In this document: piece after piece, positions 1 to 64,000 of the stretch
Position numbering within the stretch: the stretch's first letter is position 1
How the letters are laid out: each line of letters begins with the position of its first letter
The notes under the pieces: model-generated
Told to the model about the DNA's origin: nothing
The model's input: the letters and a program-made list of their open reading frames with translations, nothing else
Databases searched by the model: none
Translations under genes and position numbers: made by a program
DNA from: Ignavibacteriales bacterium
GTDB lineage: Bacteria > Bacteroidota > Ignavibacteria > Ignavibacteriales > Melioribacteraceae
Length of the DNA: 64,000 nt
Assembly: GCA_026390795.1 (NCBI GenBank)
Contig: JAPLFG010000005.1
Span: 162,200-226,199 of the forward strand
Reading direction: 5' to 3'

Positions 1-16
1 ATGAATTATAGTTCTG

Positions 17-478
17 TTATTTCTCATATTTTTTAATGACTAAATACTTCAGTTCTTTATCGCCGGGGTTACGTATTCCGTGTTCAATGTTTGAGGGACA
101 ATAGAAACTTGTATTAGGTCCAACAGATTTCCATTTACCATTCAAATAGACATCTGCTTTTCCTTCCAGAATAAAAAAGAATTCATCTTCAGTGTGAGCA
201 TGCGGCGCATGAGTTGCCATATGAGGTGCGACAACACTCATCTTTAGAGTCCTTCCATCAATAAAATTTTTATCAATAAACCAGTATTGATAACCGGCAT
301 CTGTCTTCACAGTCTTTTCCATGGAAAATTCATTGACGCAGTTCTCAATATTGAATTTAGATGAAAGAGAATCCGCATTTTTTTTACCACCTGGATCTGA
401 TTGAGCAAGTGTAATACAACTGAAACTAATGAATAAGAGAGGTATTAAGATTTTGATTTTAGATCTTTCTCCCAGCAT
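17..478 (-). CDS. exported cupin-domain protein
   Basis: A 153-residue protein with an N-terminal signal peptide (hydrophobic residues about 9-25, ending in A-Q) followed by a single cupin_2 barrel. Histidines at 90, 93 and 95 with acidic residues at 97-99, and a second histidine at 133 in the IEHGI segment, match the two metal-binding cupin motifs, so a mononuclear metal site is likely. The middle segment EDEFFFILEGKADV is typical of small cupins. An AGGAG ribosome site lies 6 bases before the ATG. Its substrate cannot be told; the family includes dioxygenases, isomerases and sensors. It is transcribed away from the beta-propeller gene, and nothing nearby fixes its role. Confidence 0.8.
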   Translation of the reverse strand: MLGERSKIKILIPLLFISFSCITLAQSDPGGKKNADSLSSKFNIENCVNEFSMEKTVKTDAGYQYWFIDKNFIDGRTLKMSVVAPHMATHAPHAHTEDEFFFILEGKADVYLNGKWKSVGPNTSFYCPSNIEHGIRNPGDKELKYLVIKKYEK

Positions 479-617
479 CTTCGACTCCTAGATGTAATGT
501 TGAAACGATTTTTTATTTATTCTACAAAAATATAATCAGATAGTAACGGAATTACAATTTAGCGACAAGGGTAAGTCATCTCTCTTTTTATTAATTTTGG
601 ATAGGAAAATATCAGAT

Positions 618-1736
618 ATGAAAAAAATATTTATCATTATAATAATCGTCACCGCAATTACAAATTCGATGGCGCAGGATATGGGAAATGAAAACCCTCC
701 CGCAACTGCAATTGATATTTATGCAAAAATTGAAATCAAATCTCTTAACGCTGTTAGTTCAGTTCTTTGGGAGAATAAAATTTACATTTGTGAAAATTCG
801 GGGACGGTAGCTTGCTATGATACAACCGGGAAGATGATTTGGAAGCATAACATTTCAGCTGAGATTGTAACCGGACCACTAGTTACAGACGGACAAATCG
901 CAATTGGAACTGCCAATGGTGAAATTGTTTCTCTCATTGCTCATAACGGAGAACAGATCCAATCAATAGGCTTAGATGACACTCTTACCACAGATTTAAC
1001 AGAAATGCAGTATGAAGGCGATAAAGAATTATTTTTGCCCAAGCAATCAACTTCAAAAACTGCAATACTTTTTGGAGCCACACCCGGAACAATTTACTGT
1101 ATTGATCTGGAAACGCTCCAAGAATATTGGCGGAATAAAGATTCCCGCGGAAAAATTATTTATCCACCTCTCGTTATTCAGAATAAAGTACTTTTTGCCA
1201 GCACAGACGGATATTTGTATTGTATTGATGCAAGAAACGGTTTATTAAACTGGCGATGGAAAGAAACAGAGACAACCGATTTTTCCGAAGCTAAAATTGT
1301 TTGCGACGGGAAAAAAGTTTTTGCAGTTTCGAAAGATTCGCAACTTTATTGCATTGACTTTTTACTAGGGACTCTGATTTGGAAAAGTGAGAAGCCGAAA
1401 ATCCTCACTTCGATTGGACTATCAAATGACAGCAAAAATCTTTTTGCAAAGAGTGAAGATAAAAGGTTTTTATTTTTCTCGGCTGAAAAAGGAACTATTA
1501 TAAGACAACTAAAACATGACGTTTCTTTCGATTCATCCAGAACTCAACCGGTTGAATACCAAGATAAAATCTATTTTACAAATAATGGCTGCATATATGC
1601 ATTGGACAAAAAATTAAAAGAAGAGAAGATTTTCGATTTTGGCGAAACCAGCATCATTTCATTTATACAGGCAGGCAATAATAAATTTTTAGCTGCCACT
1701 TCTTCCGGAACAATTCTAATCTTTGGAATAAGGTAA
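618..1736 (+). CDS. exported PQQ-like beta-propeller repeat protein
   Basis: A protein of about 372 residues with a signal peptide (MKKIFIIIIIV..., ending in M-A-Q) and repeated blades of the PQQ-enzyme/BamB type: segments such as YCIDLETLQEYW, YCIDARNGLLNW and YCIDFLLGTLIW recur about every 40 residues. These folds act as extracytoplasmic scaffolds or, in dehydrogenases, bind PQQ; no dehydrogenase catalytic residues are evident here. I chose the ATG at 618 rather than the in-frame TTG at 597, because it begins the signal peptide and has AGGAAAA upstream. It ends 4 bases before the HAD gene, so the two are probably cotranscribed. BamB itself is possible but not shown. Confidence 0.75.
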   Translation: MKKIFIIIIIVTAITNSMAQDMGNENPPATAIDIYAKIEIKSLNAVSSVLWENKIYICENSGTVACYDTTGKMIWKHNISAEIVTGPLVTDGQIAIGTANGEIVSLIAHNGEQIQSIGLDDTLTTDLTEMQYEGDKELFLPKQSTSKTAILFGATPGTIYCIDLETLQEYWRNKDSRGKIIYPPLVIQNKVLFASTDGYLYCIDARNGLLNWRWKETETTDFSEAKIVCDGKKVFAVSKDSQLYCIDFLLGTLIWKSEKPKILTSIGLSNDSKNLFAKSEDKRFLFFSAEKGTIIRQLKHDVSFDSSRTQPVEYQDKIYFTNNGCIYALDKKLKEEKIFDFGETSIISFIQAGNNKFLAATSSGTILIFGIR

Positions 1737-1740
1737 TAAC

Positions 1741-2391
1741 TTGCAAAATTTTGAAGGAATAATTTTCGACATTGACGGCACACTCACATCAACAAATGAA
1801 CTGATCTTCGCAACATTTCGACATGTAACAGAAAAATATCTTAATAAAAAAGTGACCGATGAAGAGATAATTTCTCTTTTCGGACCGACTGAAGATGTGA
1901 TTTTAAAAGAATTCATGAATGATGACTACGACGATGCACGAAAAGATTATATGGAATTCTATGAGGCAAAGCATCATTTAATGGCTGATGTGTATCCCGG
2001 CATGAAAGAAATTTTGGAATTTATCAAATCGAAAAATATTCCTTTATCAATTTACACCGGTAAGGGACGAGACTCTTCAATCATCACTCTCCAGAAAATC
2101 GGTATCATTGATCTTTTCGATATGATTGTAACCGGTGATGATGTTGTTGATCATAAACCTTCTCCGGAAGGAATTGATGTCTTTGTAAAAAAATTCAATT
2201 TGAAACCGGAAAAAGTTTTGATGATTGGAGACGCACCTGCTGACATTCTTGCAGCAAGAAGCGCCGGAGTTAAAATTGCTTCCGTTGTATGGGATAGTTA
2301 CGCAAAAGAAAAAGTTTTGGAAATGAATAGTGATTATGTATTTGAAACGGTTGATGAGCTAAAGAAATTTTTAGAAGAGAATTTACGATAA
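1741..2391 (+). CDS. HAD-superfamily hydrolase, phosphoglycolate-phosphatase-like
   Basis: A 216-residue soluble HAD phosphatase. Motif I is DIDGTLT (D10 nucleophile, D12 acid/base), motif II is the T in YTGKG near 106, motif III is K139 in DHKPSP, and motif IV is GDAPAD (D164, D168). A helical cap follows motif I, as in the Gph/PGMB subfamily (subclass I). The likely reaction is hydrolysis of a small phosphomonoester such as 2-phosphoglycolate or a sugar phosphate; sequence alone does not choose. The start is TTG, with AAGG about 5 bases upstream at the end of the preceding propeller gene. It converges with the outer-membrane barrel gene on the other strand. Confidence 0.85.
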   Translation: MQNFEGIIFDIDGTLTSTNELIFATFRHVTEKYLNKKVTDEEIISLFGPTEDVILKEFMNDDYDDARKDYMEFYEAKHHLMADVYPGMKEILEFIKSKNIPLSIYTGKGRDSSIITLQKIGIIDLFDMIVTGDDVVDHKPSPEGIDVFVKKFNLKPEKVLMIGDAPADILAARSAGVKIASVVWDSYAKEKVLEMNSDYVFETVDELKKFLEENLR

Positions 2392-2442
2392 ATCATCCTT
2401 CGGAATTCCACTTCTTATTCTCGCTTCCCTTCCGGTTAGAAA

Positions 2443-4050
2443 TTAAAATCGTTTCGAAAGTGTAAAATATATTCTGCTAAAAGTGGCTGTATCTTGGAAA
2501 GTACTCTCATAGCTTGCTGATATGTACATTGTATTAAACATTCTCATCGCTAGATCGATGTTTCCAATTTGCTGAAAAAAATTAAATTGGCCGGACGGAA
2601 ATTTATAATCAATTCGTTTATAGCCAATGCCAAAATTCATCACACCATTAAACAAATCCTTCGAAAGACTGGCGCCATAGTAATTACCGTTAACATAACC
2701 GGATTCAATTTTATTATAGTTTATATAAAGAGATGAATAAATTAATGGCATTTGGAAATAACTCAGATTAACTCCATAATTTTTAGATGGTCGCGGATCA
2801 TCTTTACTGAAACGGTATCCATAGTTTATGCCAACCCAGATATAATTAAGCGGGCGCAGATTGAGTCTTGCTGAAAATCCTTGCCGAGTGGCCGATTCCA
2901 AAACACTATCCGCAAATGTTTTGAACGTTTCATAATAGATCACATTTTTACGCGCGTCATAAGAAGCGCTTAGTCCAATCCAGCTGCTTGGATTGTAAGA
3001 ACACATTGTAAAGAGACTCGTCATATCGAAAGTGTTTTGGTTAATTCCCATTTTTCGTTTGAAAAGATCGAACTCAGACGAGACAAAAAATCCTAAACTT
3101 TGAGATAAATTATTCGAATGCTGAAAGTAAAGAAATCTTCTATCTGTTTTGAAATTGTTAGTCTGTTCAAAAACTCCTACTGTATTTTGCATTGTAATAC
3201 TGCCGAGGCTATCACTTCTGAAAATATAACCGCCATACTCAAACATTTTTAGATCATAGCCATAATCAGAAAAACTTGGATGCGAGCCTGCTATCACTCC
3301 AAATACAAACTTCTTTGCTGTCGTCTCAAATTGAAGTCCGTCAATCGCTCCGAGACTTGATGTTTTGAAATTGATTTTTCTTCCCAATGTAATTTTTGTT
3401 GTTGAAGTAAAATCATATCTAAAAGCAAAGTCATATATTTTCAGTGCATTCCCTAAATTACTTTTAACTTCGTTCCATTTATCTGCGCGGTAAGAAAAGT
3501 TAACGTAAGAAGAAAAAAAGATTGGAGACTCAGCAATCGTATCGGCATTAAATGAAAGGTTCATCCGCCAATATTGAAAATCCGGCGAGCTTGGCCCGTT
3601 AGATTTATTAGTATATGATGATATTGAAATATTCCCATTAGTACGCTTGAAGAATTTGGAAGAGCTTTTAATCGATCCAATAATAGGAGTTACTGAAACT
3701 TCTTCTGATGGACTCTTTATTATTTCTCTATTCTTTTCATTGTTTAGTAATGGGCTCTTTTTTATAAATGCTTTTACTTCTTCATTAATTTTGAGTTTGT
3801 AACTAGATAGAGCAACACCGGAACAAGAGTTTGACGAGATAAACTGAACAACGATTGCAGGTTTTAATATACCGCTTACGGACAGATATAAAGTATCGTT
3901 CTTATTTATTCCATTAGTACTTTCAAACCGGACATAAATATTTTGCGAAGTCACGAATGAAATCCGGCCGGTCTTCTCATCTACACTAATATTCTGTGCG
4001 TTTAGAAGAAAAGCGCTAATCAGTATAAGGATAAGAAAACTTTTATTCAT
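2443..4050 (-). CDS. outer-membrane beta-barrel of the multiheme operon
   Basis: A 535-residue protein with a signal peptide (MNKSFLILILISAFLLNAQ). About 110 residues follow with a beta-rich domain, then a long stretch of alternating polar/aromatic strands (for example YGVNLSYFQMPLIYSSLYINY), and the C-terminus ends in S-K-R-F. A final phenylalanine is the usual insertion signal of outer-membrane barrels. It is the last gene of a five-gene operon, 3 bases after the 40-heme cytochrome gene. I infer that it is the porin sheath of a porin-cytochrome conduit carrying electrons across the outer membrane. I do not recognise it as a member of a named porin family (such as MtrB), and the assignment rests on fold-like pattern and context. 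Confidence 0.7.
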   Translation of the reverse strand: MNKSFLILILISAFLLNAQNISVDEKTGRISFVTSQNIYVRFESTNGINKNDTLYLSVSGILKPAIVVQFISSNSCSGVALSSYKLKINEEVKAFIKKSPLLNNEKNREIIKSPSEEVSVTPIIGSIKSSSKFFKRTNGNISISSYTNKSNGPSSPDFQYWRMNLSFNADTIAESPIFFSSYVNFSYRADKWNEVKSNLGNALKIYDFAFRYDFTSTTKITLGRKINFKTSSLGAIDGLQFETTAKKFVFGVIAGSHPSFSDYGYDLKMFEYGGYIFRSDSLGSITMQNTVGVFEQTNNFKTDRRFLYFQHSNNLSQSLGFFVSSEFDLFKRKMGINQNTFDMTSLFTMCSYNPSSWIGLSASYDARKNVIYYETFKTFADSVLESATRQGFSARLNLRPLNYIWVGINYGYRFSKDDPRPSKNYGVNLSYFQMPLIYSSLYINYNKIESGYVNGNYYGASLSKDLFNGVMNFGIGYKRIDYKFPSGQFNFFQQIGNIDLAMRMFNTMYISASYESTFQDTATFSRIYFTLSKRF

Positions 4051-4053
4051 TTG

Positions 4054-7023
4054 TTAATTCTTTCCAGTTGGATGACAGTTGTAACAAGCCGTTGATAGAT
4101 AAACATAATTATTCACACCGCTATGCTTTGAGTTCATTGATGATTGACTATGCTCATGACAATTAATACACTCAAACACTTTATAGTTTGTTTGGTTTGT
4201 ATGGCAATCGGTGCATAGAGTCCACTTACCTCTATGCTCACCGGAATAGATTGGGAAATACTGTCCATCATGATTAAATGTTGAAGGCTTCCAAGCATTT
4301 TGTGTATGGCATTGCTCACAAGTAAGTGGAAACTTAGCCGTCGCATGATTTGGATTAGTCACGCTATTGTAATCCGTTAAATGGCAGCTTACACACTGCG
4401 GGTGTTTAGTATTATAATTACCCGCATGACAGTTCGAACATTGGTTTGCAATTTGCAAATGCGCTCCAAGAATTTGATAGTAATTATTATGAATAGGAAA
4501 TGTTGCTGGTTTCCATCCTGCATTCGTTGTATGGCATTGTTCGCATGTAGTAGGAATATTAATAGCTGCATGATTTGGATTAGTAGTACTTTGAAAATTT
4601 GTTGTGTGACAGCTCGAACAAACAGTGGATGTTCCTTTCAATGTTGTTGTATGACAATTATTACAGTTTACTGAAGTGTGCGCACCGGTTAATGGGAAAG
4701 CAGTCGTCGCATGATCAAATGTTGCTCCTTGCCATGATGTAGTAGTATGGCAAGCTTTGCAGTCTGTTGGGTAAGATTTCGAAACATGATCGGGCGCAGA
4801 AATAAATTTTGCTTGATGGCACGAATAACAATCAGTTGAAGTTCCAACATAACCATTGGAGTGACAGCTAATGCATGTTACAGATACATGTGAACCTGTC
4901 AAAGGAAACTTTGTTGTAGCGTGATTAAATGTTACGCTCTTCCAGTCAATTGTGTTGTGGCATTGCTCGCAAGTTTGCGGATATCCTTGCGAAACATGAT
5001 TTGGTGCTGCAGTATATTTTGATTGATGGCATGAATAACAAAGTGTCGGTGTTCCTGCAAATCCAGATGCATGACAAGAACTACATTGAACCGTAGTATG
5101 ACTTCCTACTAACGGGAATTTAGTTAATGCGTGATTGAATGTTACGCTCTTCCAATCTGTTGTATTATGGCACTGTTCGCAAGTTTGAGGATATCCTTGA
5201 GAAACGTGATTTGGTGCCGCCGTATATTTTGATTGATGACATGAATAACAAAGTGTTGGCGTTCCCGCAAAGACCGATGTATGACATGAATTACATTGAA
5301 CGGTAGTATGACTTCCGACTAACGGGAATTTAGTTGTTGCGTGATTAAATGTTACGCTCTTCCAATCAGTTGTGTTGTGGCATTGTTCGCAAGTTTGCGG
5401 ATATCCTTGAGAAACGTGATTTGGCGCTGACGTATATTTTGATTGATGACATGAATAACACAACTTAGATGTTCCTGCTAACTTAGTAGTATGACATGAA
5501 CTACAATTAACTGTTGCGTGAGCGCCTAAAAGCAGAAAGTTAGTTGACGTATGATTAAAACTAATTTGTTTCCAGTTCGCAGGAGAATGGCACTGTTTAC
5601 AATCTTGCGGATAATTTTGCGCACTATGGTTTGGTGCAGATGCGAAATTATTCAGATGACACGAAACGCATTGAGTAGGAGTTCCGGCATAACTTGTTTG
5701 ATGACATTGTGAACATGCTACAGTTGTATGCGCGCCAATCAACGGGAAATTTGTTAGTGAATGATTTATTCCACCGTCTTTGGATCCTCTTGGGTGGCAT
5801 GTATAACAAACATTACTTTGATAAGCATATCCATTAACACCACTGTGCTTAGAATCCATATCTGTTTTTGCGTGTTCATGGCAATTAATGCATTCAAACA
5901 CTTTGAAATTAGATTGGTTCGTATGGCAGTCAGAACAAGTATTCCATTTGCCGCCATGATTTCCGGAATAGATCGGAAAATATTTATTGTCATGATCAAA
6001 AGTTGACGGCTTCCATCCAGTTTGTGAATGACAAGTTGTACAGTCAGTTGAGAATTGTGCCGATTTATGATTTGGATTTACTGTAGCATCATAATTCTGC
6101 TGATGACAGCTTACACATTGTCTCGCGGTTTGATTATAGCCCATAGAGTGACACTTCATGCAATCATTTCTAATTAAGTTATGAGCTCCTAACAATGGAT
6201 AAACAAGATCATGATTAACAAAAGAAGCCGGTTTCCAAGAACCTGCACTTATTGTGTGACATTGCTTGCAGTCTTTTGAGAAATTTAACTTCATATGATT
6301 TGGCGAAGGAACAAATTCATAATTTGTCTGATGGCAAGTGTAACAATCTTGCGATAAACCTTTGTAACTTCCTTGAGAATGGCAAGTGAAACAATTTGCT
6401 ATGTTATGAGCGCCGGTAAGCGGAAAGAAATCATGCGTAACTGAAGTTGCAGACCAGCTGAATGAAGTAAAATTATGACACTGCTGACAGTCAGTAGAAT
6501 AATTTGCTTTTATATGACTCGGGTTTTTTGTCGCAGCATATGTCGCAGCGTGGCAATCGTAACATCTAATACCAAGTGGTTCAAACTTCAAACTGGAAGC
6601 TAATCTATGACATTGCTGACAATCGGCTTTAGCATGATTACCAAGCAATGGAAATTTCCCCATCCGGTGTAGATCAATTATGTTTTCTATAATCCAAGTT
6701 CTTGAATCATGACAACGAACGCAATTCTTACCAACAGTATTCTCATGAATATCCGTATGGCAATCAGAGCAATTGTCCTTCCCTTTTTTATCACTGAAGA
6801 CAAGACTTTCATGGCAAGCAGTACACTTAACAATTTGATGCTGCCCTTTTAATTCAAATCCGGTTTCGCTGTGACGAAAAAGAATTTTGGCAGGATTTAC
6901 AGTCCATCCGTCAACTTTATGACAGTCTTGGCAATCACGTTTAAAATTTTTCCCGTGCGGAGATTGCCCGTTACATACAGAAAGTGATAATAAAATTAAA
7001 ATTGCTAATGACAGAGAGCGCAT
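4054..7023 (-). CDS. 40-heme c-type cytochrome
   Basis: A 989-residue exported protein with a signal peptide (MRSLSLAILILLSLSVCNGQ). I count 40 CxxCH heme-attachment motifs, about one per 25 residues, spread from residue 31 to the C-terminus. Between them are regularly placed histidines (FNH.TT.FPL.GSH and PNH patterns) that can act as distal ligands, so most hemes are probably bis-histidine and low potential. Five repeats of exactly 70 residues lie in the middle, three hemes each. A four-heme cap module occurs twice (about residues 325-420 and 900-989). It starts inside the 3' end of the 20-heme gene (19-bp overlap; GGTGAGG before the ATG) and is followed by the barrel gene. Probable role: long-range periplasmic or extracellular electron conduction. 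Confidence 0.9.
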   Translation of the reverse strand: MRSLSLAILILLSLSVCNGQSPHGKNFKRDCQDCHKVDGWTVNPAKILFRHSETGFELKGQHQIVKCTACHESLVFSDKKGKDNCSDCHTDIHENTVGKNCVRCHDSRTWIIENIIDLHRMGKFPLLGNHAKADCQQCHRLASSLKFEPLGIRCYDCHAATYAATKNPSHIKANYSTDCQQCHNFTSFSWSATSVTHDFFPLTGAHNIANCFTCHSQGSYKGLSQDCYTCHQTNYEFVPSPNHMKLNFSKDCKQCHTISAGSWKPASFVNHDLVYPLLGAHNLIRNDCMKCHSMGYNQTARQCVSCHQQNYDATVNPNHKSAQFSTDCTTCHSQTGWKPSTFDHDNKYFPIYSGNHGGKWNTCSDCHTNQSNFKVFECINCHEHAKTDMDSKHSGVNGYAYQSNVCYTCHPRGSKDGGINHSLTNFPLIGAHTTVACSQCHQTSYAGTPTQCVSCHLNNFASAPNHSAQNYPQDCKQCHSPANWKQISFNHTSTNFLLLGAHATVNCSSCHTTKLAGTSKLCYSCHQSKYTSAPNHVSQGYPQTCEQCHNTTDWKSVTFNHATTKFPLVGSHTTVQCNSCHTSVFAGTPTLCYSCHQSKYTAAPNHVSQGYPQTCEQCHNTTDWKSVTFNHALTKFPLVGSHTTVQCSSCHASGFAGTPTLCYSCHQSKYTAAPNHVSQGYPQTCEQCHNTIDWKSVTFNHATTKFPLTGSHVSVTCISCHSNGYVGTSTDCYSCHQAKFISAPDHVSKSYPTDCKACHTTTSWQGATFDHATTAFPLTGAHTSVNCNNCHTTTLKGTSTVCSSCHTTNFQSTTNPNHAAINIPTTCEQCHTTNAGWKPATFPIHNNYYQILGAHLQIANQCSNCHAGNYNTKHPQCVSCHLTDYNSVTNPNHATAKFPLTCEQCHTQNAWKPSTFNHDGQYFPIYSGEHRGKWTLCTDCHTNQTNYKVFECINCHEHSQSSMNSKHSGVNNYVYLSTACYNCHPTGKN
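4711..5760 (-). repeat. 210-bp in-frame tandem repeat (5 units) in the 40-heme gene
   Basis: Matching landmarks recur at 4711, 4921, 5131, 5341, 5551 and 5761, exactly 210 bases apart; each unit starts near an A/GTGAT(T/C)AAAT sequence. Every unit encodes 70 residues with three CxxCH motifs. Units at 4921-5130, 5131-5340 and the first half of 5341-5550 are nearly identical at DNA level, pointing to recent duplication or gene conversion, while the outer units have diverged. Such arrays can change copy number by slippage or recombination, and they are easy to collapse in short-read assembly. Confidence 0.9.
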
Positions 7024-8591
7024 TTTACCTCACCAAATTTGTACTTGATGTATTTTCCTTTCTCATCAACTACTTGTTTGTGACATTTGTAACAATCTAC
7101 TTTAGAATGCGCTCCGCTTAATGGAAATAATGTATTGTTATGATCAAAGAGTTCCGGCTTCCAATTATTAAATTGGTGACAACTCTGGCATAAAACAATA
7201 CCATTTTTTGTGAACTGTCCTGCATGAATGTCCTTATGACATTCAACGCATTCTGATTTTTTTGTAAAATAAATATTAACGCTATTAATACTTTTATTAC
7301 TCGTGTGACATTTAGTACAACTTTGTTTTTGGTGAACACCCAATAAAACAAAATTTGTTTTGTTATGGTCAAAATTTACTTCATTCCATTTTTCTGTTGT
7401 GTGACATGCCGTACAACTTTTTTCTCCGGTATATTTAACCGGAACCGACCCGCCATGAACATCTTTGTGGCAATCAATGCAATCTCGTCTCTCGATTTTG
7501 AAATTCCATTTTTCATTTTTTTTGTGGCAGCTTTGGCAAGGTATGGCTAAATGAGCACCATTCAGAATAAAACTACTCTTTAAGTGACGCTCAATTGTAT
7601 AAGATGTAAAATTAAATCCATCAAGCGAATGACATGAACTGCAATCAGTTTGATATCCATTCTTAGTGAACTCTCCTTTGTGATAATCTGAATGGCAGTC
7701 AATACATTTTTCAAATTTTGGCTTGGTGTTTAAACCGTTTTTATGACATGCCTTACAATCAACTGAAGTGTGTTTCCCCAGCAAAGGATAATTTGTTTTT
7801 CCATGATCGAAGCTTCCCAAATTCTTAATAACATGAAATGATTCTGTAACGTGACAGGTTGCGCACTTATCTCCAAACTTGCCTTTATGAAAATCCTTGT
7901 GGCATGAAGCGCATGAAGAAAATTCGATTCCATTGAACCGCTGGAAATTTTTCCCATTTTTAGTTTCGATTGAATGGCATTTGATACACTCAACTTTTTG
8001 ATGCGCGCCTGTTAAATCATACTTTGTAGAACTATGATTAAATTTTGGTGCCGGACGGAAAGCATCTGTTCCATGACAATTCTGACAGCTGTTTCCCAAA
8101 CTTCCTTGATGAGAATCTTGGTGGCAAGAGTTACATGAAGTCTTTAATCCTAAAAATGTTCCCTTGTGTTTCTTGTATTTCGCGTCCGCCATAAAATCCG
8201 GCTTATGACAATCGAAACAATCTATTTTACCATGCTTACCTGTAAGTTGAAACGATGTTTTGGAATGATCAAACGTCTTGGGATTGATATTAACAATTCT
8301 AAAATTTCTTCCGTGATGTTCACTATGGCATAGAACGCAATTTTTATTTCTTACGTCAGAGCTTGAATGGAATCCCTTATTTTCTTTTTGCAGTTGAGAT
8401 ATTTCTGAATGGCAAGCCAGGCATTCATTATTGCGCACCTGACTTCCAATATTATGGCATTTTGTGCAATTGCTCATTCCCTCTAAATGAGAATGAAGAG
8501 CAGACAAATCTCCGGGAGAAATCTGTCCCAATAACTTTGAGTACAGAGTTACCAAGAATAATATTATAAATGTTAGTCTTGATGTTTTAAT
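7005..8591 (-). CDS. 20-heme c-type cytochrome (ATT start proposed)
   Basis: A protein of about 528 residues with 20 CxxCH motifs. The recurring unit is CxxCHxDxHxGxF, then CxxCH....W, then FDH..T.F.L.G.H....CxxCH, whose extra histidines suit bis-histidine ligation. A conventional start would be TTG at 8555, which cuts the leader in half. Reading upstream in frame gives IKTSRLTFIILFLVTLYSKL, a good signal peptide beginning at an ATT codon (8591) with AGAGG just ahead. I therefore place the start at ATT, overlapping the oxidoreductase gene by 19 bases. The protein stops directly after its last heme histidine (CALCH-stop), part-way through a repeat unit, where the 40-heme gene begins. Likely a periplasmic electron carrier array. 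Confidence 0.85.
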   Translation of the reverse strand: MKTSRLTFIILFLVTLYSKLLGQISPGDLSALHSHLEGMSNCTKCHNIGSQVRNNECLACHSEISQLQKENKGFHSSSDVRNKNCVLCHSEHHGRNFRIVNINPKTFDHSKTSFQLTGKHGKIDCFDCHKPDFMADAKYKKHKGTFLGLKTSCNSCHQDSHQGSLGNSCQNCHGTDAFRPAPKFNHSSTKYDLTGAHQKVECIKCHSIETKNGKNFQRFNGIEFSSCASCHKDFHKGKFGDKCATCHVTESFHVIKNLGSFDHGKTNYPLLGKHTSVDCKACHKNGLNTKPKFEKCIDCHSDYHKGEFTKNGYQTDCSSCHSLDGFNFTSYTIERHLKSSFILNGAHLAIPCQSCHKKNEKWNFKIERRDCIDCHKDVHGGSVPVKYTGEKSCTACHTTEKWNEVNFDHNKTNFVLLGVHQKQSCTKCHTSNKSINSVNIYFTKKSECVECHKDIHAGQFTKNGIVLCQSCHQFNNWKPELFDHNNTLFPLSGAHSKVDCYKCHKQVVDEKGKYIKYKFGEVKCALCH

Positions 8592-9919
8592 ACCGCCTCT
8601 CCGTATTTTTTGGTGATCCTGATTCCGGCTTTAGTTAGAAACTCATTAGGAAGTTCTCCGCCAGCCAGAATGAATACTAAATCATTTTTGATTTCTTTTT
8701 CTAAAGTAATACCATCTTTTTCAAACATTATTTTAACTGCTTTCTCGGAAATAGACGTTACATTGGATTTAAATATGATGTCAATTTTTCTTTCATCCAC
8801 AGCGTTTTTAATATTCTCAAAATTCTTCGGCTTAAGTCTAGAAAATGAATCACCTCTATACGATATTGTAATTTTATTATTTCCTTCCAACAATGCAAGT
8901 GCGGCTTCGATTGCAGAATCTCCGCCACCAACAACCAAAACATTTTGAATGCTTATCAATTCCGGCTCAATAAGTCTGTATGATACTTTTTCCAATCCTT
9001 CCCCTTCAACACCCAACTTTCTTGGAGTACCGCGGCGTCCAATTGTCAATAGGACCGCGTTTGCTGCAACTGTCCTTTTATTCGTTTGAACAACAAAATG
9101 ATCTTCATGCTTTTCAATAGATAGAACTCTTTCATTCTCTTGAATTGAAATATTATTCTTCGTTAATACTTCATTCCAGAGTTCTAATAATTCCGTTTTT
9201 GTTATCTCTGTGTATTTGACTTTTCCATACAAAGGAAGATGCATTGGCGCAGTCATAATTATTTTCTTTCTCGGGAACGAATAGACTGTCCCGCCTAGAC
9301 TATCTTGTTCAATCGTAATTGATCTCAGTTCTTTTTCTTTAGCCGCCAGAGATGCCGAAATTCCAGCCGGGCCTGCGCCAACAATTACAATGTCATATTC
9401 AGATTTCGGAACGCGCGATAAATTTTTAGCAATATTATCAACTGCTTGCTTGCCTTGTGTTACAGCATTTTTAATTAAACCCATTCCGCCAAGTTCTCCG
9501 GCAATAAAAATTCCTTTTACATTCGTTTCGAATTCATGGCTTACATGAGGAAGATCGACACCTCTTTTTTCAGTTCCGATTACCAGAGAAATAGCACCAA
9601 CCGGACATGAATGAAAACATGCACCATGTCCAACGCATCTGGAAGCGTTAATTGTCGCGGCCTTTCCATCAATCAATCCAAGTATATCTTTTTCCGGACA
9701 AGCAGCAACGCAAGCAGCACTGCCAAGACAAACATCCAAATTTACAACCGGATGAAGAGATACCGGTTCGTGAAATCCAAGTTGTTTGGCTCTCTCAATC
9801 TTATCCTTAACCGTTCTAGATTGATTCTTACTTTTTCTTAACTGGAAGTAGATCAGTATAACAATCAATATCACAACCACAGAGTAAGTAATAATATTTT
9901 CTATCAATACTTCCATCAA
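8573..9919 (-). CDS. membrane-anchored ferredoxin-FAD/NAD(P) oxidoreductase
   Basis: A 448-residue protein. One N-terminal transmembrane helix (about residues 9-26) anchors it. A ferredoxin-like domain follows, with cysteines 64, 70, 74 and 95, 101, 105, each ending in CP. Next comes a thioredoxin-reductase-like flavoprotein: the FAD site is GAGPAG (181-186) and the second dinucleotide fold is VVGGGDSAIEAA near 325, which should bind NAD(P)H. There is no redox-active CxxC in the flavoprotein part. The second cysteine of each canonical CxxCxxCxxxCP motif is replaced (S and H). It probably feeds electrons from NAD(P)H or ferredoxin to the b-type cytochrome encoded 10 bases upstream and onward to the multiheme proteins. 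The direction of flow is inferred. Confidence 0.8.
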   Translation of the reverse strand: MMEVLIENIITYSVVVILIVILIYFQLRKSKNQSRTVKDKIERAKQLGFHEPVSLHPVVNLDVCLGSAACVAACPEKDILGLIDGKAATINASRCVGHGACFHSCPVGAISLVIGTEKRGVDLPHVSHEFETNVKGIFIAGELGGMGLIKNAVTQGKQAVDNIAKNLSRVPKSEYDIVIVGAGPAGISASLAAKEKELRSITIEQDSLGGTVYSFPRKKIIMTAPMHLPLYGKVKYTEITKTELLELWNEVLTKNNISIQENERVLSIEKHEDHFVVQTNKRTVAANAVLLTIGRRGTPRKLGVEGEGLEKVSYRLIEPELISIQNVLVVGGGDSAIEAALALLEGNNKITISYRGDSFSRLKPKNFENIKNAVDERKIDIIFKSNVTSISEKAVKIMFEKDGITLEKEIKNDLVFILAGGELPNEFLTKAGIRITKKYGEAVLKHQD

Positions 9920-9929
9920 AAGATACCTG

Positions 9930-10793
9930 TTAAAATATCCAGCTGTAACCGAACGCTACTGTAATTCCAACATGAAGAACCATAATCAGAAGCATTACAA
10001 TTGCAAACGGAAGATGAATTATATGCCAATAACGGAACATTTCTTGTACAGAATTGAGCAAACTAATTTTACGTGAAAGTATCAATTTTGATTTACTGAT
10101 TGCAACTATTTGATTAATAGATTTTTCTGATATCTTCTCGCTTCTCAAATGAGTCTTCAATTCATTTAGGATCTTCTTATTTGCCATGTGATCTTTGATT
10201 GTGAGAGGAATGATTGAGAATAAATTTGGGGACTTATAAACTTTTAACGATGCAAAGTGTTCCAACTTTTTCAATAAAGAATTATCCATGTTGAATTCGT
10301 TTTTCAATTTTTCACCAAAAGAATGGTTCAACATTTTCAGTTCTTCCATAGAATATTCATTTCCTCTTATTGAACGGGGAATCTGAACATAGATAAATCT
10401 TCCAATGACACCGCTAATGACAACCGCTACCATACTCCAAAAACTTAACGCTACAATTCCACCAAACTTAAATGCGGTATGGAATAAGACCAGAACAGGA
10501 CCCAAACTACATAAAAAAATATGCAACTCAAGCCAATTTTTTATCGCCCCTACTCTTGCAAATGATTTCAGTCTCTTTCTAAACATGTATAAAACTACGC
10601 CCACCAACATCATTAGCGAACCAATAATTCCTAAACCATGACCAATAATTCCGCTTGGTTTTAAGATAGTGTGTGAAGGATGGAAGAATCTTTCTTCGTA
10701 GGGTGTGAGATAATAACTGTAGCCGGAATAACCTAAATACACAAATGCCGCAATTCCAAAAAGTAAGTAAAGCCAATGTTGTAGTTTAGTCAT
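9930..10793 (-). CDS. b-type membrane cytochrome, first gene of the electron-transfer operon
   Basis: A 287-residue integral membrane protein. Hydrophobic helices lie near residues 5-25, 46-70, 88-110, 115-137 and 260-283. Membrane histidines at 91 and 105 (14 apart) and at 260 and 274 (14 apart), with H52 and H257 also near helices, suggest two heme b sites, as in b561/NarI-like quinol oxidoreductases. A soluble loop of about 100 charged residues separates the two halves. It is followed closely by the FAD/Fe-S protein, so I infer that it passes electrons across the inner membrane between that protein (or quinol) and the periplasmic multiheme cytochromes. It has no close named family that I can state with certainty. 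Confidence 0.65.
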   Translation of the reverse strand: MTKLQHWLYLLFGIAAFVYLGYSGYSYYLTPYEERFFHPSHTILKPSGIIGHGLGIIGSLMMLVGVVLYMFRKRLKSFARVGAIKNWLELHIFLCSLGPVLVLFHTAFKFGGIVALSFWSMVAVVISGVIGRFIYVQIPRSIRGNEYSMEELKMLNHSFGEKLKNEFNMDNSLLKKLEHFASLKVYKSPNLFSIIPLTIKDHMANKKILNELKTHLRSEKISEKSINQIVAISKSKLILSRKISLLNSVQEMFRYWHIIHLPFAIVMLLIMVLHVGITVAFGYSWIF

Positions 10794-10989
10794 GATAGCC
10801 GTAAAGAATATTTCTTGAAAAGAATTTACAAAAAATAATTCTATTAAAAATTGCTGTGTGTCTCTCCGATAAATTTTATTGAGAATATTTGGAAGCTAAT
10901 TCTATTTATGTAATACCAATAATATTAAAATCATTGAAATGAATTATGATAATGTTTATGAGACTGCCAAAGATGTGATTTTAGTATAA

Positions 10990-11760
10990 CTATAACTTAA
11001 ACAGGAAAAATATTCCTAGGGCAGTCAATGCTAAACCGTACCAGCGTTCCAAAATGTTGGCCTTAGATTTAATTGCTACTTTGGCTCCTAAGAGTGAAAA
11101 AGGAACAGAGCCGAGTGCTAAGACGCCCGTTACCATCCAATCAATATGACCAAGATATGAATGAACTATCGTTCCGGGTAGAGCTAGAAAAACAGATACC
11201 GCCAATGAACATGCGAAAGCTTTTTTTATTTGTAGATGTAATATTCTTGCATAACTTGGCGCCAATAAAAATCCACCAGAGTTTGCCAAGAGTCCGGAAA
11301 TCAAACCGATACTAATTGCAACGATAATCAATCTAAGCCGCCAAAAACGTGGACGATTACCGAATTCTCCAGCAGTTACAACTGGTTCATTCTCTCTTTC
11401 TTTTGGAAAAAGAAGAAAACTTAAACCAAACACGAGAACCATCAATCCGGTTAAAACCAACAGCGGTGTAGCACCGGTAAATTTGGTTAAATATGAGCCG
11501 ACAATTGTTGCAGGCACACCAAAATAAAGACTCCATAAAACAATTTGTTTATCCAGAAGATTTGATTTCCAATATTCAACAGAAGCAATTAAAGTACCGG
11601 GCACTGTAGCCGGCAGTGGAGCGGCTACTGCAATAAATCCCGGTACTCCAATCAAATGAAGCATCGGTGTAGCTATGGCACTGCCACCTTTACCGAAAAG
11701 TCCGCCAAGAAAACCAACTATTATTCCAATAAGAAAAATTCCAGCGTAATGAAGAACCAT
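10990..11760 (-). CDS. TauE/SafE-family permease
   Basis: A permease of about 256 residues with roughly eight hydrophobic helices in two related halves; each half opens with a glycine-rich segment (IGIIVGFLGGLFGKGGSAIATP and ISIGLISGLLANSGGFLLAP), the hallmark of the TauE/SafE family. Members export sulfite, sulfoacetate or related organosulfur anions, but the family is broad and the substrate here is unknown. GGAG sits 7 bases before the ATG at 11760, so this is preferred over the TTG directly before it. It lies 196 bases upstream of the cytochrome operon on the same strand, with no gene between, so a link to that operon is possible but not shown. Confidence 0.8.
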   Translation of the reverse strand: MVLHYAGIFLIGIIVGFLGGLFGKGGSAIATPMLHLIGVPGFIAVAAPLPATVPGTLIASVEYWKSNLLDKQIVLWSLYFGVPATIVGSYLTKFTGATPLLVLTGLMVLVFGLSFLLFPKERENEPVVTAGEFGNRPRFWRLRLIIVAISIGLISGLLANSGGFLLAPSYARILHLQIKKAFACSLAVSVFLALPGTIVHSYLGHIDWMVTGVLALGSVPFSLLGAKVAIKSKANILERWYGLALTALGIFFLFKL

Positions 11761-11863
11761 CAATTACTCCTATCAAGATCATTCTGTATTGTAAATAGAT
11801 TTATGCTGAATAGAATTGTTAATAAATGAATGTAGATAAAGATAACCAGTTCAAATTCTTTCT

Positions 11864-13102
11864 TTATCTTCCTCCCCGTGCAAGCCAAACTTCAGGATTT
11901 TGATAGTTACGTTCATTCCAAATTTCAAAGTGAAGAATGTTACCTTCCAAACTTTCGTTAACTTTTCCGATAGCCGTTCCGCTCTTTACTTTGTCCCCTT
12001 CCTTAACTGAGATATCGGAAATATGACCGTACACGGTCCGGAAATCGTCGCGGTGTGTAATAATTAATATGCTGCCATAACCTGGAAGCCAATCAATTGC
12101 GGAAACAATTCCCTCGGCAACCGAAAGAACTTTATCGTCACCTTTGACTGCAATATCAATTCCATAATTTAATGTAACAGTTTTAAGACGTTCATTTTTG
12201 TTTTCACCAAACATGCGGACGATCTTACCCTCATGTATAGGCCAGCCAAGTTTACCCCTCAACTCCGCAAAATTTTCGAACCCGCTGTAATCGAACATTT
12301 GAATATTTTTTTTGTAAGCTAAACTTTTTTTATCGGTTGCTTTTTGCTCGTGCATTTTAGCTCTTCGTTCGCGGTCAACCTCAATTAATTTTGCAATCAT
12401 ATTTTTGATTGTGATTTCCGCCATTCTCTTTGATGCAATTTCTTGAGTAATAATTTTTTGATCTTTCTTCAAAACGGTAAGCAGTTCCTTTTTCTCGGAT
12501 TCCTTCTGTTTTAAATTTTGCTGCTCATTCATTTTTTGTTTTGCTAAATTTTCTTTTTCTCTCTTTTCACCTTCCAAATCAGCTTTAAGCGAGCTCAATT
12601 CTATTTTACTGGAATCAAGCTGGTCTAAAGTTATTTTGTTCTGGTTGGAAATATATCGCAAGTACCTGTAACGGTTAATAACCTGATTAAATGATTCTGC
12701 ATCAAAGATAAAACGCCAGATGGAGAGTCCCCGGTTCTTATATAGCCATACTATATAGCGTGCATATTTCTCTTTCAGCTCATCGGTCCTGCTTTCAACT
12801 TTGGCTATCTCAGTCTCAATTTGACTAATTGCTTCCTCTTTCTGTTTTTCTTCTGTGTGAAGGTCGTTGACAAGTTTATTCAATAAAAGATTTTGCTGAT
12901 TTATATTCTCAAGCGCTTTTAAAGATTCTCTTTCTTTTTTGGTTTTGGATTGAAGTTCTTTTTCGAGAGTTGAGATTTCTTTTTTAATTCTATCCAACTC
13001 TTGATTTTTCAAGCGTATAGTATCTTTTGTCTGACCTTGGAGGAAGGTAACAGCAATGAAAAAACATATAATAAAATATTTACCACTCAATGATTTTTGC
13101 AT
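11864..13102 (-). CDS. EnvC-like murein hydrolase activator (coiled coil plus degenerate LytM)
   Basis: A 412-residue exported protein: signal peptide (ending in L-Q-G-Q), a long charged coiled coil (about 25-260) and a C-terminal M23/LytM domain (about 290-410). In active M23 peptidases the first zinc ligand is the His of HxxxD; here the segment reads NYGID, so the His is replaced by Asn, while the later YGH and HFEIW histidines remain. Loss of a zinc ligand is typical of EnvC/NlpD-type activators, which switch on amidases rather than cut peptidoglycan. It overlaps the DUF4292 gene by 23 bases and is the last gene of a three-gene envelope operon. Role in cell division or wall remodelling is inferred. 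Confidence 0.85.
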   Translation of the reverse strand: MQKSLSGKYFIICFFIAVTFLQGQTKDTIRLKNQELDRIKKEISTLEKELQSKTKKERESLKALENINQQNLLLNKLVNDLHTEEKQKEEAISQIETEIAKVESRTDELKEKYARYIVWLYKNRGLSIWRFIFDAESFNQVINRYRYLRYISNQNKITLDQLDSSKIELSSLKADLEGEKREKENLAKQKMNEQQNLKQKESEKKELLTVLKKDQKIITQEIASKRMAEITIKNMIAKLIEVDRERRAKMHEQKATDKKSLAYKKNIQMFDYSGFENFAELRGKLGWPIHEGKIVRMFGENKNERLKTVTLNYGIDIAVKGDDKVLSVAEGIVSAIDWLPGYGSILIITHRDDFRTVYGHISDISVKEGDKVKSGTAIGKVNESLEGNILHFEIWNERNYQNPEVWLARGGR

Positions 13103-13868
13103 CGCTTGGAAGTTCTAATTTTAAATTCCCGATTTCACCATTTATCTCTACTTTCCTGTATTCAATTTTAATCTTCTGATTATTTGTAAAATCGTTAAAA
13201 TTAATTTCTCCCGGAATCGGGATCTCATCATATTTTCTGAAGTTGGAAAATTTTGTGTCGAGTAAATTTTTACCTTTCAGATTATTTTGAAAGTACTGCC
13301 TGATCTCCAATTCATCATTCTGTATTAGGTATGAATTCGTTCTTCCGTTGGCCGAATCTGCATAGGTGAGTTTTAATAAATCATCCGCCGATTCCGATGA
13401 ATTTGGTTCGCGCTGCAGCTTATCGGTTAAATTTATTGAACCAGTTGCAAGATCTATCAAATCATTATATAAAATATTTATTTTAAGAATTTCTTTCATT
13501 ATCCCGGGTCTTTGTTTTCCTTTATAAACTGTGTTATTTATAACATCATAAAACAAAAAATCTTCTTGAGTTAAAAGAGCAGAAGCCAGATCGATCCCGA
13601 ATGGTCCATAGAAAGAGACTTTTACAGAATCCGGTTTTTTGATTTCAATAGTGAAATTGCTTTTCGTATCAAGATCTGAAGTTTTAATGCTGATCGTTCC
13701 CGTTCCGGAAAAGTTTTTGATCTTTCTTCTGTTTGCTTCAAGGCGTTTAATTAATCTATCGGGTGAGATAGTCCGCTCCTGCATAATTGGTTTTGAAGGC
13801 GTGCATCCATCCATATACAAAATTGAACAAATGGTTAAGACAAAAAGCGCAATATTTCTATTTTTCAC
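13080..13868 (-). CDS. DUF4292 lipoprotein (LolA/LolB-like fold)
   Basis: A 262-residue lipoprotein with a lipobox at Y-M-D-G-C (Cys 22) after a short hydrophobic leader. The body, with SGTGTISIKTSDLDTKSNF and IEIKKPDSVKVSFYGPFG, is that of the DUF4292 family, whose fold resembles outer-membrane lipoprotein-sorting proteins. It starts within the stop codon of the TPR gene (ATGA overlap) and itself overlaps the EnvC-like gene. The same trio of TPR lipoprotein, DUF4292 protein and M23 protein occurs together in many Bacteroidota, as far as I recall, so the three probably act together in envelope assembly. The exact function is unknown. Confidence 0.75.
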   Translation of the reverse strand: MKNRNIALFVLTICSILYMDGCTPSKPIMQERTISPDRLIKRLEANRRKIKNFSGTGTISIKTSDLDTKSNFTIEIKKPDSVKVSFYGPFGIDLASALLTQEDFLFYDVINNTVYKGKQRPGIMKEILKINILYNDLIDLATGSINLTDKLQREPNSSESADDLLKLTYADSANGRTNSYLIQNDELEIRQYFQNNLKGKNLLDTKFSNFRKYDEIPIPGEINFNDFTNNQKIKIEYRKVEINGEIGNLKLELPSDAKIIEW

Positions 13869-15658
13869 AGGCTTCCTTTTTCAATTTTTTTCTTTATCTC
13901 ACTTTTAGTTGAATCAAGCTCGAAAGCTTTTTTCCAAAATTCTAAAGCTTTTATTTTGTTGCCAAGTTTAAAATAAACATCGCCAAGGTGATCGATTAAC
14001 GTTGCATTTTTATCTTCGATCTTTGCGGCTTCCTCAATATTGGTTTTCGCTTTTTTATATTCTCCAAGCCGGAAATAGATCCATCCTATTGTATCGAGAT
14101 ATGATGAGTTCTTCGGTTCTTTTTCAATTGCTTTTTTAGACATTGACAATGCTTGTTGCAGATTGATTCCTCTTTCTGCAAGAGAGTAAGCATAATTATT
14201 TAGAATAAGGACATTGGAAGAATCTATCTTGACTGCTTCTTTATAAAGAGAGTCTGACACAGCATAATTTTTTCTTGATTCATGGATCATAGCAATAACG
14301 CTGATGACTTGAAGGTTAGCCGGTTCAAACGACAGCGCCTTGTTCAGAGAAATTAACGCTTCATCATCATCTTTTAATTGGTTCAAAGTATATCCGAGAG
14401 CGGAAAGAGCCGTTACATCATCCGGATTAATGTTGAGAGCTCTTTGCAATGCTTCTTTTGCTCTTTGATGGTCGTTGTCTGCAGAAAGCGAAAGACCGTA
14501 GATCAAATTGATCGGAAAATCATTTGGAAATTTTTCCGAAGCTTTACTCATATATTGAATTGCTTCCTTATATCTCTTTGAATCGAATAAAAGACCGCCA
14601 AGACGAATCCAAATCTGCGAATTCCACTCGGCAAGATTAACTGCGGTTTTTAAATACCCAACAGCTAATGAATCATTTTTGTTCCGGATCTCGATTTCGC
14701 CGAGATATGCATTTGCTTGCCAATCCGAGGTATCGCGGTTAATAATTTGAAATATTTCTTCTGCATATTTATAATTAACTGAATCTTTTTCTGCTTGCAG
14801 GTAAAATGATGTACCAATTTTAAGTTTTGCTTCTATATTAATTTCCGGGCTCTTAACCAGTTTCATAAATTCAATTGAAGCATCTTTCCAAAGCCCTTGT
14901 TGAATAAAAATATTTCCTTTCATCTCGATCAAATTAAGATCATCGGGATAACTGATTTGCGTTTCAGCAATAATAGCTGCGGCTTTATCATATTGCTTTG
15001 TTTTGATATAAGATTCAATTAAAAGTTTTTTCAAATGAAGTTCTGATGGATTCATTTTTATCAGTTCTTCAACTGTTTTAATCGTTTCGTCAATATTTCC
15101 CATTCTTTCATTAATGTCGGCAATTTTTATCAAGGCATTCCATTCCGGCCCTATCAAATCGATTATCTTTTTGTAATAAGAAAGCGCAATGCTCGGTTGT
15201 CTTGGTTCGCTAATCTGCGCTAAATAATAATAGGCAGTTACATTTGTGGTATCGAGCCGAATAATTCTTTGATAAACTGCCGCAGCAGAATCATCCATAT
15301 GTGAAGCAGTATAAATCGATGCGTGAAGTGTTAAAAATTCAATATTGCTGGAATCTTTTTTAATTGCGTTCCTCGAATATTGAAGGGCTGAAGCCAATTT
15401 ATTTAATCGAAAATAATTTTTTGCAATTGAATAATAAATTCCCGGCTGGGGATCATATTTTAACGCTTCCAGATACTGTATAACGGCTTCGTTGAACTGC
15501 CCCTTCATTTCCGAAATTGAACCGTCAATAAAAATAGATTCCGCTTCTCTTTTGTTAATTTTGGTTGTGTTTCCAGTTGAGGAACTTTCCTTAATCACTT
15601 CTGAAGTACACGAAGAGAACAAAAGGGTAATGACAATTATTGCAATCTTTTTATTCAT
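13865..15658 (-). CDS. TPR-repeat lipoprotein
   Basis: A lipoprotein of 597 residues when started at the ATG at 15658, where MNKKIAIIVITLLFSSC forms a clear type II signal with lipobox FSSC. A longer in-frame start at 15736 would bury this signal and is rejected. The mature part is almost wholly tetratricopeptide repeats (A..Y...I.L.P....A pattern), at least a dozen units, for example ALQRALNINPDDVTALSALGY and LSFEPANLQVISVIAMI. TPR superhelices bind partner proteins; here the partners may be the DUF4292 and EnvC-like products encoded directly downstream. It is first of the three-gene operon and divergent from the ATP-grasp gene. Confidence 0.85.
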   Translation of the reverse strand: MNKKIAIIVITLLFSSCTSEVIKESSSTGNTTKINKREAESIFIDGSISEMKGQFNEAVIQYLEALKYDPQPGIYYSIAKNYFRLNKLASALQYSRNAIKKDSSNIEFLTLHASIYTASHMDDSAAAVYQRIIRLDTTNVTAYYYLAQISEPRQPSIALSYYKKIIDLIGPEWNALIKIADINERMGNIDETIKTVEELIKMNPSELHLKKLLIESYIKTKQYDKAAAIIAETQISYPDDLNLIEMKGNIFIQQGLWKDASIEFMKLVKSPEINIEAKLKIGTSFYLQAEKDSVNYKYAEEIFQIINRDTSDWQANAYLGEIEIRNKNDSLAVGYLKTAVNLAEWNSQIWIRLGGLLFDSKRYKEAIQYMSKASEKFPNDFPINLIYGLSLSADNDHQRAKEALQRALNINPDDVTALSALGYTLNQLKDDDEALISLNKALSFEPANLQVISVIAMIHESRKNYAVSDSLYKEAVKIDSSNVLILNNYAYSLAERGINLQQALSMSKKAIEKEPKNSSYLDTIGWIYFRLGEYKKAKTNIEEAAKIEDKNATLIDHLGDVYFKLGNKIKALEFWKKAFELDSTKSEIKKKIEKGSL

Positions 15659-15680
15659 AACACCCGTTAATTTGACACAA

Positions 15681-15709
15681 AAAATAGTTTTTAGTGCTTT
15701 GATTAACAA
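15681..15709 (-). promoter_or_regulatory. possible promoter of the TPR/DUF4292/EnvC operon
   Basis: On the minus strand TTGTTA (15704-15709) and TATTTT (15681-15686) are separated by 17 bases and lie about 25 bases ahead of the lipoprotein ATG. Both boxes are imperfect matches to the sigma-70 consensus, and AT-rich DNA gives many such matches, so this is a tentative call. Confidence 0.3.
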
Positions 15710-15721
15710 GGGTAAAGATTG

Positions 15722-16669
15722 ATGCGTCTTGTTCATTTAATTATCTTTGTAAAAAAAATTACGGCATTAATGCAAATTTTTGATCTAGCGATAGCGTATA
15801 AATGGAAGTATGATAAAGAATTTGTTGAATTGATCGAACACAATTTTCAGACGGAGGGACTTCATACATTTGTAATTAATAGATTCAATGTTAATGAAGT
15901 GATTCGTTCTCTGAAAGGAAAAAGGATTTACTTCAGATCTTACCTTGACCGTGCATCGGATGAAGATCCCGAATTTCTTCCGATCGCAAAACTTCTAGCC
16001 AGAAAAAAAAGCTACATAATCAATCCTCACAATAAGACTAAGAAATCTGTAGACAAAGTATTAATGCACAAGAAACTTGTCAAAAAACAATTCCGGCTTC
16101 CAAAAACTTTTCTTCTTCCGGCTTTTAACTTTCACAAAAATATTCGGCTGGATGATAATCAATTAATGGAACTTGGACTTCCTTTTATTATTAAACCTTC
16201 GTTGATGTCGGGAGGCGGTGAAGGCGTAATCAAAAGTGCTGTTTCTCTTAATCAGATTAGAGATGAAAGAAAAAAAAATCAACTCGAAAAATATTTGATT
16301 CAAGAAAAAATATATCCTGGTAAACTTCAAGGGCGCCGTGCTTGGTTTCGAGTGATCTGGGCATTCGATCGAGTTATTCCAACATGGTGGGATGACCATA
16401 CTCATATCTATCACAAGGTTTCAAAAAATGAAATGGCAAAGTACAATCTTTTGCCTCTTTACCGGATTACAAAACGTTTGGCAAGAATAACACAACTTGA
16501 TTATTTCTCGACCGAAATCGCTCTTACAAAAGATCATAAATTTGTATTAATTGATTACATAAATGATCAATGCGATATGCGGTTAAAATCAAATCACCAG
16601 GATGGCGTTCCCGATGAAGTTGTAAATGAATTTATTGAGAGGATGAAGCAGAAAGTCTTATCGCTCTAA
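15722..16669 (+). CDS. RimK-like ATP-grasp protein
   Basis: A protein of about 315 residues. The central segment LGLPFIIKPSLMSGGGEGV and the later KFVLIDYINDQCDMR fit the ATP-grasp fold: the lysine-bearing strand and glycine-rich loop hold ATP, and the acidic/Asn residues at the end bind magnesium. Family members ligate a carboxylate to an amine or thiol through an acyl-phosphate. The partner substrate cannot be told. Two starts are adjacent (TTG then ATG); AAGGG lies about 9 bases before the ATG. A start at the internal ATG 15770 would also be possible. It ends overlapping the rsgA stop by 4 bases on the opposite strand. Confidence 0.65.
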   Translation: MRLVHLIIFVKKITALMQIFDLAIAYKWKYDKEFVELIEHNFQTEGLHTFVINRFNVNEVIRSLKGKRIYFRSYLDRASDEDPEFLPIAKLLARKKSYIINPHNKTKKSVDKVLMHKKLVKKQFRLPKTFLLPAFNFHKNIRLDDNQLMELGLPFIIKPSLMSGGGEGVIKSAVSLNQIRDERKKNQLEKYLIQEKIYPGKLQGRRAWFRVIWAFDRVIPTWWDDHTHIYHKVSKNEMAKYNLLPLYRITKRLARITQLDYFSTEIALTKDHKFVLIDYINDQCDMRLKSNHQDGVPDEVVNEFIERMKQKVLSL

Positions 16670-17631
16670 AAATTCATGTCGTCTTCAATTGTTTCTAAAA
16701 TATTTAAATAACTCCGATACCTATCATAGTTTATTAATTCATTTTCAACCGCAGTTACCACGGCACATTCTGGTTCATGGTAATGGGTACAAGTGTTGAA
16801 CCGGCAATTGTCGGAATAAATGGAGAATTCTTTAAAGTAATGACCCAGGTCCTCTTTTCTAATTCCGTACGGATCAATCTCGCGCATCCCAGGTGTATCT
16901 ACAACGAAGGTTTGTTCATCAACTTTTTTTAGTAAACTGGTTACAGTAGTATGCTTCCCTTTTGAAGTTGATTCGCTTACTTTACCAATTTTCAATTTCA
17001 AGGAAGGATACATTGCATTCAATAAGGATGATTTACCTACGCCCGATTGTCCCCAAATCAAATTTATCTTTCCGTTCATCGAATTTTTGAGTGCTTCAAT
17101 TCCCTTGTTCGCTACTACGCTTGTCTCAAATATTTGATAACCAATTTTTAAGTAAAGATTTTTCCATTCTTGGTAATTGTCGGATAAGTCTAAATCGATT
17201 TTGTTAATTACTATAATAATATTGAGATTCGAACTTTCACCGGCAACAATTAAGCGGTCTATTAAACGGTTATTAAAATTTGGAGATTTGGAACTGCTGA
17301 CAATAATTAGGTTGTCAATATTTGACCCAACAATCTGTTCTAATCGTTCGCCTCTATTACCTGCTCCTTTTATTCTTGGTGCTTTACGTGAAATATAATT
17401 CTTCCTCGGAAGTATTTTATTTATCACTCCGGTACCGTCTTGGTTCAATTCATATTCCACATGATCACCAACGGTAGCGATATCCATGGCAAAAAGTTTA
17501 TCTTTTTTTAATTCATATTCTTTTTGGAATTTACCGCGCAATGAGCAGCGAATTTCATTGCATTCTTTATTATATAAATAATAATCTTTGCTTTCGATTT
17601 TGAAAATCGTACCTAAAATTGAAACCTCCAT
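16666..17631 (-). CDS. rsgA: small ribosomal subunit biogenesis GTPase RsgA
   Basis: A 321-residue circularly permuted GTPase of the YjeQ/RsgA family. An OB-fold occupies about the first 75 residues. The G motifs then come in permuted order: G4 NKID near 142, G1 GQSGVGKSS near 195, and G3 DTPG near 246. The C-terminal zinc module has C..C.H.....C (CRFNTCTHYHEPEC). RsgA checks late maturation of the 30S subunit in the cytoplasm and is released by its GTPase activity on the ribosome. Length and motif order are normal. It is convergent with the ATP-grasp gene; a hairpin separates it from the upstream porin gene on the same strand. Confidence 0.95.
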   Translation of the reverse strand: MEVSILGTIFKIESKDYYLYNKECNEIRCSLRGKFQKEYELKKDKLFAMDIATVGDHVEYELNQDGTGVINKILPRKNYISRKAPRIKGAGNRGERLEQIVGSNIDNLIIVSSSKSPNFNNRLIDRLIVAGESSNLNIIIVINKIDLDLSDNYQEWKNLYLKIGYQIFETSVVANKGIEALKNSMNGKINLIWGQSGVGKSSLLNAMYPSLKLKIGKVSESTSKGKHTTVTSLLKKVDEQTFVVDTPGMREIDPYGIRKEDLGHYFKEFSIYSDNCRFNTCTHYHEPECAVVTAVENELINYDRYRSYLNILETIEDDMNF

Positions 17632-17640
17632 ATTAAAATT

Positions 17641-17666
17641 AGAGCACCTTAAAAATAAGGTGCTCT
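17641..17666 (-). terminator. hairpin after the FadL-like gene
   Basis: A perfect 11-bp inverted repeat (AGAGCACCTTA / TAAGGTGCTCT) with a 4-base loop lies 35 bases after the stop of the FadL-like gene and is followed on the minus strand by AATTTTAAT. It probably ends that transcript before rsgA. Confidence 0.7.
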
Positions 17667-17701
17667 TTATGGGATGTCAATAAATGTTAAATAAGAAAGG
17701 G

Positions 17702-19156
17702 TTATAGATAGAATTTTATTGAAGTAACGATATTGGTAAATTTTATATCCTGCGCTGTTCTTGAGACATTCGAACTGTAATTATCACCGATGTCGTTCCA
17801 CCATCCGTACACGTAAGCGATATTTATAGTAGATCTATTTGAAAAATTATATCCAATACCGCCGGTTAAATATTTTTTGTCGTAATCACTCGGATCATCT
17901 TTAAATGGAGACGGCATCAGCATAGCGCCGGCTCTCAAAGCAACTCTTGAGTTAGGAATAACATATTCAATACCGGCATTTAGATTATAGACCGTCCTCA
18001 TAAAATCAGTTATATCTGCATTCTTATTCATTGTTGCACTATAATCGAACCCGTTTCCAAATTTCATTTGTGTATAATCAATCATTGTAACGTTACCACT
18101 TAAAGTAAAATTATTTTGATTGTATGATGCACCGATTGAATACTCTGCCGGAGAAGAGATTTCATACTCCAATCTTTCTTCTGAGGGTGCGTAGCTAAAA
18201 TTAGATCCTGTCCCAAAAGTACTTTGAGTAGAGAGTGAATATGTTTCCTTAACTGTATACTTTGTAGCAAATTTGACCGTAGCGCCAAAATTGAAATTGT
18301 CATCCATCTTAATTAATGCTCCAAGCTTTAAACCTACACCCGAAATATCCCAGTCAATTATATCTTGTAAATAAAAAGATTTAAAATCAGCAGAGCGTGG
18401 TTCTGAAGGATCTAGCAGCACAGAAGATGGATAATTATTATTCAAATCTTCTTCAATATATTCATGGGTCTTTTTGAATGTACCATTATATAGGTTCAAA
18501 GTTGCGCCCACAAAAAAATCTTTTTGAACTTCTACAGCACCTGAGAACGACCAGCTGTTTAATGAGCCTTCTTGAGTATAATTCCCTCTCTGATTTAATT
18601 TGCCGTTTATCCGAGTAGTATCGTTTAGATAATTGTTTGATGCATCATATAAAGGATAGCTCAGAGCGAGTTTAAAAGCAATATCGTCGTTAGATGAAGT
18701 CAAATCCTGTATATAAGAATTATTTCCACCGTTATAACCATTGAAGCTAAGTACCTTGTTGAAATCCTTTTCTCTGTTAAAACCAAATGCTAAGACAAAA
18801 CTTCCTTGGCTAGTTGGAAAAGGTAAAGTAACACCAACCTGACTGAAATTTGTAACATTATTTGAAATTGTGGTATTCTGATTGAAGAAACTTGCATTAT
18901 TGTTAAACGAATTGTAATTCAACCCGCCCGATAATTCCATCTTTTTTATTAATCCAAATCCGGCGGGATTAAATAATGAAGCTGAGAAATCATCACTCAA
19001 TGCAACATAAGCGTTCCCCATTCCCAAAGAACGTGCACCAGTAATAATCCCGGGTTCACTTAATCTCAGAGCATCATTATAATTCTGAGCCAGCATATTT
19101 GCAGAGAATGCAAAACTCATTATCAATACTAAAATTACTTTATTAATCTTTTTCAT
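17702..19156 (-). CDS. FadL/OmpP1-like outer-membrane transport protein
   Basis: A 484-residue protein with a signal peptide ending in M-L-A-Q, then SLGMGNAYVALSDDFSASLFNPAGFGL, a segment seen at the N-terminus of the OmpP1/FadL family (the hatch region with conserved NPAG). The remainder is alternating beta strands ending in a hydrophobic strand (NIVTSIKFYL). Family members bring long-chain fatty acids or other hydrophobic compounds across the outer membrane. A common Bacteroidota/Ignavibacteria relative is a PorV-like protein of the type IX system; that alternative deserves weight, since the window also has a type IX substrate. It lies 48 bases downstream of the tyrosine-rich lipoprotein gene, on the same strand. 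Confidence 0.75.
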   Translation of the reverse strand: MKKINKVILVLIMSFAFSANMLAQNYNDALRLSEPGIITGARSLGMGNAYVALSDDFSASLFNPAGFGLIKKMELSGGLNYNSFNNNASFFNQNTTISNNVTNFSQVGVTLPFPTSQGSFVLAFGFNREKDFNKVLSFNGYNGGNNSYIQDLTSSNDDIAFKLALSYPLYDASNNYLNDTTRINGKLNQRGNYTQEGSLNSWSFSGAVEVQKDFFVGATLNLYNGTFKKTHEYIEEDLNNNYPSSVLLDPSEPRSADFKSFYLQDIIDWDISGVGLKLGALIKMDDNFNFGATVKFATKYTVKETYSLSTQSTFGTGSNFSYAPSEERLEYEISSPAEYSIGASYNQNNFTLSGNVTMIDYTQMKFGNGFDYSATMNKNADITDFMRTVYNLNAGIEYVIPNSRVALRAGAMLMPSPFKDDPSDYDKKYLTGGIGYNFSNRSTINIAYVYGWWNDIGDNYSSNVSRTAQDIKFTNIVTSIKFYL

Positions 19157-19204
19157 AGTTGCCCCATCAATTTAATTGAGATTGATTTAAAAGTTGCATA
19201 TGAG

Positions 19205-20191
19205 TTATCTCTTTCTTTCTGAACCGCTTGAGCTTGAACCTCTATCCGAGCCGCTTGAACTTCTTCCGCTATTAGAACTAGATGAAGATGGCGGCGGGCT
19301 GTAAGAAGGAGCTCTGCTAGATTCTCCTCTTGGTGTATATGATGGTGCTTGTCTTTCTCTTGTAGAATTATTGGAACCGGATGAACCTCTATCACTGCTC
19401 GTTCTTTCTCTTCCACGGTTAGATGAATTATCGGTTGCCCGGGATCCGCTTTTATCCCTAGTTCTTGTACTGCTGCTGCCGGTTCCTCTATTGTTCGAAG
19501 TTCTAGGTGTTCCTTTAGAAACTCTTGTTCCATCATTCTTGGTATCCGTGCCCCTGGATACTCGAGTTCTTCCGAGGTCAACATCTTGAGCTTTATCGCC
19601 TCCGGTTGGTCTTACGTACCCGTTAGATGCTCTTGAACGGTCACCTCTGCTTCCAGATCCATATCGGCCGCCATTTCCTCTTTCACTATCATTCCCACGC
19701 GTTCTTAAAGCAGAATAAGTTCTGTACTTATAGATTCCTTGCCCATAATTACCATATCCATATGGATAGTAATTATTATAGTAATTATTGTAGTAAGGAG
19801 AATAGTAACCGTAATTTCTATAATACCATGGCCAGTAGTAACCTGCATAACCGCCATAATAACCTTGACCATATAATCCATAGAAATAATGATCTCTGTT
19901 CAACAGATCAAATCCCCAGCCCCAACCCATTGAAAATGCCAATGAAGGATAATAGTCGAAAAGATATCGTCTATAACCGTAGTTGTTATAGTCGGAATCC
20001 TCGTAATTTTGGTCTTCTTCGTAGTTATCCGTTGAATCTGCTTGTACATCTTCATCTTCGTATGCGTACTGATCAACTTTTGAATCATCCTGTGGGTTAC
20101 GATGATCGTAATCACGCATTGCAAACTGAGTATAACATCCGCCTAGACTTAATAACGGAAGTATAACTAATAAACGAATTAATGTTTTCAT
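19205..20191 (-). CDS. tyrosine/glycine-rich low-complexity lipoprotein
   Basis: A protein of about 328 residues when begun at the ATG at 20191, where MKTLIRLLVILPLLSLGGC gives a clean lipobox (LGGC). After an acidic segment comes a region crowded with Tyr, Gly and Asn (about 70-150, with runs such as YYNNYYNNYYPYGYGNYG), then a basic/serine-rich tail of S, G, R and T to the end (ending in S-E-R-K-R). There is no recognisable fold; it is probably disordered and anchored at the outer membrane. I do not recognise a family. Long frames on the other strand and in other phases here are by-products of the biased composition. Confidence 0.7.
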   Translation of the reverse strand: MKTLIRLLVILPLLSLGGCYTQFAMRDYDHRNPQDDSKVDQYAYEDEDVQADSTDNYEEDQNYEDSDYNNYGYRRYLFDYYPSLAFSMGWGWGFDLLNRDHYFYGLYGQGYYGGYAGYYWPWYYRNYGYYSPYYNNYYNNYYPYGYGNYGQGIYKYRTYSALRTRGNDSERGNGGRYGSGSRGDRSRASNGYVRPTGGDKAQDVDLGRTRVSRGTDTKNDGTRVSKGTPRTSNNRGTGSSSTRTRDKSGSRATDNSSNRGRERTSSDRGSSGSNNSTRERQAPSYTPRGESSRAPSYSPPPSSSSSNSGRSSSGSDRGSSSSGSERKR

Positions 20192-20331
20192 GGTATCACC
20201 TTTACCGTTTTGTTCTCTTGTACAAAAATTATACCTAACTATAGTTGAAAAGAAATGCAAAAAGAAATGGAAAAATTATGGATTGTATATTACTGTGAAC
20301 TATTATGTATCCGAATTAATACAATACTTAC

Positions 20332-21102
20332 TTAAAAGAGAGCTTTTACATATTCGACAAAAATACCACGATCAGCACTACTACCCATTAATCGTTTATT
20401 CTCTAAAATATCTCTTAAATCTAATCCAAGTGTTAGTCCATCGCCAACCGACCATCTCAGCCCTAAATTTAAATAACCATTGCCCTTCCCTAATGATGCG
20501 CCTGTATTATCATTTGCCGCAAAATCATACTCCGTAACGAAAGAAACTTTATCACCAATTGTTTTTTCGAAACCAATCCCCAAATTCAAATCCTTATCTC
20601 CATCCTGTCTTTCCAATGAGTAGTTAACAACTCCATGAAGACTAAGATATCCGAAGAAAATAAAATTTTTCGATGCTGCTGCAAAAAACCCGGGAGATTT
20701 GATTTGGTATCTCTCCAAATCTCTATTATAAATTCCTTTTCCCTGCGAATCAAAACCAACAGTTATTGCAGGAAGAGTTTCACTTTCATCAATTATTCTT
20801 GCTCTGATATTAATTGCTGGTAATTTATACCAATCCACTGAACCAGTACCAATAATATTACTTCCGCCGTAAGAAATACCAAAACTAAATCCATCGAAAA
20901 CACCAACTTCAATTTTTGTTATTACAACTCCGAATGGTAAGATATCTAGAGAAACACCTGCAAATCCTTTTGACAACACTCCAGCGGTTGGTAAATCTAT
21001 TAGGCTTCGGTATTCAAACTTAGCATTAGTTCCACCAGTTCCCTGGGCACTTAATATACTTGTAAAGAGAAAGAGTGATAAAAGTATAATTTTATTTCTC
21101 AT
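20332..21102 (-). CDS. exported YjbH-like outer-membrane protein
   Basis: A 256-residue protein with a signal peptide (MRNKIILLSLFLFTSILSAQ). The segment FEYRSLIDLPTAGVLSKGFAG resembles the start of YjbH-type outer-membrane proteins (RSLxDLPTAGxL), and the rest is alternating strands typical of a small beta-barrel, ending near YVKALF. The terminal F supports outer-membrane insertion. Function is unknown; YjbH itself is linked to exopolysaccharide export in enterobacteria, which may not carry over. It stands alone between the tyrosine-rich lipoprotein and cysS. Confidence 0.6.
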   Translation of the reverse strand: MRNKIILLSLFLFTSILSAQGTGGTNAKFEYRSLIDLPTAGVLSKGFAGVSLDILPFGVVITKIEVGVFDGFSFGISYGGSNIIGTGSVDWYKLPAINIRARIIDESETLPAITVGFDSQGKGIYNRDLERYQIKSPGFFAAASKNFIFFGYLSLHGVVNYSLERQDGDKDLNLGIGFEKTIGDKVSFVTEYDFAANDNTGASLGKGNGYLNLGLRWSVGDGLTLGLDLRDILENKRLMGSSADRGIFVEYVKALF

Positions 21103-21195
21103 TTTGATTTCCGCTGTTATTCCTAATTGTAAAGTAAAAATATATTTCTAATTCTGCAGATTAATTCTTGTCTATTCGAATAAACTATATCTTAC

Positions 21196-22605
21196 TTAAT
21201 TCCTTTTAAAGGTTACACCATTTTTTGTGTCTTTCAGAATTATTCCCATCTTACTCAAACCGTCTCTTACTTGATCTGCTAAAGAGAATTGTTTTTCTTT
21301 TTTTAATGTATCACGCACTTTAATTAATAATTCAATTAAATCGTTTTCAAGAGATAAATTAGAATTAGTGTGTACCTCATTTAAGTCAACAATACCAAGT
21401 ACACTGCCAGCTGTTTCTTTTAAATATGATTTTACTTGATGATAGAATTGAACATTTATTTTTTCATTTTCCGAAATAATTGTATTAATTGCTCGTATGA
21501 AGTCAAAGATTACCGCAACTGCCTTTGGTGTGTTGAAATCATCATCCATTACACTTATAAATTCATTGCTATAATGTTGAAAATCGAATTCCGGTATTAT
21601 ACCCTCTTGGGAATTATTCTGAATCTGATTATCAGTTAATTCTGTCAAATTCGAAATTTTTTCACAACCTTTTTTGGCTGAATTTAATAATTCATCACTA
21701 AAATTTAGAGGGCCGCCGTAATGCGTTTGAGCAAAAAACAAACGTATTGTCTCAGCCGAATATTTTGTTAGTACATCTCGTGCAGTAAAAAAATTACCTA
21801 ATGATTTAGACATTTTCTCATTCTGAATATTCAAAAATCCAAAATGCATCCAGTACTTTACAAATTTTTGTCCGAAGCATGCTTCACTTTGGGCTATCTC
21901 ATTTTCGTGATGAGGAAATATTAGATCATTCCCGCCGGCATGAATATCAATCGATTTACCTAAATGTTTGGTACTCATTGCAGTGCATTCAATGTGCCAG
22001 CCTGGTCTTCCATTTCCCCAGGGACTCTCCCAAGAAGGTTCTCCATCTTTTGCTTTCTTCCACAATGAAAAATCAAGAGGATTTCTTTTAGCCTCATTAA
22101 TTTCCACTCTGGCACCTGATTCAAGCTCATCTGTTTTTTTACCGCTCAGTTTTCCGTAACCTGGAAATTTTGAGATATCATAAAACACATTTCCATCAAC
22201 ATTATATGCAATACCTTTCTTTTCTAATTCAATGATTACGTTAATCATATCCTGAACATGCATAGTTGCTTTAGGGTAATTAGTTGCAGTTTTAATTTTT
22301 AGTTTTTGGATATCTTCAAAAAAAGCATTCGTATAAAATTGAGAGACTTCGGAAGCAGGTCGTTTTTCTTCAATTGATTTCTTAATAATGTTATCGTCAA
22401 CATCTGTTAAATTCATTATAAATTTAACATCAAACCCTTTGGACTCGAGATATCTGCGAACTATATCTGCCATTATGAAGGACCTAGCATTACCAATATG
22501 GAAATAGTTATAAACTGTAGGTCCACACATATACATTGTGACCAAAGGTGGGTTTAAGGGGAGAAATTCTTCCTTTTTTCTAGAAAATGTGTTATAAATC
22601 TGCAT
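21196..22605 (-). CDS. cysS: cysteinyl-tRNA synthetase
   Basis: A class I synthetase of about 469 residues that charges tRNA-Cys. The signature CGPTVYNYFHIGNARS near the N-terminus combines the zinc-binding cysteine with the HIGN (HIGH) motif; HIECTAMS carries the second zinc cysteine, and HHENEIAQSEA the His and Glu ligands. KMSKSLGN is the KMSKS loop. A longer in-frame start at 22659 would add residues unlike other CysS, so I use the ATG at 22605, which begins MQIYNTF. Size is normal. It is expressed alone, divergent from the nine-heme cytochrome. Confidence 0.95.
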   Translation of the reverse strand: MQIYNTFSRKKEEFLPLNPPLVTMYMCGPTVYNYFHIGNARSFIMADIVRRYLESKGFDVKFIMNLTDVDDNIIKKSIEEKRPASEVSQFYTNAFFEDIQKLKIKTATNYPKATMHVQDMINVIIELEKKGIAYNVDGNVFYDISKFPGYGKLSGKKTDELESGARVEINEAKRNPLDFSLWKKAKDGEPSWESPWGNGRPGWHIECTAMSTKHLGKSIDIHAGGNDLIFPHHENEIAQSEACFGQKFVKYWMHFGFLNIQNEKMSKSLGNFFTARDVLTKYSAETIRLFFAQTHYGGPLNFSDELLNSAKKGCEKISNLTELTDNQIQNNSQEGIIPEFDFQHYSNEFISVMDDDFNTPKAVAVIFDFIRAINTIISENEKINVQFYHQVKSYLKETAGSVLGIVDLNEVHTNSNLSLENDLIELLIKVRDTLKKEKQFSLADQVRDGLSKMGIILKDTKNGVTFKRN

Positions 22606-22715
22606 ATTCTTTTCTTTTAATTTGGGCGAAAATATACGAATCGGGAGGGGGTTATTCAACTTTTATTATATTTAGTCGAATATCTAATTAATTGTTAAAA
22701 AAAATCAAAAAGACT

Positions 22716-22743
22716 TTGACATCTTTATTATTCTTTTTATATT
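22716..22743 (+). promoter_or_regulatory. sigma-70-type promoter of the nine-heme cytochrome gene
   Basis: TTGACA at 22716-22721 and TATATT at 22738-22743 with a 16-base spacer. This predicts a leader of about 85 bases before the GGAGG (22824-22828) and ATG. The -35 box matches the consensus fully, and the same box pair occurs ahead of rplU. Confidence 0.6.
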
Positions 22744-22834
22744 AAATGTGTAAAAAGAATAAAAAAGATAAAACTCTTTTTATCTATGAAGAAAGAAATA
22801 AACTCAAAAAAAATCTAATTAATGGAGGAATTAT

Positions 22835-24946
22835 ATGTTCCGAAGATTTACAACTTTAGTCTTTATTTTAGCATTGGTGAGCACTTCGCTTTTTGCACAG
22901 ACACTCACCGTTACACCGTACGGAGTAACAGCACGCGGTGTAGCAGTTTCAGCAACTGATATTTATACTTATCCTTATTCTGGCTTAACTAATGTCGGCA
23001 TTGGAACACTATGTTATTTTGAAGCTTCTTTTACAGGTAAACATTTTACAACACCAACATGGACATTAACACGTATAGCCCCTGGTTCAAAATCTGCAAT
23101 CGGTGCAGTAAAAGATCTAAAAAATGATTCTACTCAAGTAATTACTTTTACACCTGACAAACAGGGAATTTATGAAATAACTTTTACTGATGGAGCTTAC
23201 ACAGGATCAGTTACAATAAATGCGGCTAAGTATGTAGGTGTTTATAATACAGTAATTAATGGAGTTGACACTAAACTACAATGTAAAACTTGTCACTCTG
23301 ATAAAGTTGCAGATTGGGAAGGAACAAATCATGCAACCATGTTCACAAGAGCAATGAATGGAACACCTGGCCTCAGCGGTCCGGCAGATCACTATTCTGC
23401 AAGTTGCATTAGTTGCCATACAACAGGTTATGATGCAAATCCAACAGCTATAAACGATGGTTTTGACGATCAGACATTTACTTTCCCAACTGTTCTCGGT
23501 GCAGGTGGTTACGATAAAGTAGTTGCGGCATTTCCAGCAGCAGCACAGAGAGCTAATATTCAATGCGAGACTTGTCATGGACCTGCTAGCGGACATCTTG
23601 GAGACACATCAGATTCAAGAATGGTTGCAACTTTCGATGCAGCTGTTTGCGCATATTGCCATGATTCTGGAACACACCACATCTTCCCAGAACAATTTAA
23701 TGGTTCTTACCATGCAATTGCAGTAAATGAAAGCGGCCCAGGACGCGAAGCTTGCGTTCAATGCCATACTGGAAAAGGATTTGCTCAATATGCAGATGGC
23801 GTTCCAACAACTGATCCTTATTTCGATGCTTCTTATACACCTATAACATGTGCAGCTTGCCACGATCCTCATAGTTCAAAAAATGAATTCCAATTGAGAA
23901 AAGTTGATGCATATATACTTACCGCTAATGCTACTACCCCAACCAGCCCAATAAAGAAAACCGTTGCAGAAGCCGGGATGGGAACAATGTGTCTTAACTG
24001 CCACATTTCAAGAACAGAAGCCACCCAAGCATTGGCTTCATCAATCACTAGCCGTTTTGGTCCACATCATGGTCCACAAGGCGACATTTTGTTATCAAAT
24101 AATATGTTAGAATTAGGCGGAGTTAAATTAGGAGTAAGTAATCATAAAGGCGCCACAGTTGACGCATGCGTAAGATGCCATATGTATAGCGGTAATGCTG
24201 TTATTGGTACTACCGTAATGCAGTGGGGTGGTCACTCATTCAGCATGAGTACCCATAAGAAAGGCCCGGATGGACTTTTCTTACTTGATGCTGATGGAAG
24301 AAGAATTCCAGATCAGGATAATATGGAAGCTTGTGCTCAATGCCACGGTTCGACTTTCGGTACAAGTTTTAGTGAAGTTAAATTCTTCTACAATGGTACA
24401 GGCGATCTTGATAACAACGGAACAATTCAAGGATTGCAAGATGAAGTAGCTGGTATGATTGCTAAAATCTTTGCTCAAATGCCAAAAACATCAACTGGTG
24501 CTATGGCTACACCAAGTTCAAGCTGGACAACAACACAATTGAAAGCTTTTTGGAATGCTACTACAGCTCAAGAAGATAAGAGCGGTGGTATTCACAATCC
24601 AAAATATGTTGTTTCTGCATTGTTAGGAGCTATGAAATCTTTAGGTATTGCAACTGCAGTTGAAAAAGAAGAAACTGTTCCAACTCAATATGTTGTTTAT
24701 CAGAATTATCCAAATCCATTCAATCCAACAACAAACATTAAGTTTGCTTTACCAAATAGCGGCCATGTTAAATTAACAATTTATGATGCTATTGGTAGAG
24801 AAGTTGAAACTCTTGTTAATAGTGATTTAGTTGCTGGAACACACAACGTAGAATGGACAGCTAAGAATATGGCTTCCGGTATTTATCTTTATAGAATTGA
24901 AGCAGGCAATTTTGTAAAAGTTAACAAAATGCTTCTTGTAAAATAA
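22835..24946 (+). CDS. nine-heme c-type cytochrome with type IX sorting domain
   Basis: A 703-residue secreted protein. Signal peptide (ending in L-F-A-Q), an Ig-like beta domain (about 25-145), then a heme domain with nine CxxCH motifs between about 150 and 500. The last 85 residues are a type IX secretion C-terminal domain: NYPNPFNPTTNIKFALP, a T-I-Y-D segment, and SGIYLYRIEAG with K-M-L-L-V-K at the end. That domain directs export across the outer membrane and attachment to the surface. The heme part resembles multiheme domains of nitrite/hydroxylamine-type and tetrahaem families in its CxxCHGP and CHDPH contexts, but I cannot name an enzyme. Likely a surface electron-transfer protein. It has its own promoter and terminator, so it is monocistronic and possibly highly expressed. 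Confidence 0.9.
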   Translation: MFRRFTTLVFILALVSTSLFAQTLTVTPYGVTARGVAVSATDIYTYPYSGLTNVGIGTLCYFEASFTGKHFTTPTWTLTRIAPGSKSAIGAVKDLKNDSTQVITFTPDKQGIYEITFTDGAYTGSVTINAAKYVGVYNTVINGVDTKLQCKTCHSDKVADWEGTNHATMFTRAMNGTPGLSGPADHYSASCISCHTTGYDANPTAINDGFDDQTFTFPTVLGAGGYDKVVAAFPAAAQRANIQCETCHGPASGHLGDTSDSRMVATFDAAVCAYCHDSGTHHIFPEQFNGSYHAIAVNESGPGREACVQCHTGKGFAQYADGVPTTDPYFDASYTPITCAACHDPHSSKNEFQLRKVDAYILTANATTPTSPIKKTVAEAGMGTMCLNCHISRTEATQALASSITSRFGPHHGPQGDILLSNNMLELGGVKLGVSNHKGATVDACVRCHMYSGNAVIGTTVMQWGGHSFSMSTHKKGPDGLFLLDADGRRIPDQDNMEACAQCHGSTFGTSFSEVKFFYNGTGDLDNNGTIQGLQDEVAGMIAKIFAQMPKTSTGAMATPSSSWTTTQLKAFWNATTAQEDKSGGIHNPKYVVSALLGAMKSLGIATAVEKEETVPTQYVVYQNYPNPFNPTTNIKFALPNSGHVKLTIYDAIGREVETLVNSDLVAGTHNVEWTAKNMASGIYLYRIEAGNFVKVNKMLLVK

Positions 24947-24969
24947 TTCTAAGTTGATTTGTACTTTTC

Positions 24970-24993
24970 AAAACCCCGCAATAGCGGGGTTTT
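24970..24993 (+). terminator. rho-independent terminator of the nine-heme cytochrome gene
   Basis: AAAACCCCGC, AATA loop, GCGGGGTTTT, then further T residues, 23 bases after the stop codon. A strong 10-bp stem with a U-tract. Confidence 0.95.
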
Positions 24994-25065
24994 TTATTTT
25001 CTGCAGAGCATCCAAAATTCAATTTTTGATATATTTGTTAATCAAAATTTAATAATGAGGGAAAA

Positions 25066-26475
25066 TTGAGAATTGAAAAAGATTCATTAGGAGATTTAGA
25101 AATCCAGGAGGAAGCTCTTTACGGTATTCATTCGTTAAGAAGCCTAAATAATTTTCCTAAATCCGGCGAACGAATAAACGCACATATGATAAAAGCATTT
25201 TTCCAGGTAAAACTTGCTGCTGCAGAAACAAATTATAAATGCGGATTACTATTTAAAGAAAAACATGACGCAATTGAAGAAGCCATACATGAATTAATAA
25301 TTGAAACAGATGAATGCATTAAGGGGAATTTCGATTCGATCTATGAAAAAATAATTGTTGATCCTTACCAAGGTGGTGCAGGTACTTCATTGAATATGAA
25401 TGTTAATGAAGTTATTGCTAATACTGCGTTGAAAATTATGAGGAAAGAATATGGTGAGTATTCATCCATTGATCCACTAGATGACGTGAACTTGAGTCAA
25501 TCCACCAACGATACATTTCCCACAGCCCTTAGAATTGCGTCAATTACCTTGCTGAGAGAGCTGGCAGACTCTTTTGCAAGATTGCAGAATGCATTTCAAA
25601 AGAAAGAAGAAGAATTCAAAAGTGTTTTGAAGCTGGGAAGAACTCAGTTTCAAGATGCGGTGCCAATCACATTAGGGCAGGAATTCGGCGCTTATGCACA
25701 AGCCATGGCGCGCGATAGATGGCGTCTTTATAATGCTGAGGAAAGATTGAGATCTGTAAACCTTGGCGGCACAGCAGTGGGCAATTCCGTTTCGGCTACG
25801 AACGAGTATGTAATGAATGTTAACAACATTCTGAAAAAAATTACCAAGCTCCCCATTGCAAAGGGAGAAGATCTGATTGATTCAACACAAAACTTAGACG
25901 TTTTTGTTGAAGTACACGGTCTTGTTAAAGCCGGTGCTACATCAATCATAAAGATTTGTAATGATTTACGTTTCTTATCCAGCGGTCCAAATGGAGGAAT
26001 AAGTGAAATTAATCTTCCTCCAAAGCAATCCGGCTCAAGCATAATGCCTGGTAAAGTAAACCCGGTAATTTTGGAAAACGCAATTCAAATTGCAGAACTA
26101 GTAAAAGGAAATGATGTAATAATTTCTAATTTGGTTTCCTCAGGTAATCTTGAATTAAATGCATTTGGACCAATGATTGCCCATACGTTTCTAAAATCAT
26201 TAACAATGCTAAGAGATTCAAACATTAACATGGCAGAGAAATGCATAGAAGGCATTACCGCAAATGTAGAACGATGTAAAATGAATCTTATTAATTCATC
26301 CGCAATCGCCGCATCGCTCATCTCTACATTTGGATACGAAACAATCCAAGAATTAGTAAAATATGCTTACGAAAATAAAGTCCCGTTTATCAAGGCACTC
26401 ATGAAAAGCAAATTGCTTGATGAAGGAGAATTGTTCAACATTATTTCGAAAGAATTAGGAATTAACATTGAGTAA
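25066..26475 (+). CDS. aspA: aspartate ammonia-lyase
   Basis: A 469-residue member of the fumarase/aspartase superfamily. The N-terminal RIEKDSLGD...ALYGIHSLR resembles aspartases, SQSTNDTFPTA binds substrate, and GSSIMPGKVNPV (near 325) is the mobile signature loop with the catalytic serine. The reaction is L-aspartate to fumarate plus ammonia. Fumarase class II is the alternative, but the N-terminus favours aspartase. The start is TTG with GAGGG 4 bases ahead. The last 8 bases overlap the start of hydF, so the two are translationally coupled. Fumarate made here could serve as a carbon intermediate or electron acceptor. Confidence 0.85.
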   Translation: MRIEKDSLGDLEIQEEALYGIHSLRSLNNFPKSGERINAHMIKAFFQVKLAAAETNYKCGLLFKEKHDAIEEAIHELIIETDECIKGNFDSIYEKIIVDPYQGGAGTSLNMNVNEVIANTALKIMRKEYGEYSSIDPLDDVNLSQSTNDTFPTALRIASITLLRELADSFARLQNAFQKKEEEFKSVLKLGRTQFQDAVPITLGQEFGAYAQAMARDRWRLYNAEERLRSVNLGGTAVGNSVSATNEYVMNVNNILKKITKLPIAKGEDLIDSTQNLDVFVEVHGLVKAGATSIIKICNDLRFLSSGPNGGISEINLPPKQSGSSIMPGKVNPVILENAIQIAELVKGNDVIISNLVSSGNLELNAFGPMIAHTFLKSLTMLRDSNINMAEKCIEGITANVERCKMNLINSSAIAASLISTFGYETIQELVKYAYENKVPFIKALMKSKLLDEGELFNIISKELGINIE

Positions 26476-27688
26476 AGTAACGCAATCTGAAAGAACACAC
26501 ATTGCTTTTATTGGTAAACGCAATGTAGGTAAATCCTCCTTAGTGAATAAATTTATCGGACAAGATTTGGTAATCGTTAGCGAAACACCCGGCACGACAA
26601 CTGATCCTGTAAAAAAGGCAATGGAATTGCTGCCGTTTGGTCCAGTGGTTTTAATTGATACTGCCGGCATTGACGACGTTGGAGAACTAGGAGAAAAACG
26701 AATAAGCAAAACTGTAAAAATTATTTCGGAATCCGACTTTGCTCTACTTGTATTAGACTCACAAGATAAACTCTCTGCTCAAGAAAAAAATCTGATCGAA
26801 CAAATAGAAAAATTAGAACTTCCATTTATTGCAGTAATTAATAAATCGGAATTAGGAATTAATTTTGATTTAATTGAAGAATTAAACACATTAAATATTC
26901 AGCATCATTCAGTTTCATGTTCAACAGGAGACGGAATATTCGAATTAAAGGAAAAGATCTCTAAACTTCTCCCATTTGATGATGAACGTACTCTCATTGG
27001 AGATTTGATAAAACAGCATGACATAGTTATTCTTGTTGTACCTATTGATCTCGGGGCTCCAAAAGGACGGCTCATTCTGCCGCAAGTTCAAACAATACGT
27101 GAAGCGCTGGATGATGATGCGATTGTAATTGTTACAAAAGATAAAGAATTACGTGCTGCACTCAACTCATTATCTCACCCGCCAAAATTAGTTGTAACAG
27201 ATAGCCAGGCAATTATGCGTGTAAATGCAGACGTACCGGATGAAATTCCTCTTACGACCTTTTCTATTTTGATGGCACGTTATAAAGGCGATTTACCGGA
27301 GTATGTGCGAGGATTAAAACGAATTGACGAGTTAAAAAACGGAGATAAAGTTTTAATAGCTGAAGCATGTTCTCATCATGCGCAAGAAGACGATATTGGA
27401 AAAATAAAAATTCCCCGATGGTTAAGACTTCATACAAAAAAGGATTTGACAATTGACGTCGTGAACGGGCACGATTACCCCGATAATCTTTCCGATTATA
27501 AATTGATTGTCCATTGCGGCGGATGTATGTTAACTCGTAAAGCAATGCAAGTTAGAATAAAGCAGGCTAAACTTGTTGGTGTACCGATTGTAAATTATGG
27601 CGTAGCTATTTCCTACATGCATGGCGCAATACCGCGTGCTTTGCTGCCATTTAGTGAGGCAATAACAGCGTGGGAAAAATTGAAATGA
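26468..27688 (+). CDS. hydF: [FeFe] hydrogenase maturation GTPase HydF
   Basis: A 406-residue protein. An N-terminal GTPase domain has G1 GKRNVGKSS (17-25) and G3 DTAG (64-67); a dimerisation region follows. The C-terminal [4Fe-4S] domain has the HydF pattern CxH...HCxxC: C301, H303, H349, C350, C353. HydF is the scaffold on which HydE and HydG build the 2Fe subcluster before transfer to the hydrogenase HydA. It starts at TTG inside the end of aspA. hydE, hydG and hydA are not in this window and must lie elsewhere if the system is complete. Confidence 0.93.
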   Translation: MSKVTQSERTHIAFIGKRNVGKSSLVNKFIGQDLVIVSETPGTTTDPVKKAMELLPFGPVVLIDTAGIDDVGELGEKRISKTVKIISESDFALLVLDSQDKLSAQEKNLIEQIEKLELPFIAVINKSELGINFDLIEELNTLNIQHHSVSCSTGDGIFELKEKISKLLPFDDERTLIGDLIKQHDIVILVVPIDLGAPKGRLILPQVQTIREALDDDAIVIVTKDKELRAALNSLSHPPKLVVTDSQAIMRVNADVPDEIPLTTFSILMARYKGDLPEYVRGLKRIDELKNGDKVLIAEACSHHAQEDDIGKIKIPRWLRLHTKKDLTIDVVNGHDYPDNLSDYKLIVHCGGCMLTRKAMQVRIKQAKLVGVPIVNYGVAISYMHGAIPRALLPFSEAITAWEKLK

Positions 27689-27738
27689 TTTATTCTACTA
27701 ATTTATTCTTGTGAAGAGATTTAAAAATTTGCAAGCGA

Positions 27739-28728
27739 TTATTGATTGTTTCTCAACTTCTTAAGAAGCAATTCAAAATCTTCCGGTAACTCAGAATCCA
27801 AAAATATTTTCTCTTTTGTATGCGGATGGATGAAGCCGAGCGTTTTTGCGTGAAGTGCCTGACGCTGCATTATCTTTAATAAATTATCAATCCGTGATTT
27901 CATCTTTGGCAAGGCAGAACCATAGACAATTACTCTTCCGCCATACGTCGGATCCCCAAAGATTGGATGTTTTATATGCGACATATGAACACGAATTTGA
28001 TGTGTTCTGCCGGTTTTCAATTTTAATTTGAGCAACGATGCGAATTCAAACTCTTCGATAACTTCATAAAATGTGTGAGCATGTCTTCCTTCGGTTTCAC
28101 TTACGGAGAAAATTTTTCTGTCTTTAACAGAACGGGCAATATTTCCAATAACTTCTCCCTTACTCTGTTTAAATATTCCCCAGCAGACAGCCCAATATTC
28201 ACGGTCTATTGTATGATCAAAAAATTGTTTGGCAAGTTTTGCGTGCGTCCATTCGTCTTTTGCAACAATTAATAACCCACTAGTTTCTTTATCAATGCGG
28301 TGAACAATTCCCGGTCGGCCAGGAGAATCTGACTCACTTAATTTATTTGTATGATGGAGAAGTGCATTGACAAGAGTACCGGTATAATTGCCAAACGAGG
28401 GGTGAGCGACCATCCCGGCAGCTTTATTGACTACTAAAAGATATTCATCCTCATACACAATATTGAGAGGAATATCTTCAGCTTCAGTTTCATCAGGACG
28501 CGGAGAGGTTGGAATAACTAATTCGATTACATCATTTGGGCAAATTATATAATTGGGTTTTATCAGATGACCATTAACAGTAACACAATTTGCTTTGATA
28601 AGTTTTTGTATTCGGGATCTTGTTGCGTTTTCAACAGAATTGGCAAGAAAAACATCTATACGTTCTTTCATCTTTCCCTCCGAAACTTCAACTCTTATTT
28701 TCTTCTCTGTTACTATCTTTGCCATCAT
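27739..28728 (-). CDS. rluD: RluD-family 23S rRNA pseudouridine synthase
   Basis: A protein of about 329 residues with an N-terminal S4 RNA-binding domain (ERIDVFLAN...SRIQKLIKANCVTVNG) and the RluA/RluD catalytic domain. The catalytic aspartate is in HRIDKETSGLL, near 143. RluD makes pseudouridines in helix 69 of 23S rRNA. The start is uncertain: beginning near 28728 keeps a segment (IRVEVSEGKMKERIDVFLA) conserved in relatives but overlaps lspA by about 40 bases; a GGAGG 5 bases ahead of the ATG at 28671 would give a shorter form without overlap. It ends the yggS-to-rluD cluster. Confidence 0.88.
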   Translation of the reverse strand: MMAKIVTEKKIRVEVSEGKMKERIDVFLANSVENATRSRIQKLIKANCVTVNGHLIKPNYIICPNDVIELVIPTSPRPDETEAEDIPLNIVYEDEYLLVVNKAAGMVAHPSFGNYTGTLVNALLHHTNKLSESDSPGRPGIVHRIDKETSGLLIVAKDEWTHAKLAKQFFDHTIDREYWAVCWGIFKQSKGEVIGNIARSVKDRKIFSVSETEGRHAHTFYEVIEEFEFASLLKLKLKTGRTHQIRVHMSHIKHPIFGDPTYGGRVIVYGSALPKMKSRIDNLLKIMQRQALHAKTLGFIHPHTKEKIFLDSELPEDFELLLKKLRNNQ

Positions 28729-29380
28729 CACTCAAAGAAGAATTTGATATTTCCGTTTCTATAGCTTCGGTTTGTTTTGCTGATTTATCTTCAACTGATT
28801 CTTCCGTCAACACAACAGTGTCTGAACCTTCAATACTTTTCTCGACAGGTGATTTATGGAAGAAAAGAAGCAGCACTACACCAATTGATACTGAAGCATC
28901 CGCGATATTAAATATTGGCCACCGTTCGTAAGTCCGGCCAAATATTGTGAAGTCGAAAAAGTCCATATTAAAAAAATCAACTACGTGACCGTAAAACAAT
29001 CTTTCGTAACCGTAAAATACTCCATAAAAAGTTCTATCGATCAAATTTCCAATAGCCCCGCCAAGTATGAATGCTAATGCTAATCTAACAATAAGTTTCT
29101 GCTCACGTGATTTCCATAAATAGTAGAATATTCCTATGCTCGCAATTAAAGTAAAAATTGATAAAACTAATTTTGAAGATTCATTGACATCAATTCCAAA
29201 AGCAATTCCGGGATTCTCCACAAAAGTCAGTTTAAAAAAATCACCGAAAACCTTTATGCTTTGCCCATACTGCATTCCTTCTGCTCTAATATTCAATAAA
29301 GGAATTGTACCGCCTTTCACCAAAAATTTTGTTAATTGATCAGTGATGACAATAAAAAGTGTTGCGAATAGTACTCTCAA
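28688..29380 (-). CDS. lspA: lipoprotein signal peptidase LspA with C-terminal extension
   Basis: A 230-residue inner-membrane protein with four transmembrane segments. FVENPGIAFG and the two catalytic aspartate motifs GNLIDR and FNIADASV are those of signal peptidase II, which cuts prolipoproteins before the lipidated cysteine; the window encodes several such substrates. The loop between the two aspartates is longer than usual (with YGYERLFYGHVVDFF), and the last 50 or so residues form a polar, acidic/serine-rich tail not needed in standard LspA (about 165 residues). The tail's coding region overlaps the start of rluD. Confidence 0.92.
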   Translation of the reverse strand: MRVLFATLFIVITDQLTKFLVKGGTIPLLNIRAEGMQYGQSIKVFGDFFKLTFVENPGIAFGIDVNESSKLVLSIFTLIASIGIFYYLWKSREQKLIVRLALAFILGGAIGNLIDRTFYGVFYGYERLFYGHVVDFFNMDFFDFTIFGRTYERWPIFNIADASVSIGVVLLLFFHKSPVEKSIEGSDTVVLTEESVEDKSAKQTEAIETEISNSSLSDDGKDSNREENKS

Positions 29381-29410
29381 TATTTTCTCTCAAATCTGAA
29401 TTAGTATAAA

Positions 29411-30028
29411 TTATTTCATGTTTTGTTTTACTTGAAGACAGTGCTGAGTATGAGGAACTGCAGCAAGACGGTCTTTAGGAACCAATGGGCATGTCGGGCA
29501 TAAATGCTGCGGTTCATCAATACATTCTATACAAATGCCGTAAGTTCCGTTATCAATTCTCTGAAGTGCGTCATCGAGATAGCCGAGAAATTTATTCTCA
29601 CGCTGAGCCCATAAATAAAGTTTTTCTCGCTCCATAGCGTCGGTTCCCTGCTCAGCCATATGCAATGAATAAGGAGAATTTTCATTTACATACTGACCCG
29701 TCGACGTATCCATCATCTGATCTTTTAATGCTTGGAGTTGTTCTATAATTTCATTTCGCTTATCAAGAATGATTTTCTTGAACTCATCCAGTTCTTTCTT
29801 TGAATAACCTTGAATCTTTTTAACTTTTTTAGTTGGAGAAATAACTTCTACATGTTTGCGCGATTTTGAAATCTTTACAACTTTTACATTTTTTTTAGCA
29901 GTTGTTTTCAACTTTGGTTTTAAACTCTTCGGCTTACTAATTTTTTTTGGTTTACTCACCACTTTTTTAGTTGTCTTGCTTTTAGCAGCAGTTTTTTTAA
30001 TTATTTTTTTTACAGGTTTTTTTGCCAT
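29411..30028 (-). CDS. TraR/DksA-type zinc finger protein with lysine-rich N-terminal tail
   Basis: A protein of about 205 residues. GGAGG lies 5 bases before the ATG at 30028, so that start is preferred to the ATG at 30040, which overlaps the ribosome site. Residues 1-70 are dominated by Lys with Thr, Ser and Pro (AKKPVKKIIKKTAAKSKTTKK), like histone H1 tails. A helical coiled-coil part (about 75-150) and a C-terminal zinc finger follow (CIECIDEPQHLCPTC, then RLAAVPHTQHC). The RLxAxPxxxxC ending is characteristic of DksA/TraR proteins, which bind RNA polymerase. The basic tail could bind DNA or RNA. It lies between ileS and lspA in the same cluster, as a related gene does in Gram-positive bacteria. 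Confidence 0.85.
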   Translation of the reverse strand: MAKKPVKKIIKKTAAKSKTTKKVVSKPKKISKPKSLKPKLKTTAKKNVKVVKISKSRKHVEVISPTKKVKKIQGYSKKELDEFKKIILDKRNEIIEQLQALKDQMMDTSTGQYVNENSPYSLHMAEQGTDAMEREKLYLWAQRENKFLGYLDDALQRIDNGTYGICIECIDEPQHLCPTCPLVPKDRLAAVPHTQHCLQVKQNMK

Positions 30029-30040
30029 TAGTGCCTCCAT

Positions 30041-33000
30041 TTACAATATTGTTACTTTAGCAACTGCAATTGTACAATCATAATCGCCAATTTTAAACTC
30101 TTGTTTAGGTCCATCGACAAGACTTTCATGTTTAAGAGAATCTGCAAGGACTTCTCTGGAAATATACTCAGAAAACTTATAAACGTAATCAATCATTTTT
30201 TGTTCGCTAGTAAATGAAACAATGATGCGGTCTACAACATCAAAGCCTGCATCTTTTCTTAGATTCTGAACGCGGTTAACAAATTCACGAGCATAGCCTT
30301 CCGCAATTAAATCTTCATTAAGTTCGGTATCAATTGCTACTGTTACACCTTCTTCACTTTCAACAATCCAGCCTTCAATTTCGTGACTAACAATTTCAAC
30401 ATCCTCACGAGAAATTTTTACACTTTGACTATCTATTAAAAGTTCATATTCGCCGATTTTTTCAAGTGTAAGCACAGCATTTTTATCCAATTCTTTTATC
30501 GCATTCGTAAGTTGTTTAACTAGTTTGCCATATTTCGGTCCCACAACTTTGAAATTCGGTTTTGCGGATTTATTCACAATTGCCGAATCATCTTCAAGAA
30601 CAATCAATTCTTTGATATTCACTTCTTCCAAAATAACTTCACTCATTTTTTGAAGTGATTCTCTTTTAGATTTATCAACCGCAATCATCATTTTCAAAAG
30701 GGGCTGCCGTACTTTTAAATTATTTTTTGCACGAATGGATCGAGTTAAGAATACAACCCGCTGTGCAACATCCATCTTTTCTTCCAGTTCCGGTTCAAAA
30801 TATGTTGTAGCGGGATAATCTGCAAGGTGAACAGATTCATACTTCTCATTTTTTGTGGCAAGATTTAAATTCTGGTATAACTCCTCGGATATAAACGGTG
30901 CAAACGGCGAAGTCAATTTTGCGATAGTAACTAAACATTCATACAAAGTTTGGTATGCAGAAATTTTGCTGTCATTCATTTCGGATTTCCAGAAACGTCT
31001 TCTGCTTCTTCGAACATACCAGTTGGAAAGCTGATCAATTGTAAAACTTGAAACCAGACGTGCCGCTTTAGTTACGTCATAGTTAGCCATTAGCTCATCA
31101 TATTCTTTAACCAGCGAATTTAATTTGGAAATGATCCAACGGTCAATTTCCAGTCTGTCTTTATAGGCAATCGGTTTTTCAGAAAAATCAAATTTGTCGA
31201 TGTTGGCATAAAGGACAAAAAAGTTATACGTGTTTACCAAAGTTCCAAAGAATTTTCTCTGAACCTCCGCAATTCCATCTTCATCAAAGAGAGTCGGTTT
31301 CCACGGAGGACTTGTTGTGATTAAGTACCAGCGAGTAGCATCAACTCCATATTTATCAAATAGAATAAATGGATCCACAGTATTACTGCGGCTCTTCGAC
31401 ATTTTGAGCCCTTGTTTGTCAAGGATCAATTCATTGACAATTAAATTCTTGAAAGCTACCTTGTCGAACAGCATAGTACTTATTGCGTGAAGAGTATAAA
31501 ACCATCCGCGCGTTTGATCAATTCCTTCACAAATAAAATCAGCCGGAAAATTTTCTTTAAAGTATTCCTGGTTCTCAAATGGATAATGATATTGCGCAAA
31601 CGGCATTGCCCCGCTGTCAAACCAAACATCAATCAGTTCCGGAGTCCGTTTGAAAATTTTTCCGTCACGCTCAAATTTAACATCATCAACAAACGGTTTG
31701 TGTAAATCAATTTCTTCTGAGGGTAAATCTTTAACTGAAATTCGTTTCCCGTCACGTTCAATAAATCCTTCTTTCAATTCTGCGATAGAACCGATAACAA
31801 ACATTTCACCATCATCATTCAGCCAGATTGGAAGCGGCGTTCCCCAATATCGATCTCTTGATAACGCCCAGTCTTTATTTTCTTCAAGCCAATTTCCAAA
31901 ACGTCCGGAACCTACTTCCGGAGGACACCAATTGATTGTACTGTTGAGTTCGATCATTCGTTTAGCAACATCTGTTGTACGGATATACCAGCTGTCACGG
32001 GCATAATAAATTAATGGATTGTCACATCGCCAACAGTGCGGATATGAATGAAGATAATCATTGCCCGCTTTATAAATAAGATTTCGTTCTTTCAAATTGC
32101 GGATAATATCCGGATCAACGCCTTTCTCTTCGCGGTCTTCAAATTTAATAGTTTTGACAAGACGACCGGCAAAATCTTTTACTTCGTCCGTAAATCTTCC
32201 GCTCTTTGTGACCGGCTGAACGAATGGTAAATTAAATTTTTTAGAAACTTCATAGTCATCCGCGCCAAATGCCGGTGCAATATGTACAACACCAGAACCG
32301 TCTTCCGTACTAACAAATTCACCCGGAATTATATACCAAGCGCGTTTATCTACCGGTACATACGAATAGAGCGGTTCGTAATTTTTGTCAAGAAGTTCTT
32401 CACCTTTCAATTTTGAAAGTAGTTCGTATTCTTCTTTTATGACTGAAAGCCGCGCTTCCGCAAGATACATTACTCCATGCTTTTCAGTTTTAATCTTTAC
32501 GTAATCAATCTGGGGACCAACAGCTAGAGCGACATTTGAAATCAATGTCCATGGTGTAGTAGTCCAAACAAGAATTGATGCGTCTTCATCTTTCAATTTG
32601 AATTTTACATATACGCTGGGATCGTGAACATCGGCATAACCAAGAGCAAGTTCGTGTGAAGAGAGTGGAGTTTCGCAGTGAGGACATTGCGGAACGATTT
32701 TGAATCCTTTATAAATAAGACCTTTTTTGAAATATTCGGAGAGTGCCCACCAGACAGATTCAATGTACTCGTTTGTACAAGTAATGTACGGGTCGTCTAG
32801 ATTAATCCAGTAGCCCATTCGTTCAGTAAGAGTGCGCCATCCTTCTTTCATTTCAATGTGATGGTAAACCAAGTCTTTTGCTTTTTTATTGAACGCGCCG
32901 ACTCCATATTTTTCAATATCGGATTTTTGCGCGAAGCCAAGTTCTTTTTCGATAGCTATCTCAACCGGAAGTCCGTGAGTATCCCAGCCGGCTTTACGGT

Positions 33001-33238
33001 GAACTTGATATCCCTTTAAAGTTTTATAGCGGCACACTAAATCTTTAAGCGTTCTTGCCATCACGTGATGGATACCGGGGCGTCCGTTTACAGTTGGCGG
33101 TCCTTCATAAAATGTAAATGTTTTTGATTTTGGACGTGAGGAAATACTTTTTTCAAAAATCTGATTTTCTTCCCAGAATTTGAGAACATCCTTTTCAATC
33201 TTTGGATAATTTATTTTTTCATCAAACTGCTTAAACAT
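30041..33238 (-). CDS. ileS: isoleucyl-tRNA synthetase
   Basis: A 1065-residue class I synthetase. The HIGH-type motif is in PPTVNGRPGIHHVMART (residues about 47-63); the KMSKS loop is LKMSKSRSN near 611. The editing domain sits between (TTTPWTLISN, with GSGVVHIAPAFGADD), and the anticodon-binding domain follows. Length and the GxPGxHH form of the signature resemble the eukaryote/archaeal-like IleRS2 subtype, known for mupirocin resistance; that placement is an inference from motif and size. It is part of the yggS-rluD cluster and ends 12 bases before the ATG of the TraR/DksA-like gene. Confidence 0.95.
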   Translation of the reverse strand: MFKQFDEKINYPKIEKDVLKFWEENQIFEKSISSRPKSKTFTFYEGPPTVNGRPGIHHVMARTLKDLVCRYKTLKGYQVHRKAGWDTHGLPVEIAIEKELGFAQKSDIEKYGVGAFNKKAKDLVYHHIEMKEGWRTLTERMGYWINLDDPYITCTNEYIESVWWALSEYFKKGLIYKGFKIVPQCPHCETPLSSHELALGYADVHDPSVYVKFKLKDEDASILVWTTTPWTLISNVALAVGPQIDYVKIKTEKHGVMYLAEARLSVIKEEYELLSKLKGEELLDKNYEPLYSYVPVDKRAWYIIPGEFVSTEDGSGVVHIAPAFGADDYEVSKKFNLPFVQPVTKSGRFTDEVKDFAGRLVKTIKFEDREEKGVDPDIIRNLKERNLIYKAGNDYLHSYPHCWRCDNPLIYYARDSWYIRTTDVAKRMIELNSTINWCPPEVGSGRFGNWLEENKDWALSRDRYWGTPLPIWLNDDGEMFVIGSIAELKEGFIERDGKRISVKDLPSEEIDLHKPFVDDVKFERDGKIFKRTPELIDVWFDSGAMPFAQYHYPFENQEYFKENFPADFICEGIDQTRGWFYTLHAISTMLFDKVAFKNLIVNELILDKQGLKMSKSRSNTVDPFILFDKYGVDATRWYLITTSPPWKPTLFDEDGIAEVQRKFFGTLVNTYNFFVLYANIDKFDFSEKPIAYKDRLEIDRWIISKLNSLVKEYDELMANYDVTKAARLVSSFTIDQLSNWYVRRSRRRFWKSEMNDSKISAYQTLYECLVTIAKLTSPFAPFISEELYQNLNLATKNEKYESVHLADYPATTYFEPELEEKMDVAQRVVFLTRSIRAKNNLKVRQPLLKMMIAVDKSKRESLQKMSEVILEEVNIKELIVLEDDSAIVNKSAKPNFKVVGPKYGKLVKQLTNAIKELDKNAVLTLEKIGEYELLIDSQSVKISREDVEIVSHEIEGWIVESEEGVTVAIDTELNEDLIAEGYAREFVNRVQNLRKDAGFDVVDRIIVSFTSEQKMIDYVYKFSEYISREVLADSLKHESLVDGPKQEFKIGDYDCTIAVAKVTIL

Positions 33239-33273
33239 TTTTTACTCTATAAATTGATTTAGTGAAATGGGAT

Positions 33274-33888
33274 TTATTCTTCTTCGGATTCATACTTTTT
33301 AATTAATTCTCTTTCTGCAGCAATGAATTCTTTAAGTCTTCTTTCAATTTGATTTTTCCGATCGACCATATCGTTAACGCCTTGCTGCACTTGATAAATC
33401 ATCTTATCTGCTTTCAATTTTGCATCTTCGACTAAAAGATGAGCTTCCTTCTGAGCATTTGCCAATATTCTTTTAGAATCTTCCTCTTTTGATTTTGACG
33501 GAGCTCCTTGTTTCTGCAAAATTATTACTTCGGAAATTGCCATACCGCAAAACGCCATTGTGCCAAGCATAATGTTGCGCAGCATATAAAGGATCATATT
33601 CTCAACAAGTAAATCGCTTAATCCGAAATATTCGCTGAAGAATGAGATTAGCAGAATACTCACGAATGTGGAGGCGACAATTACCATAAAGACTACTTTT
33701 CCACCGTGGTTATAACCAAGTGTTTTATTTATCAGCCATCCGCAAGCGAATGAAAAAAGTGAAAGAACAAACCAAACTGAAAAATTTTGAAATCCTACTC
33801 TGAACAGATCGGTACTCAAAAAATTAGAAGCAAAAATTATTACGGCAAGCAACGCCGGTGTTGAGTAATATATTTTTTTCATTTCCAT
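33274..33888 (-). CDS. membrane protein with C-terminal coiled coil
   Basis: A 204-residue protein with about four hydrophobic segments (residues 7-24, 35-52, 65-87 and 98-122) and then a charged helical tail (about 130-204) with heptad-like spacing (KEAHLLVEDAKLKADKMIYQVQQGVNDMVDRK). The tail resembles that of DivIVA or of stator-like proteins. I do not recognise a family. It lies between punA (1-base overlap) and ileS, so it is cotranscribed with divIVA and may be a membrane partner of that protein; this is inference from position. Confidence 0.6.
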   Translation of the reverse strand: MEMKKIYYSTPALLAVIIFASNFLSTDLFRVGFQNFSVWFVLSLFSFACGWLINKTLGYNHGGKVVFMVIVASTFVSILLISFFSEYFGLSDLLVENMILYMLRNIMLGTMAFCGMAISEVIILQKQGAPSKSKEEDSKRILANAQKEAHLLVEDAKLKADKMIYQVQQGVNDMVDRKNQIERRLKEFIAAERELIKKYESEEE

Positions 33889-34709
33889 TATAATTTTTTT
33901 ATCACTTCTTTCATTATTAAAGTCATTTTTGGCTCGGCCTGCATAGCTGTTGCTATTATCTCTTCAACTTTAGCAGGTTTCAGCGAATCCGGGAAACATT
34001 CATCCGTAATAATACTTATTCCTAAAACTTTCATACCCATTTGATTTGCCACAATATTTTCCGGAATAGTCGACATCCCTACCACATCCGCTCCAATTGC
34101 TCTTAAGAATCTGTATTCGGCTTTAGTCTCAAGATTTGGACCGGGAACAGCAACATAAACACCTTTTTGAACTTTCACTTTATTCTCAAGAGCAACATCT
34201 TCTGCAATTTTAATAAGTTCTAAATCGTATGGTTCGCTCATATCCGGAAAACGGGGACCCAAATGATCTTCATTCTTTCCTATAAGAGGATTATCACCCA
34301 ACATATTGATATGATCCACCATCAGCATAATATCACCGCGTCGGTAGATTGGATTCATTCCTCCGCATGCATTTGAAACAATCAATGTTTTTACACCAAG
34401 ATATTTCATTAAACGAACCGGATACGTGATTTGCTTCATCGAATACCCTTCGTAATAATGAAACCGACCCTGCATTGCAACAATTTCTTTACCGCCGATC
34501 TTTCCAAAAATTAATTTACCATGATGAGACTCAACAGTAGAAAGCGGAAAGTGCGGTAGATCGGAGTAATCAATTTCATGTTCTACAGAAATTTCATTTA
34601 CTAAACCGCCGAGACCTGTACCTAGAATGATTCCTACTTCATAATTTTTGTTTGTTTTCTTGCGTATAACTGTAAGAGTTTCATTAATCATTTCTAAAAG
34701 ATTACTCAT
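33888..34709 (-). CDS. punA: purine nucleoside phosphorylase
   Basis: A 273-residue enzyme of the trimeric PNP (inosine/guanosine) family. GIILGTGLGGLVNEI near the N-terminus binds phosphate, HHGKLIFGKIGGKEIVAMQGRFHYYEGY is the conserved core, SNACGGMNP forms the active-site strand, and GMSTIPENIVA together with an Asn/Asp near the end of the domain contacts the base. It converts purine nucleosides plus phosphate to base plus ribose 1-phosphate in the cytoplasm. It overlaps the divIVA gene by 4 bases and the next membrane protein gene by 1, so this part of the operon is tightly coupled. Confidence 0.93.
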   Translation of the reverse strand: MSNLLEMINETLTVIRKKTNKNYEVGIILGTGLGGLVNEISVEHEIDYSDLPHFPLSTVESHHGKLIFGKIGGKEIVAMQGRFHYYEGYSMKQITYPVRLMKYLGVKTLIVSNACGGMNPIYRRGDIMLMVDHINMLGDNPLIGKNEDHLGPRFPDMSEPYDLELIKIAEDVALENKVKVQKGVYVAVPGPNLETKAEYRFLRAIGADVVGMSTIPENIVANQMGMKVLGISIITDECFPDSLKPAKVEEIIATAMQAEPKMTLIMKEVIKKL

Positions 34710-35254
34710 AAAAGTTTCTCCAATATATCATCAACATTTATTTCGGTTTGATCGTCTTGATCTGCATGTCCTTTCGCAATTTCTTTTTTCTTGGGACGGG
34801 TCTCAATATTCTGCATATTCATCTCAAGAAAACTCGATTGCGTATCTAGCATTGCTTTCAACCTTGCTATCAATAATTTTTTCTCTTCACGCAATCTAAG
34901 AACCGAATCGCGGATTGAGTTTGCTGACTCTTTTGCTTTTTCAATTGTTTGAAGAGACTTAAGTTCGGCTTCTTTAATCATCATGGCAGTTTGCTTCTTA
35001 GCCGATTCGACAGTTTTACTTGTTGATTCAGTTTGATTCAACATCGCCTGCTGAAGGCTTTTTTCGATTCGTTTAAATTCCCTTAATTGATCTTCCTGGC
35101 GCTCAAGTTCAACTTTCAATTTCTCGTTCTCGTTTTGAAGAATTTCAAATTCATCTGAAAGTTTATCCAAGAATGCTTTTACTTCATCACGATCGAAACC
35201 GCGAACAGTCCTGTTGAATTCTTGATTCTTAATACCAAACGGTGTGAACTTCAT
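34706..35254 (-). CDS. divIVA: DivIVA-domain protein
   Basis: A 182-residue cytoplasmic protein. The N-terminal lipid-binding domain is recognisable from FGIKNQEFNRTVRGFDRDEVKAFLDKLSDEFE (residues 6-37), followed by a long coiled coil (about 35-130) and a short polar tail. DivIVA proteins recognise negatively curved membranes at poles and septa and recruit partners. The gene is next to ileS-lspA in Gram-positive bacteria; its presence here in a Gram-negative-type genome with the same neighbours is notable. It overlaps punA by 4 bases. Confidence 0.88.
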   Translation of the reverse strand: MKFTPFGIKNQEFNRTVRGFDRDEVKAFLDKLSDEFEILQNENEKLKVELERQEDQLREFKRIEKSLQQAMLNQTESTSKTVESAKKQTAMMIKEAELKSLQTIEKAKESANSIRDSVLRLREEKKLLIARLKAMLDTQSSFLEMNMQNIETRPKKKEIAKGHADQDDQTEINVDDILEKLL

Positions 35255-35287
35255 TTCTTCACTAATTTATTAATAATTTCTAACTGC

Positions 35288-35962
35288 TTATTTGCTGCCA
35301 AAGATTGCTGTTCCTATTCTTAGCATTGTCGCACCTTCTTCAATCGCAATCTCGTAATCGTTAGTCATCCCCATCGAAAGTTCAGTTAACAAGAAGCCAT
35401 TATTAGTCAACTTTTCTTTTATCTCTCTTAATTTGACGAAACAATTCCGGATAACTTTTGTATCATCCGTGTATGGCGCCATCGTCATCAATCCCGTCAA
35501 ATCTAAATTAGAGCGACTTTTGCAATATTCAGCGACTTCAAAAATTTCTTCTTCACTCTCAAGACCAAGTTTAGCCATTTCGGCAGAAGTCTTTATTTCT
35601 AGAAGAATTTTTTGCTTTTTGTTAATCTGTCCGGCTTTACGATTAATCTCGTCAGCTAATTTAATTGAATCAATGGCATGAATATAATCTGCCGAATTAA
35701 TCACATATTTTACTTTGTTCGTTTGAAGATGCCCGATAAAATGCCATCGAAAATCTCCCTTTATCAATTCAGATTTATCCCGAAGTTCAAGAGCTTTATT
35801 CTCTCCAAGCTCTTTAATACCTGAATTAAGAACTTCACTAATTACTTCAGCCGGTTGTGTTTTACTTACCGCTATCAGCTTAATTTCGGAGCGATTTCTG
35901 CCGCATTTTGCACAGGTTTCTGCAATCCGATCTTCAAGTTTTTTAAGATTTTCTGAAATCAT
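35288..35962 (-). CDS. yggS: YggS-family pyridoxal phosphate homeostasis protein
   Basis: A 224-residue PLP-binding protein of the alanine racemase-like TIM-barrel fold without catalytic racemase domain. The lysine of IKLIAVSKTQP binds PLP; WHFIGHLQTNKVKYV and LSMGMTNDYEIAIEEGATMLRIGTAIFG are family signatures. It helps keep free pyridoxal phosphate and amino-acid pools in balance. It is the first gene of a cluster that runs to rluD; YggS-divIVA linkage is common in bacteria. A hairpin on the upstream side separates it from nrdJ. Confidence 0.93.
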   Translation of the reverse strand: MISENLKKLEDRIAETCAKCGRNRSEIKLIAVSKTQPAEVISEVLNSGIKELGENKALELRDKSELIKGDFRWHFIGHLQTNKVKYVINSADYIHAIDSIKLADEINRKAGQINKKQKILLEIKTSAEMAKLGLESEEEIFEVAEYCKSRSNLDLTGLMTMAPYTDDTKVIRNCFVKLREIKEKLTNNGFLLTELSMGMTNDYEIAIEEGATMLRIGTAIFGSK

Positions 35963-36036
35963 CGCTAAAAATTAGGGTGAAAATGTATTCTATTGAGTTA
36001 TAAAAGTCAACGTATTTACCTCTCAAATATAACGAA

Positions 36037-36061
36037 AAAGGGACTAAGCTTTAGTCCCTTT
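36037..36061 (-). terminator. terminator between nrdJ and yggS
   Basis: An 11-bp perfect inverted repeat (AAAGGGACTAA / TTAGTCCCTTT, 3-base loop), followed on the minus strand by TTCG and AT-rich sequence, 36 bases after the nrdJ stop codon. Its stem is preceded and followed by A/T runs as in rho-independent terminators, so it should end the nrdJ transcript. Confidence 0.8.
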
Positions 36062-36096
36062 CTCTTAATTTGCATTATTAGATCGGCATTGTAAAA

Positions 36097-39000
36097 TTAA
36101 CTGCACCCTGTGGTTGCGCCGCATGTAGTGCACTTCAGACACGTTCCATTACGAACCATTGTCATACTTTGGCACTCAGGGCAAATATCTCCTGTATAAC
36201 CGCGTTCCCGCGCCTTCATAACGCTTTGGTGAAGAGTGATAGCTTTGGCTCTAAGATCTTTCGAAACTTCCATAGAAGATTTTTCAACGAGTTCTTTATG
36301 GTTGTCTAATTCGATCATTCTTTCGCTAATAACTTCTTCACTTTCAAAATCGGGTTCAACGACAGAACGGTGATCAATCTTTTTTACTATCTCTGCTTCT
36401 TCAACATGAGACAGATCATTTCTTCCAAGATAAGTAACGGCAAGTTCTCTAAAGATATAGTCAATTACAGAAGTCGCCATTTTAATTCTGCTGTGTCCTG
36501 AAACTACTCCGCTCGGTTCAAAACGAGTGAAAACGAATGCATCAACAAATTCTTCAAGAGGAACACCGTGCTGCAACCCTAACGAAATAGAAATTGCAAA
36601 ACAGTTTAACAAACTTCTAAATGCCGCACCTTCTTTGTGCATATCAATAAATACTTCGCCGATTTGACCGTTTTCATATTCACCGGTACGAACATAAACA
36701 GTTTGCCCATTGATTTTAACTTTTTGTGTGTAGCCTGTTCTGCGGTCCGGTAATCTTCTTCTCTTGGCTATGTACCTGTGAATAATTCTTTCAGCAATTT
36801 TTACAATATCGTTTTCTTCCTTCTTTTCCATTAAGTCTTCAACTTCTTCATCTGTCATTGTGTTGAGAGGTTGAGAAAGTTTAGATCCATCACGGTAGAG
36901 TGCATTTGCTTTTGTTCCAAGCTTCCATGATTGCAAGTATGCATATTTGATATCATCGATTGATGCGTTGTTAGGCAAATTGATTGTTTTAGAAATAGCG
37001 CCTGAGATGAATGGTTGAGCCGAAGCCATCATGTAAATGTGTGCATCAGCTTTAATGAATCTGGAACCCTTCTTTCCGCATTTGTTAGCGCAATCAAAAA
37101 CCGGATAGTGTTCATGTTTCAAAAATGGTGCACCTTCAATAGTCATTGTTCCGCATACAAAATCATTTGCGGAAGCAATCTCTTCTTTTGAAAATCCAAG
37201 TTCGGAAAGAACATCGAAATTGAAATCATTAATCTGTTCATCTGTGAAACCAAGATTGCTTTTCAAGAACCGGTCACCGAGAGTAAATTTATTAAACGCA
37301 AAACTCAATTCGAAAACGGCAGGCAGAATTGCTTCAAGCTTATTTAGAACTTCCTCATTAAAACCTTTCACCTTCAGCGATTCATGATTTATATGTGGAC
37401 AGCCGATTAATGTTCCGGCACCTTTTGCGTATTTAATAATTTCCCGGCTTTGATCTTCGTTATAACCTAATCTCTTAAGCGCGGGCGGAATTGATTGATT
37501 AATAATTTTGAAGTAACCGCCGCCGGCTAGTTTTTTAAATTTCACAAGTGCAAAGTCCGGCTCTATTCCTGTTGTATCGCAATCCATTACAAGTCCAATT
37601 GTACCGGTAGGAGCAATCACGGTAACTTGTGCATTACGGAAACCAAATTGTTCACCAAGCTCGAGAGCAATGTCTGCATCTTCACGGGCAGCTTTTAATA
37701 AATCAGATGGACAAAATTCCGGATTTATTCCCATCGGATAGATTGATAATCCTTCATACTCTTCCTTAGGTACATTATACGATGCACGTTTATGATTCCG
37801 AATTACACGCAACATGGCTTCTTCATTTTCTTTGTAACGCGGGAATGACCCAAGTTCCTTGGACATTTCTGCAGATGTTGCATAAGAACGCATATGCATA
37901 ATTCCGGTAAGAGCACCGCATATTGCGTATGCTTCTTTACTTTCATAAGGAATCCCTTGACGCATCAACAATGAACCAAGATTTGCATAACCTAAACCGA
38001 GAGTTCTATACTCGTAACTTTTTTGTGCAATCTCTTTGCTGGGATACTGAGCCATCAATACGCTTATCTCTAATACGATTGTCCACAATCTTGTTGCATG
38101 CCGGTATGCTTCGATATCAAATGCTTGTGTATCATCATTATAAAATTTTACTAAATTTAGAGATGCAAGATTACAAGCAGTATCATCGAGGAACATGTAC
38201 TCGCTGCATGGATTAGAAGCACGAATAGAACCTTCAGCCGGACACGTATGCCATTCGTTGATAGTTGTATCATACTGAAGTCCCGGATCAGCACTTGACC
38301 AGGCAGCATATGCGATATCATCCCAAAGATTTTTAGCGCTTAAAGATTTAGACGGTTTTGGCACACGTCCATCTTTTTTTGCTTTTTTCTTTTCCGTTCT
38401 CCAATACAAATTCCAATTACTGTCATTAAGTACTGCCTGCATAAAATCATTTGTAACACGGACAGAGTTATTTGAATTTTGTCCGGAGACAGTTAAATAT
38501 GCTTCTGAATCCCAATCTTCATCATAAACCGGAACTTCAATAGAATGAAATCCTAGTTTTGCAAGTTTAATTACACGGTCAATATAATTTTCCGGAACGC
38601 TCATCTTGCGCGCTTCAATTATTGCTTTACGCAATCTCAAATTTGTTTTTTTACTGAAGCGGTCGTTTTCCGGATGTTCATCAAAACATGCTTTGATAAT
38701 ATTATTGAGATGGAAATTTAAAATTTTTGAACCGGATACAAGAGCCGCTACTTTTTGTTCTTCAACAACTTTCCAATTTATAAATTCTTCAATATCCGGA
38801 TGATCAATATCTAGCGTTACCATTTTGGCAGCACGGCGTGTTGTTCCGCCGGATTTAATTGCGCCGGCTGAACGGTCCCCGATTTTTAAGAACGACATTA
38901 ATCCTGAAGATTTTCCGCCGCCGCTTAGTGGTTCGTTTAGTCCGCGTAACTCGGAAAAGTTTGAACCGGTTCCGGAACCATATTTGAATAAACGAGCTTC

Positions 39001-39657
39001 GCGAACCCATAGGTCCATTATTCCGCCTTCATTAACCAGATCATCTCTAACGGATTGAATGAAGCATGCATGCGGTTGCGGATGAGTATATGCATCGTCT
39101 GAAAAAGTAAGCTGCCCGGTTTGATAGTCTACATAATAATGTCCTTGCGAGGGTCCATTAATTCCATACGCCCAATTTAAACCTGTATTAAACCATTGAG
39201 GAGAATTAGGCGCTGCATACTGTACAGCTAGCATATAAACATGTTCATCATAAAATGTTTTTGCATCTTCTTCGGTATCAAAATATTTTGCTTTCCATCC
39301 CCAGTAAGTCCACGTTCCTGCAAGACGGTAAAAAACTTGACGGGCATCCGTTTCCGAACCAAATCTTTCTTTCTCGGAAAGTTCTTCTAATTTTTTATCG
39401 GCAGCAGATGGTTGAAGCCAAAGAGGAATTCCTTCTTCGTCAATTTTTGTTAAAAGTTTAGGAACACCTGCTTTGCGAAAATATTTTTGTGCAAGAACAT
39501 CGGTAGCAACTTGCGACCATTCTTTGGGAACGTGCACGTCTTCCATTCTGAACACAATTGAGCCATCCGGATTTTTTATCTCTGATGTTCTTTTAACAAA
39601 CTCAATCGATTCGAGCGGATCTTTATCCGCAGAAGTGAAAAGACGATTTATTTTCAT
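36097..39657 (-). CDS. nrdJ: adenosylcobalamin-dependent ribonucleotide reductase
   Basis: A 1186-residue class II reductase that makes deoxyribonucleotides with or without oxygen. [11 protein letters not shown] carries one redox cysteine, [20 protein letters not shown] the N-x-C-x-E active-site residues for the thiyl radical and substrate, and [25 protein letters not shown] is the signature loop. The tail ends with a zinc-like motif and redox cysteines (CPECQSM...[13 protein letters not shown]). Length suits the large NrdJ subclass. No NrdA/NrdB or NrdD is here. I looked for a cobalamin riboswitch upstream and saw no convincing B12 box. It has a terminator after it and is transcribed alone. 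Confidence 0.95.
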
Positions 39658-39935
39658 TCATAACTCCGATCTTGAAAAAAGTATTAATAAAATTTGTCAA
39701 TTTTGATGTTGTAAAAGATTTTAAGTTTCGGGATTTTTTTCCTCCATCGTTGGGGACAAAAACAACATAACCAAAAAAATTTGTTTAAGCAATTAGTTGA
39801 AGAATATTTTTATAATTACTCAAATGGTGTATCACTTGTTCATTTGCAAGTTAATGAAATATTGTAGTAAGTAAATATTGTTTTTTTGTTTTATTTTTTT
39901 ATATGCGATTTAGATCACAATAACGTGAGGAACAA

Positions 39936-41474
39936 ATGAAAATTGAACGATCGGCAGGAATTCTGCTTCATCCTACGTCCCTTCCCGGAAAATTTGGAAT
40001 TGGAGATCTCGGACCAGATGCATTTCAATTTGTAGAATTCTTAAAAAAAGCCGGACAGACATTGTGGCAGGTATTTCCGCTTGGTCCTACGGGGTATGGT
40101 GATTCCCCTTACCAGTGCTTCTCAGCATTCGCCGGGAACCCGCTTTTAATAAGTCCGGAATTATTACATAAAGACTGCTTGTTAGATGATAATGAACTGT
40201 ATGATAATATACCACATTACGATTCTCATAAAATTGATTTTGGCTCTGTCATCAATTACAAATTTTCTTTACTTCGAAAAGCATTTCAGAATTTCAAGAA
40301 GAAACATTCAGAATTCGATAATGAGTGCGGAGACTTCTGTGAAAAAAATAATTATTGGTTAGATGATTATTCCCTCTTCATGGCCGCAAAACAATACCAT
40401 GGCGGAGTTCTTTGGACTCAATGGGATCCGACAATCGCCTTCAGAAAAAATATTCCGGAATGGAAGAATAAATTGAAAGATGAAATTGAATTTCAAAAAT
40501 TTCTTCAATTCTCTTTTGATAAACAATGGACAGCATTACGGCTCTTTGCAAACAATAATGGAATAAAAATTATTGGTGATATGCCAATCTTCATAGCTTA
40601 TGATAGCTCTGACTTATGGGCCAACAAAGAACTGTTCACAGTTCGCGAGGATGGTTCTTTAGAATTTGTTGCCGGTGTTCCACCAGATTATTTCAGTGCG
40701 ACGGGACAACTTTGGGGCAACCCGCTTTACAAATGGAAAGAAATGGAGAAAGATAATTTTGCCTGGTGGAGAAAAAGAATCTCCAAACTTCTCGAGATGG
40801 CAGACATTTTAAGAATAGATCACTTCCGCGGTTTTGATGCATACTGGGAAATTAAAGGCGACGCAAAAACTGCCATTGTAGGAAGATGGGTTAAAGCTCC
40901 CGGTGAAAAATTATTTAATTCAATTAAAAAAACTCTTGGCGATTTGCCAATCATTGCGGAAGATCTTGGTGTAATTACAGATTCTGTTGAAGCACTCCGC
41001 GATCATTTTGATTTCCCGGGAATAAAAATCTTGCAATTTGGTCTTGGTGTTGACGGGGATAAAAAATTCTTGCCGCATAATCATATCAAAAATTGTATTG
41101 TTCATACCGGCTCACATGATAATGAAACAACACTAGGATTTCTTACAACCGAAAAGAATAAAAATTCCGGCATATATGAGTGGACACAAAAATATTTCAA
41201 TTATTACGGAGATAATATGACATATGAACTGATAAGATCCGCCTATGGTTCCGTTGCAAATATTTGTGTTATACCGTTACAGGACATTTTGAATCTGAAC
41301 AATGAAGCACGGATGAACTTGCCGGGTACTTTGGGAGGCAATTGGACATGGAGATTTACATGGAGTCAGATTTCAGAAGGACTTGCGAGCCATTATCAAG
41401 AAATGTGTGTAATGTTTGAACGTCCACCGTTAAGGAAAAATGAGAATGCAGATATTATAGTGGAAGATGAATAG
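39936..41474 (+). CDS. malQ: 4-alpha-glucanotransferase (amylomaltase)
   Basis: A 512-residue GH77 enzyme. RSAGILLHPTSLPGKFGIGDLG opens the domain; ILRIDHFRGFDAYWEI holds the catalytic aspartate, IIAEDLGVIT the acid/base glutamate, and HTGSHDNETTLGF the third acidic residue region. It moves maltooligosaccharide segments between glucans, as in glycogen and maltose metabolism. The start ATG has GAGGAA just upstream. It is divergent from nrdJ and followed by a hairpin before the convergent glutathione peroxidase gene; no other glycogen genes are adjacent. Confidence 0.94.
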   Translation: MKIERSAGILLHPTSLPGKFGIGDLGPDAFQFVEFLKKAGQTLWQVFPLGPTGYGDSPYQCFSAFAGNPLLISPELLHKDCLLDDNELYDNIPHYDSHKIDFGSVINYKFSLLRKAFQNFKKKHSEFDNECGDFCEKNNYWLDDYSLFMAAKQYHGGVLWTQWDPTIAFRKNIPEWKNKLKDEIEFQKFLQFSFDKQWTALRLFANNNGIKIIGDMPIFIAYDSSDLWANKELFTVREDGSLEFVAGVPPDYFSATGQLWGNPLYKWKEMEKDNFAWWRKRISKLLEMADILRIDHFRGFDAYWEIKGDAKTAIVGRWVKAPGEKLFNSIKKTLGDLPIIAEDLGVITDSVEALRDHFDFPGIKILQFGLGVDGDKKFLPHNHIKNCIVHTGSHDNETTLGFLTTEKNKNSGIYEWTQKYFNYYGDNMTYELIRSAYGSVANICVIPLQDILNLNNEARMNLPGTLGGNWTWRFTWSQISEGLASHYQEMCVMFERPPLRKNENADIIVEDE

Positions 41475-41483
41475 AAATGAATT

Positions 41484-41512
41484 GTTGTGGCCGTAAAATT
41501 CGCGGCCACAAC
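41484..41512. terminator. hairpin between malQ and the glutathione peroxidase gene
   Basis: A 10-bp perfect inverted repeat (GTTGTGGCCG / CGGCCACAAC, 9-base loop) lies 9 bases after malQ and 11 bases after the convergent peroxidase stop. There is no long T-tract on either side, so a shared, perhaps bidirectional, terminator is likely but not certain. Confidence 0.55.
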
Positions 41513-41523
41513 TTAAATAAGAA

Positions 41524-42099
41524 TTATTTTGCTAATTCAGCTTCAATTGCTTTTGTAATTTCTTCACTCTCCGGTTTAATTTTACTTCTAAAACGGGAAA
41601 CGATATTTCCGTTTTTATCAACCAAGAACTTTTCGAAATTCCATTTCACATCGCCCTTCTCAGTAACATTGTTATTTATTAGCCGGGCATATAACGGTGT
41701 TCTCTCATCACCAAGAACTTTTATTTTATCAAAAAGCTTGAAAGTCACATTATATTTTGAGCTGCAAAATGTTTTAATTTCTTCGTTAGTTCCGGGTTCT
41801 TGACCGCCAAAATCGTTACATGGAAATGCAAGAATTTCAAATCCTTTGTCTTTGTACTTATTATAGATTGCTTCAAGCGCTTCATATTGAGGTGTGTATC
41901 CGCATTTGCTTGCTACGTTTACGATCAGTAAAACCTTTCCTTTGTAATCGGAAAGTTTAACATCCTTACCGCTCATATCTTTCACTACAATATTATCAAT
42001 ATTATTTGCAGAAGATTCACCGCCGCTATTCTTAGCCGGAGAATTATAAGCGAAACCAAGTAAGAACAATAAATACGAAATATATCTAAAGCCTTTCAT
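41524..42099 (-). CDS. exported glutathione peroxidase-family thiol peroxidase
   Basis: A 191-residue protein with a leader (MKGFRYISYLLFLLGFAYNS) and a GPx domain from about residue 35. The peroxidatic cysteine is in NVASKCGYTPQ (a cysteine, not selenocysteine), the glutamine is in FGGQEPGTNEEIKTF, and tryptophan/asparagine lie in KWNFEKFLVDKNG. CNDFGGQ and FCSSKYNV supply further cysteines; one could act as the resolving cysteine. Such cysteine enzymes often use thioredoxin rather than glutathione. It reduces peroxides, probably in the periplasm given the leader. The enzyme sits alone, convergent with malQ. Confidence 0.88.
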   Translation of the reverse strand: MKGFRYISYLLFLLGFAYNSPAKNSGGESSANNIDNIVVKDMSGKDVKLSDYKGKVLLIVNVASKCGYTPQYEALEAIYNKYKDKGFEILAFPCNDFGGQEPGTNEEIKTFCSSKYNVTFKLFDKIKVLGDERTPLYARLINNNVTEKGDVKWNFEKFLVDKNGNIVSRFRSKIKPESEEITKAIEAELAK

Positions 42100-42181
42100 T
42101 GCATTCCTTTCATTGTTTATTTGTAAAACGGAAACAGAAGAGGTTTAGTTCAATTAATATGGCGAGTTTTAGAATTTTAAC

Positions 42182-42209
42182 GTAAGGACAGATATGCATC
42201 TGTCCTTAC
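42182..42209. terminator. hairpin downstream of pta
   Basis: GTAAGGACAGAT, 4-base loop, ATCTGTCCTTAC: a perfect 12-bp stem ending 11 bases after the pta stop codon (minus strand). No clear T-tract follows on the minus strand, so it may also protect the 3' end or belong to a small dispersed repeat. Confidence 0.55.
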
Positions 42210-42219
42210 AAAAATAAAA

Positions 42220-43203
42220 TTAATCTGCAGCAAGACAAGCTATAGCAGCCGTGTTTACAATATCATCCACACTGCAGCCACGGCTAAGATCATAGAAAGG
42301 TTTTTTCAATCCTTGACTTATAGGACCCACCGCCTCTGCACCGCCGAGGCGTTGAGCAATTTTGTATCCGATATTACCGGCATTCAAATCCGGGAAAACC
42401 AAAACATTTGCCCTTCCAGCCACCTTGCTATCCGGTGCTTTTTTCTTACCAACTCCGGCAACAACAGCGGCATCAAATTGAAGTTCGCCGTCAACATTTA
42501 GATCAGGTCGTTTTTGCTGAACAAACTTTGTAGCTTCACGGACTTTATCAACCAGCTCATGCTCTGCACTTCCTTTTGTAGAGAATGAAAGCATTGCAAT
42601 GTATGGTTCTTCGCCAGTAAGTTTCTTATGATTATCAGCAGTTGAAATTGCGATATCCGCAAGTTGTTTCGCATCAGGATTGGGATTAACCGCGCAATCC
42701 GCAAAGCTGTAAACTACATTTGGAAACACCATTAAAAAGAAACTCGATACAATTGAAATTCCTTCTTTCATACCAACACAAAAGATTGATGCACGCATGA
42801 CATCTGCAGTTGTGGCAAATGAACCCGATACACTTCCATCTGCCATACCGCTGCTAACCATCATCCCGCCAAAAAATAGATCTCGCCGCATAGTTTCGCG
42901 GGCTTGTTCAACAGTTACTCCCTTGTGTTTTCGCAAATTGAAAAATATGTTTGTAAAGTCGCTCAGTTTATCGCTCTTGTCAGGATCAATTATTCTTATG
43001 CCTTGTAGGTTCACTCCGATTTTTTTTGCATCATTTCTAATTTTTTCTTCGTTACCAAGCGTTATTACCGATGCGATTTTTTCTTGAGTTAATATTTCAG
43101 CTGCTTTCAATACTCTTTCATCGTGTGACTCGGGTAGTACAATTGTCTTTTTCCTTTGAGCTGCTCTGGATCTGATTTGATTAAGTAATTCAATCTCTGC
43201 CAT
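42220..43203 (-). CDS. pta: phosphate acetyltransferase (short form)
   Basis: A 327-residue enzyme made only of the PTA/PTB catalytic domain. It contains KTIVLPESHDERVLKAAEIL, MVSSGMADGSVSGSFATTADVMRASIF, YSFADCAVNPNPDAKQLADIAISTA and NVLVFPDLNAGNIGYKIAQRLGGAEAVGPI, the conserved Pta segments. The reaction is acetyl-CoA plus phosphate to acetyl phosphate plus CoA. It lacks the N-terminal regulatory domain of the long Pta; EutD is a similar short form. No ackA lies beside it. It is divergent from the AI-2E-family permease. Confidence 0.93.
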   Translation of the reverse strand: MAEIELLNQIRSRAAQRKKTIVLPESHDERVLKAAEILTQEKIASVITLGNEEKIRNDAKKIGVNLQGIRIIDPDKSDKLSDFTNIFFNLRKHKGVTVEQARETMRRDLFFGGMMVSSGMADGSVSGSFATTADVMRASIFCVGMKEGISIVSSFFLMVFPNVVYSFADCAVNPNPDAKQLADIAISTADNHKKLTGEEPYIAMLSFSTKGSAEHELVDKVREATKFVQQKRPDLNVDGELQFDAAVVAGVGKKKAPDSKVAGRANVLVFPDLNAGNIGYKIAQRLGGAEAVGPISQGLKKPFYDLSRGCSVDDIVNTAAIACLAAD

Positions 43204-43342
43204 AATAATATTCCGATATTGTTTAAAAATTCATTACAAATATAGGCAATTCTTCAAACGCAGTTAACCGAAAATTTTAAAACTATTTACGATTCAAATT
43301 GAATTTTTCGTACGAATTAGGAATATTGAAGTGGAGATAATT

Positions 43343-44416
43343 ATGATTAAGCAGATTATGCCTCTAACAGATCAACTGTTAAAAAAAAGTAAAACTTATT
43401 TTTTAGTTTTTCTATCGTTGTGTACATTATTTTTTCTGTCTTATCTTTTTGCAGATATCCTTGCAATGCTTGCCGTTTCAATATTAATATCGCTGCTTTT
43501 CAACCCGATTGTTGGCTTTCTTGAAAAGAGAGGATTTAGCAGATTGTCAGCTGTGTTGACTGTATTTGCAATTGTAATACTTTTAATAATCGCGAGCTTT
43601 TCTTTTTTAATTCCCAGAGTCATTAATCAATTCAACAGTTTGTCGGTTACATTAACCCAGGAAAATTTGCAATTGTTTTTTCAACAAATTGAGAATTCTT
43701 TAAAGTCAACATTCCCATTTTTAAATTCGATTAACATCGTTGAAAAATTTACAAATTTTTCACAGAATGTATTTAGCAGCTGGATTAGTAATTTCAGCGA
43801 CTTGATATATAGTATCGTCTCACTTATTGCAATCTTAGTTATAGTTCCGTTTATGACTTTCTTTTTACTAAAAGATAACAAACATTTATTACGCGGTATT
43901 ATAAATATTATGCCGAATAAATATTTTGAAGTTTCTTATTCAGTGTTTGATAAGATTGCTTTACAACTTGGTCGTTTTGTGAGAGGTTGGATTTTAGATG
44001 CTTTTCTTGTAGGGTTATTGTGCGGTGTTGGATTGAAAATATTGGGTATAAATAATGCAATCTCAATCGGATTCATAGCCGGCGTTGGACATCTTATTCC
44101 ATATTTTGGACCAATTGTGGGAGGTATTCCCGCAATTATCATTTCAATTATTCAATATGGAAATTTGTCAATGCTTCCGAGCATTATTATTATGTTCTTA
44201 ACTGTTTACGTAATTGATAACGGATTTATTCAACCAAACATATTTGCAAAAGCCACCGATATTCACCCGCTTTTAATAATTATTCTTATTATTGCCGGAA
44301 GTCAATTACTTGGTGTTCTTGGTATGCTTTTGGCGGTTCCCGCTGCAACGGTTGTTAAAACTGCTTCCCGTGAAATCTATAACGGATATAAACGATATAA
44401 AATTATCCGCAGCTGA
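43343..44416 (+). CDS. AI-2E-family permease
   Basis: A membrane protein of about 357 residues. Segments such as LFNPIVGFLEKRGFSRLSAVLTVF, FIAGVGHLIPYFGPIVGGIPAIIISI and DIHPLLIIILIIAGSQLLGVLGMLLAVPAATVVKT mark the AI-2E/PerM family, with about eight helices and an extracytoplasmic loop. Substrates are diverse (signals, ions, small molecules), so no specific transport can be named. GTGGAG lies 6 bases before the ATG at 43343, which I use instead of the upstream GTG that overlaps it. It precedes the MBL nuclease gene with a gap of 83 bases. Confidence 0.85.
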   Translation: MIKQIMPLTDQLLKKSKTYFLVFLSLCTLFFLSYLFADILAMLAVSILISLLFNPIVGFLEKRGFSRLSAVLTVFAIVILLIIASFSFLIPRVINQFNSLSVTLTQENLQLFFQQIENSLKSTFPFLNSINIVEKFTNFSQNVFSSWISNFSDLIYSIVSLIAILVIVPFMTFFLLKDNKHLLRGIINIMPNKYFEVSYSVFDKIALQLGRFVRGWILDAFLVGLLCGVGLKILGINNAISIGFIAGVGHLIPYFGPIVGGIPAIIISIIQYGNLSMLPSIIIMFLTVYVIDNGFIQPNIFAKATDIHPLLIIILIIAGSQLLGVLGMLLAVPAATVVKTASREIYNGYKRYKIIRS

Positions 44417-44499
44417 TTAATTTTTATGCCTACCTTAATTGATTGGATTGAATCTCATTCTTTCTTTGAATAGTTTGCTTCAAAATTTTTAGGAATAAT

Positions 44500-45897
44500 A
44501 TGCAAATTCAATTTATCGGGGCAGCCCAGACTGTTACTGGTTCAATGCATTTTATAAAAACAAAGCAGGCAAAGTTTCTTCTCGATTGCGGTATGTATCA
44601 AGGCAGAAGAAAAGAAGCGTTTGAAATCAATCGTAACTTTACTTATTTCGATCCTGCCGAAATTGATTTTGTAATTCTCTCACATGCACATATCGATCAT
44701 TCGGGGAACCTACCTACATTAGTAAAAAATGGTTTTACGGGAAAAATATTTTCAACATTTGCAACGCGTGATCTATCCGTTGTTATGCTACAGGACAGTG
44801 CCCATATCCAGGAGAAGGATGTTGAGTTTGTCAACAAAAGAAGAAAGAGACAGGGTAAGAATCTTTTTGAACCTCTCTATCTTCAAGAAGATGCTTTAAA
44901 AACTTTGAAACAATTTATTGGAATCAATTATCATCAACCTTATCAAGTATCCGATGGAATTACACTTACTTTTTATGATGCTGGTCATATTCTTGGTTCA
45001 ACTCTAGTTCATCTTACTGTAAATGAAGATGGTAGGATTTATAAGTTTGCGTTCTCCGGAGATCTTGGCAGACCAAATCTGCCGATACTTAAAGATCCAG
45101 AACAAATTCCAAATGTTGATTATTTTATTTGTGAAAGTACTTATGGTGGAAGAATACACGAGAATCCCTTAAGCTCGGAAGATACTTTGGCAACAATTGT
45201 AAATAAAGCAGTATCGAATAAGTCAAAAATAATTGTTCCTGCATTCAGTGTTGGAAGAACGCAGGAAATTGTGTACGCGCTTCACAGAATATTTGACAAT
45301 AATAAAGCTCCAAGAATTCCAGTTTACGTTGATAGTCCTCTTGCTGTAAACGCTACTGACGTATTCCGCTTGCATCCTGAATGCTTCGATGCTGAAACAA
45401 ATGAATTTTTAAAAAAGAATGAAGATCCATTTGGGTTCAGCAGATTAACTTATGTTACGAGTTCCGAAGAATCCAAAAAACTTAATTCCATTAGCGGTCC
45501 TTGCATTATAATCTCAAGCAGCGGTATGTGCGAAGCCGGGCGCATTCTTCATCACTTAGCTAATAATATTGAGAACCCCAATAGTATTATTCTTATGGTT
45601 GGTTATTCTGCAGAAAATACTCTTGGTAGAAAACTTATAGACGGTGAAAAAAAAGTTTCGATCTTCGGTGATGAATATAACGTTGCGGCAGAGGTAATAG
45701 TTATGCAGTCTTACAGTGCCCATGCAGATGAAAATGAACTGATAGCTTATACATCCAAATTAGACAAAAATCAGATGCAGCAAATTTTTCTTGTTCATGG
45801 AGAAATCGATCAACAGGAAATTTACAAGAAGCATCTTGAATCAAGCGGATTCAAAAAAATATCAATTCCGATTCGTGGTTATGAGGTTACGTTATAA
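44500..45897 (+). CDS. beta-CASP metallo-beta-lactamase-fold RNA nuclease
   Basis: A 465-residue protein of the CPSF/Ysh1-like beta-CASP group. The zinc motif is SHAHIDHSGNLP (H62, H64, D66, H67); DAGHILGS carries another His and FSGDLGRP an Asp. The C-terminal half has the beta-CASP motifs SSSGMCEAGR, HxxxD-like regions, and YSAHADENEL. Relatives such as TTHA0252 are single-strand-specific ribonucleases. The start ATG has AGGA 5 bases ahead. Its stop codon lies inside the fibronectin-type lipoprotein gene that follows, so the two may be linked in expression. Confidence 0.88.
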   Translation: MQIQFIGAAQTVTGSMHFIKTKQAKFLLDCGMYQGRRKEAFEINRNFTYFDPAEIDFVILSHAHIDHSGNLPTLVKNGFTGKIFSTFATRDLSVVMLQDSAHIQEKDVEFVNKRRKRQGKNLFEPLYLQEDALKTLKQFIGINYHQPYQVSDGITLTFYDAGHILGSTLVHLTVNEDGRIYKFAFSGDLGRPNLPILKDPEQIPNVDYFICESTYGGRIHENPLSSEDTLATIVNKAVSNKSKIIVPAFSVGRTQEIVYALHRIFDNNKAPRIPVYVDSPLAVNATDVFRLHPECFDAETNEFLKKNEDPFGFSRLTYVTSSEESKKLNSISGPCIIISSSGMCEAGRILHHLANNIENPNSIILMVGYSAENTLGRKLIDGEKKVSIFGDEYNVAAEVIVMQSYSAHADENELIAYTSKLDKNQMQQIFLVHGEIDQQEIYKKHLESSGFKKISIPIRGYEVTL

Positions 45898-46864
45898 GGT
45901 TATTATCATAAGTATTACATTGCTGGGAATGTGGGGATGTGGTCGGGAAAAAATTACAGAGCCAATCGATGAATCAATCCCGGCTGAAACCCCGAGCGAT
46001 CTGAATGTCTATGCCGCATTTGACGGACAAATCGGTTTAGAATGGACGAATAATAATGAACCAAACGTAAAAGGATATTTTATTTATAGAAGTATAAATC
46101 AACCCAGCCACTTTATGCAAAGAGCATTTACGTCTAATAATTATTTCATGGATGATTCGCTTTTTTACGATTCCACTTACTATTACAAAGTAAGCGCTGT
46201 AAATAATCTTGGAATTGAAAGCCCGTTGACTCAGCCCGTTTCCGGAATACCGAAAAATTTTTATGCGCCACTTACCCCATCTTACTTAAACATAAACGCA
46301 CGAAATTGGACTAACTCGGTAGGCATTAATTTATATTGGACCCCGCCGCTTGATCACGACATTAAAGGTTATGAGATTTATAGAAGCGAGACACCGGGAT
46401 TTGCAGCAGATTCTATTCACTTTCTGAATTTCACTTCTGATCTTTTCTATTTTGATTCGAAACAGATGAAACTTTTAACTGCTTATTATTACAAGATTAT
46501 TGCCGTTGATAAAGGTAACTTGAAAAGTCCGGTTACGCCCGAAGTCTCAGATATTATTTTAGATTCACCACAATTAGTTTATCCCGCCTATAATGCCATC
46601 ATAACTTCGTTAAGCGAATTCCATATAAAGACAGTCTCAAAAGCGGCAAGATATAAACTTGTTATTCAAGCAAACGAAATTTATGGGACTGTCGGAGAAA
46701 TAAACTTTTCTACTGATAAAACCAATGAACAAATAATAATTAACGTTACCAATTTGCAATTAGAACCATACAGGACTTACAAATGGCGTGTTTACACATA
46801 CACGACGAGCGATATTGATCCAAACAGCTACAGTCCATTTTTCACTTTTACATATAATCCTTGA
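45881..46864 (+). CDS. lipoprotein with fibronectin type III repeats
   Basis: A lipoprotein of about 328 residues when begun at the ATG at 45881: a hydrophobic leader ends in the lipobox GMWGC. An earlier in-frame start lies within the MBL gene and gives no signal peptide, so it is rejected. Two fibronectin III-like domains are evident, each with W near the start and YYYKV/YYYKI near the end (for example IGLEWTNNNEPNVKGYFIYRS and INLYWTPPLDHDIKGYEIYRS), followed by a third beta-rich segment near the C-terminus. These repeats bind partners or glycans at the surface. It precedes an outer-membrane barrel by 14 bases and is likely cotranscribed. Confidence 0.75.
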   Translation: MRLRYKVIIISITLLGMWGCGREKITEPIDESIPAETPSDLNVYAAFDGQIGLEWTNNNEPNVKGYFIYRSINQPSHFMQRAFTSNNYFMDDSLFYDSTYYYKVSAVNNLGIESPLTQPVSGIPKNFYAPLTPSYLNINARNWTNSVGINLYWTPPLDHDIKGYEIYRSETPGFAADSIHFLNFTSDLFYFDSKQMKLLTAYYYKIIAVDKGNLKSPVTPEVSDIILDSPQLVYPAYNAIITSLSEFHIKTVSKAARYKLVIQANEIYGTVGEINFSTDKTNEQIIINVTNLQLEPYRTYKWRVYTYTTSDIDPNSYSPFFTFTYNP

Positions 46865-46878
46865 ACTGAGAATCTTAT

Positions 46879-48786
46879 TTGAAAAAAACCGTTCAAATAT
46901 TTCTTCTGATTTTATTTTTAACGAGTAATATTTCAGCTCAATTAGGCAGAGACAGTCTTAATTTTTCCACACAAAGTTTTAACGATCGTCAGTTGTTGAA
47001 TAATTTCGACAAGCAGCTAAATACATATAATCTGAATACATTTTTAAAATACTTTCTCAATACGGATAAAATATTTTTCGGAATTAAAGAAAATTTCAAT
47101 TCTACCGTGACAAGTTCATCAACTGTAAATGTAAAAGATGAACAATTTCTTTGGGCTCTTGGTCAATATGGTATTACAGATTATCTAAAATTTGGTCTTC
47201 TGTTCAATAATAATTTTTATGCCGACGACAGGCAGATTGCAATTAACAAAGCTTCTCTCTTTACTACTTCTTTATTCACAAAATTCATTCCCATAAAAAA
47301 TATTGAGATAACCCCGTTCGGAGGATTTACACAAAACAACCAAATCGGTGTGAAAGATAATGGTTATAATTACGGTGCCGAAGCCAGTTTAGATAAAATT
47401 AATTTTGGCGATTTCGATTTATCTTCTCTAATGAAATTCCAGAATGAAGATATCTCACCGCGAAAAAATACTCTCCGTTTAATGAACTTTGATATCAGCA
47501 GTATATTTGAAGAAAATTTTAACAATACAATTTCAGCTTATTTTTCGGAACAACGAAAGGATTTTTATTTTATTGCTGATCCTTTAACCGCAGCCGAATT
47601 TAATATTACCAACAACATTCAAAGCAGAAATGAATCGAATTATTTTCTTCAGGAGAGGCTTAAATTTGCCCAGCCCAACTCGCCGCTTTCATTAGACATG
47701 CAGGGACGTGTAGCATGGAGGGATATCAATAGGGATACACGATATATATCTCTCTCCAACATTGCCAATACAAATTATGACACTCGTATAGAAGAATTCA
47801 GAATGGACTTTTCTTCTGCAGCAGATTATCTCTCCAAGGATTTCAATTTATCCTTCCGGTTTTCATATTCCGAAAAAAACGAGAAGCATCTGCCAAACCG
47901 CTCCGAAGCAATCAACAATATTATTTTTACAGAACGTGAAAACCTGGAAGAACAAAAGAATAACACATCTCAACTTGCGAACATTTCGATATTGAGCAAG
48001 TTCAACCTCTCTGGGAGCGACCGTATAACTTTCAGCATCTTCCACCGCAAATTAAAATACGATACGCCAAGTGATGAGAATTTTGATGACCGAGACGAAT
48101 TACTTTCTATCGGAAGGGTTATGTATGAAAAAGAATTCAATCCATTCTTCAAGATATTTATCAACTTGGAGGGAAGCTTAAATAAGATTGTCTACATTTT
48201 TGCGGAACGAAGTTCAAACAATAATATGCAAAGAATACTAAAATTTTCTTCAGGCGGAATGTTTAGTACCGGAAATTTCACTTCGTCAAACTCGGCGGAA
48301 GTTTCTGCCAACTACACAGTATTTGATTACGAAGAATTGAATCCAAACTTTAGGAGCTATTCATTCAGACAATTTGTTTTTCGCGATTCTTCAAATTACA
48401 AATTAAGCGGCACTGTGCGTTTGTTCATTTCCGCTTACACCAAGTTATCAGAGCAGGGAGATTTTAAGTGGACGGATTTTTCCAATAAACCTCTCCGGTA
48501 TATAAATGAGCAATATGCTGAACCAAAAATATTTTACGAATTTCATTCGTTTAGTTTTGGCATAGGCGTTCGTTACTTCTCGCTTTCTACATTTAATATA
48601 AGTAACGGTATCGATAAGATACTGGCTTCCGATTATTCGAGCATCGGTCCAATCACCGAGATAAGTTATACCGTGGACGAAAGAATAAATATGAAATTTT
48701 ATGGTTGGTATGAGTTTATCAAATCCGAAGATAATGTAAAAAGAGAGATGGCAAATTTTAGTTTAAAAGCTAGTTATAGATTTTGA
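46879..48786 (+). CDS. outer-membrane beta-barrel protein
   Basis: A 635-residue protein with a signal peptide (ending in N-I-S-A-Q) and a long alternating pattern of beta strands ending in S-Y-R-F, an outer-membrane insertion signal. It has many aromatic and Asn-rich turns and no plug-like or TonB motif that I can see. The start is TTG at 46879. Its neighbour upstream is the fibronectin-type lipoprotein; a barrel plus surface lipoprotein pair could act together in adhesion, uptake or secretion. No family is recognised. Confidence 0.7.
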   Translation: MKKTVQIFLLILFLTSNISAQLGRDSLNFSTQSFNDRQLLNNFDKQLNTYNLNTFLKYFLNTDKIFFGIKENFNSTVTSSSTVNVKDEQFLWALGQYGITDYLKFGLLFNNNFYADDRQIAINKASLFTTSLFTKFIPIKNIEITPFGGFTQNNQIGVKDNGYNYGAEASLDKINFGDFDLSSLMKFQNEDISPRKNTLRLMNFDISSIFEENFNNTISAYFSEQRKDFYFIADPLTAAEFNITNNIQSRNESNYFLQERLKFAQPNSPLSLDMQGRVAWRDINRDTRYISLSNIANTNYDTRIEEFRMDFSSAADYLSKDFNLSFRFSYSEKNEKHLPNRSEAINNIIFTERENLEEQKNNTSQLANISILSKFNLSGSDRITFSIFHRKLKYDTPSDENFDDRDELLSIGRVMYEKEFNPFFKIFINLEGSLNKIVYIFAERSSNNNMQRILKFSSGGMFSTGNFTSSNSAEVSANYTVFDYEELNPNFRSYSFRQFVFRDSSNYKLSGTVRLFISAYTKLSEQGDFKWTDFSNKPLRYINEQYAEPKIFYEFHSFSFGIGVRYFSLSTFNISNGIDKILASDYSSIGPITEISYTVDERINMKFYGWYEFIKSEDNVKREMANFSLKASYRF

Positions 48787-48876
48787 GAAATATCACGGAG
48801 CCACTAATTACTCTTGCACGAATGCCGAAGTAGTTATATTTTTCGGCTCACTTGAATGATTAATAACGGAGAAAAC

Positions 48877-49287
48877 TTGCCGGATAATGTTTACGTAAAA
48901 GAAGTTCCAAGCGATCCGGATCTTTTACCGCAGCTTGAAGAATTCATAATGGGGTTAGCAGTAAGATCGCATCTTAGCGATGATAAATTAAATAGTCTGG
49001 CTCTTTCCTTCGCAGAAGCTGCTTCCAACAGTATCGTTCATGGGAATAAACTAGATAAAAACAAAAAAGTTAAAATTACCGTCCTCGTAAATGATAAAAG
49101 TATGATAGTCACTATAAAAGATGAGGGAAAAGGTTTCAATATTAAAACAGTTCCCGATCCAACTCTTCCGGAGAATATTTTGAAAGACAGCGGCAGAGGA
49201 ATTCATATAATGCGCTCATTTCTTGACAATCTCCGTTACAACTTTACACCTACAGGCACCGAAACCATCTTAGAAATTAGTTTATAA
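48877..49287 (+). CDS. RsbW-like serine kinase / anti-sigma ATPase
   Basis: A protein of about 136 residues from the HATPase_c_2 family. The N box is ALSFAEAASNSIVHGN (Glu and Asn that hold Mg-ATP), the G1 box is IKDEGKGFN and the G2-like box SGRGIHIMRSF. Such proteins bind sigma factors or phosphorylate STAS-domain antagonists. The start is probably TTG 48877, because GGAG lies 5 bases ahead; the ATG at 48856 has no ribosome site. No RsbV or sigma gene is beside it, so its partner is elsewhere. Confidence 0.82.
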   Translation: MPDNVYVKEVPSDPDLLPQLEEFIMGLAVRSHLSDDKLNSLALSFAEAASNSIVHGNKLDKNKKVKITVLVNDKSMIVTIKDEGKGFNIKTVPDPTLPENILKDSGRGIHIMRSFLDNLRYNFTPTGTETILEISL

Positions 49288-49307
49288 TAGAACTTCCTCA
49301 AATATAG

Positions 49308-49350
49308 ATCTTGTCATGTCGAACGAAGTGAGACATCTTTTCTTCTAAGA
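49308..49350. repeat. possible dispersed intergenic repeat
   Basis: GATCTTGTCATGTCGAACGAAGTGAGACATCTTTTC contains ATGTC...GACAT arms about a CGAACGAAG core. It resembles a short intergenic repeat common in Bacteroidota genomes (GTCATTTCGACCGAAGGGAG-type elements). I see only this copy here. It lies between the RsbW-like and mdh genes. Confidence 0.45.
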
Positions 49351-49515
49351 TTTCTTTCTCTCTTACTGTAATGTTTGAATGATATCCCAAAATTATCCTA
49401 ATGATCATGTTAACAATTCCCTCATAAGAATTAAGTACAATTTGATTTATGAAATATGCGTTCAATCCCATATATTTTGTGTGAGAAACTTTTAATTAAT
49501 TTAATTGGAGGAATA

Positions 49516-50481
49516 ATGGCTAGAAAAAAAATCGCTTTAATCGGCGGCGGACAGATCGGTGGTGTTCTTGTTCAGCTTATTGCACAGAAACGACTTGGCG
49601 ATGTTGTATTATATGATATAGTAGAAGATTTACCTCAAGGCAAAACTCTTGATATCGCTGAAGCCTCACGTGTTGATATGTTTGACGTTAATATCAAAGG
49701 CACTAATTCTTATGAAGATATTAAGGACGCTGATTTAGTAATCATAACGGCTGGATTACCGCGTAAACCCGGTATGAGCCGCGACGATCTGCTTGTCACA
49801 AACGCGAAGATCATGCAGACGGTTGCGGAGAATGTAAAAAAATACGCTCCTAATTCAATTGTGATTGTTATTTCAAATCCACTTGACGCAATGGTAACAC
49901 TGTTCCAGAAAATTACCGGATTCCCTACAGAAAGAGTTATCGGTCAAGCCGGCGTACTTGATTCAAGCCGCTTCGCTACATTCATTGCTTGGGAACTTGG
50001 TGTTTCCGTAAAAGATGTTAACGCTTTAGTTCTTGGCGGACATGGCGATACAATGGTTCCAATCGTTCGATATTCAAACGTAAACGGAATTCCGGTTATG
50101 GAGTTGCTCGAAAGAAAATACAACGATAAAGCCAGAGCAAAAGAAGTTATGGATGCGATGGTGAACAGAACCAAAATGGCAGGCGGAGAAGTTGTAAAAT
50201 TATTGAAAACCGGTTCGGCATTTTATTCACCGGCCGCATCTGCAATCGCCATGGCAGAATCAATTTTGTTTGACGAAAATAGAATTCTCCCTACTTGTGC
50301 ATTCTTAAACGGGGAATTTGGAATTAAAGGTTACTACGTTGGTGTTCCGGCTGCGCTTGGAGAGAAAGGTGTTACACGCGTAATTGAATTTGCTCTTGAT
50401 GCAGAAGAAAAAGCCGCTCTGGATAATTCTGTTACGGCAGTAAAAGGTTTGGTTGAAGATATGTCGAGACTTGGATTTTAA
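49516..50481 (+). CDS. mdh: malate dehydrogenase
   Basis: A 321-residue NAD-dependent enzyme of the LDH-like MDH type. The Rossmann loop is [10 protein letters not shown] near the N-terminus; [14 protein letters not shown] carries substrate-binding arginines, and [10 protein letters not shown] the catalytic histidine with its glycine-rich context. It interconverts malate and oxaloacetate in the TCA cycle. GGAGG lies 4 bases before the ATG at 49516, so an upstream start at 49456 is not needed. A strong terminator shared with rpmA follows. Confidence 0.95.
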
Positions 50482-50505
50482 TTTTGAGTATAATTTGTAT
50501 AAACA

Positions 50506-50531
50506 AAAAATCCCGCCTTGGCGGGATTTTT
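50506..50531. terminator. bidirectional terminator between mdh and rpmA
   Basis: AAAAATCCCGCC, TT, GGCGGGATTTTT: a 12-bp perfect stem with A/T flanks that give a U-tract on either strand. It lies 24 bases after mdh and 22 bases after rpmA, which converge. Confidence 0.95.
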
Positions 50532-50553
50532 CTTTTTAAAGCTGAAAAATTAT

Positions 50554-50823
50554 TTATGCAGCAGCTTCCGTAGCTTCGTAAACGCTGATGAATTTTCTGT
50601 CATTCTTTTTCTTCTCAAATTTTACAACTCCGTTAATAGTTGAAAACAAAGAATGATCTCCGGCTTTCATAACATTTTTACCGGGATGAAAATTTGTTCC
50701 TTTTTGACGGACAAGTATTGAACCCGCAGTAACTTTCTCGCCGCCGAAAGCTTTAACTCCGAGATATTGCGGATTACTATCGCGACCGTTTCTGGATGAA
50801 CCTTGACCTTTTTTATGTGCCAT
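50554..50823 (-). CDS. rpmA: ribosomal protein L27
   Basis: An 89-residue large-subunit protein. [17 protein letters not shown] is the typical start of L27, whose tail reaches the peptidyl transferase centre, followed by [20 protein letters not shown] and [19 protein letters not shown]. It has no Bacillus-type leader needing cleavage. GGAGG lies before the ATG. It is cotranscribed downstream of rplU (17-base gap). Confidence 0.97.
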
Positions 50824-50840
50824 TATTAAATCCTCCGTTA

Positions 50841-51149
50841 CTAAGAAATCTTAGTAACTTCAATTCTTGTTAATAATTGTCTGTGTCCGTTCTTACGTTT
50901 ATAAGAAATTCTTCTTTTCTTTTTGAACACAATTACTTTTTCATCTTTAAGATGCTCTAAAACTTTAGCTTGAACTGTAGCGCCTTTAATTGTTGGTGTT
51001 CCAATTTTTGTAGCTTTATCATCGCCTAAAACTAGTACAGAATCAAACGTGATTTCAGCATTCGGCTCAGCTTTTAAGCGCGGAACATAATACTTATTAT
51101 TTTCCAGCACCTTAAATTGTTGTCCAGCGATATCAACCACTGCAAACAT
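50841..51149 (-). CDS. rplU: ribosomal protein L21
   Basis: A 102-residue large-subunit protein. [24 protein letters not shown] and [25 protein letters not shown] are conserved L21 segments. GGAGG (51154-51158) is 4 bases from the ATG at 51149 and only one base from the ATG at 51152, so the inner start is favoured. It is first of the L21-L27 operon and preceded by a consensus-like promoter. Confidence 0.97.
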
Positions 51150-51181
51150 CATTCCTCCAAATACTCGATTTTTGAGCCGTA

Positions 51182-51211
51182 AATATAATAGAAAGCCCCT
51201 ATCCTTGTCAA
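51182..51211 (-). promoter_or_regulatory. promoter of rplU-rpmA
   Basis: On the minus strand TTGACA (51206-51211) and TATATT (51182-51187) are 18 bases apart. A leader of about 27 bases would follow before the ribosome site. Both boxes are identical to those ahead of the nine-heme cytochrome gene. Confidence 0.65.
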
Positions 51212-51290
51212 TAAAATGATCAATTAAAATTCATTCATAAATTTTGATCGGAAAGGTTCGATTAAAGCCTATTTATGCAAAAAATCAATT

Positions 51291-52322
51291 CTATTTCTTC
51301 AAGAGGAATGAAAATTCACTTCCCTTATTCAATTCACTTGTTACTTTTATTTTTGATCCGTGCGCTTCAACAAGATGTTTGACAATTGCCAATCCCAATC
51401 CAGTCCCGCCAATTTCACGCGACCGGTCTTTATCAACACGGTAAAATCTTTCAAAAATTCTAGCAAGATCTTTTTCAGAAATTCCAATTCCGGTATCACG
51501 CACATAAATCTTACCGTAATTCCTCTCATCTATTACACCAATTTCTACAAAACCTGCGTTTGTATATTTAATAGCGTTCATTGTCAGATTCGTAATAACT
51601 TGTTTAAGCCGCTGCCTGTCCCCAAAAAGTTGGAGTAATTGATTTGAAGAGACAAAATTCAGCTCAATATTTTTCTTGTCAGCGTAAGGTTTCATTTCAT
51701 TAATGATCTGTTCTAAAAAATCGTGTATGTTAAAATATCTGAAACTCATCGGCATCTGTCCGGATTCTATCATCGAGATATCAATTAGATCATTTAAAAG
51801 ATTATTCAGGTTGAGTGTATGGTTATTCGCTTTTTGCAAAAAAGTTCTGTTCACTTTTTCATCATCTAGAGCACCGTCAAGAAGAGTTTCGATATAGCCT
51901 TGTATTGCAAAAATCGGTGTACGTAGTTCGTGCGATACATTACCAAGAAATTCAGTCCGGAATTGTTCAAGTTTTTTAAGATGAGCAATATCACTTTTTG
52001 TTTTCATGAACATTGATTTGATCTCTTCTTCAAGTTCATTTAAATCATTTCCCATTTTTATCTCATCGGCAGACTGAAAAGAATTCGTCCTTATTCGATT
52101 AATCACTCCTTTCATTATATCTATATCAGATCTTCTTCTTCTGCCAAAGAGATACAGGGCAGCAAGATCAATTAAGAGAATCAGAATTAGAGCCGTCACC
52201 AACTGGGATGAGTTGAAATTAAAGATGAAAGATTCGGCTATTAATAGAATTGCGGTTATAGAAATTATTATTGGAATGAATACTCGTGCGTAAACCAAAT
52301 TTCGTTTAAAATCATTCATCAT
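51291..52322 (-). CDS. PhoR-like sensor histidine kinase
   Basis: A sensor kinase of about 343 residues. Two transmembrane helices lie near residues 13-33 and 43-60 with a short loop between, so the sensor domain is small. FLGNVSHELRTPIFAIQGYIETLLDG holds the phosphorylated histidine; NLTMNAIKYTN is the N box, DTGIGISEKDLARIFERFYR the G1/F boxes and GGTGLGLAIVKHL the G2 box. It phosphorylates the response regulator encoded directly upstream and overlapping it by about 11 bases. An upstream start at 52343 is possible but lies inside that gene. The signal is unknown. Confidence 0.92.
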   Translation of the reverse strand: MMNDFKRNLVYARVFIPIIISITAILLIAESFIFNFNSSQLVTALILILLIDLAALYLFGRRRRSDIDIMKGVINRIRTNSFQSADEIKMGNDLNELEEEIKSMFMKTKSDIAHLKKLEQFRTEFLGNVSHELRTPIFAIQGYIETLLDGALDDEKVNRTFLQKANNHTLNLNNLLNDLIDISMIESGQMPMSFRYFNIHDFLEQIINEMKPYADKKNIELNFVSSNQLLQLFGDRQRLKQVITNLTMNAIKYTNAGFVEIGVIDERNYGKIYVRDTGIGISEKDLARIFERFYRVDKDRSREIGGTGLGLAIVKHLVEAHGSKIKVTSELNKGSEFSFLLKK

Positions 52323-53004
52323 CTTTGAACCGGTAACCAACACCTTTGATAGTTTCTATTAGATCAGCGTGTGGACCAAGCTTTTCTCTAATTTTGCGAA
52401 CGTGAACATCAATAGTTCTTTCGACAACGAAAACTTCTTTACCCCAGATGTCATTCAATAATTTATCTCTAAGAAAAACTTTACCTGGATTTGAAGCTAA
52501 ATAAGTTAATATCTCAAATTCTTTTTTAGGAAGTATAATTTGCTTGCCGTCAAGCAGAACAGAATATTTTTCTTTATTAATAACCAAAGGACCGGTAACA
52601 ATCTCTTTGGGTTGACCTGATTCCATTTGAGTTGTTTCTTTATTGCGAAGATTTGAGTTTACCCGTGCAATAAGTTTTTTGGGAGAGATCGGTTTCTGAA
52701 TAAAATCATTTGCACCGATATTGAGTCCGTAAACTTCATCTGTTTCCGACCCTTTTGCGGTAAGAAAGATTATTGGAATGTGTTTGTATTCGTTCATTTT
52801 TCTTATCCGCTCACAAACTTCATAACCGTTCATCTTCGGCATCATTACATCAAGAATAACAAGATCCGGGTTCTGCGATATTTTTTCTAATGCCTCTTCT
52901 CCATTGTAAGCAGCTATTACTTTGAACCCATTTTGAAAAAGACTATACTGCAGAAATTCAACAATATCTTTTTCATCATCTACTAAAAGAATTTTTGCTT
53001 TCAT
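52312..53004 (-). CDS. PhoB/OmpR-family response regulator
   Basis: A 230-residue protein with a receiver domain (acidic DDE near residue 8, phosphorylated aspartate in LVILDVMMPKMNGYE near 53, TAKG, KPISPKKL) and a C-terminal winged-helix DNA-binding domain (KKEFEILTYLASNPGKVFLRDKLLNDIWG and TIDVHVRKIREKLG). It acts as a transcription regulator partnered by the kinase gene downstream. The arrangement and sequence resemble PhoB/PhoR, but phosphate control is not shown. It follows the Gfo/Idh gene by 6 bases in the same run. Confidence 0.95.
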   Translation of the reverse strand: MKAKILLVDDEKDIVEFLQYSLFQNGFKVIAAYNGEEALEKISQNPDLVILDVMMPKMNGYEVCERIRKMNEYKHIPIIFLTAKGSETDEVYGLNIGANDFIQKPISPKKLIARVNSNLRNKETTQMESGQPKEIVTGPLVINKEKYSVLLDGKQIILPKKEFEILTYLASNPGKVFLRDKLLNDIWGKEVFVVERTIDVHVRKIREKLGPHADLIETIKGVGYRFKDDE

Positions 53005-53010
53005 ATGTTT

Positions 53011-54012
53011 TTATAAGGTGACTTCTTTTTTCAACTTTGCTGATTTATACATCGCCTCCAATAACTTCATAAGAGTAACCGCGTCATCACCGGATGAGGT
53101 CACCGGATTATTTTCTCTCACCATACCGACAAAATGTTTTAACTCATTTTCATACGATTTCTTAAACAGATTTGTTGTATTAGCAGTATTAGCCAAAGTA
53201 TAATCAATTAGGTTCGTTCCAAGACGTTTGTAAGCACGCAAAGGATTAAGATGGGCAGTTCCCTCTGTACCGAAAGCGGCAAGATGAAATTTATCCCACT
53301 CGGAATGCAGTCCCCAGCTAACTTCAAAACTAATTATTTGATCATTATCAAACCGTACCATTCCAACCGCCGAGTCTTCTACATCCTTTGTATTGTGATT
53401 AAATTTTTGAACTGTAACACTTTTCATTTTTTTATCATTCATTATCCAACAAGCAAGATCAAGAATAAGAATACCAAGATCGATGATTACACCGCCGCCG
53501 GATTGGTTTTTATTCAAGAACCATTTTTGATCGCTGCTCTGTTTACGAAGCCACCCGCAGCGTATATAAAATATTTCTCCAAGTTCACCGCTGCTTACTA
53601 AGCTCTTCATAAGCATTGCATCAGGACGGTAGCGTAAGTTCATACCAATCATAACTTGTTTTTTATATTTCTTCGCCGCCTCGTTTATTTCCTTCGCTTC
53701 GGCTAGATTTAAGGCAATCGGTTTTTCAATCAGAACATGTTTTTTAGCTTTTAAACATTCGACTGCAATTTCCGAATGTGTATTTGTGGGAGTTGCAATA
53801 ATTACGGCATCTACATTCTCATTGACTAGTATCTCATTATAATCATGATATTGCTTTGTAATTCCGAATTTTTCGCCAACTGTTTTTAACCGATTTTTAT
53901 TAATATCAGCAATCGCACTAATCTCAACGTTGCCAAGCTTAGTCAAAACCGGTAAATGCACAAGTTGTGCAATTCCGCCAAGACCAATAACTGCAATTTT
54001 TGTTTTCTCCAT
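53011..54012 (-). CDS. Gfo/Idh/MocA-family oxidoreductase
   Basis: A 333-residue protein. The N-terminal Rossmann loop is IAVIGLGGIAQLVHLPVL, then VDAVIIATPTNTHSEIAVECLKAKKHVLIEKPIALNLAEAKEI carries the EKP motif with the family's lysine. The C-terminal alpha/beta domain follows (GGGVIIDLGILILDLACWIM). Members oxidise or reduce sugars and related compounds with NAD(P). The substrate is unknown. The gene overlaps the dxs stop by one base and is second last before the two-component pair. Confidence 0.88.
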   Translation of the reverse strand: MEKTKIAVIGLGGIAQLVHLPVLTKLGNVEISAIADINKNRLKTVGEKFGITKQYHDYNEILVNENVDAVIIATPTNTHSEIAVECLKAKKHVLIEKPIALNLAEAKEINEAAKKYKKQVMIGMNLRYRPDAMLMKSLVSSGELGEIFYIRCGWLRKQSSDQKWFLNKNQSGGGVIIDLGILILDLACWIMNDKKMKSVTVQKFNHNTKDVEDSAVGMVRFDNDQIISFEVSWGLHSEWDKFHLAAFGTEGTAHLNPLRAYKRLGTNLIDYTLANTANTTNLFKKSYENELKHFVGMVRENNPVTSSGDDAVTLMKLLEAMYKSAKLKKEVTL

Positions 54013-55928
54013 CAGGCTACAATTCCCTCACCAATGTTTTTTCTTAAAAACAGTTTAATTTTTTCGGAAATTCCCGCCGGGTCAATTCCGATTATCCGGT
54101 GTAACTCTTCCTGTGTTCCGTGATCTACAAAATGATCCGGCAATCCAATTCTAAGAATTTCATTCTTATAATTTTTTTCCGCAAAATATTCCAATAAACC
54201 GGATCCAAAGCCGCCGATTAATGTACTTTCTTCGAGAGTAACAATTTTTGTGAATCGTTCTGCACATTCATCAAGAATTTCAGTATCAAGCGGTTTGACA
54301 AATCTCATGTTTATTATTTCGGCTTGAATTCCATCTGCGAATAATTTTTCCGCGGCTTTCTTTGCATACTCCACCATATTACCAACAGCAAGAAGAACGA
54401 CATTATCCCCTTTCGCAATTTTTTCAGCTTTACCGATAGGGATTTCAGTAAATCCGTTTTGAAGCGGAACACCAAGAGCTGAACCGCGTGGATACCTTAT
54501 TGCAACTGGACCGCCCTTATAATTTATTGCTGTGAAGAGCATGTTTCGTAATTCAGATTCATCCTTAGGCGCCATTATTACCATATTAGGAATTAAACGC
54601 AAATAAGTTAAATCGAATGATCCGTGATGCGTAGGACCATCCGCACCAACAAGTCCGGCACGATCTAAAACAAAAACAACATGTAATTTCTGAAGTGCTA
54701 CGTCATGAATTATCTGATCAAAAGCGCGCTGAAGGAATGTAGAATAAATTGCAACAACCGGAATTATTCCTTGAGTGGCTAACCCTGCAGCAAATGTAAC
54801 CGCGTGTTCTTCTGCAATACCAACATCAAAATATCTTTCCGGCAATTCTTTCTGCAAAATATCCAAACCGGTTCCATCCGGCATTGCGGCAGTTATCGCA
54901 ACTACTTGAGAATTTTGCCTAGCGATTTCGACAAGAGCGTTACCAAATATTGTTGTATATGCCGGCGCTCCTCCGGATTTTTTAATTGCTTCGCCAGTAA
55001 CTTTGTCAAATGGTGTTGCGGCATGTAATCTTTGTACATGATTTTCTGCCGGTTTATACCCCTTCCCCTTTTCACTTGTAACATGGACAAGTATCGGTCC
55101 GTTATAATTTTTAACTTGTTCAAAAATCTTGATGAGTTGATCTAGACTATGACCATTTACAGGTCCAAAATATCTGAAACCGAGAGCTTCAAACAACATA
55201 CCGGGAGTTATCATTGATTTGATACCGGATCCGAGCCGTGCGGTAACTCTTCTTATTCCATCTCCAAAGTTGTCGAGCTTACCTGTTAAATCCCAGATTG
55301 CTCCTTTGAATTTATTATACTCGGGATGAGAAATCATTTCGCTAAAGTAATTTGATATTTGCCAAACGTTCGATGCAATTGACATGTTATTATCATTCAG
55401 AACAACAATCATATTACTTTTTATTAGACCGGAATTGTTCATCGCTTCGTATGCCATACCGCCGGTCATTGCGCCGTCACCAATCACAGCAATTACTTTT
55501 TTGTCGGTATTTTGTAAATCGCGTGCAACAGCCATTCCAAGTGCCGCCGAAATTGAGGTTGAAGCATGTCCGGCACCGAATGCGTCATACTCACTCTCAG
55601 TTCTTTTTAGAAAGCCGCTAATTCCGTTTAAACGCCTGATCGATTTTAATTGGTCTCTTCTACCGGTCAATATTTTGTGAGGATATGCTTGATGACCGGT
55701 ATCCCAAACAATCAAATCTTTTGGAGTATTAAAGACTTTATGAAGCGCTACGGTGAGTTCAACAGTTCCAAGACCACCGCCGAAGTGCCCGCCAATCTGC
55801 GAAATAACATCAACCATATATTCACGAATTTCTATACAGAGGGTTTTTAATTCGTCCATAGAGAAAGATCTAATATCTGCCGGTGAGTTTACTCTAAATA
55901 AAACTTTATATTTTGATTCATCAACCAT
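54012..55928 (-). CDS. dxs: 1-deoxy-D-xylulose-5-phosphate synthase
   Basis: A 638-residue thiamine diphosphate enzyme, first step of the MEP isoprenoid pathway (pyruvate plus glyceraldehyde 3-phosphate). GDGAMTGGMAYEAMNN binds ThDP and magnesium; ILVHVTSEKGKGYKPAE and the later DIGIAEEHAVTFAAGLA-like segment (FDVGIAEEHAVTFAAGLATQG) and DRAGLVGADGPTHHG are DXS signatures. Normal length. It lies 17 bases after xseB, and dxs next to xseA-xseB is a common bacterial arrangement. Confidence 0.96.
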   Translation of the reverse strand: MVDESKYKVLFRVNSPADIRSFSMDELKTLCIEIREYMVDVISQIGGHFGGGLGTVELTVALHKVFNTPKDLIVWDTGHQAYPHKILTGRRDQLKSIRRLNGISGFLKRTESEYDAFGAGHASTSISAALGMAVARDLQNTDKKVIAVIGDGAMTGGMAYEAMNNSGLIKSNMIVVLNDNNMSIASNVWQISNYFSEMISHPEYNKFKGAIWDLTGKLDNFGDGIRRVTARLGSGIKSMITPGMLFEALGFRYFGPVNGHSLDQLIKIFEQVKNYNGPILVHVTSEKGKGYKPAENHVQRLHAATPFDKVTGEAIKKSGGAPAYTTIFGNALVEIARQNSQVVAITAAMPDGTGLDILQKELPERYFDVGIAEEHAVTFAAGLATQGIIPVVAIYSTFLQRAFDQIIHDVALQKLHVVFVLDRAGLVGADGPTHHGSFDLTYLRLIPNMVIMAPKDESELRNMLFTAINYKGGPVAIRYPRGSALGVPLQNGFTEIPIGKAEKIAKGDNVVLLAVGNMVEYAKKAAEKLFADGIQAEIINMRFVKPLDTEILDECAERFTKIVTLEESTLIGGFGSGLLEYFAEKNYKNEILRIGLPDHFVDHGTQEELHRIIGIDPAGISEKIKLFLRKNIGEGIVA

Positions 55929-55945
55929 TCTAAGTTATTTCCTTG

Positions 55946-56164
55946 CTATGACTGTTTGATATTCTCTTCGAGTTGTTTTTTTAATTCGGTTACTTTTAGC
56001 TCTGCATCTTTTAAAGTCGAGTAACAGAGTTTAGCCAAACCGATTCCTTCTTCATATAATTTTATTGATTCTTCCAAACCGACTTCACCGCTCTCGAGAG
56101 CTTCCGATATTTCCTGAAGCCGGTTAAGTGATTCTTCAAAATTGTTCTCTTTTTTCTTGCTCAT
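55946..56164 (-). CDS. xseB: exodeoxyribonuclease VII small subunit
   Basis: A 72-residue, mostly helical protein. FEESLNRLQEISEALESGEVGLEESIKLYEEGIGLAKLCYSTLKDAELKV is the XseB family core. It joins XseA in exonuclease VII, which degrades single-stranded DNA to oligonucleotides. Its start overlaps the xseA end by 4 bases. Confidence 0.95.
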   Translation of the reverse strand: MSKKKENNFEESLNRLQEISEALESGEVGLEESIKLYEEGIGLAKLCYSTLKDAELKVTELKKQLEENIKQS

Positions 56165-57336
56165 TTTAAATTCACTTCTCCATCAAAGAATTTTATTTCG
56201 AAAGATTTTTCAAGTAGTAGATTTTTTTTACGCGTTACAAAATTTTTGTCCTGCTTTACAATCGCAAATCCTTTTTTTAGAATATTTTCAATGTTGTGGG
56301 ATTCAATTTTACTACCCAACAGTTGTAAACGATTTTTTACAACTGTGAGTTTACTTTCATAATTATTTTGGAATCTGTAAATAAGATTATCCAATTGCTG
56401 CCACTTATTGCTTATTAAATCTTGCGGAAGACGGAAACCATAAGAAGAAACTGATTGATTAATTTCTCCTCTGTAATTAGAAATTATTTCCAGCATTTTC
56501 TCCGGGAAATAATAGGAAAACTCGTTAATAAAGGCAAAAAGTTCGTCCTTGTCCGGCGTTGCAAGTTCCATTGCAGCAGACGGTGTGGCAGCCCGTAAAT
56601 CCGCAACAAAATCTGAAATAGTAAAATCAATTTCATGTCCCACCGCACTTATAACCGGAATCCGCGAATCAAAAATAGCACGGGCAACAATTTCTTCATT
56701 GAAAGCCCACAAATCTTCGAGCGATCCGCCACCGCGACCAACAATGATAAGATCAATATCTTTCTGCTGATTTAATAATTTTATATTCTTTGCAATATCA
56801 GCAGCAGCTCCATCACCTTGAACTTTGCTTGGTACAATAATTAATTCCACAAGCGGGTACCTGCGTGCCGCAATACTTTTCATATCTTGAAATGCCGCAC
56901 CATCAATAGCAGTTACAATCCCAATCTTCTTAGGAAACTTTGGAATCACTTTCTTGAACTGGGCATCGAACAATCCTTCCTCAGAGAGTTTCTGTTTTAA
57001 TTTTTCGAACGCTGCTTGGAGTTCACCGACTCCAGCCGGTTTCATGGAACGGACATCGATCTGATAATTCCCGCGCGGCGGATATACAGTAATCTTTCCG
57101 CCGAGAATAACTTTCATTCCATCTTGCGGCGTAAAAAAAACAGAATTGTTTACACCACGCCACATTGTACAGCTTATCTGCGCACTCGAGTCTTTGAGTG
57201 TGAAATACCAATGTCCGGAAACATGCGCTTTAAAGTTTGAAATTTCTCCAATTACACTTATGTCGGAAAAATTTTCTTCTAGCGTTTGTTTTATAAGTCC
57301 CGTTATTTCACTTACAGATAAAACAACTTCTTTCAT
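56161..57336 (-). CDS. xseA: exodeoxyribonuclease VII large subunit
   Basis: A 391-residue subunit with an N-terminal OB-fold (LSVSEITGLIKQTLEENFSDISVIGEISNFKAHVSGHWYFTLKD) and the catalytic Exo VII domain (IGIVTAIDGAAFQDMKSI, DLIIVGRGGGSLEDLWAFNEEIVARAIFDSRIPVISAVGHEIDFTISDFVADLRAATPSAAMEL). It is slightly shorter than the E. coli protein (456). It overlaps the methyltransferase gene by 4 bases at its start and xseB by 4 at its end. Confidence 0.95.
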   Translation of the reverse strand: MKEVVLSVSEITGLIKQTLEENFSDISVIGEISNFKAHVSGHWYFTLKDSSAQISCTMWRGVNNSVFFTPQDGMKVILGGKITVYPPRGNYQIDVRSMKPAGVGELQAAFEKLKQKLSEEGLFDAQFKKVIPKFPKKIGIVTAIDGAAFQDMKSIAARRYPLVELIIVPSKVQGDGAAADIAKNIKLLNQQKDIDLIIVGRGGGSLEDLWAFNEEIVARAIFDSRIPVISAVGHEIDFTISDFVADLRAATPSAAMELATPDKDELFAFINEFSYYFPEKMLEIISNYRGEINQSVSSYGFRLPQDLISNKWQQLDNLIYRFQNNYESKLTVVKNRLQLLGSKIESHNIENILKKGFAIVKQDKNFVTRKKNLLLEKSFEIKFFDGEVNLK

Positions 57337-58202
57337 TTCGGCTCTTTTCTAAAAATCAAACAATACTGATGATGTCTATTGCCAACCCAAGCGCTGTTAA
57401 CACCGAGTGCAATTAATTTTTTATCGTCTTGAAGCCAAACTTTTTCGTCTTTTAGTACCCAGCTTTTATCATTACGCTTAGTTAATGAAATTGCTGTATC
57501 ATATGCTAATGGGAATAATTTTCCATTGTAATATACATTGTTTGTAACAACAGTTAAGTATCCGCCCGGTTTTGTAACATCATACACCTGATCGAAGACT
57601 TGCGCCTGCAGTTCAAGAAATTCTTCATACGAATTAATATTACCGAGATCATTAACAGTATCTGAATACTTTGTATCAAATCCCTTCAGTTTTCTCTCTT
57701 TTTGTCGAATCGAATTCCGTTCTAACTGATTCCAATAAGGAGGAGACGTGAATGTGTAATCGAATTCTTTTCTTCCAAGATTATTTTTCTTCATCAAATT
57801 TATTAGATCAAGCGAACTGCCAAGAATAGGATGAGCTAGTTTCTCCAATTTTCTTTTTTTTATTCTCTTTACTGATGAAGCAAAATATTTCTTATTCAAT
57901 TCTATACCGACTGCATTTCTACCTATTTGTGCAGCAGCAATTAATGTGCTGCTTGTTCCGCTGAATGGATCGAGCACCCACCCATTTTTCTTTGTAAAGA
58001 AAAGAACAAACTCTTCAACTAGAGTTTCCGGAAACTTTGCCGGATGAAGTAATTCATCTTCTTTTCTTCTTGGAGGGCGTAATACAAACCAGCTCTTGGT
58101 AAACTTAAGCCATTCTTTTCCTGTGAGATCATTAATCTTATTGTTTTTATTAAGTCTACCCCGTTTACCGAGATCAATAAATTTTTCTTCTGATTTTTTC
58201 AA
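57333..58202 (-). CDS. N4/N6-type DNA methyltransferase (solitary)
   Basis: A 289-residue SAM-dependent methyltransferase. The SAM motif is DPFSGTSSTLIAA near residue 78, with GIELNKKYF after it, and TSPPYW near 145 is the catalytic motif of amino-methyltransferases (N4-cytosine or N6-adenine; SPPYW is more usual for the cytosine type). Motif order is SAM-binding first, then catalytic. No endonuclease, specificity subunit or Vsr gene lies nearby, so it looks solitary. It heads a seven-gene run with xseA-xseB-dxs, overlapping xseA by 4 bases. Confidence 0.8.
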   Translation of the reverse strand: MKKSEEKFIDLGKRGRLNKNNKINDLTGKEWLKFTKSWFVLRPPRRKEDELLHPAKFPETLVEEFVLFFTKKNGWVLDPFSGTSSTLIAAAQIGRNAVGIELNKKYFASSVKRIKKRKLEKLAHPILGSSLDLINLMKKNNLGRKEFDYTFTSPPYWNQLERNSIRQKERKLKGFDTKYSDTVNDLGNINSYEEFLELQAQVFDQVYDVTKPGGYLTVVTNNVYYNGKLFPLAYDTAISLTKRNDKSWVLKDEKVWLQDDKKLIALGVNSAWVGNRHHQYCLIFRKEPK

Positions 58203-58208
58203 AGTGAA

Positions 58209-59045
58209 TTATAAATTGAGTGTAAAGAAATTAGAATACAATCCAGCGGAAATTTCGTGGAAATCTCGGCCACCTTCTATTAACTGAAAATTGTATCTAT
58301 AACGAGTATAAAATGTGAACACATTTTGAATCTGAAAAAGTCCAAATGAAATTTCAGCACCCACTCCGCTATATCCTTTGAAATCCGTGAACGCACTAAG
58401 CCCGGGCGATACATACTTAATCAATGGTATTTGGATGATTTGTTTGTAGCCAAATCTAAGAAAATTCTTTCGCTCTGCTTTAGGTAAATGCGAGTATTCT
58501 AAACTGAGATAACCCGATGGATAATTATATCCTATTGAATAGAAATTTATTAATGGAATTTCTTTGCTCAATGACCAATAATTTCCATCCTTAGCATTAA
58601 CATAAGTAGGCGAAGGAATTGCAAAGACAATTCCACCTAGACAAATACTAAAAAGTCCAGGGTTTTGCTCTCTTGTGATTACTAATCCTTCTGGTAATCT
58701 TACAATTAACTGATCCGAACTTGTTTCTTTCCCGTTCCGGTCAAAGACATTTATTTGATAATTAATTTCTCTTGAACCAATTTTCAGTTTGCCGAGTTCC
58801 AGTTCTATTTTATGATTTTCGGATAAGGTCTTAGAAACATCCATTGTATTTGTATGATTTATTGTCAGCTTGGATGTACAACTATCACTCGTAAAGAAAG
58901 ACAACACAAATTTGTTAGGAGTCTCCGGAGTTATGTACGAATCAATCACAATTATTTCGATTGAATTGGATGCAGTCGAATCAGTCTGGGAAAATATTCT
59001 GACCGTGCAAATGAGAAAAATGAAAATAGTTTTTATGAATCGCAT
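58209..59045 (-). CDS. exported protein, probable outer-membrane barrel
   Basis: A 278-residue protein with a signal peptide (ending in V-R-I-F-S-Q) and a beta-rich body; the last part (FGYKQIIQIPLIKY... to FTLNL) reads as alternating strands. The middle holds DRNGKETSSDQLIVRLPEG, perhaps an Ig-like part. I recognise no family. The gene ends 6 bases before the methyltransferase start, so it may lead the operon that follows, or be separate. Confidence 0.55.
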   Translation of the reverse strand: MRFIKTIFIFLICTVRIFSQTDSTASNSIEIIVIDSYITPETPNKFVLSFFTSDSCTSKLTINHTNTMDVSKTLSENHKIELELGKLKIGSREINYQINVFDRNGKETSSDQLIVRLPEGLVITREQNPGLFSICLGGIVFAIPSPTYVNAKDGNYWSLSKEIPLINFYSIGYNYPSGYLSLEYSHLPKAERKNFLRFGYKQIIQIPLIKYVSPGLSAFTDFKGYSGVGAEISFGLFQIQNVFTFYTRYRYNFQLIEGGRDFHEISAGLYSNFFTLNL

Positions 59046-59209
59046 TGTGATATATATTTTTTTAGGCGGATAAAATTAAACTTTTTTGTTAAAAGATTTC
59101 TGTTTTTCTTTACCAACCAAATAACAAAAATGATTTCAATGCTTCTCCCCATTTAAGTATATTTGCAATTAAATGATCACATAATATTAATTCAATCAAT
59201 AGGACTATA

Positions 59210-59986
59210 TTGAAAATACTTATCTCAAATGACGACGGAATTGATTCACACGGTATAGCAGCCCTTGCAAAAGAACTTAAAAAAATTGGTGATGTAATTG
59301 TAATTGCACCACGAACCGAGCAAAGCGCAGTTGGTCACGCAATAACTATGAAATTCCCACTTAGAATTACAGAGTATTCCAAAAACGGCGACTTCTTTGG
59401 TTATGCTATTGACGGCACACCTGCTGATTGCATTAAGATTGGCATCAGAAATATTATGAAGACGCCGCCGGACATTGTTATTTCTGGAATCAATTGCGGT
59501 TCAAACACTGCAATCAATATAATTTATTCCGGTACGGTCTCCGCAGCTCGTGAAGCAGCGATCATGGATATTCCTGCCATTGCCGTTTCGGTTACAAGTC
59601 ATGATCCCCAACATTATGAATATGCTGCCAAGTTTACCGCAGATCTAACAAATCTTGTTGTTAAACATAAATTAAAAACCGGTACACTATTAAATGTGAA
59701 CGTTCCGGATTTGCCCGAAGAAGAGATTGCGGGAGTCCTTCTAACAAAGCAGGGTAAATCGAAATGGGACGATATCTACGAAGAAAGAAAGGACCCTTAC
59801 GGAAAAGGATATTACTGGCTTACCGGAAATTTGATTCAAGCCGATAGTTCATTGGAGACCGATCAATTTGCCGTGAAACAAAATTATGTTTCCGTTACTC
59901 CGATCCATTTCGATTTAACCGATTACGAAACTTACGATACAATGAAAGAATGGCACCTTGAGAAAATGTCCAAACATAAATTTTGA
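59210..59986 (+). CDS. surE: 5'/3'-nucleotidase SurE
   Basis: A 258-residue metal-dependent phosphatase. ILISNDDGIDSHGI holds the metal aspartates (D7, D8), APRTEQSAVGHAIT, GTPADCIKIG and SGINCGSNTAINIIYSGTVSAAREA are SurE signatures with the active-site Ser/Asn. It cleaves nucleoside monophosphates and possibly polyphosphate. The start is TTG with AGGA 5 bases ahead. It precedes the von Willebrand-type gene by 7 bases and is likely cotranscribed with it. Confidence 0.95.
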   Translation: MKILISNDDGIDSHGIAALAKELKKIGDVIVIAPRTEQSAVGHAITMKFPLRITEYSKNGDFFGYAIDGTPADCIKIGIRNIMKTPPDIVISGINCGSNTAINIIYSGTVSAAREAAIMDIPAIAVSVTSHDPQHYEYAAKFTADLTNLVVKHKLKTGTLLNVNVPDLPEEEIAGVLLTKQGKSKWDDIYEERKDPYGKGYYWLTGNLIQADSSLETDQFAVKQNYVSVTPIHFDLTDYETYDTMKEWHLEKMSKHKF

Positions 59987-59993
59987 ACTGTAA

Positions 59994-62129
59994 ATGAATT
60001 GGTTCAATAGTTTCAGCATTCTAACCTCCGGCAGCATATTGTGGATTTTACTTTTCTTCATTCTGCTTGCCGCTTTTTCGCTTTTTATTTACAAGTATAC
60101 AATTCCAAAAGTTACATTTCGTCTAAGAACATTTCTGATCATTCTTCGCTCTTTAATTTTTGGTTTGATTCTGTTTCTAATCTTCGAACCTGCTCTCTCA
60201 TTTATTCAGAGAGAAAGGATTGAATCAATGACTTACGTTTATATCGATAACTCAAATTCTATTGCGGCAAAAGACAGTTTGAATAAGTTAAACCAGACAG
60301 TTTCCTTTATAGATGAATTGAAAGTTTCCGGTGAAATAAATGCAAGGTTTTTTACTTTTGGTAAAAAGATTGATTCCATCGATGCCGGTCAACTAAAGAA
60401 AATAAAATTCGGTGAGCCGCTCACAAATTTTTCAAATGTTATTGATCATATAAAAAAAAATAATGCTCAAATAAATTCAGTTGTCATCTTAAGCGACGGT
60501 ATTATTACAGACGGAATTGACCCCACATATCAGGCTGAAAAATTACAGATACCGATATTCACAATCGGCGTTGGTGATTCCGCGCAAAAAAAGGATGTGG
60601 AGATTTACAATGTTCTTCACAACCAATTTATTTATGCGGGAAAGATAACGCAGATAGATATCGCTATTAAAAATAATGGGTACGAAAATAAACAAACACA
60701 AATTTCTTTATTTGAAGAGAAGACCTTTATTGAATCAAAAAATATTACACTGAGCGAAACCGGAATAGATAAAATTTCCTTTAACTATAAACCGGCAAGC
60801 GGAGGTGAGAAGAAATTGCGTGTTGTAGTATCTCCATTGGAAGGAGAAGCTTCTGCCGCCAATAACAGCAGAACATTTTTCATTAATGTTCTGGATACAA
60901 AATTAAAGATTTGTCTGATCGCGGGCGCTCCTTCTACCGATGTTTCCGCTATTGCTAAATCAATTTCTGTTGATAAGAACATTCAGCTGAAAAAACTAAT
61001 ACAGATCTCACAGAATAAATTCTGGAATGATGTTAAACCGGCAGTCATCGATAGCGCCGATCTTCTCTTCATAGTTGATTTTCCAACCTCTAATTCATCA
61101 CAAGCATTGATCGATAAAATTGCATCAGTGATGACTCAGAACAAACCCTTTTTCTTTCTGCTCTCCGGTAATGTGGTTCTTTCGAAGTTGGGAGAATTTG
61201 AGAATGCTCTCCCCTTTTCATTTTCCAAACCGGTAAGTGAGTTTTTACAAGTGCAGCCTGATTTGAACACGGAATCTTTTTCTTCCTATTTCTCAACTGG
61301 TAATAATCAAAGAAATATTTGGGACAACCTGCCACCGGTTTCACAATTTGCGACTGAGCTTACAAGTAAACCCGGAAGCAAGGTACTGGTGAAATCCCAA
61401 GTGAAAAATATTCCAATTGGTAATCCGTTAATTATTTCGAGAAGCTTAGGAAAGCAAAGAGCGTTTTCAATTTTGGCTGGAGATATTTGGAAGTGGCAGC
61501 TCCAGACAGCCGAAAAGAATCCTGAATTCTTCGATAATTTTATAAATGACATTGTGAAATGGCTAAGTGCTTCATCTTTACAAAAACAATTTAACATTAC
61601 CACTGATAAAAAATTTTATGCAACATCAGAAGAAGTTACTTTTACTGCCGAGATGTACGATCAAACTTTTACTCCAATAGATACAGCAAATATCACTTTG
61701 AAAGTCTCCTCAAGTTCCGGGACACGTGATTTAACTTTTTCGCCGAACGGAAACGGTCTTTACTCCTCCGGTTTCTTGCCTGTTGAGTCGGGGGATTATA
61801 GCTTTGAAGGAACTGGGGAATTTAACGGAATGAAATTGAAGAGTGCGGCCGGGAGATTCAGTGTAGGGGAAGTGCAAATTGAAAAATTAGATACACGCAT
61901 GAGGACTGATTTTTTAAAATCACTTGCAAATTTAAGCGGGGGTAATTATTATTCTTTGGATAATCATTCAGGGTTGATGAAGCTGCTGGCGAGATTGAAT
62001 CAGAATTCTTCAAAAGAAAAAATAAGCAAGGATGAGTATCAGCTTTGGTCAAACAAATGGGTTTTATTTTTCATTATTTTATTATTTGCGACCGAGTGGT
62101 TTACCAGAAAGAGAGCTGGAATGATTTGA
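59994..62129 (+). CDS. von Willebrand factor A-like membrane protein
   Basis: A 711-residue protein with two N-terminal helices (about 14-36 and 45-68) and one near the C-terminus (about 683-704). A vWA-like domain starts near 78: YVYIDNSNSIAAKDSL gives a DxSxS metal motif, and VVILSDGIITDGID follows. The remaining middle carries beta-sandwich segments. It resembles the periplasmic/cytoplasmic BatA-like or glutamine-amidotransferase-related proteins of Bacteroidota. The function is unknown; vWA domains bind partners through metal. It is cotranscribed with surE and the downstream hemerythrin. Confidence 0.72.
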   Translation: MNWFNSFSILTSGSILWILLFFILLAAFSLFIYKYTIPKVTFRLRTFLIILRSLIFGLILFLIFEPALSFIQRERIESMTYVYIDNSNSIAAKDSLNKLNQTVSFIDELKVSGEINARFFTFGKKIDSIDAGQLKKIKFGEPLTNFSNVIDHIKKNNAQINSVVILSDGIITDGIDPTYQAEKLQIPIFTIGVGDSAQKKDVEIYNVLHNQFIYAGKITQIDIAIKNNGYENKQTQISLFEEKTFIESKNITLSETGIDKISFNYKPASGGEKKLRVVVSPLEGEASAANNSRTFFINVLDTKLKICLIAGAPSTDVSAIAKSISVDKNIQLKKLIQISQNKFWNDVKPAVIDSADLLFIVDFPTSNSSQALIDKIASVMTQNKPFFFLLSGNVVLSKLGEFENALPFSFSKPVSEFLQVQPDLNTESFSSYFSTGNNQRNIWDNLPPVSQFATELTSKPGSKVLVKSQVKNIPIGNPLIISRSLGKQRAFSILAGDIWKWQLQTAEKNPEFFDNFINDIVKWLSASSLQKQFNITTDKKFYATSEEVTFTAEMYDQTFTPIDTANITLKVSSSSGTRDLTFSPNGNGLYSSGFLPVESGDYSFEGTGEFNGMKLKSAAGRFSVGEVQIEKLDTRMRTDFLKSLANLSGGNYYSLDNHSGLMKLLARLNQNSSKEKISKDEYQLWSNKWVLFFIILLFATEWFTRKRAGMI

Positions 62130-62158
62130 TATAGAATTTTCAATTTCAGGAAAATAAA

Positions 62159-62563
62159 ATGAGCTTTATTGATTTCAGGGCAGAGTATAAAGTTTACATC
62201 CGTTCGATTGACTGCGAACACGAAATTATCGCGGGGATTGTAAATTCAATTCACGAATCAATTTTAAAAACCGATAAAAAAATAACACTTGCTGAATTAA
62301 ACAGACTTCTTGAAGTTCTTGAAAGTCATTTTGAAAATGAAGAAAGACTGATGAAGGAAAATCAATTCCCCGGTTACTTTTCCCACAAACTCGAGCACGA
62401 CCGTTTTTATAATCAAATGCTTGAGACAATAGAAAAATTTGGCAAAGAACAAACGGCACTTGATTCGAATAGTCTTCTGGGAATAAGGCGCTGGTTCTTC
62501 AATCACATTGATATTAACGATCGTAAATGCGGACAGTTCTTATCGGATAAAGGAATTTCATAA
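62159..62563 (+). CDS. bacteriohemerythrin
   Basis: A 134-residue four-helix protein. The diiron ligands are all present: H21 in DCEHEII, H58 and E62 in SHFENEERLM, H77 and H81 (HKLEHDRF), and H119 and D124 in FNHIDINDRK. Single-domain hemerythrins bind oxygen and can carry it, sense it or protect cells from it. No histidine kinase or methyl-accepting domain is fused. It starts 29 bases after the vWA-like gene and is followed by comF. Confidence 0.88.
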   Translation: MSFIDFRAEYKVYIRSIDCEHEIIAGIVNSIHESILKTDKKITLAELNRLLEVLESHFENEERLMKENQFPGYFSHKLEHDRFYNQMLETIEKFGKEQTALDSNSLLGIRRWFFNHIDINDRKCGQFLSDKGIS

Positions 62564-62575
62564 TAGAGAAGTTAG

Positions 62576-63259
62576 ATGGATTTTCTAACTGAGGTTATTG
62601 ATTTTTTCCTTCCGCGGTTTTGTTCTTCTTGTAAAACAAAACTCTCTCTAAATGAAGAGATTGTTTGCGAGTCTTGTTTTTCCAAAATTAAACATGCGGA
62701 TCAGGAAAGACTGAATTGCGAATTTGAAAGAAAATTCAATTCGGCTAAAATTATCAGCGGATTCACTTCCCTTTTTATTTTTGAAAAAGATAAAGAACTT
62801 CAGCATATAATACACGGATTAAAATACGACGGCAAATTTAGAATTGGAATATTTTTAGGTAAACTTTTAGCTAACGAGTTGAAAAACAAATTTTCTGAAT
62901 GGAATATTGATTTTATTGTTCCGGTTCCTCTTCATCATTTGAAAAAGGCGGAACGCGGATACAATCAATCTGAGTTCCTAGCGAAGGGAATGAGATCAGT
63001 CCTGAAGATATCGGTTGAGAATAAACTTATTAAACGAAACCGGTTTACTGAAACTCAGACCAATTTAACATTGCCAGAAAGAAAAGAGAATATTTATAAC
63101 GCGTTCACAATGAAAAATAGAAATATTGTGAAGCAAAAAAATATTTTGCTATTGGATGATGTTATCACCACAGGTGCCACAATTGCTGAATGTGGGAATA
63201 CCCTATTAGAGAGCGGTGCTGCTAATGTGTATGCAACCTCGGTTGCAATTGCAGATTAA
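62576..63259 (+). CDS. comF: ComF-family phosphoribosyltransferase-like protein
   Basis: A 227-residue protein with an N-terminal zinc ribbon (CSSCKTKLSL...CESCFSKI) and a phosphoribosyltransferase fold. The PRPP loop is LLLDDVITTGATI near 194, preceded by VPVPLHHLKKAERGYNQSEFLAK, a ComF signature. In competent bacteria ComF helps DNA uptake, but many ComF genes lie outside competence loci. It begins 12 bases after the hemerythrin stop codon, so it may share its transcript. Confidence 0.9.
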   Translation: MDFLTEVIDFFLPRFCSSCKTKLSLNEEIVCESCFSKIKHADQERLNCEFERKFNSAKIISGFTSLFIFEKDKELQHIIHGLKYDGKFRIGIFLGKLLANELKNKFSEWNIDFIVPVPLHHLKKAERGYNQSEFLAKGMRSVLKISVENKLIKRNRFTETQTNLTLPERKENIYNAFTMKNRNIVKQKNILLLDDVITTGATIAECGNTLLESGAANVYATSVAIAD

Positions 63260-63333
63260 TATTTCCAACAGATATGCTTAAACTTCAGAATCTCTATAGC
63301 TAGACTGCCAAGTTTTCCAACTGTTAAATACTT
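63260..63333. other. intergenic region after comF
   Basis: The 417 bases between comF and argS hold a small gene (63334-63432) and a weak hairpin (63642-63665). Other than these I see nothing: no tRNA, no repeated gene fragment and no further ribosome-site/start pair. Confidence 0.5.
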
Positions 63334-63432
63334 TTAGTTATTCGATTTGAATTCCTTAAATAACTCACCAACCTTGTAAGAGGTTAGTAAAATAAAAAGA
63401 AGTAGAATTCCTAAAATTAGCCAGCCGTTCAT
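63334..63432 (-). CDS. 32-residue single-pass membrane protein
   Basis: A short gene on the minus strand: ATG at 63432 with CGGAGA four to eight bases before it, then 32 codons and TAA. The product has a hydrophobic helix (about residues 4-19, WLILGILLLFILLTSY) and a charged tail (KVGELFKEFKSNN). A good ribosome site, a regular helix-plus-tail design and placement in otherwise empty DNA support it as real. It resembles no family I know. Confidence 0.6.
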   Translation of the reverse strand: MNGWLILGILLLFILLTSYKVGELFKEFKSNN

Positions 63433-63641
63433 ATTATCTCCGTTAATATCTACTCTATTATCGAAGAATATTTATCCAAATTAAGTGCCATCTTTTTTCT
63501 GTTCTTCTGATTTCAATTAGAAGGCTAATTATGATAATTGAGAAATTTTGAAATGTACTATTTACCGATATGCGAAAATATTTTTTTCTGCGTGCATATT
63601 ATTCGCAATTATCAAGTTAAAGGTGGGAAGCAAGAACCGTA

Positions 63642-63665
63642 AAAAGCTAATTGCTAATGGCTTTT
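63642..63665 (-). terminator. weak hairpin after argS
   Basis: On the minus strand AAAAGC...GCTTTTT, with a G.U pair extending the stem, lies 12 bases after the argS stop codon and ends in a short T run. A weak rho-independent terminator. Confidence 0.4.
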
Positions 63666-63676
63666 GACTCGTCTTA

Positions 63677-63994
63677 TTACATCTTATTCGGTGCGTTCAC
63701 ACCAAGAATTGATAATCCGTTTCCGAGAACTGTCTTAACAGCTACACAAAGAGCAATCCGAGCTTCGGCTAAATTCTTTTCACTTCCAATTATCCTACAT
63801 TCGGTATAAAATCTATGGAACAGTGCCGCAAGTTCTTCAAGATAAATTGTAATTCTATGAGTCTCATAATTCTCCGCGCTGTAAAGAACATCTTCCGGAA
63901 ATTCGAAAAGTTTCTTTAGAAGATTTTGTTCTTCTTTGGTTGAGAGCAAATTCAAATTATCCAGAGAAGGATTTAATCCCTCGTCAACAGTCAT
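63677..63994 (-). CDS. argS: arginyl-tRNA synthetase, C-terminal part (truncated by window end)
   Basis: The last 105 or so residues of an ArgRS. The segment LEELAALFHRFYTECRIIGSEKNLAEARIALCVAVKTVLGNGLSILGVNAPNKM is the DALR-type anticodon-binding domain, with the LGV.AP..M ending usual for ArgS. The reading frame continues in from beyond 64000 without a stop (codons CTA and AGG precede the ATG at 63994), so the 5' end is outside the window and the ATG at 63994 is not the true start. Confidence 0.9.
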   Translation of the reverse strand: MTVDEGLNPSLDNLNLLSTKEEQNLLKKLFEFPEDVLYSAENYETHRITIYLEELAALFHRFYTECRIIGSEKNLAEARIALCVAVKTVLGNGLSILGVNAPNKM

Positions 63995-64000
63995 CCTTAG

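Follow-up and report, generated by a model that had tools for sequence, protein, structure and literature searches.

A candidate PCC3-like electron conduit with its own NAD(P)H-type flavoprotein in an Ignavibacteriales genome and other Bacteroidota-type genomes

Introduction

Porin–cytochrome conduits raise the question of how electrons enter them from the cell. Here we ask whether five adjoining genes in an Ignavibacteriales genome could encode an entire path from cytoplasmic NAD(P)H to the outer membrane, and to which known system they are closest. The genes lie in a 64,000-nucleotide stretch of DNA, called the window below. A preliminary description of the window had claimed a five-gene operon at 2443–10793 with 60 heme sites (20 + 40), and both points were borne out: all five open reading frames are present on the minus strand, with CXXCH counts of 20 and 40.

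Results and discussion

Layout of the operon

The operon and its features, in window coordinates, are as follows.

2443..10793, minus strand: five-gene operon, b-type cytochrome, flavoprotein, 20-heme cytochrome, 40-heme cytochrome, barrel; all five reading frames located
9930..10793, minus strand: inner-membrane b-type cytochrome, 287 aa, identified by its motifs and by a match to the PCC3/PCC4 inner-membrane-protein signature
8573..9919, minus strand: membrane-anchored flavoprotein, 448 aa, with a TM helix, a two-cluster ferredoxin and an FAD/NAD(P) domain
7005..8591, minus strand: 20-heme periplasmic-type c cytochrome, 528 aa from a putative ATT start at 8591, or 516 aa from TTG at 8555
4054..7023, minus strand: 40-heme c cytochrome, 989 aa, with a conserved N-terminal start and C-terminal cap and, between them, tandem three-heme units of ~70 aa
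4714..5133, minus strand: two three-heme units (6 hemes, residues 631–770) missing from the closest relative (L076)
4913..5505, minus strand: DNA-level repeat in tandem, 2.8 copies of a 210-bp period (70 aa, 3 hemes) with 85% matches
2443..4050, minus strand: outer-membrane barrel, 535 aa, with an N-terminal beta domain (~23–97), a low-confidence linker (100–132) and a predicted 22-strand barrel (137–535)

The genes are tightly packed, with gaps of 10 bases between the cytochrome b and flavoprotein genes and 3 bases between the 40-heme and barrel genes, and the start of the 40-heme gene overlaps the end of the 20-heme gene by 19 bases. Gaps of 3–10 bases and this overlap had been reported correctly; a second 19-base overlap exists only if the 20-heme gene starts at ATT 8591. 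Its sole ATG/GTG/TTG start is TTG 8555, from which the N-terminus would be very short (MVTLYSKLLGQ). The frame from ATT 8591 reads IKTSRLTFIILFLVTLYSKLLGQ, a plausible signal peptide, and is preceded by GGAGAGG. The ATT is kept in all five relatives checked and GGAGAGG in four of them; because the same bases encode the flavoprotein's C-terminus, such conservation is poor proof of the ATT start, which stays putative.

A TauE gene (10990–11763) was considered as a sixth member and rejected, because the window is the only place where it immediately precedes cytochrome b; one relative (L105) has a TauE-type gene, but one gene farther away. Other neighbours are likely maturation helpers of the operon: a TM-TPR gene beside it in 32 listed loci (duplicates counted, one domain-scanned) and a ResB/CcsA synthase gene beside the Emticicia operon. 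No substrate-specific enzyme was evident by eye among the two flanking genes per side in nine relatives.

The inner-membrane and cytoplasmic components

The first protein carries two WX3HX13H motifs (residues 87–105 and 256–274) and an SGxxG motif at S127-G-V-I-G131, a simple pattern that also matches a second place in the protein. With its size, these features agree with the signature published for PCC3/PCC4 inner-membrane proteins, namely ~300 aa, SGXXG and two WX3HX13H (PMC5566968). Among 113 distinct homologues, two WX3HX13H motifs occur in 106, two HX13H in 112 and SGxxG in all, and the full ordered pattern is found in 104; in a 19-row alignment the four histidines and the SGxxG of TM4 are invariant. 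Simple hydropathy gave windows at 53–71, 88–130 (overlapping) and 263–281, which we read as four helices; a putative N-terminal fifth falls under the threshold, and the PCC3 protein is described with five. The claim of a b-type membrane cytochrome is thus supported by motifs, not by any database family: Pfam returned only a sub-threshold match to DUF4405, and a profile search of solved structures found nothing at E up to 1.

Domain content also upheld the claim of a membrane ferredoxin–FAD/NAD(P) protein. Behind a single N-terminal TM helix lies a two-cluster ferredoxin (C64-S67-C70-C74P and C95-H98-C101-C105P). The protein matches Pyr_redox_3 in Pfam and TIGR04018, a two-domain FAD/NAD(P) fold (model positions 1–269 of 316, E 9.8e-52; 175.7 bits, below the curated cut-off of 339.9). 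Among solved structures it is closest to YpdA/Bdr, thioredoxin reductases and TrxR-like ferredoxin-NADP reductases (7a7b, E 5.5e-48). The last FAD-binding segment precedes the Rossmann motif (weak matches, E 0.002–0.2), apparently a circular permutation of the YpdA/TrxR-like FNR domain order. No redox CXXC was found in the FAD/NAD(P) domain; the only six cysteines all lie within the ferredoxin domain, and YpdA/TrxR-type disulfide reductase chemistry is therefore unlikely. Neither this protein nor the b-cytochrome matched a ferric-reductase membrane or flavin domain in Pfam.

The two giant cytochromes

Both c cytochromes contain CXXCH motifs exclusively, with no CX3CH or CX4CH. In 500 shuffles of each protein, CXXCH averaged 0.24 (largest 3) for the 20-heme and 0.54 (largest 4) for the 40-heme protein. 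Histidines are numerous enough for a second ligand at every heme (44, with 2 Met, and 83, with 7 Met, respectively).

The 20-heme class is nearly fixed in size. Its 93 distinct complete relatives have 20 hemes in 71 cases and 23 in 18; the other four have 10, 10, 15 and 19, both 10s coming from a split gene (L095) and the 15 from a piece of another (L041). Members of the second class, defined solely by a higher score to the 40-heme query, range from 9 to 64 hemes, and two of them (L045, 10 hemes; L064, 9 hemes) may belong to another system. The heme number fits 10+3n in 68 of 85 distinct copies, the 17 exceptions being divisible by three (13) or leaving a remainder of two (4); the binomial p of 1e-18 is nominal only, because related loci are not independent. 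Residues per heme are alike in the two classes, with medians of 25.8 and 26.6. The closest relative of the 40-heme protein (L076) has 34 hemes, and outside the missing block 777 of 849 aligned residues are identical. Comparison of the sequences thus indicates that the variable cytochrome evolved by gain and loss mostly of three-heme blocks. The 40-heme protein had no match among solved structures at 1e-5. Structure prediction for L089, a relative with 13 hemes, gave a poor model (mean pLDDT 56.4) that lends no support to the idea of a cytochrome inserted in the barrel.

The outer-membrane barrel

The last protein ends in SKRF, in keeping with the C-terminal Phe that had been pointed out. This residue is not universal: among 63 distinct similarity-labelled barrels 57 have it, and the Emticicia barrel ends in K. 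Folding as a porin had been proposed as a check, and here AlphaFold2, given a 43-row alignment, predicted a beta-barrel (mean pLDDT 83.9, pTM 0.62; 22 strands counted from the listing) that aligns with solved outer-membrane barrels. Foldseek placed MtrB (6r2q_B) at rank 23 (E 6.7e-8, TM 0.36/0.31), and unrelated barrels do as well. The best 50 rows from VIA-align are mostly TonB-dependent receptors (first 5fp2_B, Z 19.8, rmsd 4.4, 345 aligned), with porins and ushers scoring close to them; for the predicted model this shows a barrel and identifies no relative. MtrB is absent from these 50 rows, which speaks neither for nor against kinship. Searches of Pfam (E 0.01) and NCBIfam gave no match.

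Distribution and conservation of the gene set

The operon is not unique to one genome: in a phylum sample, 39 of 395 genomes (its own included) match cytochrome b at E <1e-50, and 54 at 1e-5. Its spread is patchy, with cytochrome b in three of the four other genomes of the genus and nine of the 21 others of the family. In a species-level genome collection, 579 stretches encoding b-cytochrome relatives were counted and the best 80 kept; none of these best 80 bears a Proteobacteria title. We mapped 122 loci (the window, L031–L071 and L076–L155), dropped two with weak cytochrome-b matches from a different system (L069, L070) and one in which cytochrome b was lost in ORF selection (L058), and then removed 6 duplicates to leave 113 distinct loci; after 34 that end within 9.5 kb had been set aside, 79 informative loci entered the gene-order count.

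Gene order in relatives had been named as another check, and all five parts are kept in 70 of the 79. Two arrangements were seen: cytochrome b–flavoprotein–MHC20–MHCn–barrel (order A, 55 loci) and cytochrome b–MHC20–MHCn–barrel–flavoprotein (order B, 15 loci). The barrel profile matches all 15 order-B loci, 14 at E <=2.7e-8 and one (L066) at 0.0011. The flavoprotein is present in 77 of the 79 (all but L042 and L061), and in most order-A loci it stands directly behind cytochrome b or is separated from it by the TPR gene alone. Two loci (L091, L139) have kept cytochrome b and flavoprotein with no cytochromes nearby.

By record title the carriers are of Bacteroidota type: Ignavibacteria, Bacteroidales, Saprospiraceae, Emticicia and others. 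The cultured Emticicia oligotrophica DSM 17448 has the set on a plasmid, and was the sole match in plasmid searches with the barrel and 40-heme protein; Maribellus sediminis and Labilibaculum sp. K2S also have it, in records not marked as metagenome-assembled. The gene set is thus not confined to metagenomes. None of the literature titles and abstract openings found describes the same set, in a search that left most subscription papers outside.

Proposed mechanism and alternatives

Reading the domains and motifs together, we think it probable that the operon encodes a PCC3-like trans-envelope electron conduit and supplies it with an NAD(P)H module of its own in the cytoplasm. Given the parts present, a route follows from NAD(P)H through flavin, Fe–S, heme b and heme c to the outer membrane; the NAD(P)H-to-outer-membrane route proposed earlier stands to that extent, and naming Fe(III) the acceptor is guesswork. 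Hydride from NAD(P)H would pass to the FAD of the flavoprotein and leave as single electrons via the two Fe–S clusters, and two b hemes, bound by the conserved set of four histidines, would take these across the inner membrane. The 20-heme protein would bridge the periplasm, its near-fixed length suiting a fixed gap. The 40-heme protein may thread or dock on the 22-strand barrel and reach outward, its length being free to vary through three-heme blocks, as the block change between relatives shows. Net flow is likeliest outward. Since flow from cytoplasm to outside spends membrane potential, energy-conserving respiration is no likelier a role than redox balancing or reduction at the cell surface. 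The core position of a YpdA/TrxR-like flavoprotein suggests direct NAD(P)H coupling of the conduit. Only tentatively, at rather less than an even chance, do we extend this to a quinone-independent, NAD(P)H-driven wire, in effect an 'NADPH oxidase' reaching with its far end beyond the outer membrane, that is widespread in Bacteroidota and consists of a fixed 20-heme periplasmic section and a modular 10+3n outer one.

An unlikely but serious alternative is a quinone-linked PCC3 system, in which the b-cytochrome would exchange electrons with the menaquinone pool, inward flow would be possible and the flavoprotein would be a side branch; a reduction of NAD(P)+ or ferredoxin from the b hemes, as one example of such a branch, seems similarly unlikely. 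Inward electrons would have to run uphill to reach NAD(P)+ unless the donor had a very low potential, and the presence of the flavoprotein in 77 of 79 loci, mostly behind cytochrome b or the TPR gene in order A, counts against this reading. The 15 order-B loci favour the quinone-linked system, as the flavoprotein gene there comes last, not adjoining cytochrome b, and for the PCC3 inner-membrane protein, which is of this kind, He et al. proposed that it exchanges electrons with quinones (PMC5566968).

We give a small chance to a cell-surface ferric or oxygen reductase built on NOX/FRE logic and serving iron uptake, detoxification or surface chemistry rather than respiration. Three points would fit: exporting cytoplasmic electrons is electrogenic in the sense that dissipates membrane potential, two genes of the genome exceed the cut-off for the COX1 family (which includes NO reductases), and the cultured carrier Emticicia is an aerobe. 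To our knowledge, however, FRE and NOX enzymes are single proteins with neither 60 hemes nor an outer-membrane barrel, and no iron-uptake gene was evident by eye in the same nine neighbourhoods. Two HX13H heme-b pairs on two helices do also mark the ferric-reductase/NOX domain (PMC5566968). Finally, a capacitor in which the main task of the giant cytochromes is storage of charge or heme, beside an unrelated porin, strikes us as highly improbable: capacitor roles are proposed for large cytochromes in two papers (PMC7399161, PMC10734462), but a pure store needs no barrel, and the barrel is kept as an operon partner in 70 of the 79 informative loci.

PCC3-type conduits were named in 2017, and the explicit NAD(P)H-type module proposed here makes their point of electron entry testable. 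The steps in wire size, mostly of three hemes and running from 10 to 64, offer a natural series for relating wire length to rate and reach; if the wire is indeed quinone-independent, nature would already have made one molecular wire in a series of lengths.

Comparison with known systems

MtrCAB and MtoAB likewise span the outer membrane with a barrel and multiheme cytochromes. Entry to MtrCAB is by a CymA-type quinol oxidase, whereas here it would be by the b-cytochrome and flavoprotein; the window's cytochromes have 20 and 40 hemes, and its barrel, with 22 predicted strands, does not match PF11854 (MtrB/PioB), a model without any match in the whole genome at E 0.001. The earlier statement that there is no recognisable Mtr/Pcc homology mostly holds. 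On TIGR03508 (MtrA/DmsE) the two cytochromes reach 60.2 and 45.9 bits against a cut-off of 192.2, and MtrA-like assignment was rejected; the weak score is generic, since it is exceeded by two further large cytochromes encoded in the genome (87.0 and 95.8 bits). The exception is PF22113 (MtrC/MtrF domain II/IV), which both pass (47.5 and 32.2 bits, cut-off 30); this model is not specific, since it also passes on the window's 22835–24946, a 14-heme protein (L156) and a 7-heme protein (L072).

The Pcc of Geobacter and Ignavibacterium (OmbB-OmaB-OmcB) shares the porin–cytochrome idea, and one is reported from Ignavibacteria too (IALB_1837–1840; PMC4245776, PMC7399161), the I. album cytochrome having 400 aa and 14 hemes (PMC4245776). 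We rejected the window operon as its counterpart: a separate 402-aa 14-heme gene with a 422-aa putative barrel lies on another contig (L156), and the operon is probably distinct, as judged by sizes and description rather than by IALB sequences. With NOX/FRE the operon has in common two HX13H bis-histidine heme-b pairs and, as proposed here, a cytoplasmic NAD(P)H flavin feed; in the window the flavin domain is of another kind and on a separate polypeptide, and a 60-heme wire and barrel are added.

Proteobacterial plasmid modules (Alteromonas, Sphingobium, Methylophaga and, by position, Bradyrhizobium) combine a reductase, a membrane protein of the same kind and a 7-heme, cytochrome c3-type partner. 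All four membrane proteins have at least two HX13H and one WX3HX13H, and where listed show 21–24% identity over 74–79% of the query (E 2e-7 to 4e-3). These modules differ in their small cytochrome, in having no annotated barrel and in a reductase of another family, annotated 2Fe-2S (FAD_binding_6/NAD_binding_1/Fer2 in Alteromonas, from which alone the domains are known). Pyridine-nucleotide input may thus recur. The plasmid modules resemble a porin-less group mentioned by He et al. (PMC5566968).

The closest published system, overlooked in the preliminary description, is PCC3 (He et al., 2017), a cluster of porin, two giant multiheme cytochromes and inner-membrane protein in Alpha-, Beta- and Gammaproteobacteria, the cytochromes having medians of 34 and 21 hemes and 22–39 residues per heme (median 26) (PMC5566968). 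The likeness is one of published description and inner-membrane signature: the same cluster of porin, larger and second cytochrome and inner-membrane protein recurs in the window, its medians of residues per heme fall within the published range, and one cytochrome varies in size and has repeats. Published data, as far as the available text goes, show no role for PCC3 itself: in Sideroxydans ES-1 both clusters went down on Fe(II) (PMC8788666), the large cytochrome Slit_1448 is 0 in all eight proteome-table columns shown (PMC12016527), and a 2025 paper still calls PCC3-type conduits functionally unverified (PMC12442390). PCC3 is proteobacterial and is described with no mention of a flavoprotein, whereas window-type sets occur in Bacteroidota-type genomes, often with a TPR gene and with heme numbers mostly in steps of three, and have an FAD/Fe–S/NAD(P) protein at their core, which makes them a variant rather than plain members of PCC3. 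The porin, two giant cytochromes and inner-membrane protein were thus known already; what differs is the core NAD(P)H-type flavoprotein, the Bacteroidota hosts and the three-heme steps.

The operon and its parts

A tight operon of five genes, as the preliminary description had proposed, is present on the minus strand, its members separated by gaps of 10 and 3 bases or overlapping by 19.

10793-2443, minus strand: operon of cytochrome b, flavoprotein, 20-heme cytochrome, variable (here 40-heme) cytochrome and barrel
8573-9919, minus strand: flavoprotein, with its ferredoxin domain
8591, minus strand: ATT, putative start codon of the 20-heme gene

The 20 and 40 heme sites also proposed are borne out by 20 and 40 CXXCH motifs counted in the two cytochromes, where shuffling leads one to expect 0.24 and 0.54, respectively. 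The second 19-base overlap depends on the ATT, which would give the 20-heme protein a signal peptide, is supplied with a GGAGAGG and is conserved in all five relatives examined, but within the overlapping flavoprotein gene; because this stretch also encodes the end of the flavoprotein, we treat the ATT as a candidate start.

The cytochrome b (287 aa, single-copy in this genome) carries two WX3HX13H motifs and SGVIG at residues 127-131, and no Pfam family matched it over threshold. The barrel ends in Phe and, in an AlphaFold2 model (43 rows; mean pLDDT 83.9, pTM 0.62), folds as one, with 22 strands at 137-535 behind a small N-terminal beta domain. The model matches solved outer-membrane barrels, mostly TonB-dependent receptors plus ushers and porins, with no special relative among them.

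Distribution and gene order

Matches to the cytochrome b (E below 1e-50) were found in 39 of 395 genomes sampled from the phylum, its own included, and are patchy even inside the family. A scan of the species collection returned 579 stretches encoding relatives, the best 80 of which, by title, include Stygiobacter, Melioribacter and MAGs of Saprospiraceae, Bacteroidales and Prolixibacteraceae, as well as two records without a MAG mark (Maribellus sediminis and Labilibaculum sp. K2S). In Emticicia oligotrophica DSM 17448 the complete five-gene set, its cytochromes bearing 23 and 40 hemes, lies on plasmid pEMTOL02, preceded by a ResB/CcsA cytochrome-c synthase gene.

The same gene order does occur in relatives. 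Among the 79 of 113 distinct loci with enough DNA, 55 have the order seen here and 15 the order cytochrome b, 20-heme protein, variable cytochrome, barrel, flavoprotein; seven, each of which includes the flavoprotein, have a partial or rearranged set, and two are other. In nine of the 15 reordered loci the barrel is too diverged to be labelled by a single sequence, while a barrel profile matches in all 15 (14 at E 2.7e-8 or better, locus L066 at 0.0011). In 32 listed loci (duplicates counted) the gene after cytochrome b, about 200 aa long, encodes a transmembrane TPR protein. The one such protein scanned has TPR matches that include a sub-threshold CcmH/CycH TPR, which makes a part in maturing the cytochromes likely.

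Heme number changes mostly in blocks of three

We classed the cytochromes by closeness to the 20-heme versus the 40-heme query, giving 93 and 85 distinct complete proteins. The first class is nearly constant, with 20 hemes in 71 proteins and 23 in 18, whereas the second ranges from 9 to 64 (median 28), 68 of the 85 having 10+3n hemes, i.e. a remainder of one on division by three, and 17 not fitting. Measured from each heme to the third one after it, the spans have a median of 73 residues, and 2195 of 2239 lie between 62 and 82. The array can also be seen in the window's DNA, as 210-bp units, two adjacent ones sharing 93% protein and 89% DNA identity. The closest relative among the best 80 of the 579 stretches (L076; cytochrome b 95% identical) has 34 hemes versus 40 here: a 140-residue gap accounts for two units and the six missing hemes, and the sole other length difference is a two-residue gap. 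By eye, most listed variable cytochromes share an N-terminal start and a C-terminal cap around a variable middle, and we infer that blocks were gained and lost there. The predicted structure of a 13-heme relative was poor.

The near-constant protein would suit the periplasm, where the span is fixed, and the variable protein the outside, where length is free to change. Four operons encode two variable cytochromes (L141, 22 and 39 hemes; L148, 25 and 61; L154, 25 and 13; L045, 19 and 34), as though by duplication of the outer wire.

The flavoprotein and the proposed route of electrons

The flavoprotein (448 aa) combines a single N-terminal transmembrane helix with a ferredoxin of two clusters and a Pyr_redox_3 domain. 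Its FAD/NAD(P) part aligns with solved structures of YpdA/Bdr (7a7b), thioredoxin reductases and TrxR-like ferredoxin-NADP reductases, stopping, in the best matches, 50-60 residues short of their C-terminal ends. A segment of the kind typical of those ends (TNV.GI.IAGELGG...) precedes the GAGPAG motif rather than trailing. By itself the segment weakly matches the last motif of thioredoxin/glutathione reductases (best E 0.16, three of four rows at the motif); as a 9-row profile it places all seven rows there, all glutathione reductases, at E 0.002-0.01. Circular permutation is therefore likely. Since all six cysteines lie in the ferredoxin part, disulfide chemistry is not expected. In the ferredoxin, H98 occupies the usual Cys position of one cluster in all 24 rows; the equivalent position of the other is Ser in 15, Cys in 8 and Thr in 1 (alignment rows, counted by eye).

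From the parts encoded, electrons would pass from NAD(P)H to FAD, two Fe-S clusters, two hemes b, 20 hemes c, 40 hemes c and the outside. What the analysis shows is the gene content, the motifs, their conservation, the block changes and the barrel prediction; the single electron steps, the direction of flow and the placing of both cytochromes are inferences. On general bioenergetic grounds, outward flow would be paid for in membrane potential and, unless quinones participate, speaks more for redox balancing or reduction at the surface than for energy conservation.

Other electron-transfer genes

The same genome holds COX1-family genes and further multiheme clusters, so several exits for electrons are probable.

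L156:1916-19037 (contig C3 of this genome): second electron-transfer cluster
L157:4002-8480 (contig C3 of this genome): genes for Rieske and cytochrome b/b6 proteins, then for 9-heme and 6-heme proteins
22835-24946, plus strand, in the window: 703-aa cytochrome with nine CXXCH motifs and a type IX secretion C-terminal sorting domain

The L156 cluster encodes a Tat ferredoxin, NrfD, 13-heme and 19-heme proteins and a b561-type membrane protein, followed by a 16-heme protein (with a sub-threshold formate-dehydrogenase-gamma-like domain), a 4-heme protein, a putative 422-aa barrel, and 14-heme and 9-heme proteins. Its 14-heme/barrel pair is similar by size to the Pcc of I. album, whose 14-heme, 400-aa cytochrome is printed in PMC4245776. 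L157 may encode a bc-type complex in which multiheme cytochromes replace the usual c1. The 703-aa cytochrome is apparently exported to the cell surface by type IX secretion, a pairing with multiheme cytochromes for which we found no paper in the literature searched. On an Alteromonas macleodii plasmid (L072:9935-21265), an NAD(P)H-type reductase, a 7-heme cytochrome and a membrane protein of the cytochrome-b kind lie a short distance upstream of genes for a NiFe hydrogenase and its maturation.

Comparison with PCC3

In the literature searched we did not find a flavoprotein among the core parts, the spread across Bacteroidota or the step of three hemes. Very large cytochromes, variation in their size and the inner-membrane protein were known before. 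The PCC3 of Proteobacteria, so named by He et al. (2017, PMC5566968), combines a porin with two giant cytochromes (medians of 34 and 21 hemes). Its inner-membrane protein, about 300 aa long, has five transmembrane helices, SGXXG and two WX3HX13H motifs; quinone exchange was hypothesised, and one 85-heme case reported. A Gallionellaceae survey prints 21, 24, 27 and 10-35 hemes, with long linear models (PMC10734462). Ignavibacteria whose largest cytochromes carry 40 and 33 motifs have been reported, as have indels of CXXCH domains in a Burkholderiales cluster (PMC7399161). As to function, both PCC3 clusters of Sideroxydans ES-1 were lowered on Fe(II) (PMC8788666) and the value given for its large cytochrome Slit_1448 in a proteome table is 0 (PMC12016527), while strain CL21 expressed two copies above the mean, the complex being termed functionally unverified (PMC12442390). 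The likeness of the present operon to PCC3 is one of gene content and motifs, judged against the published description.
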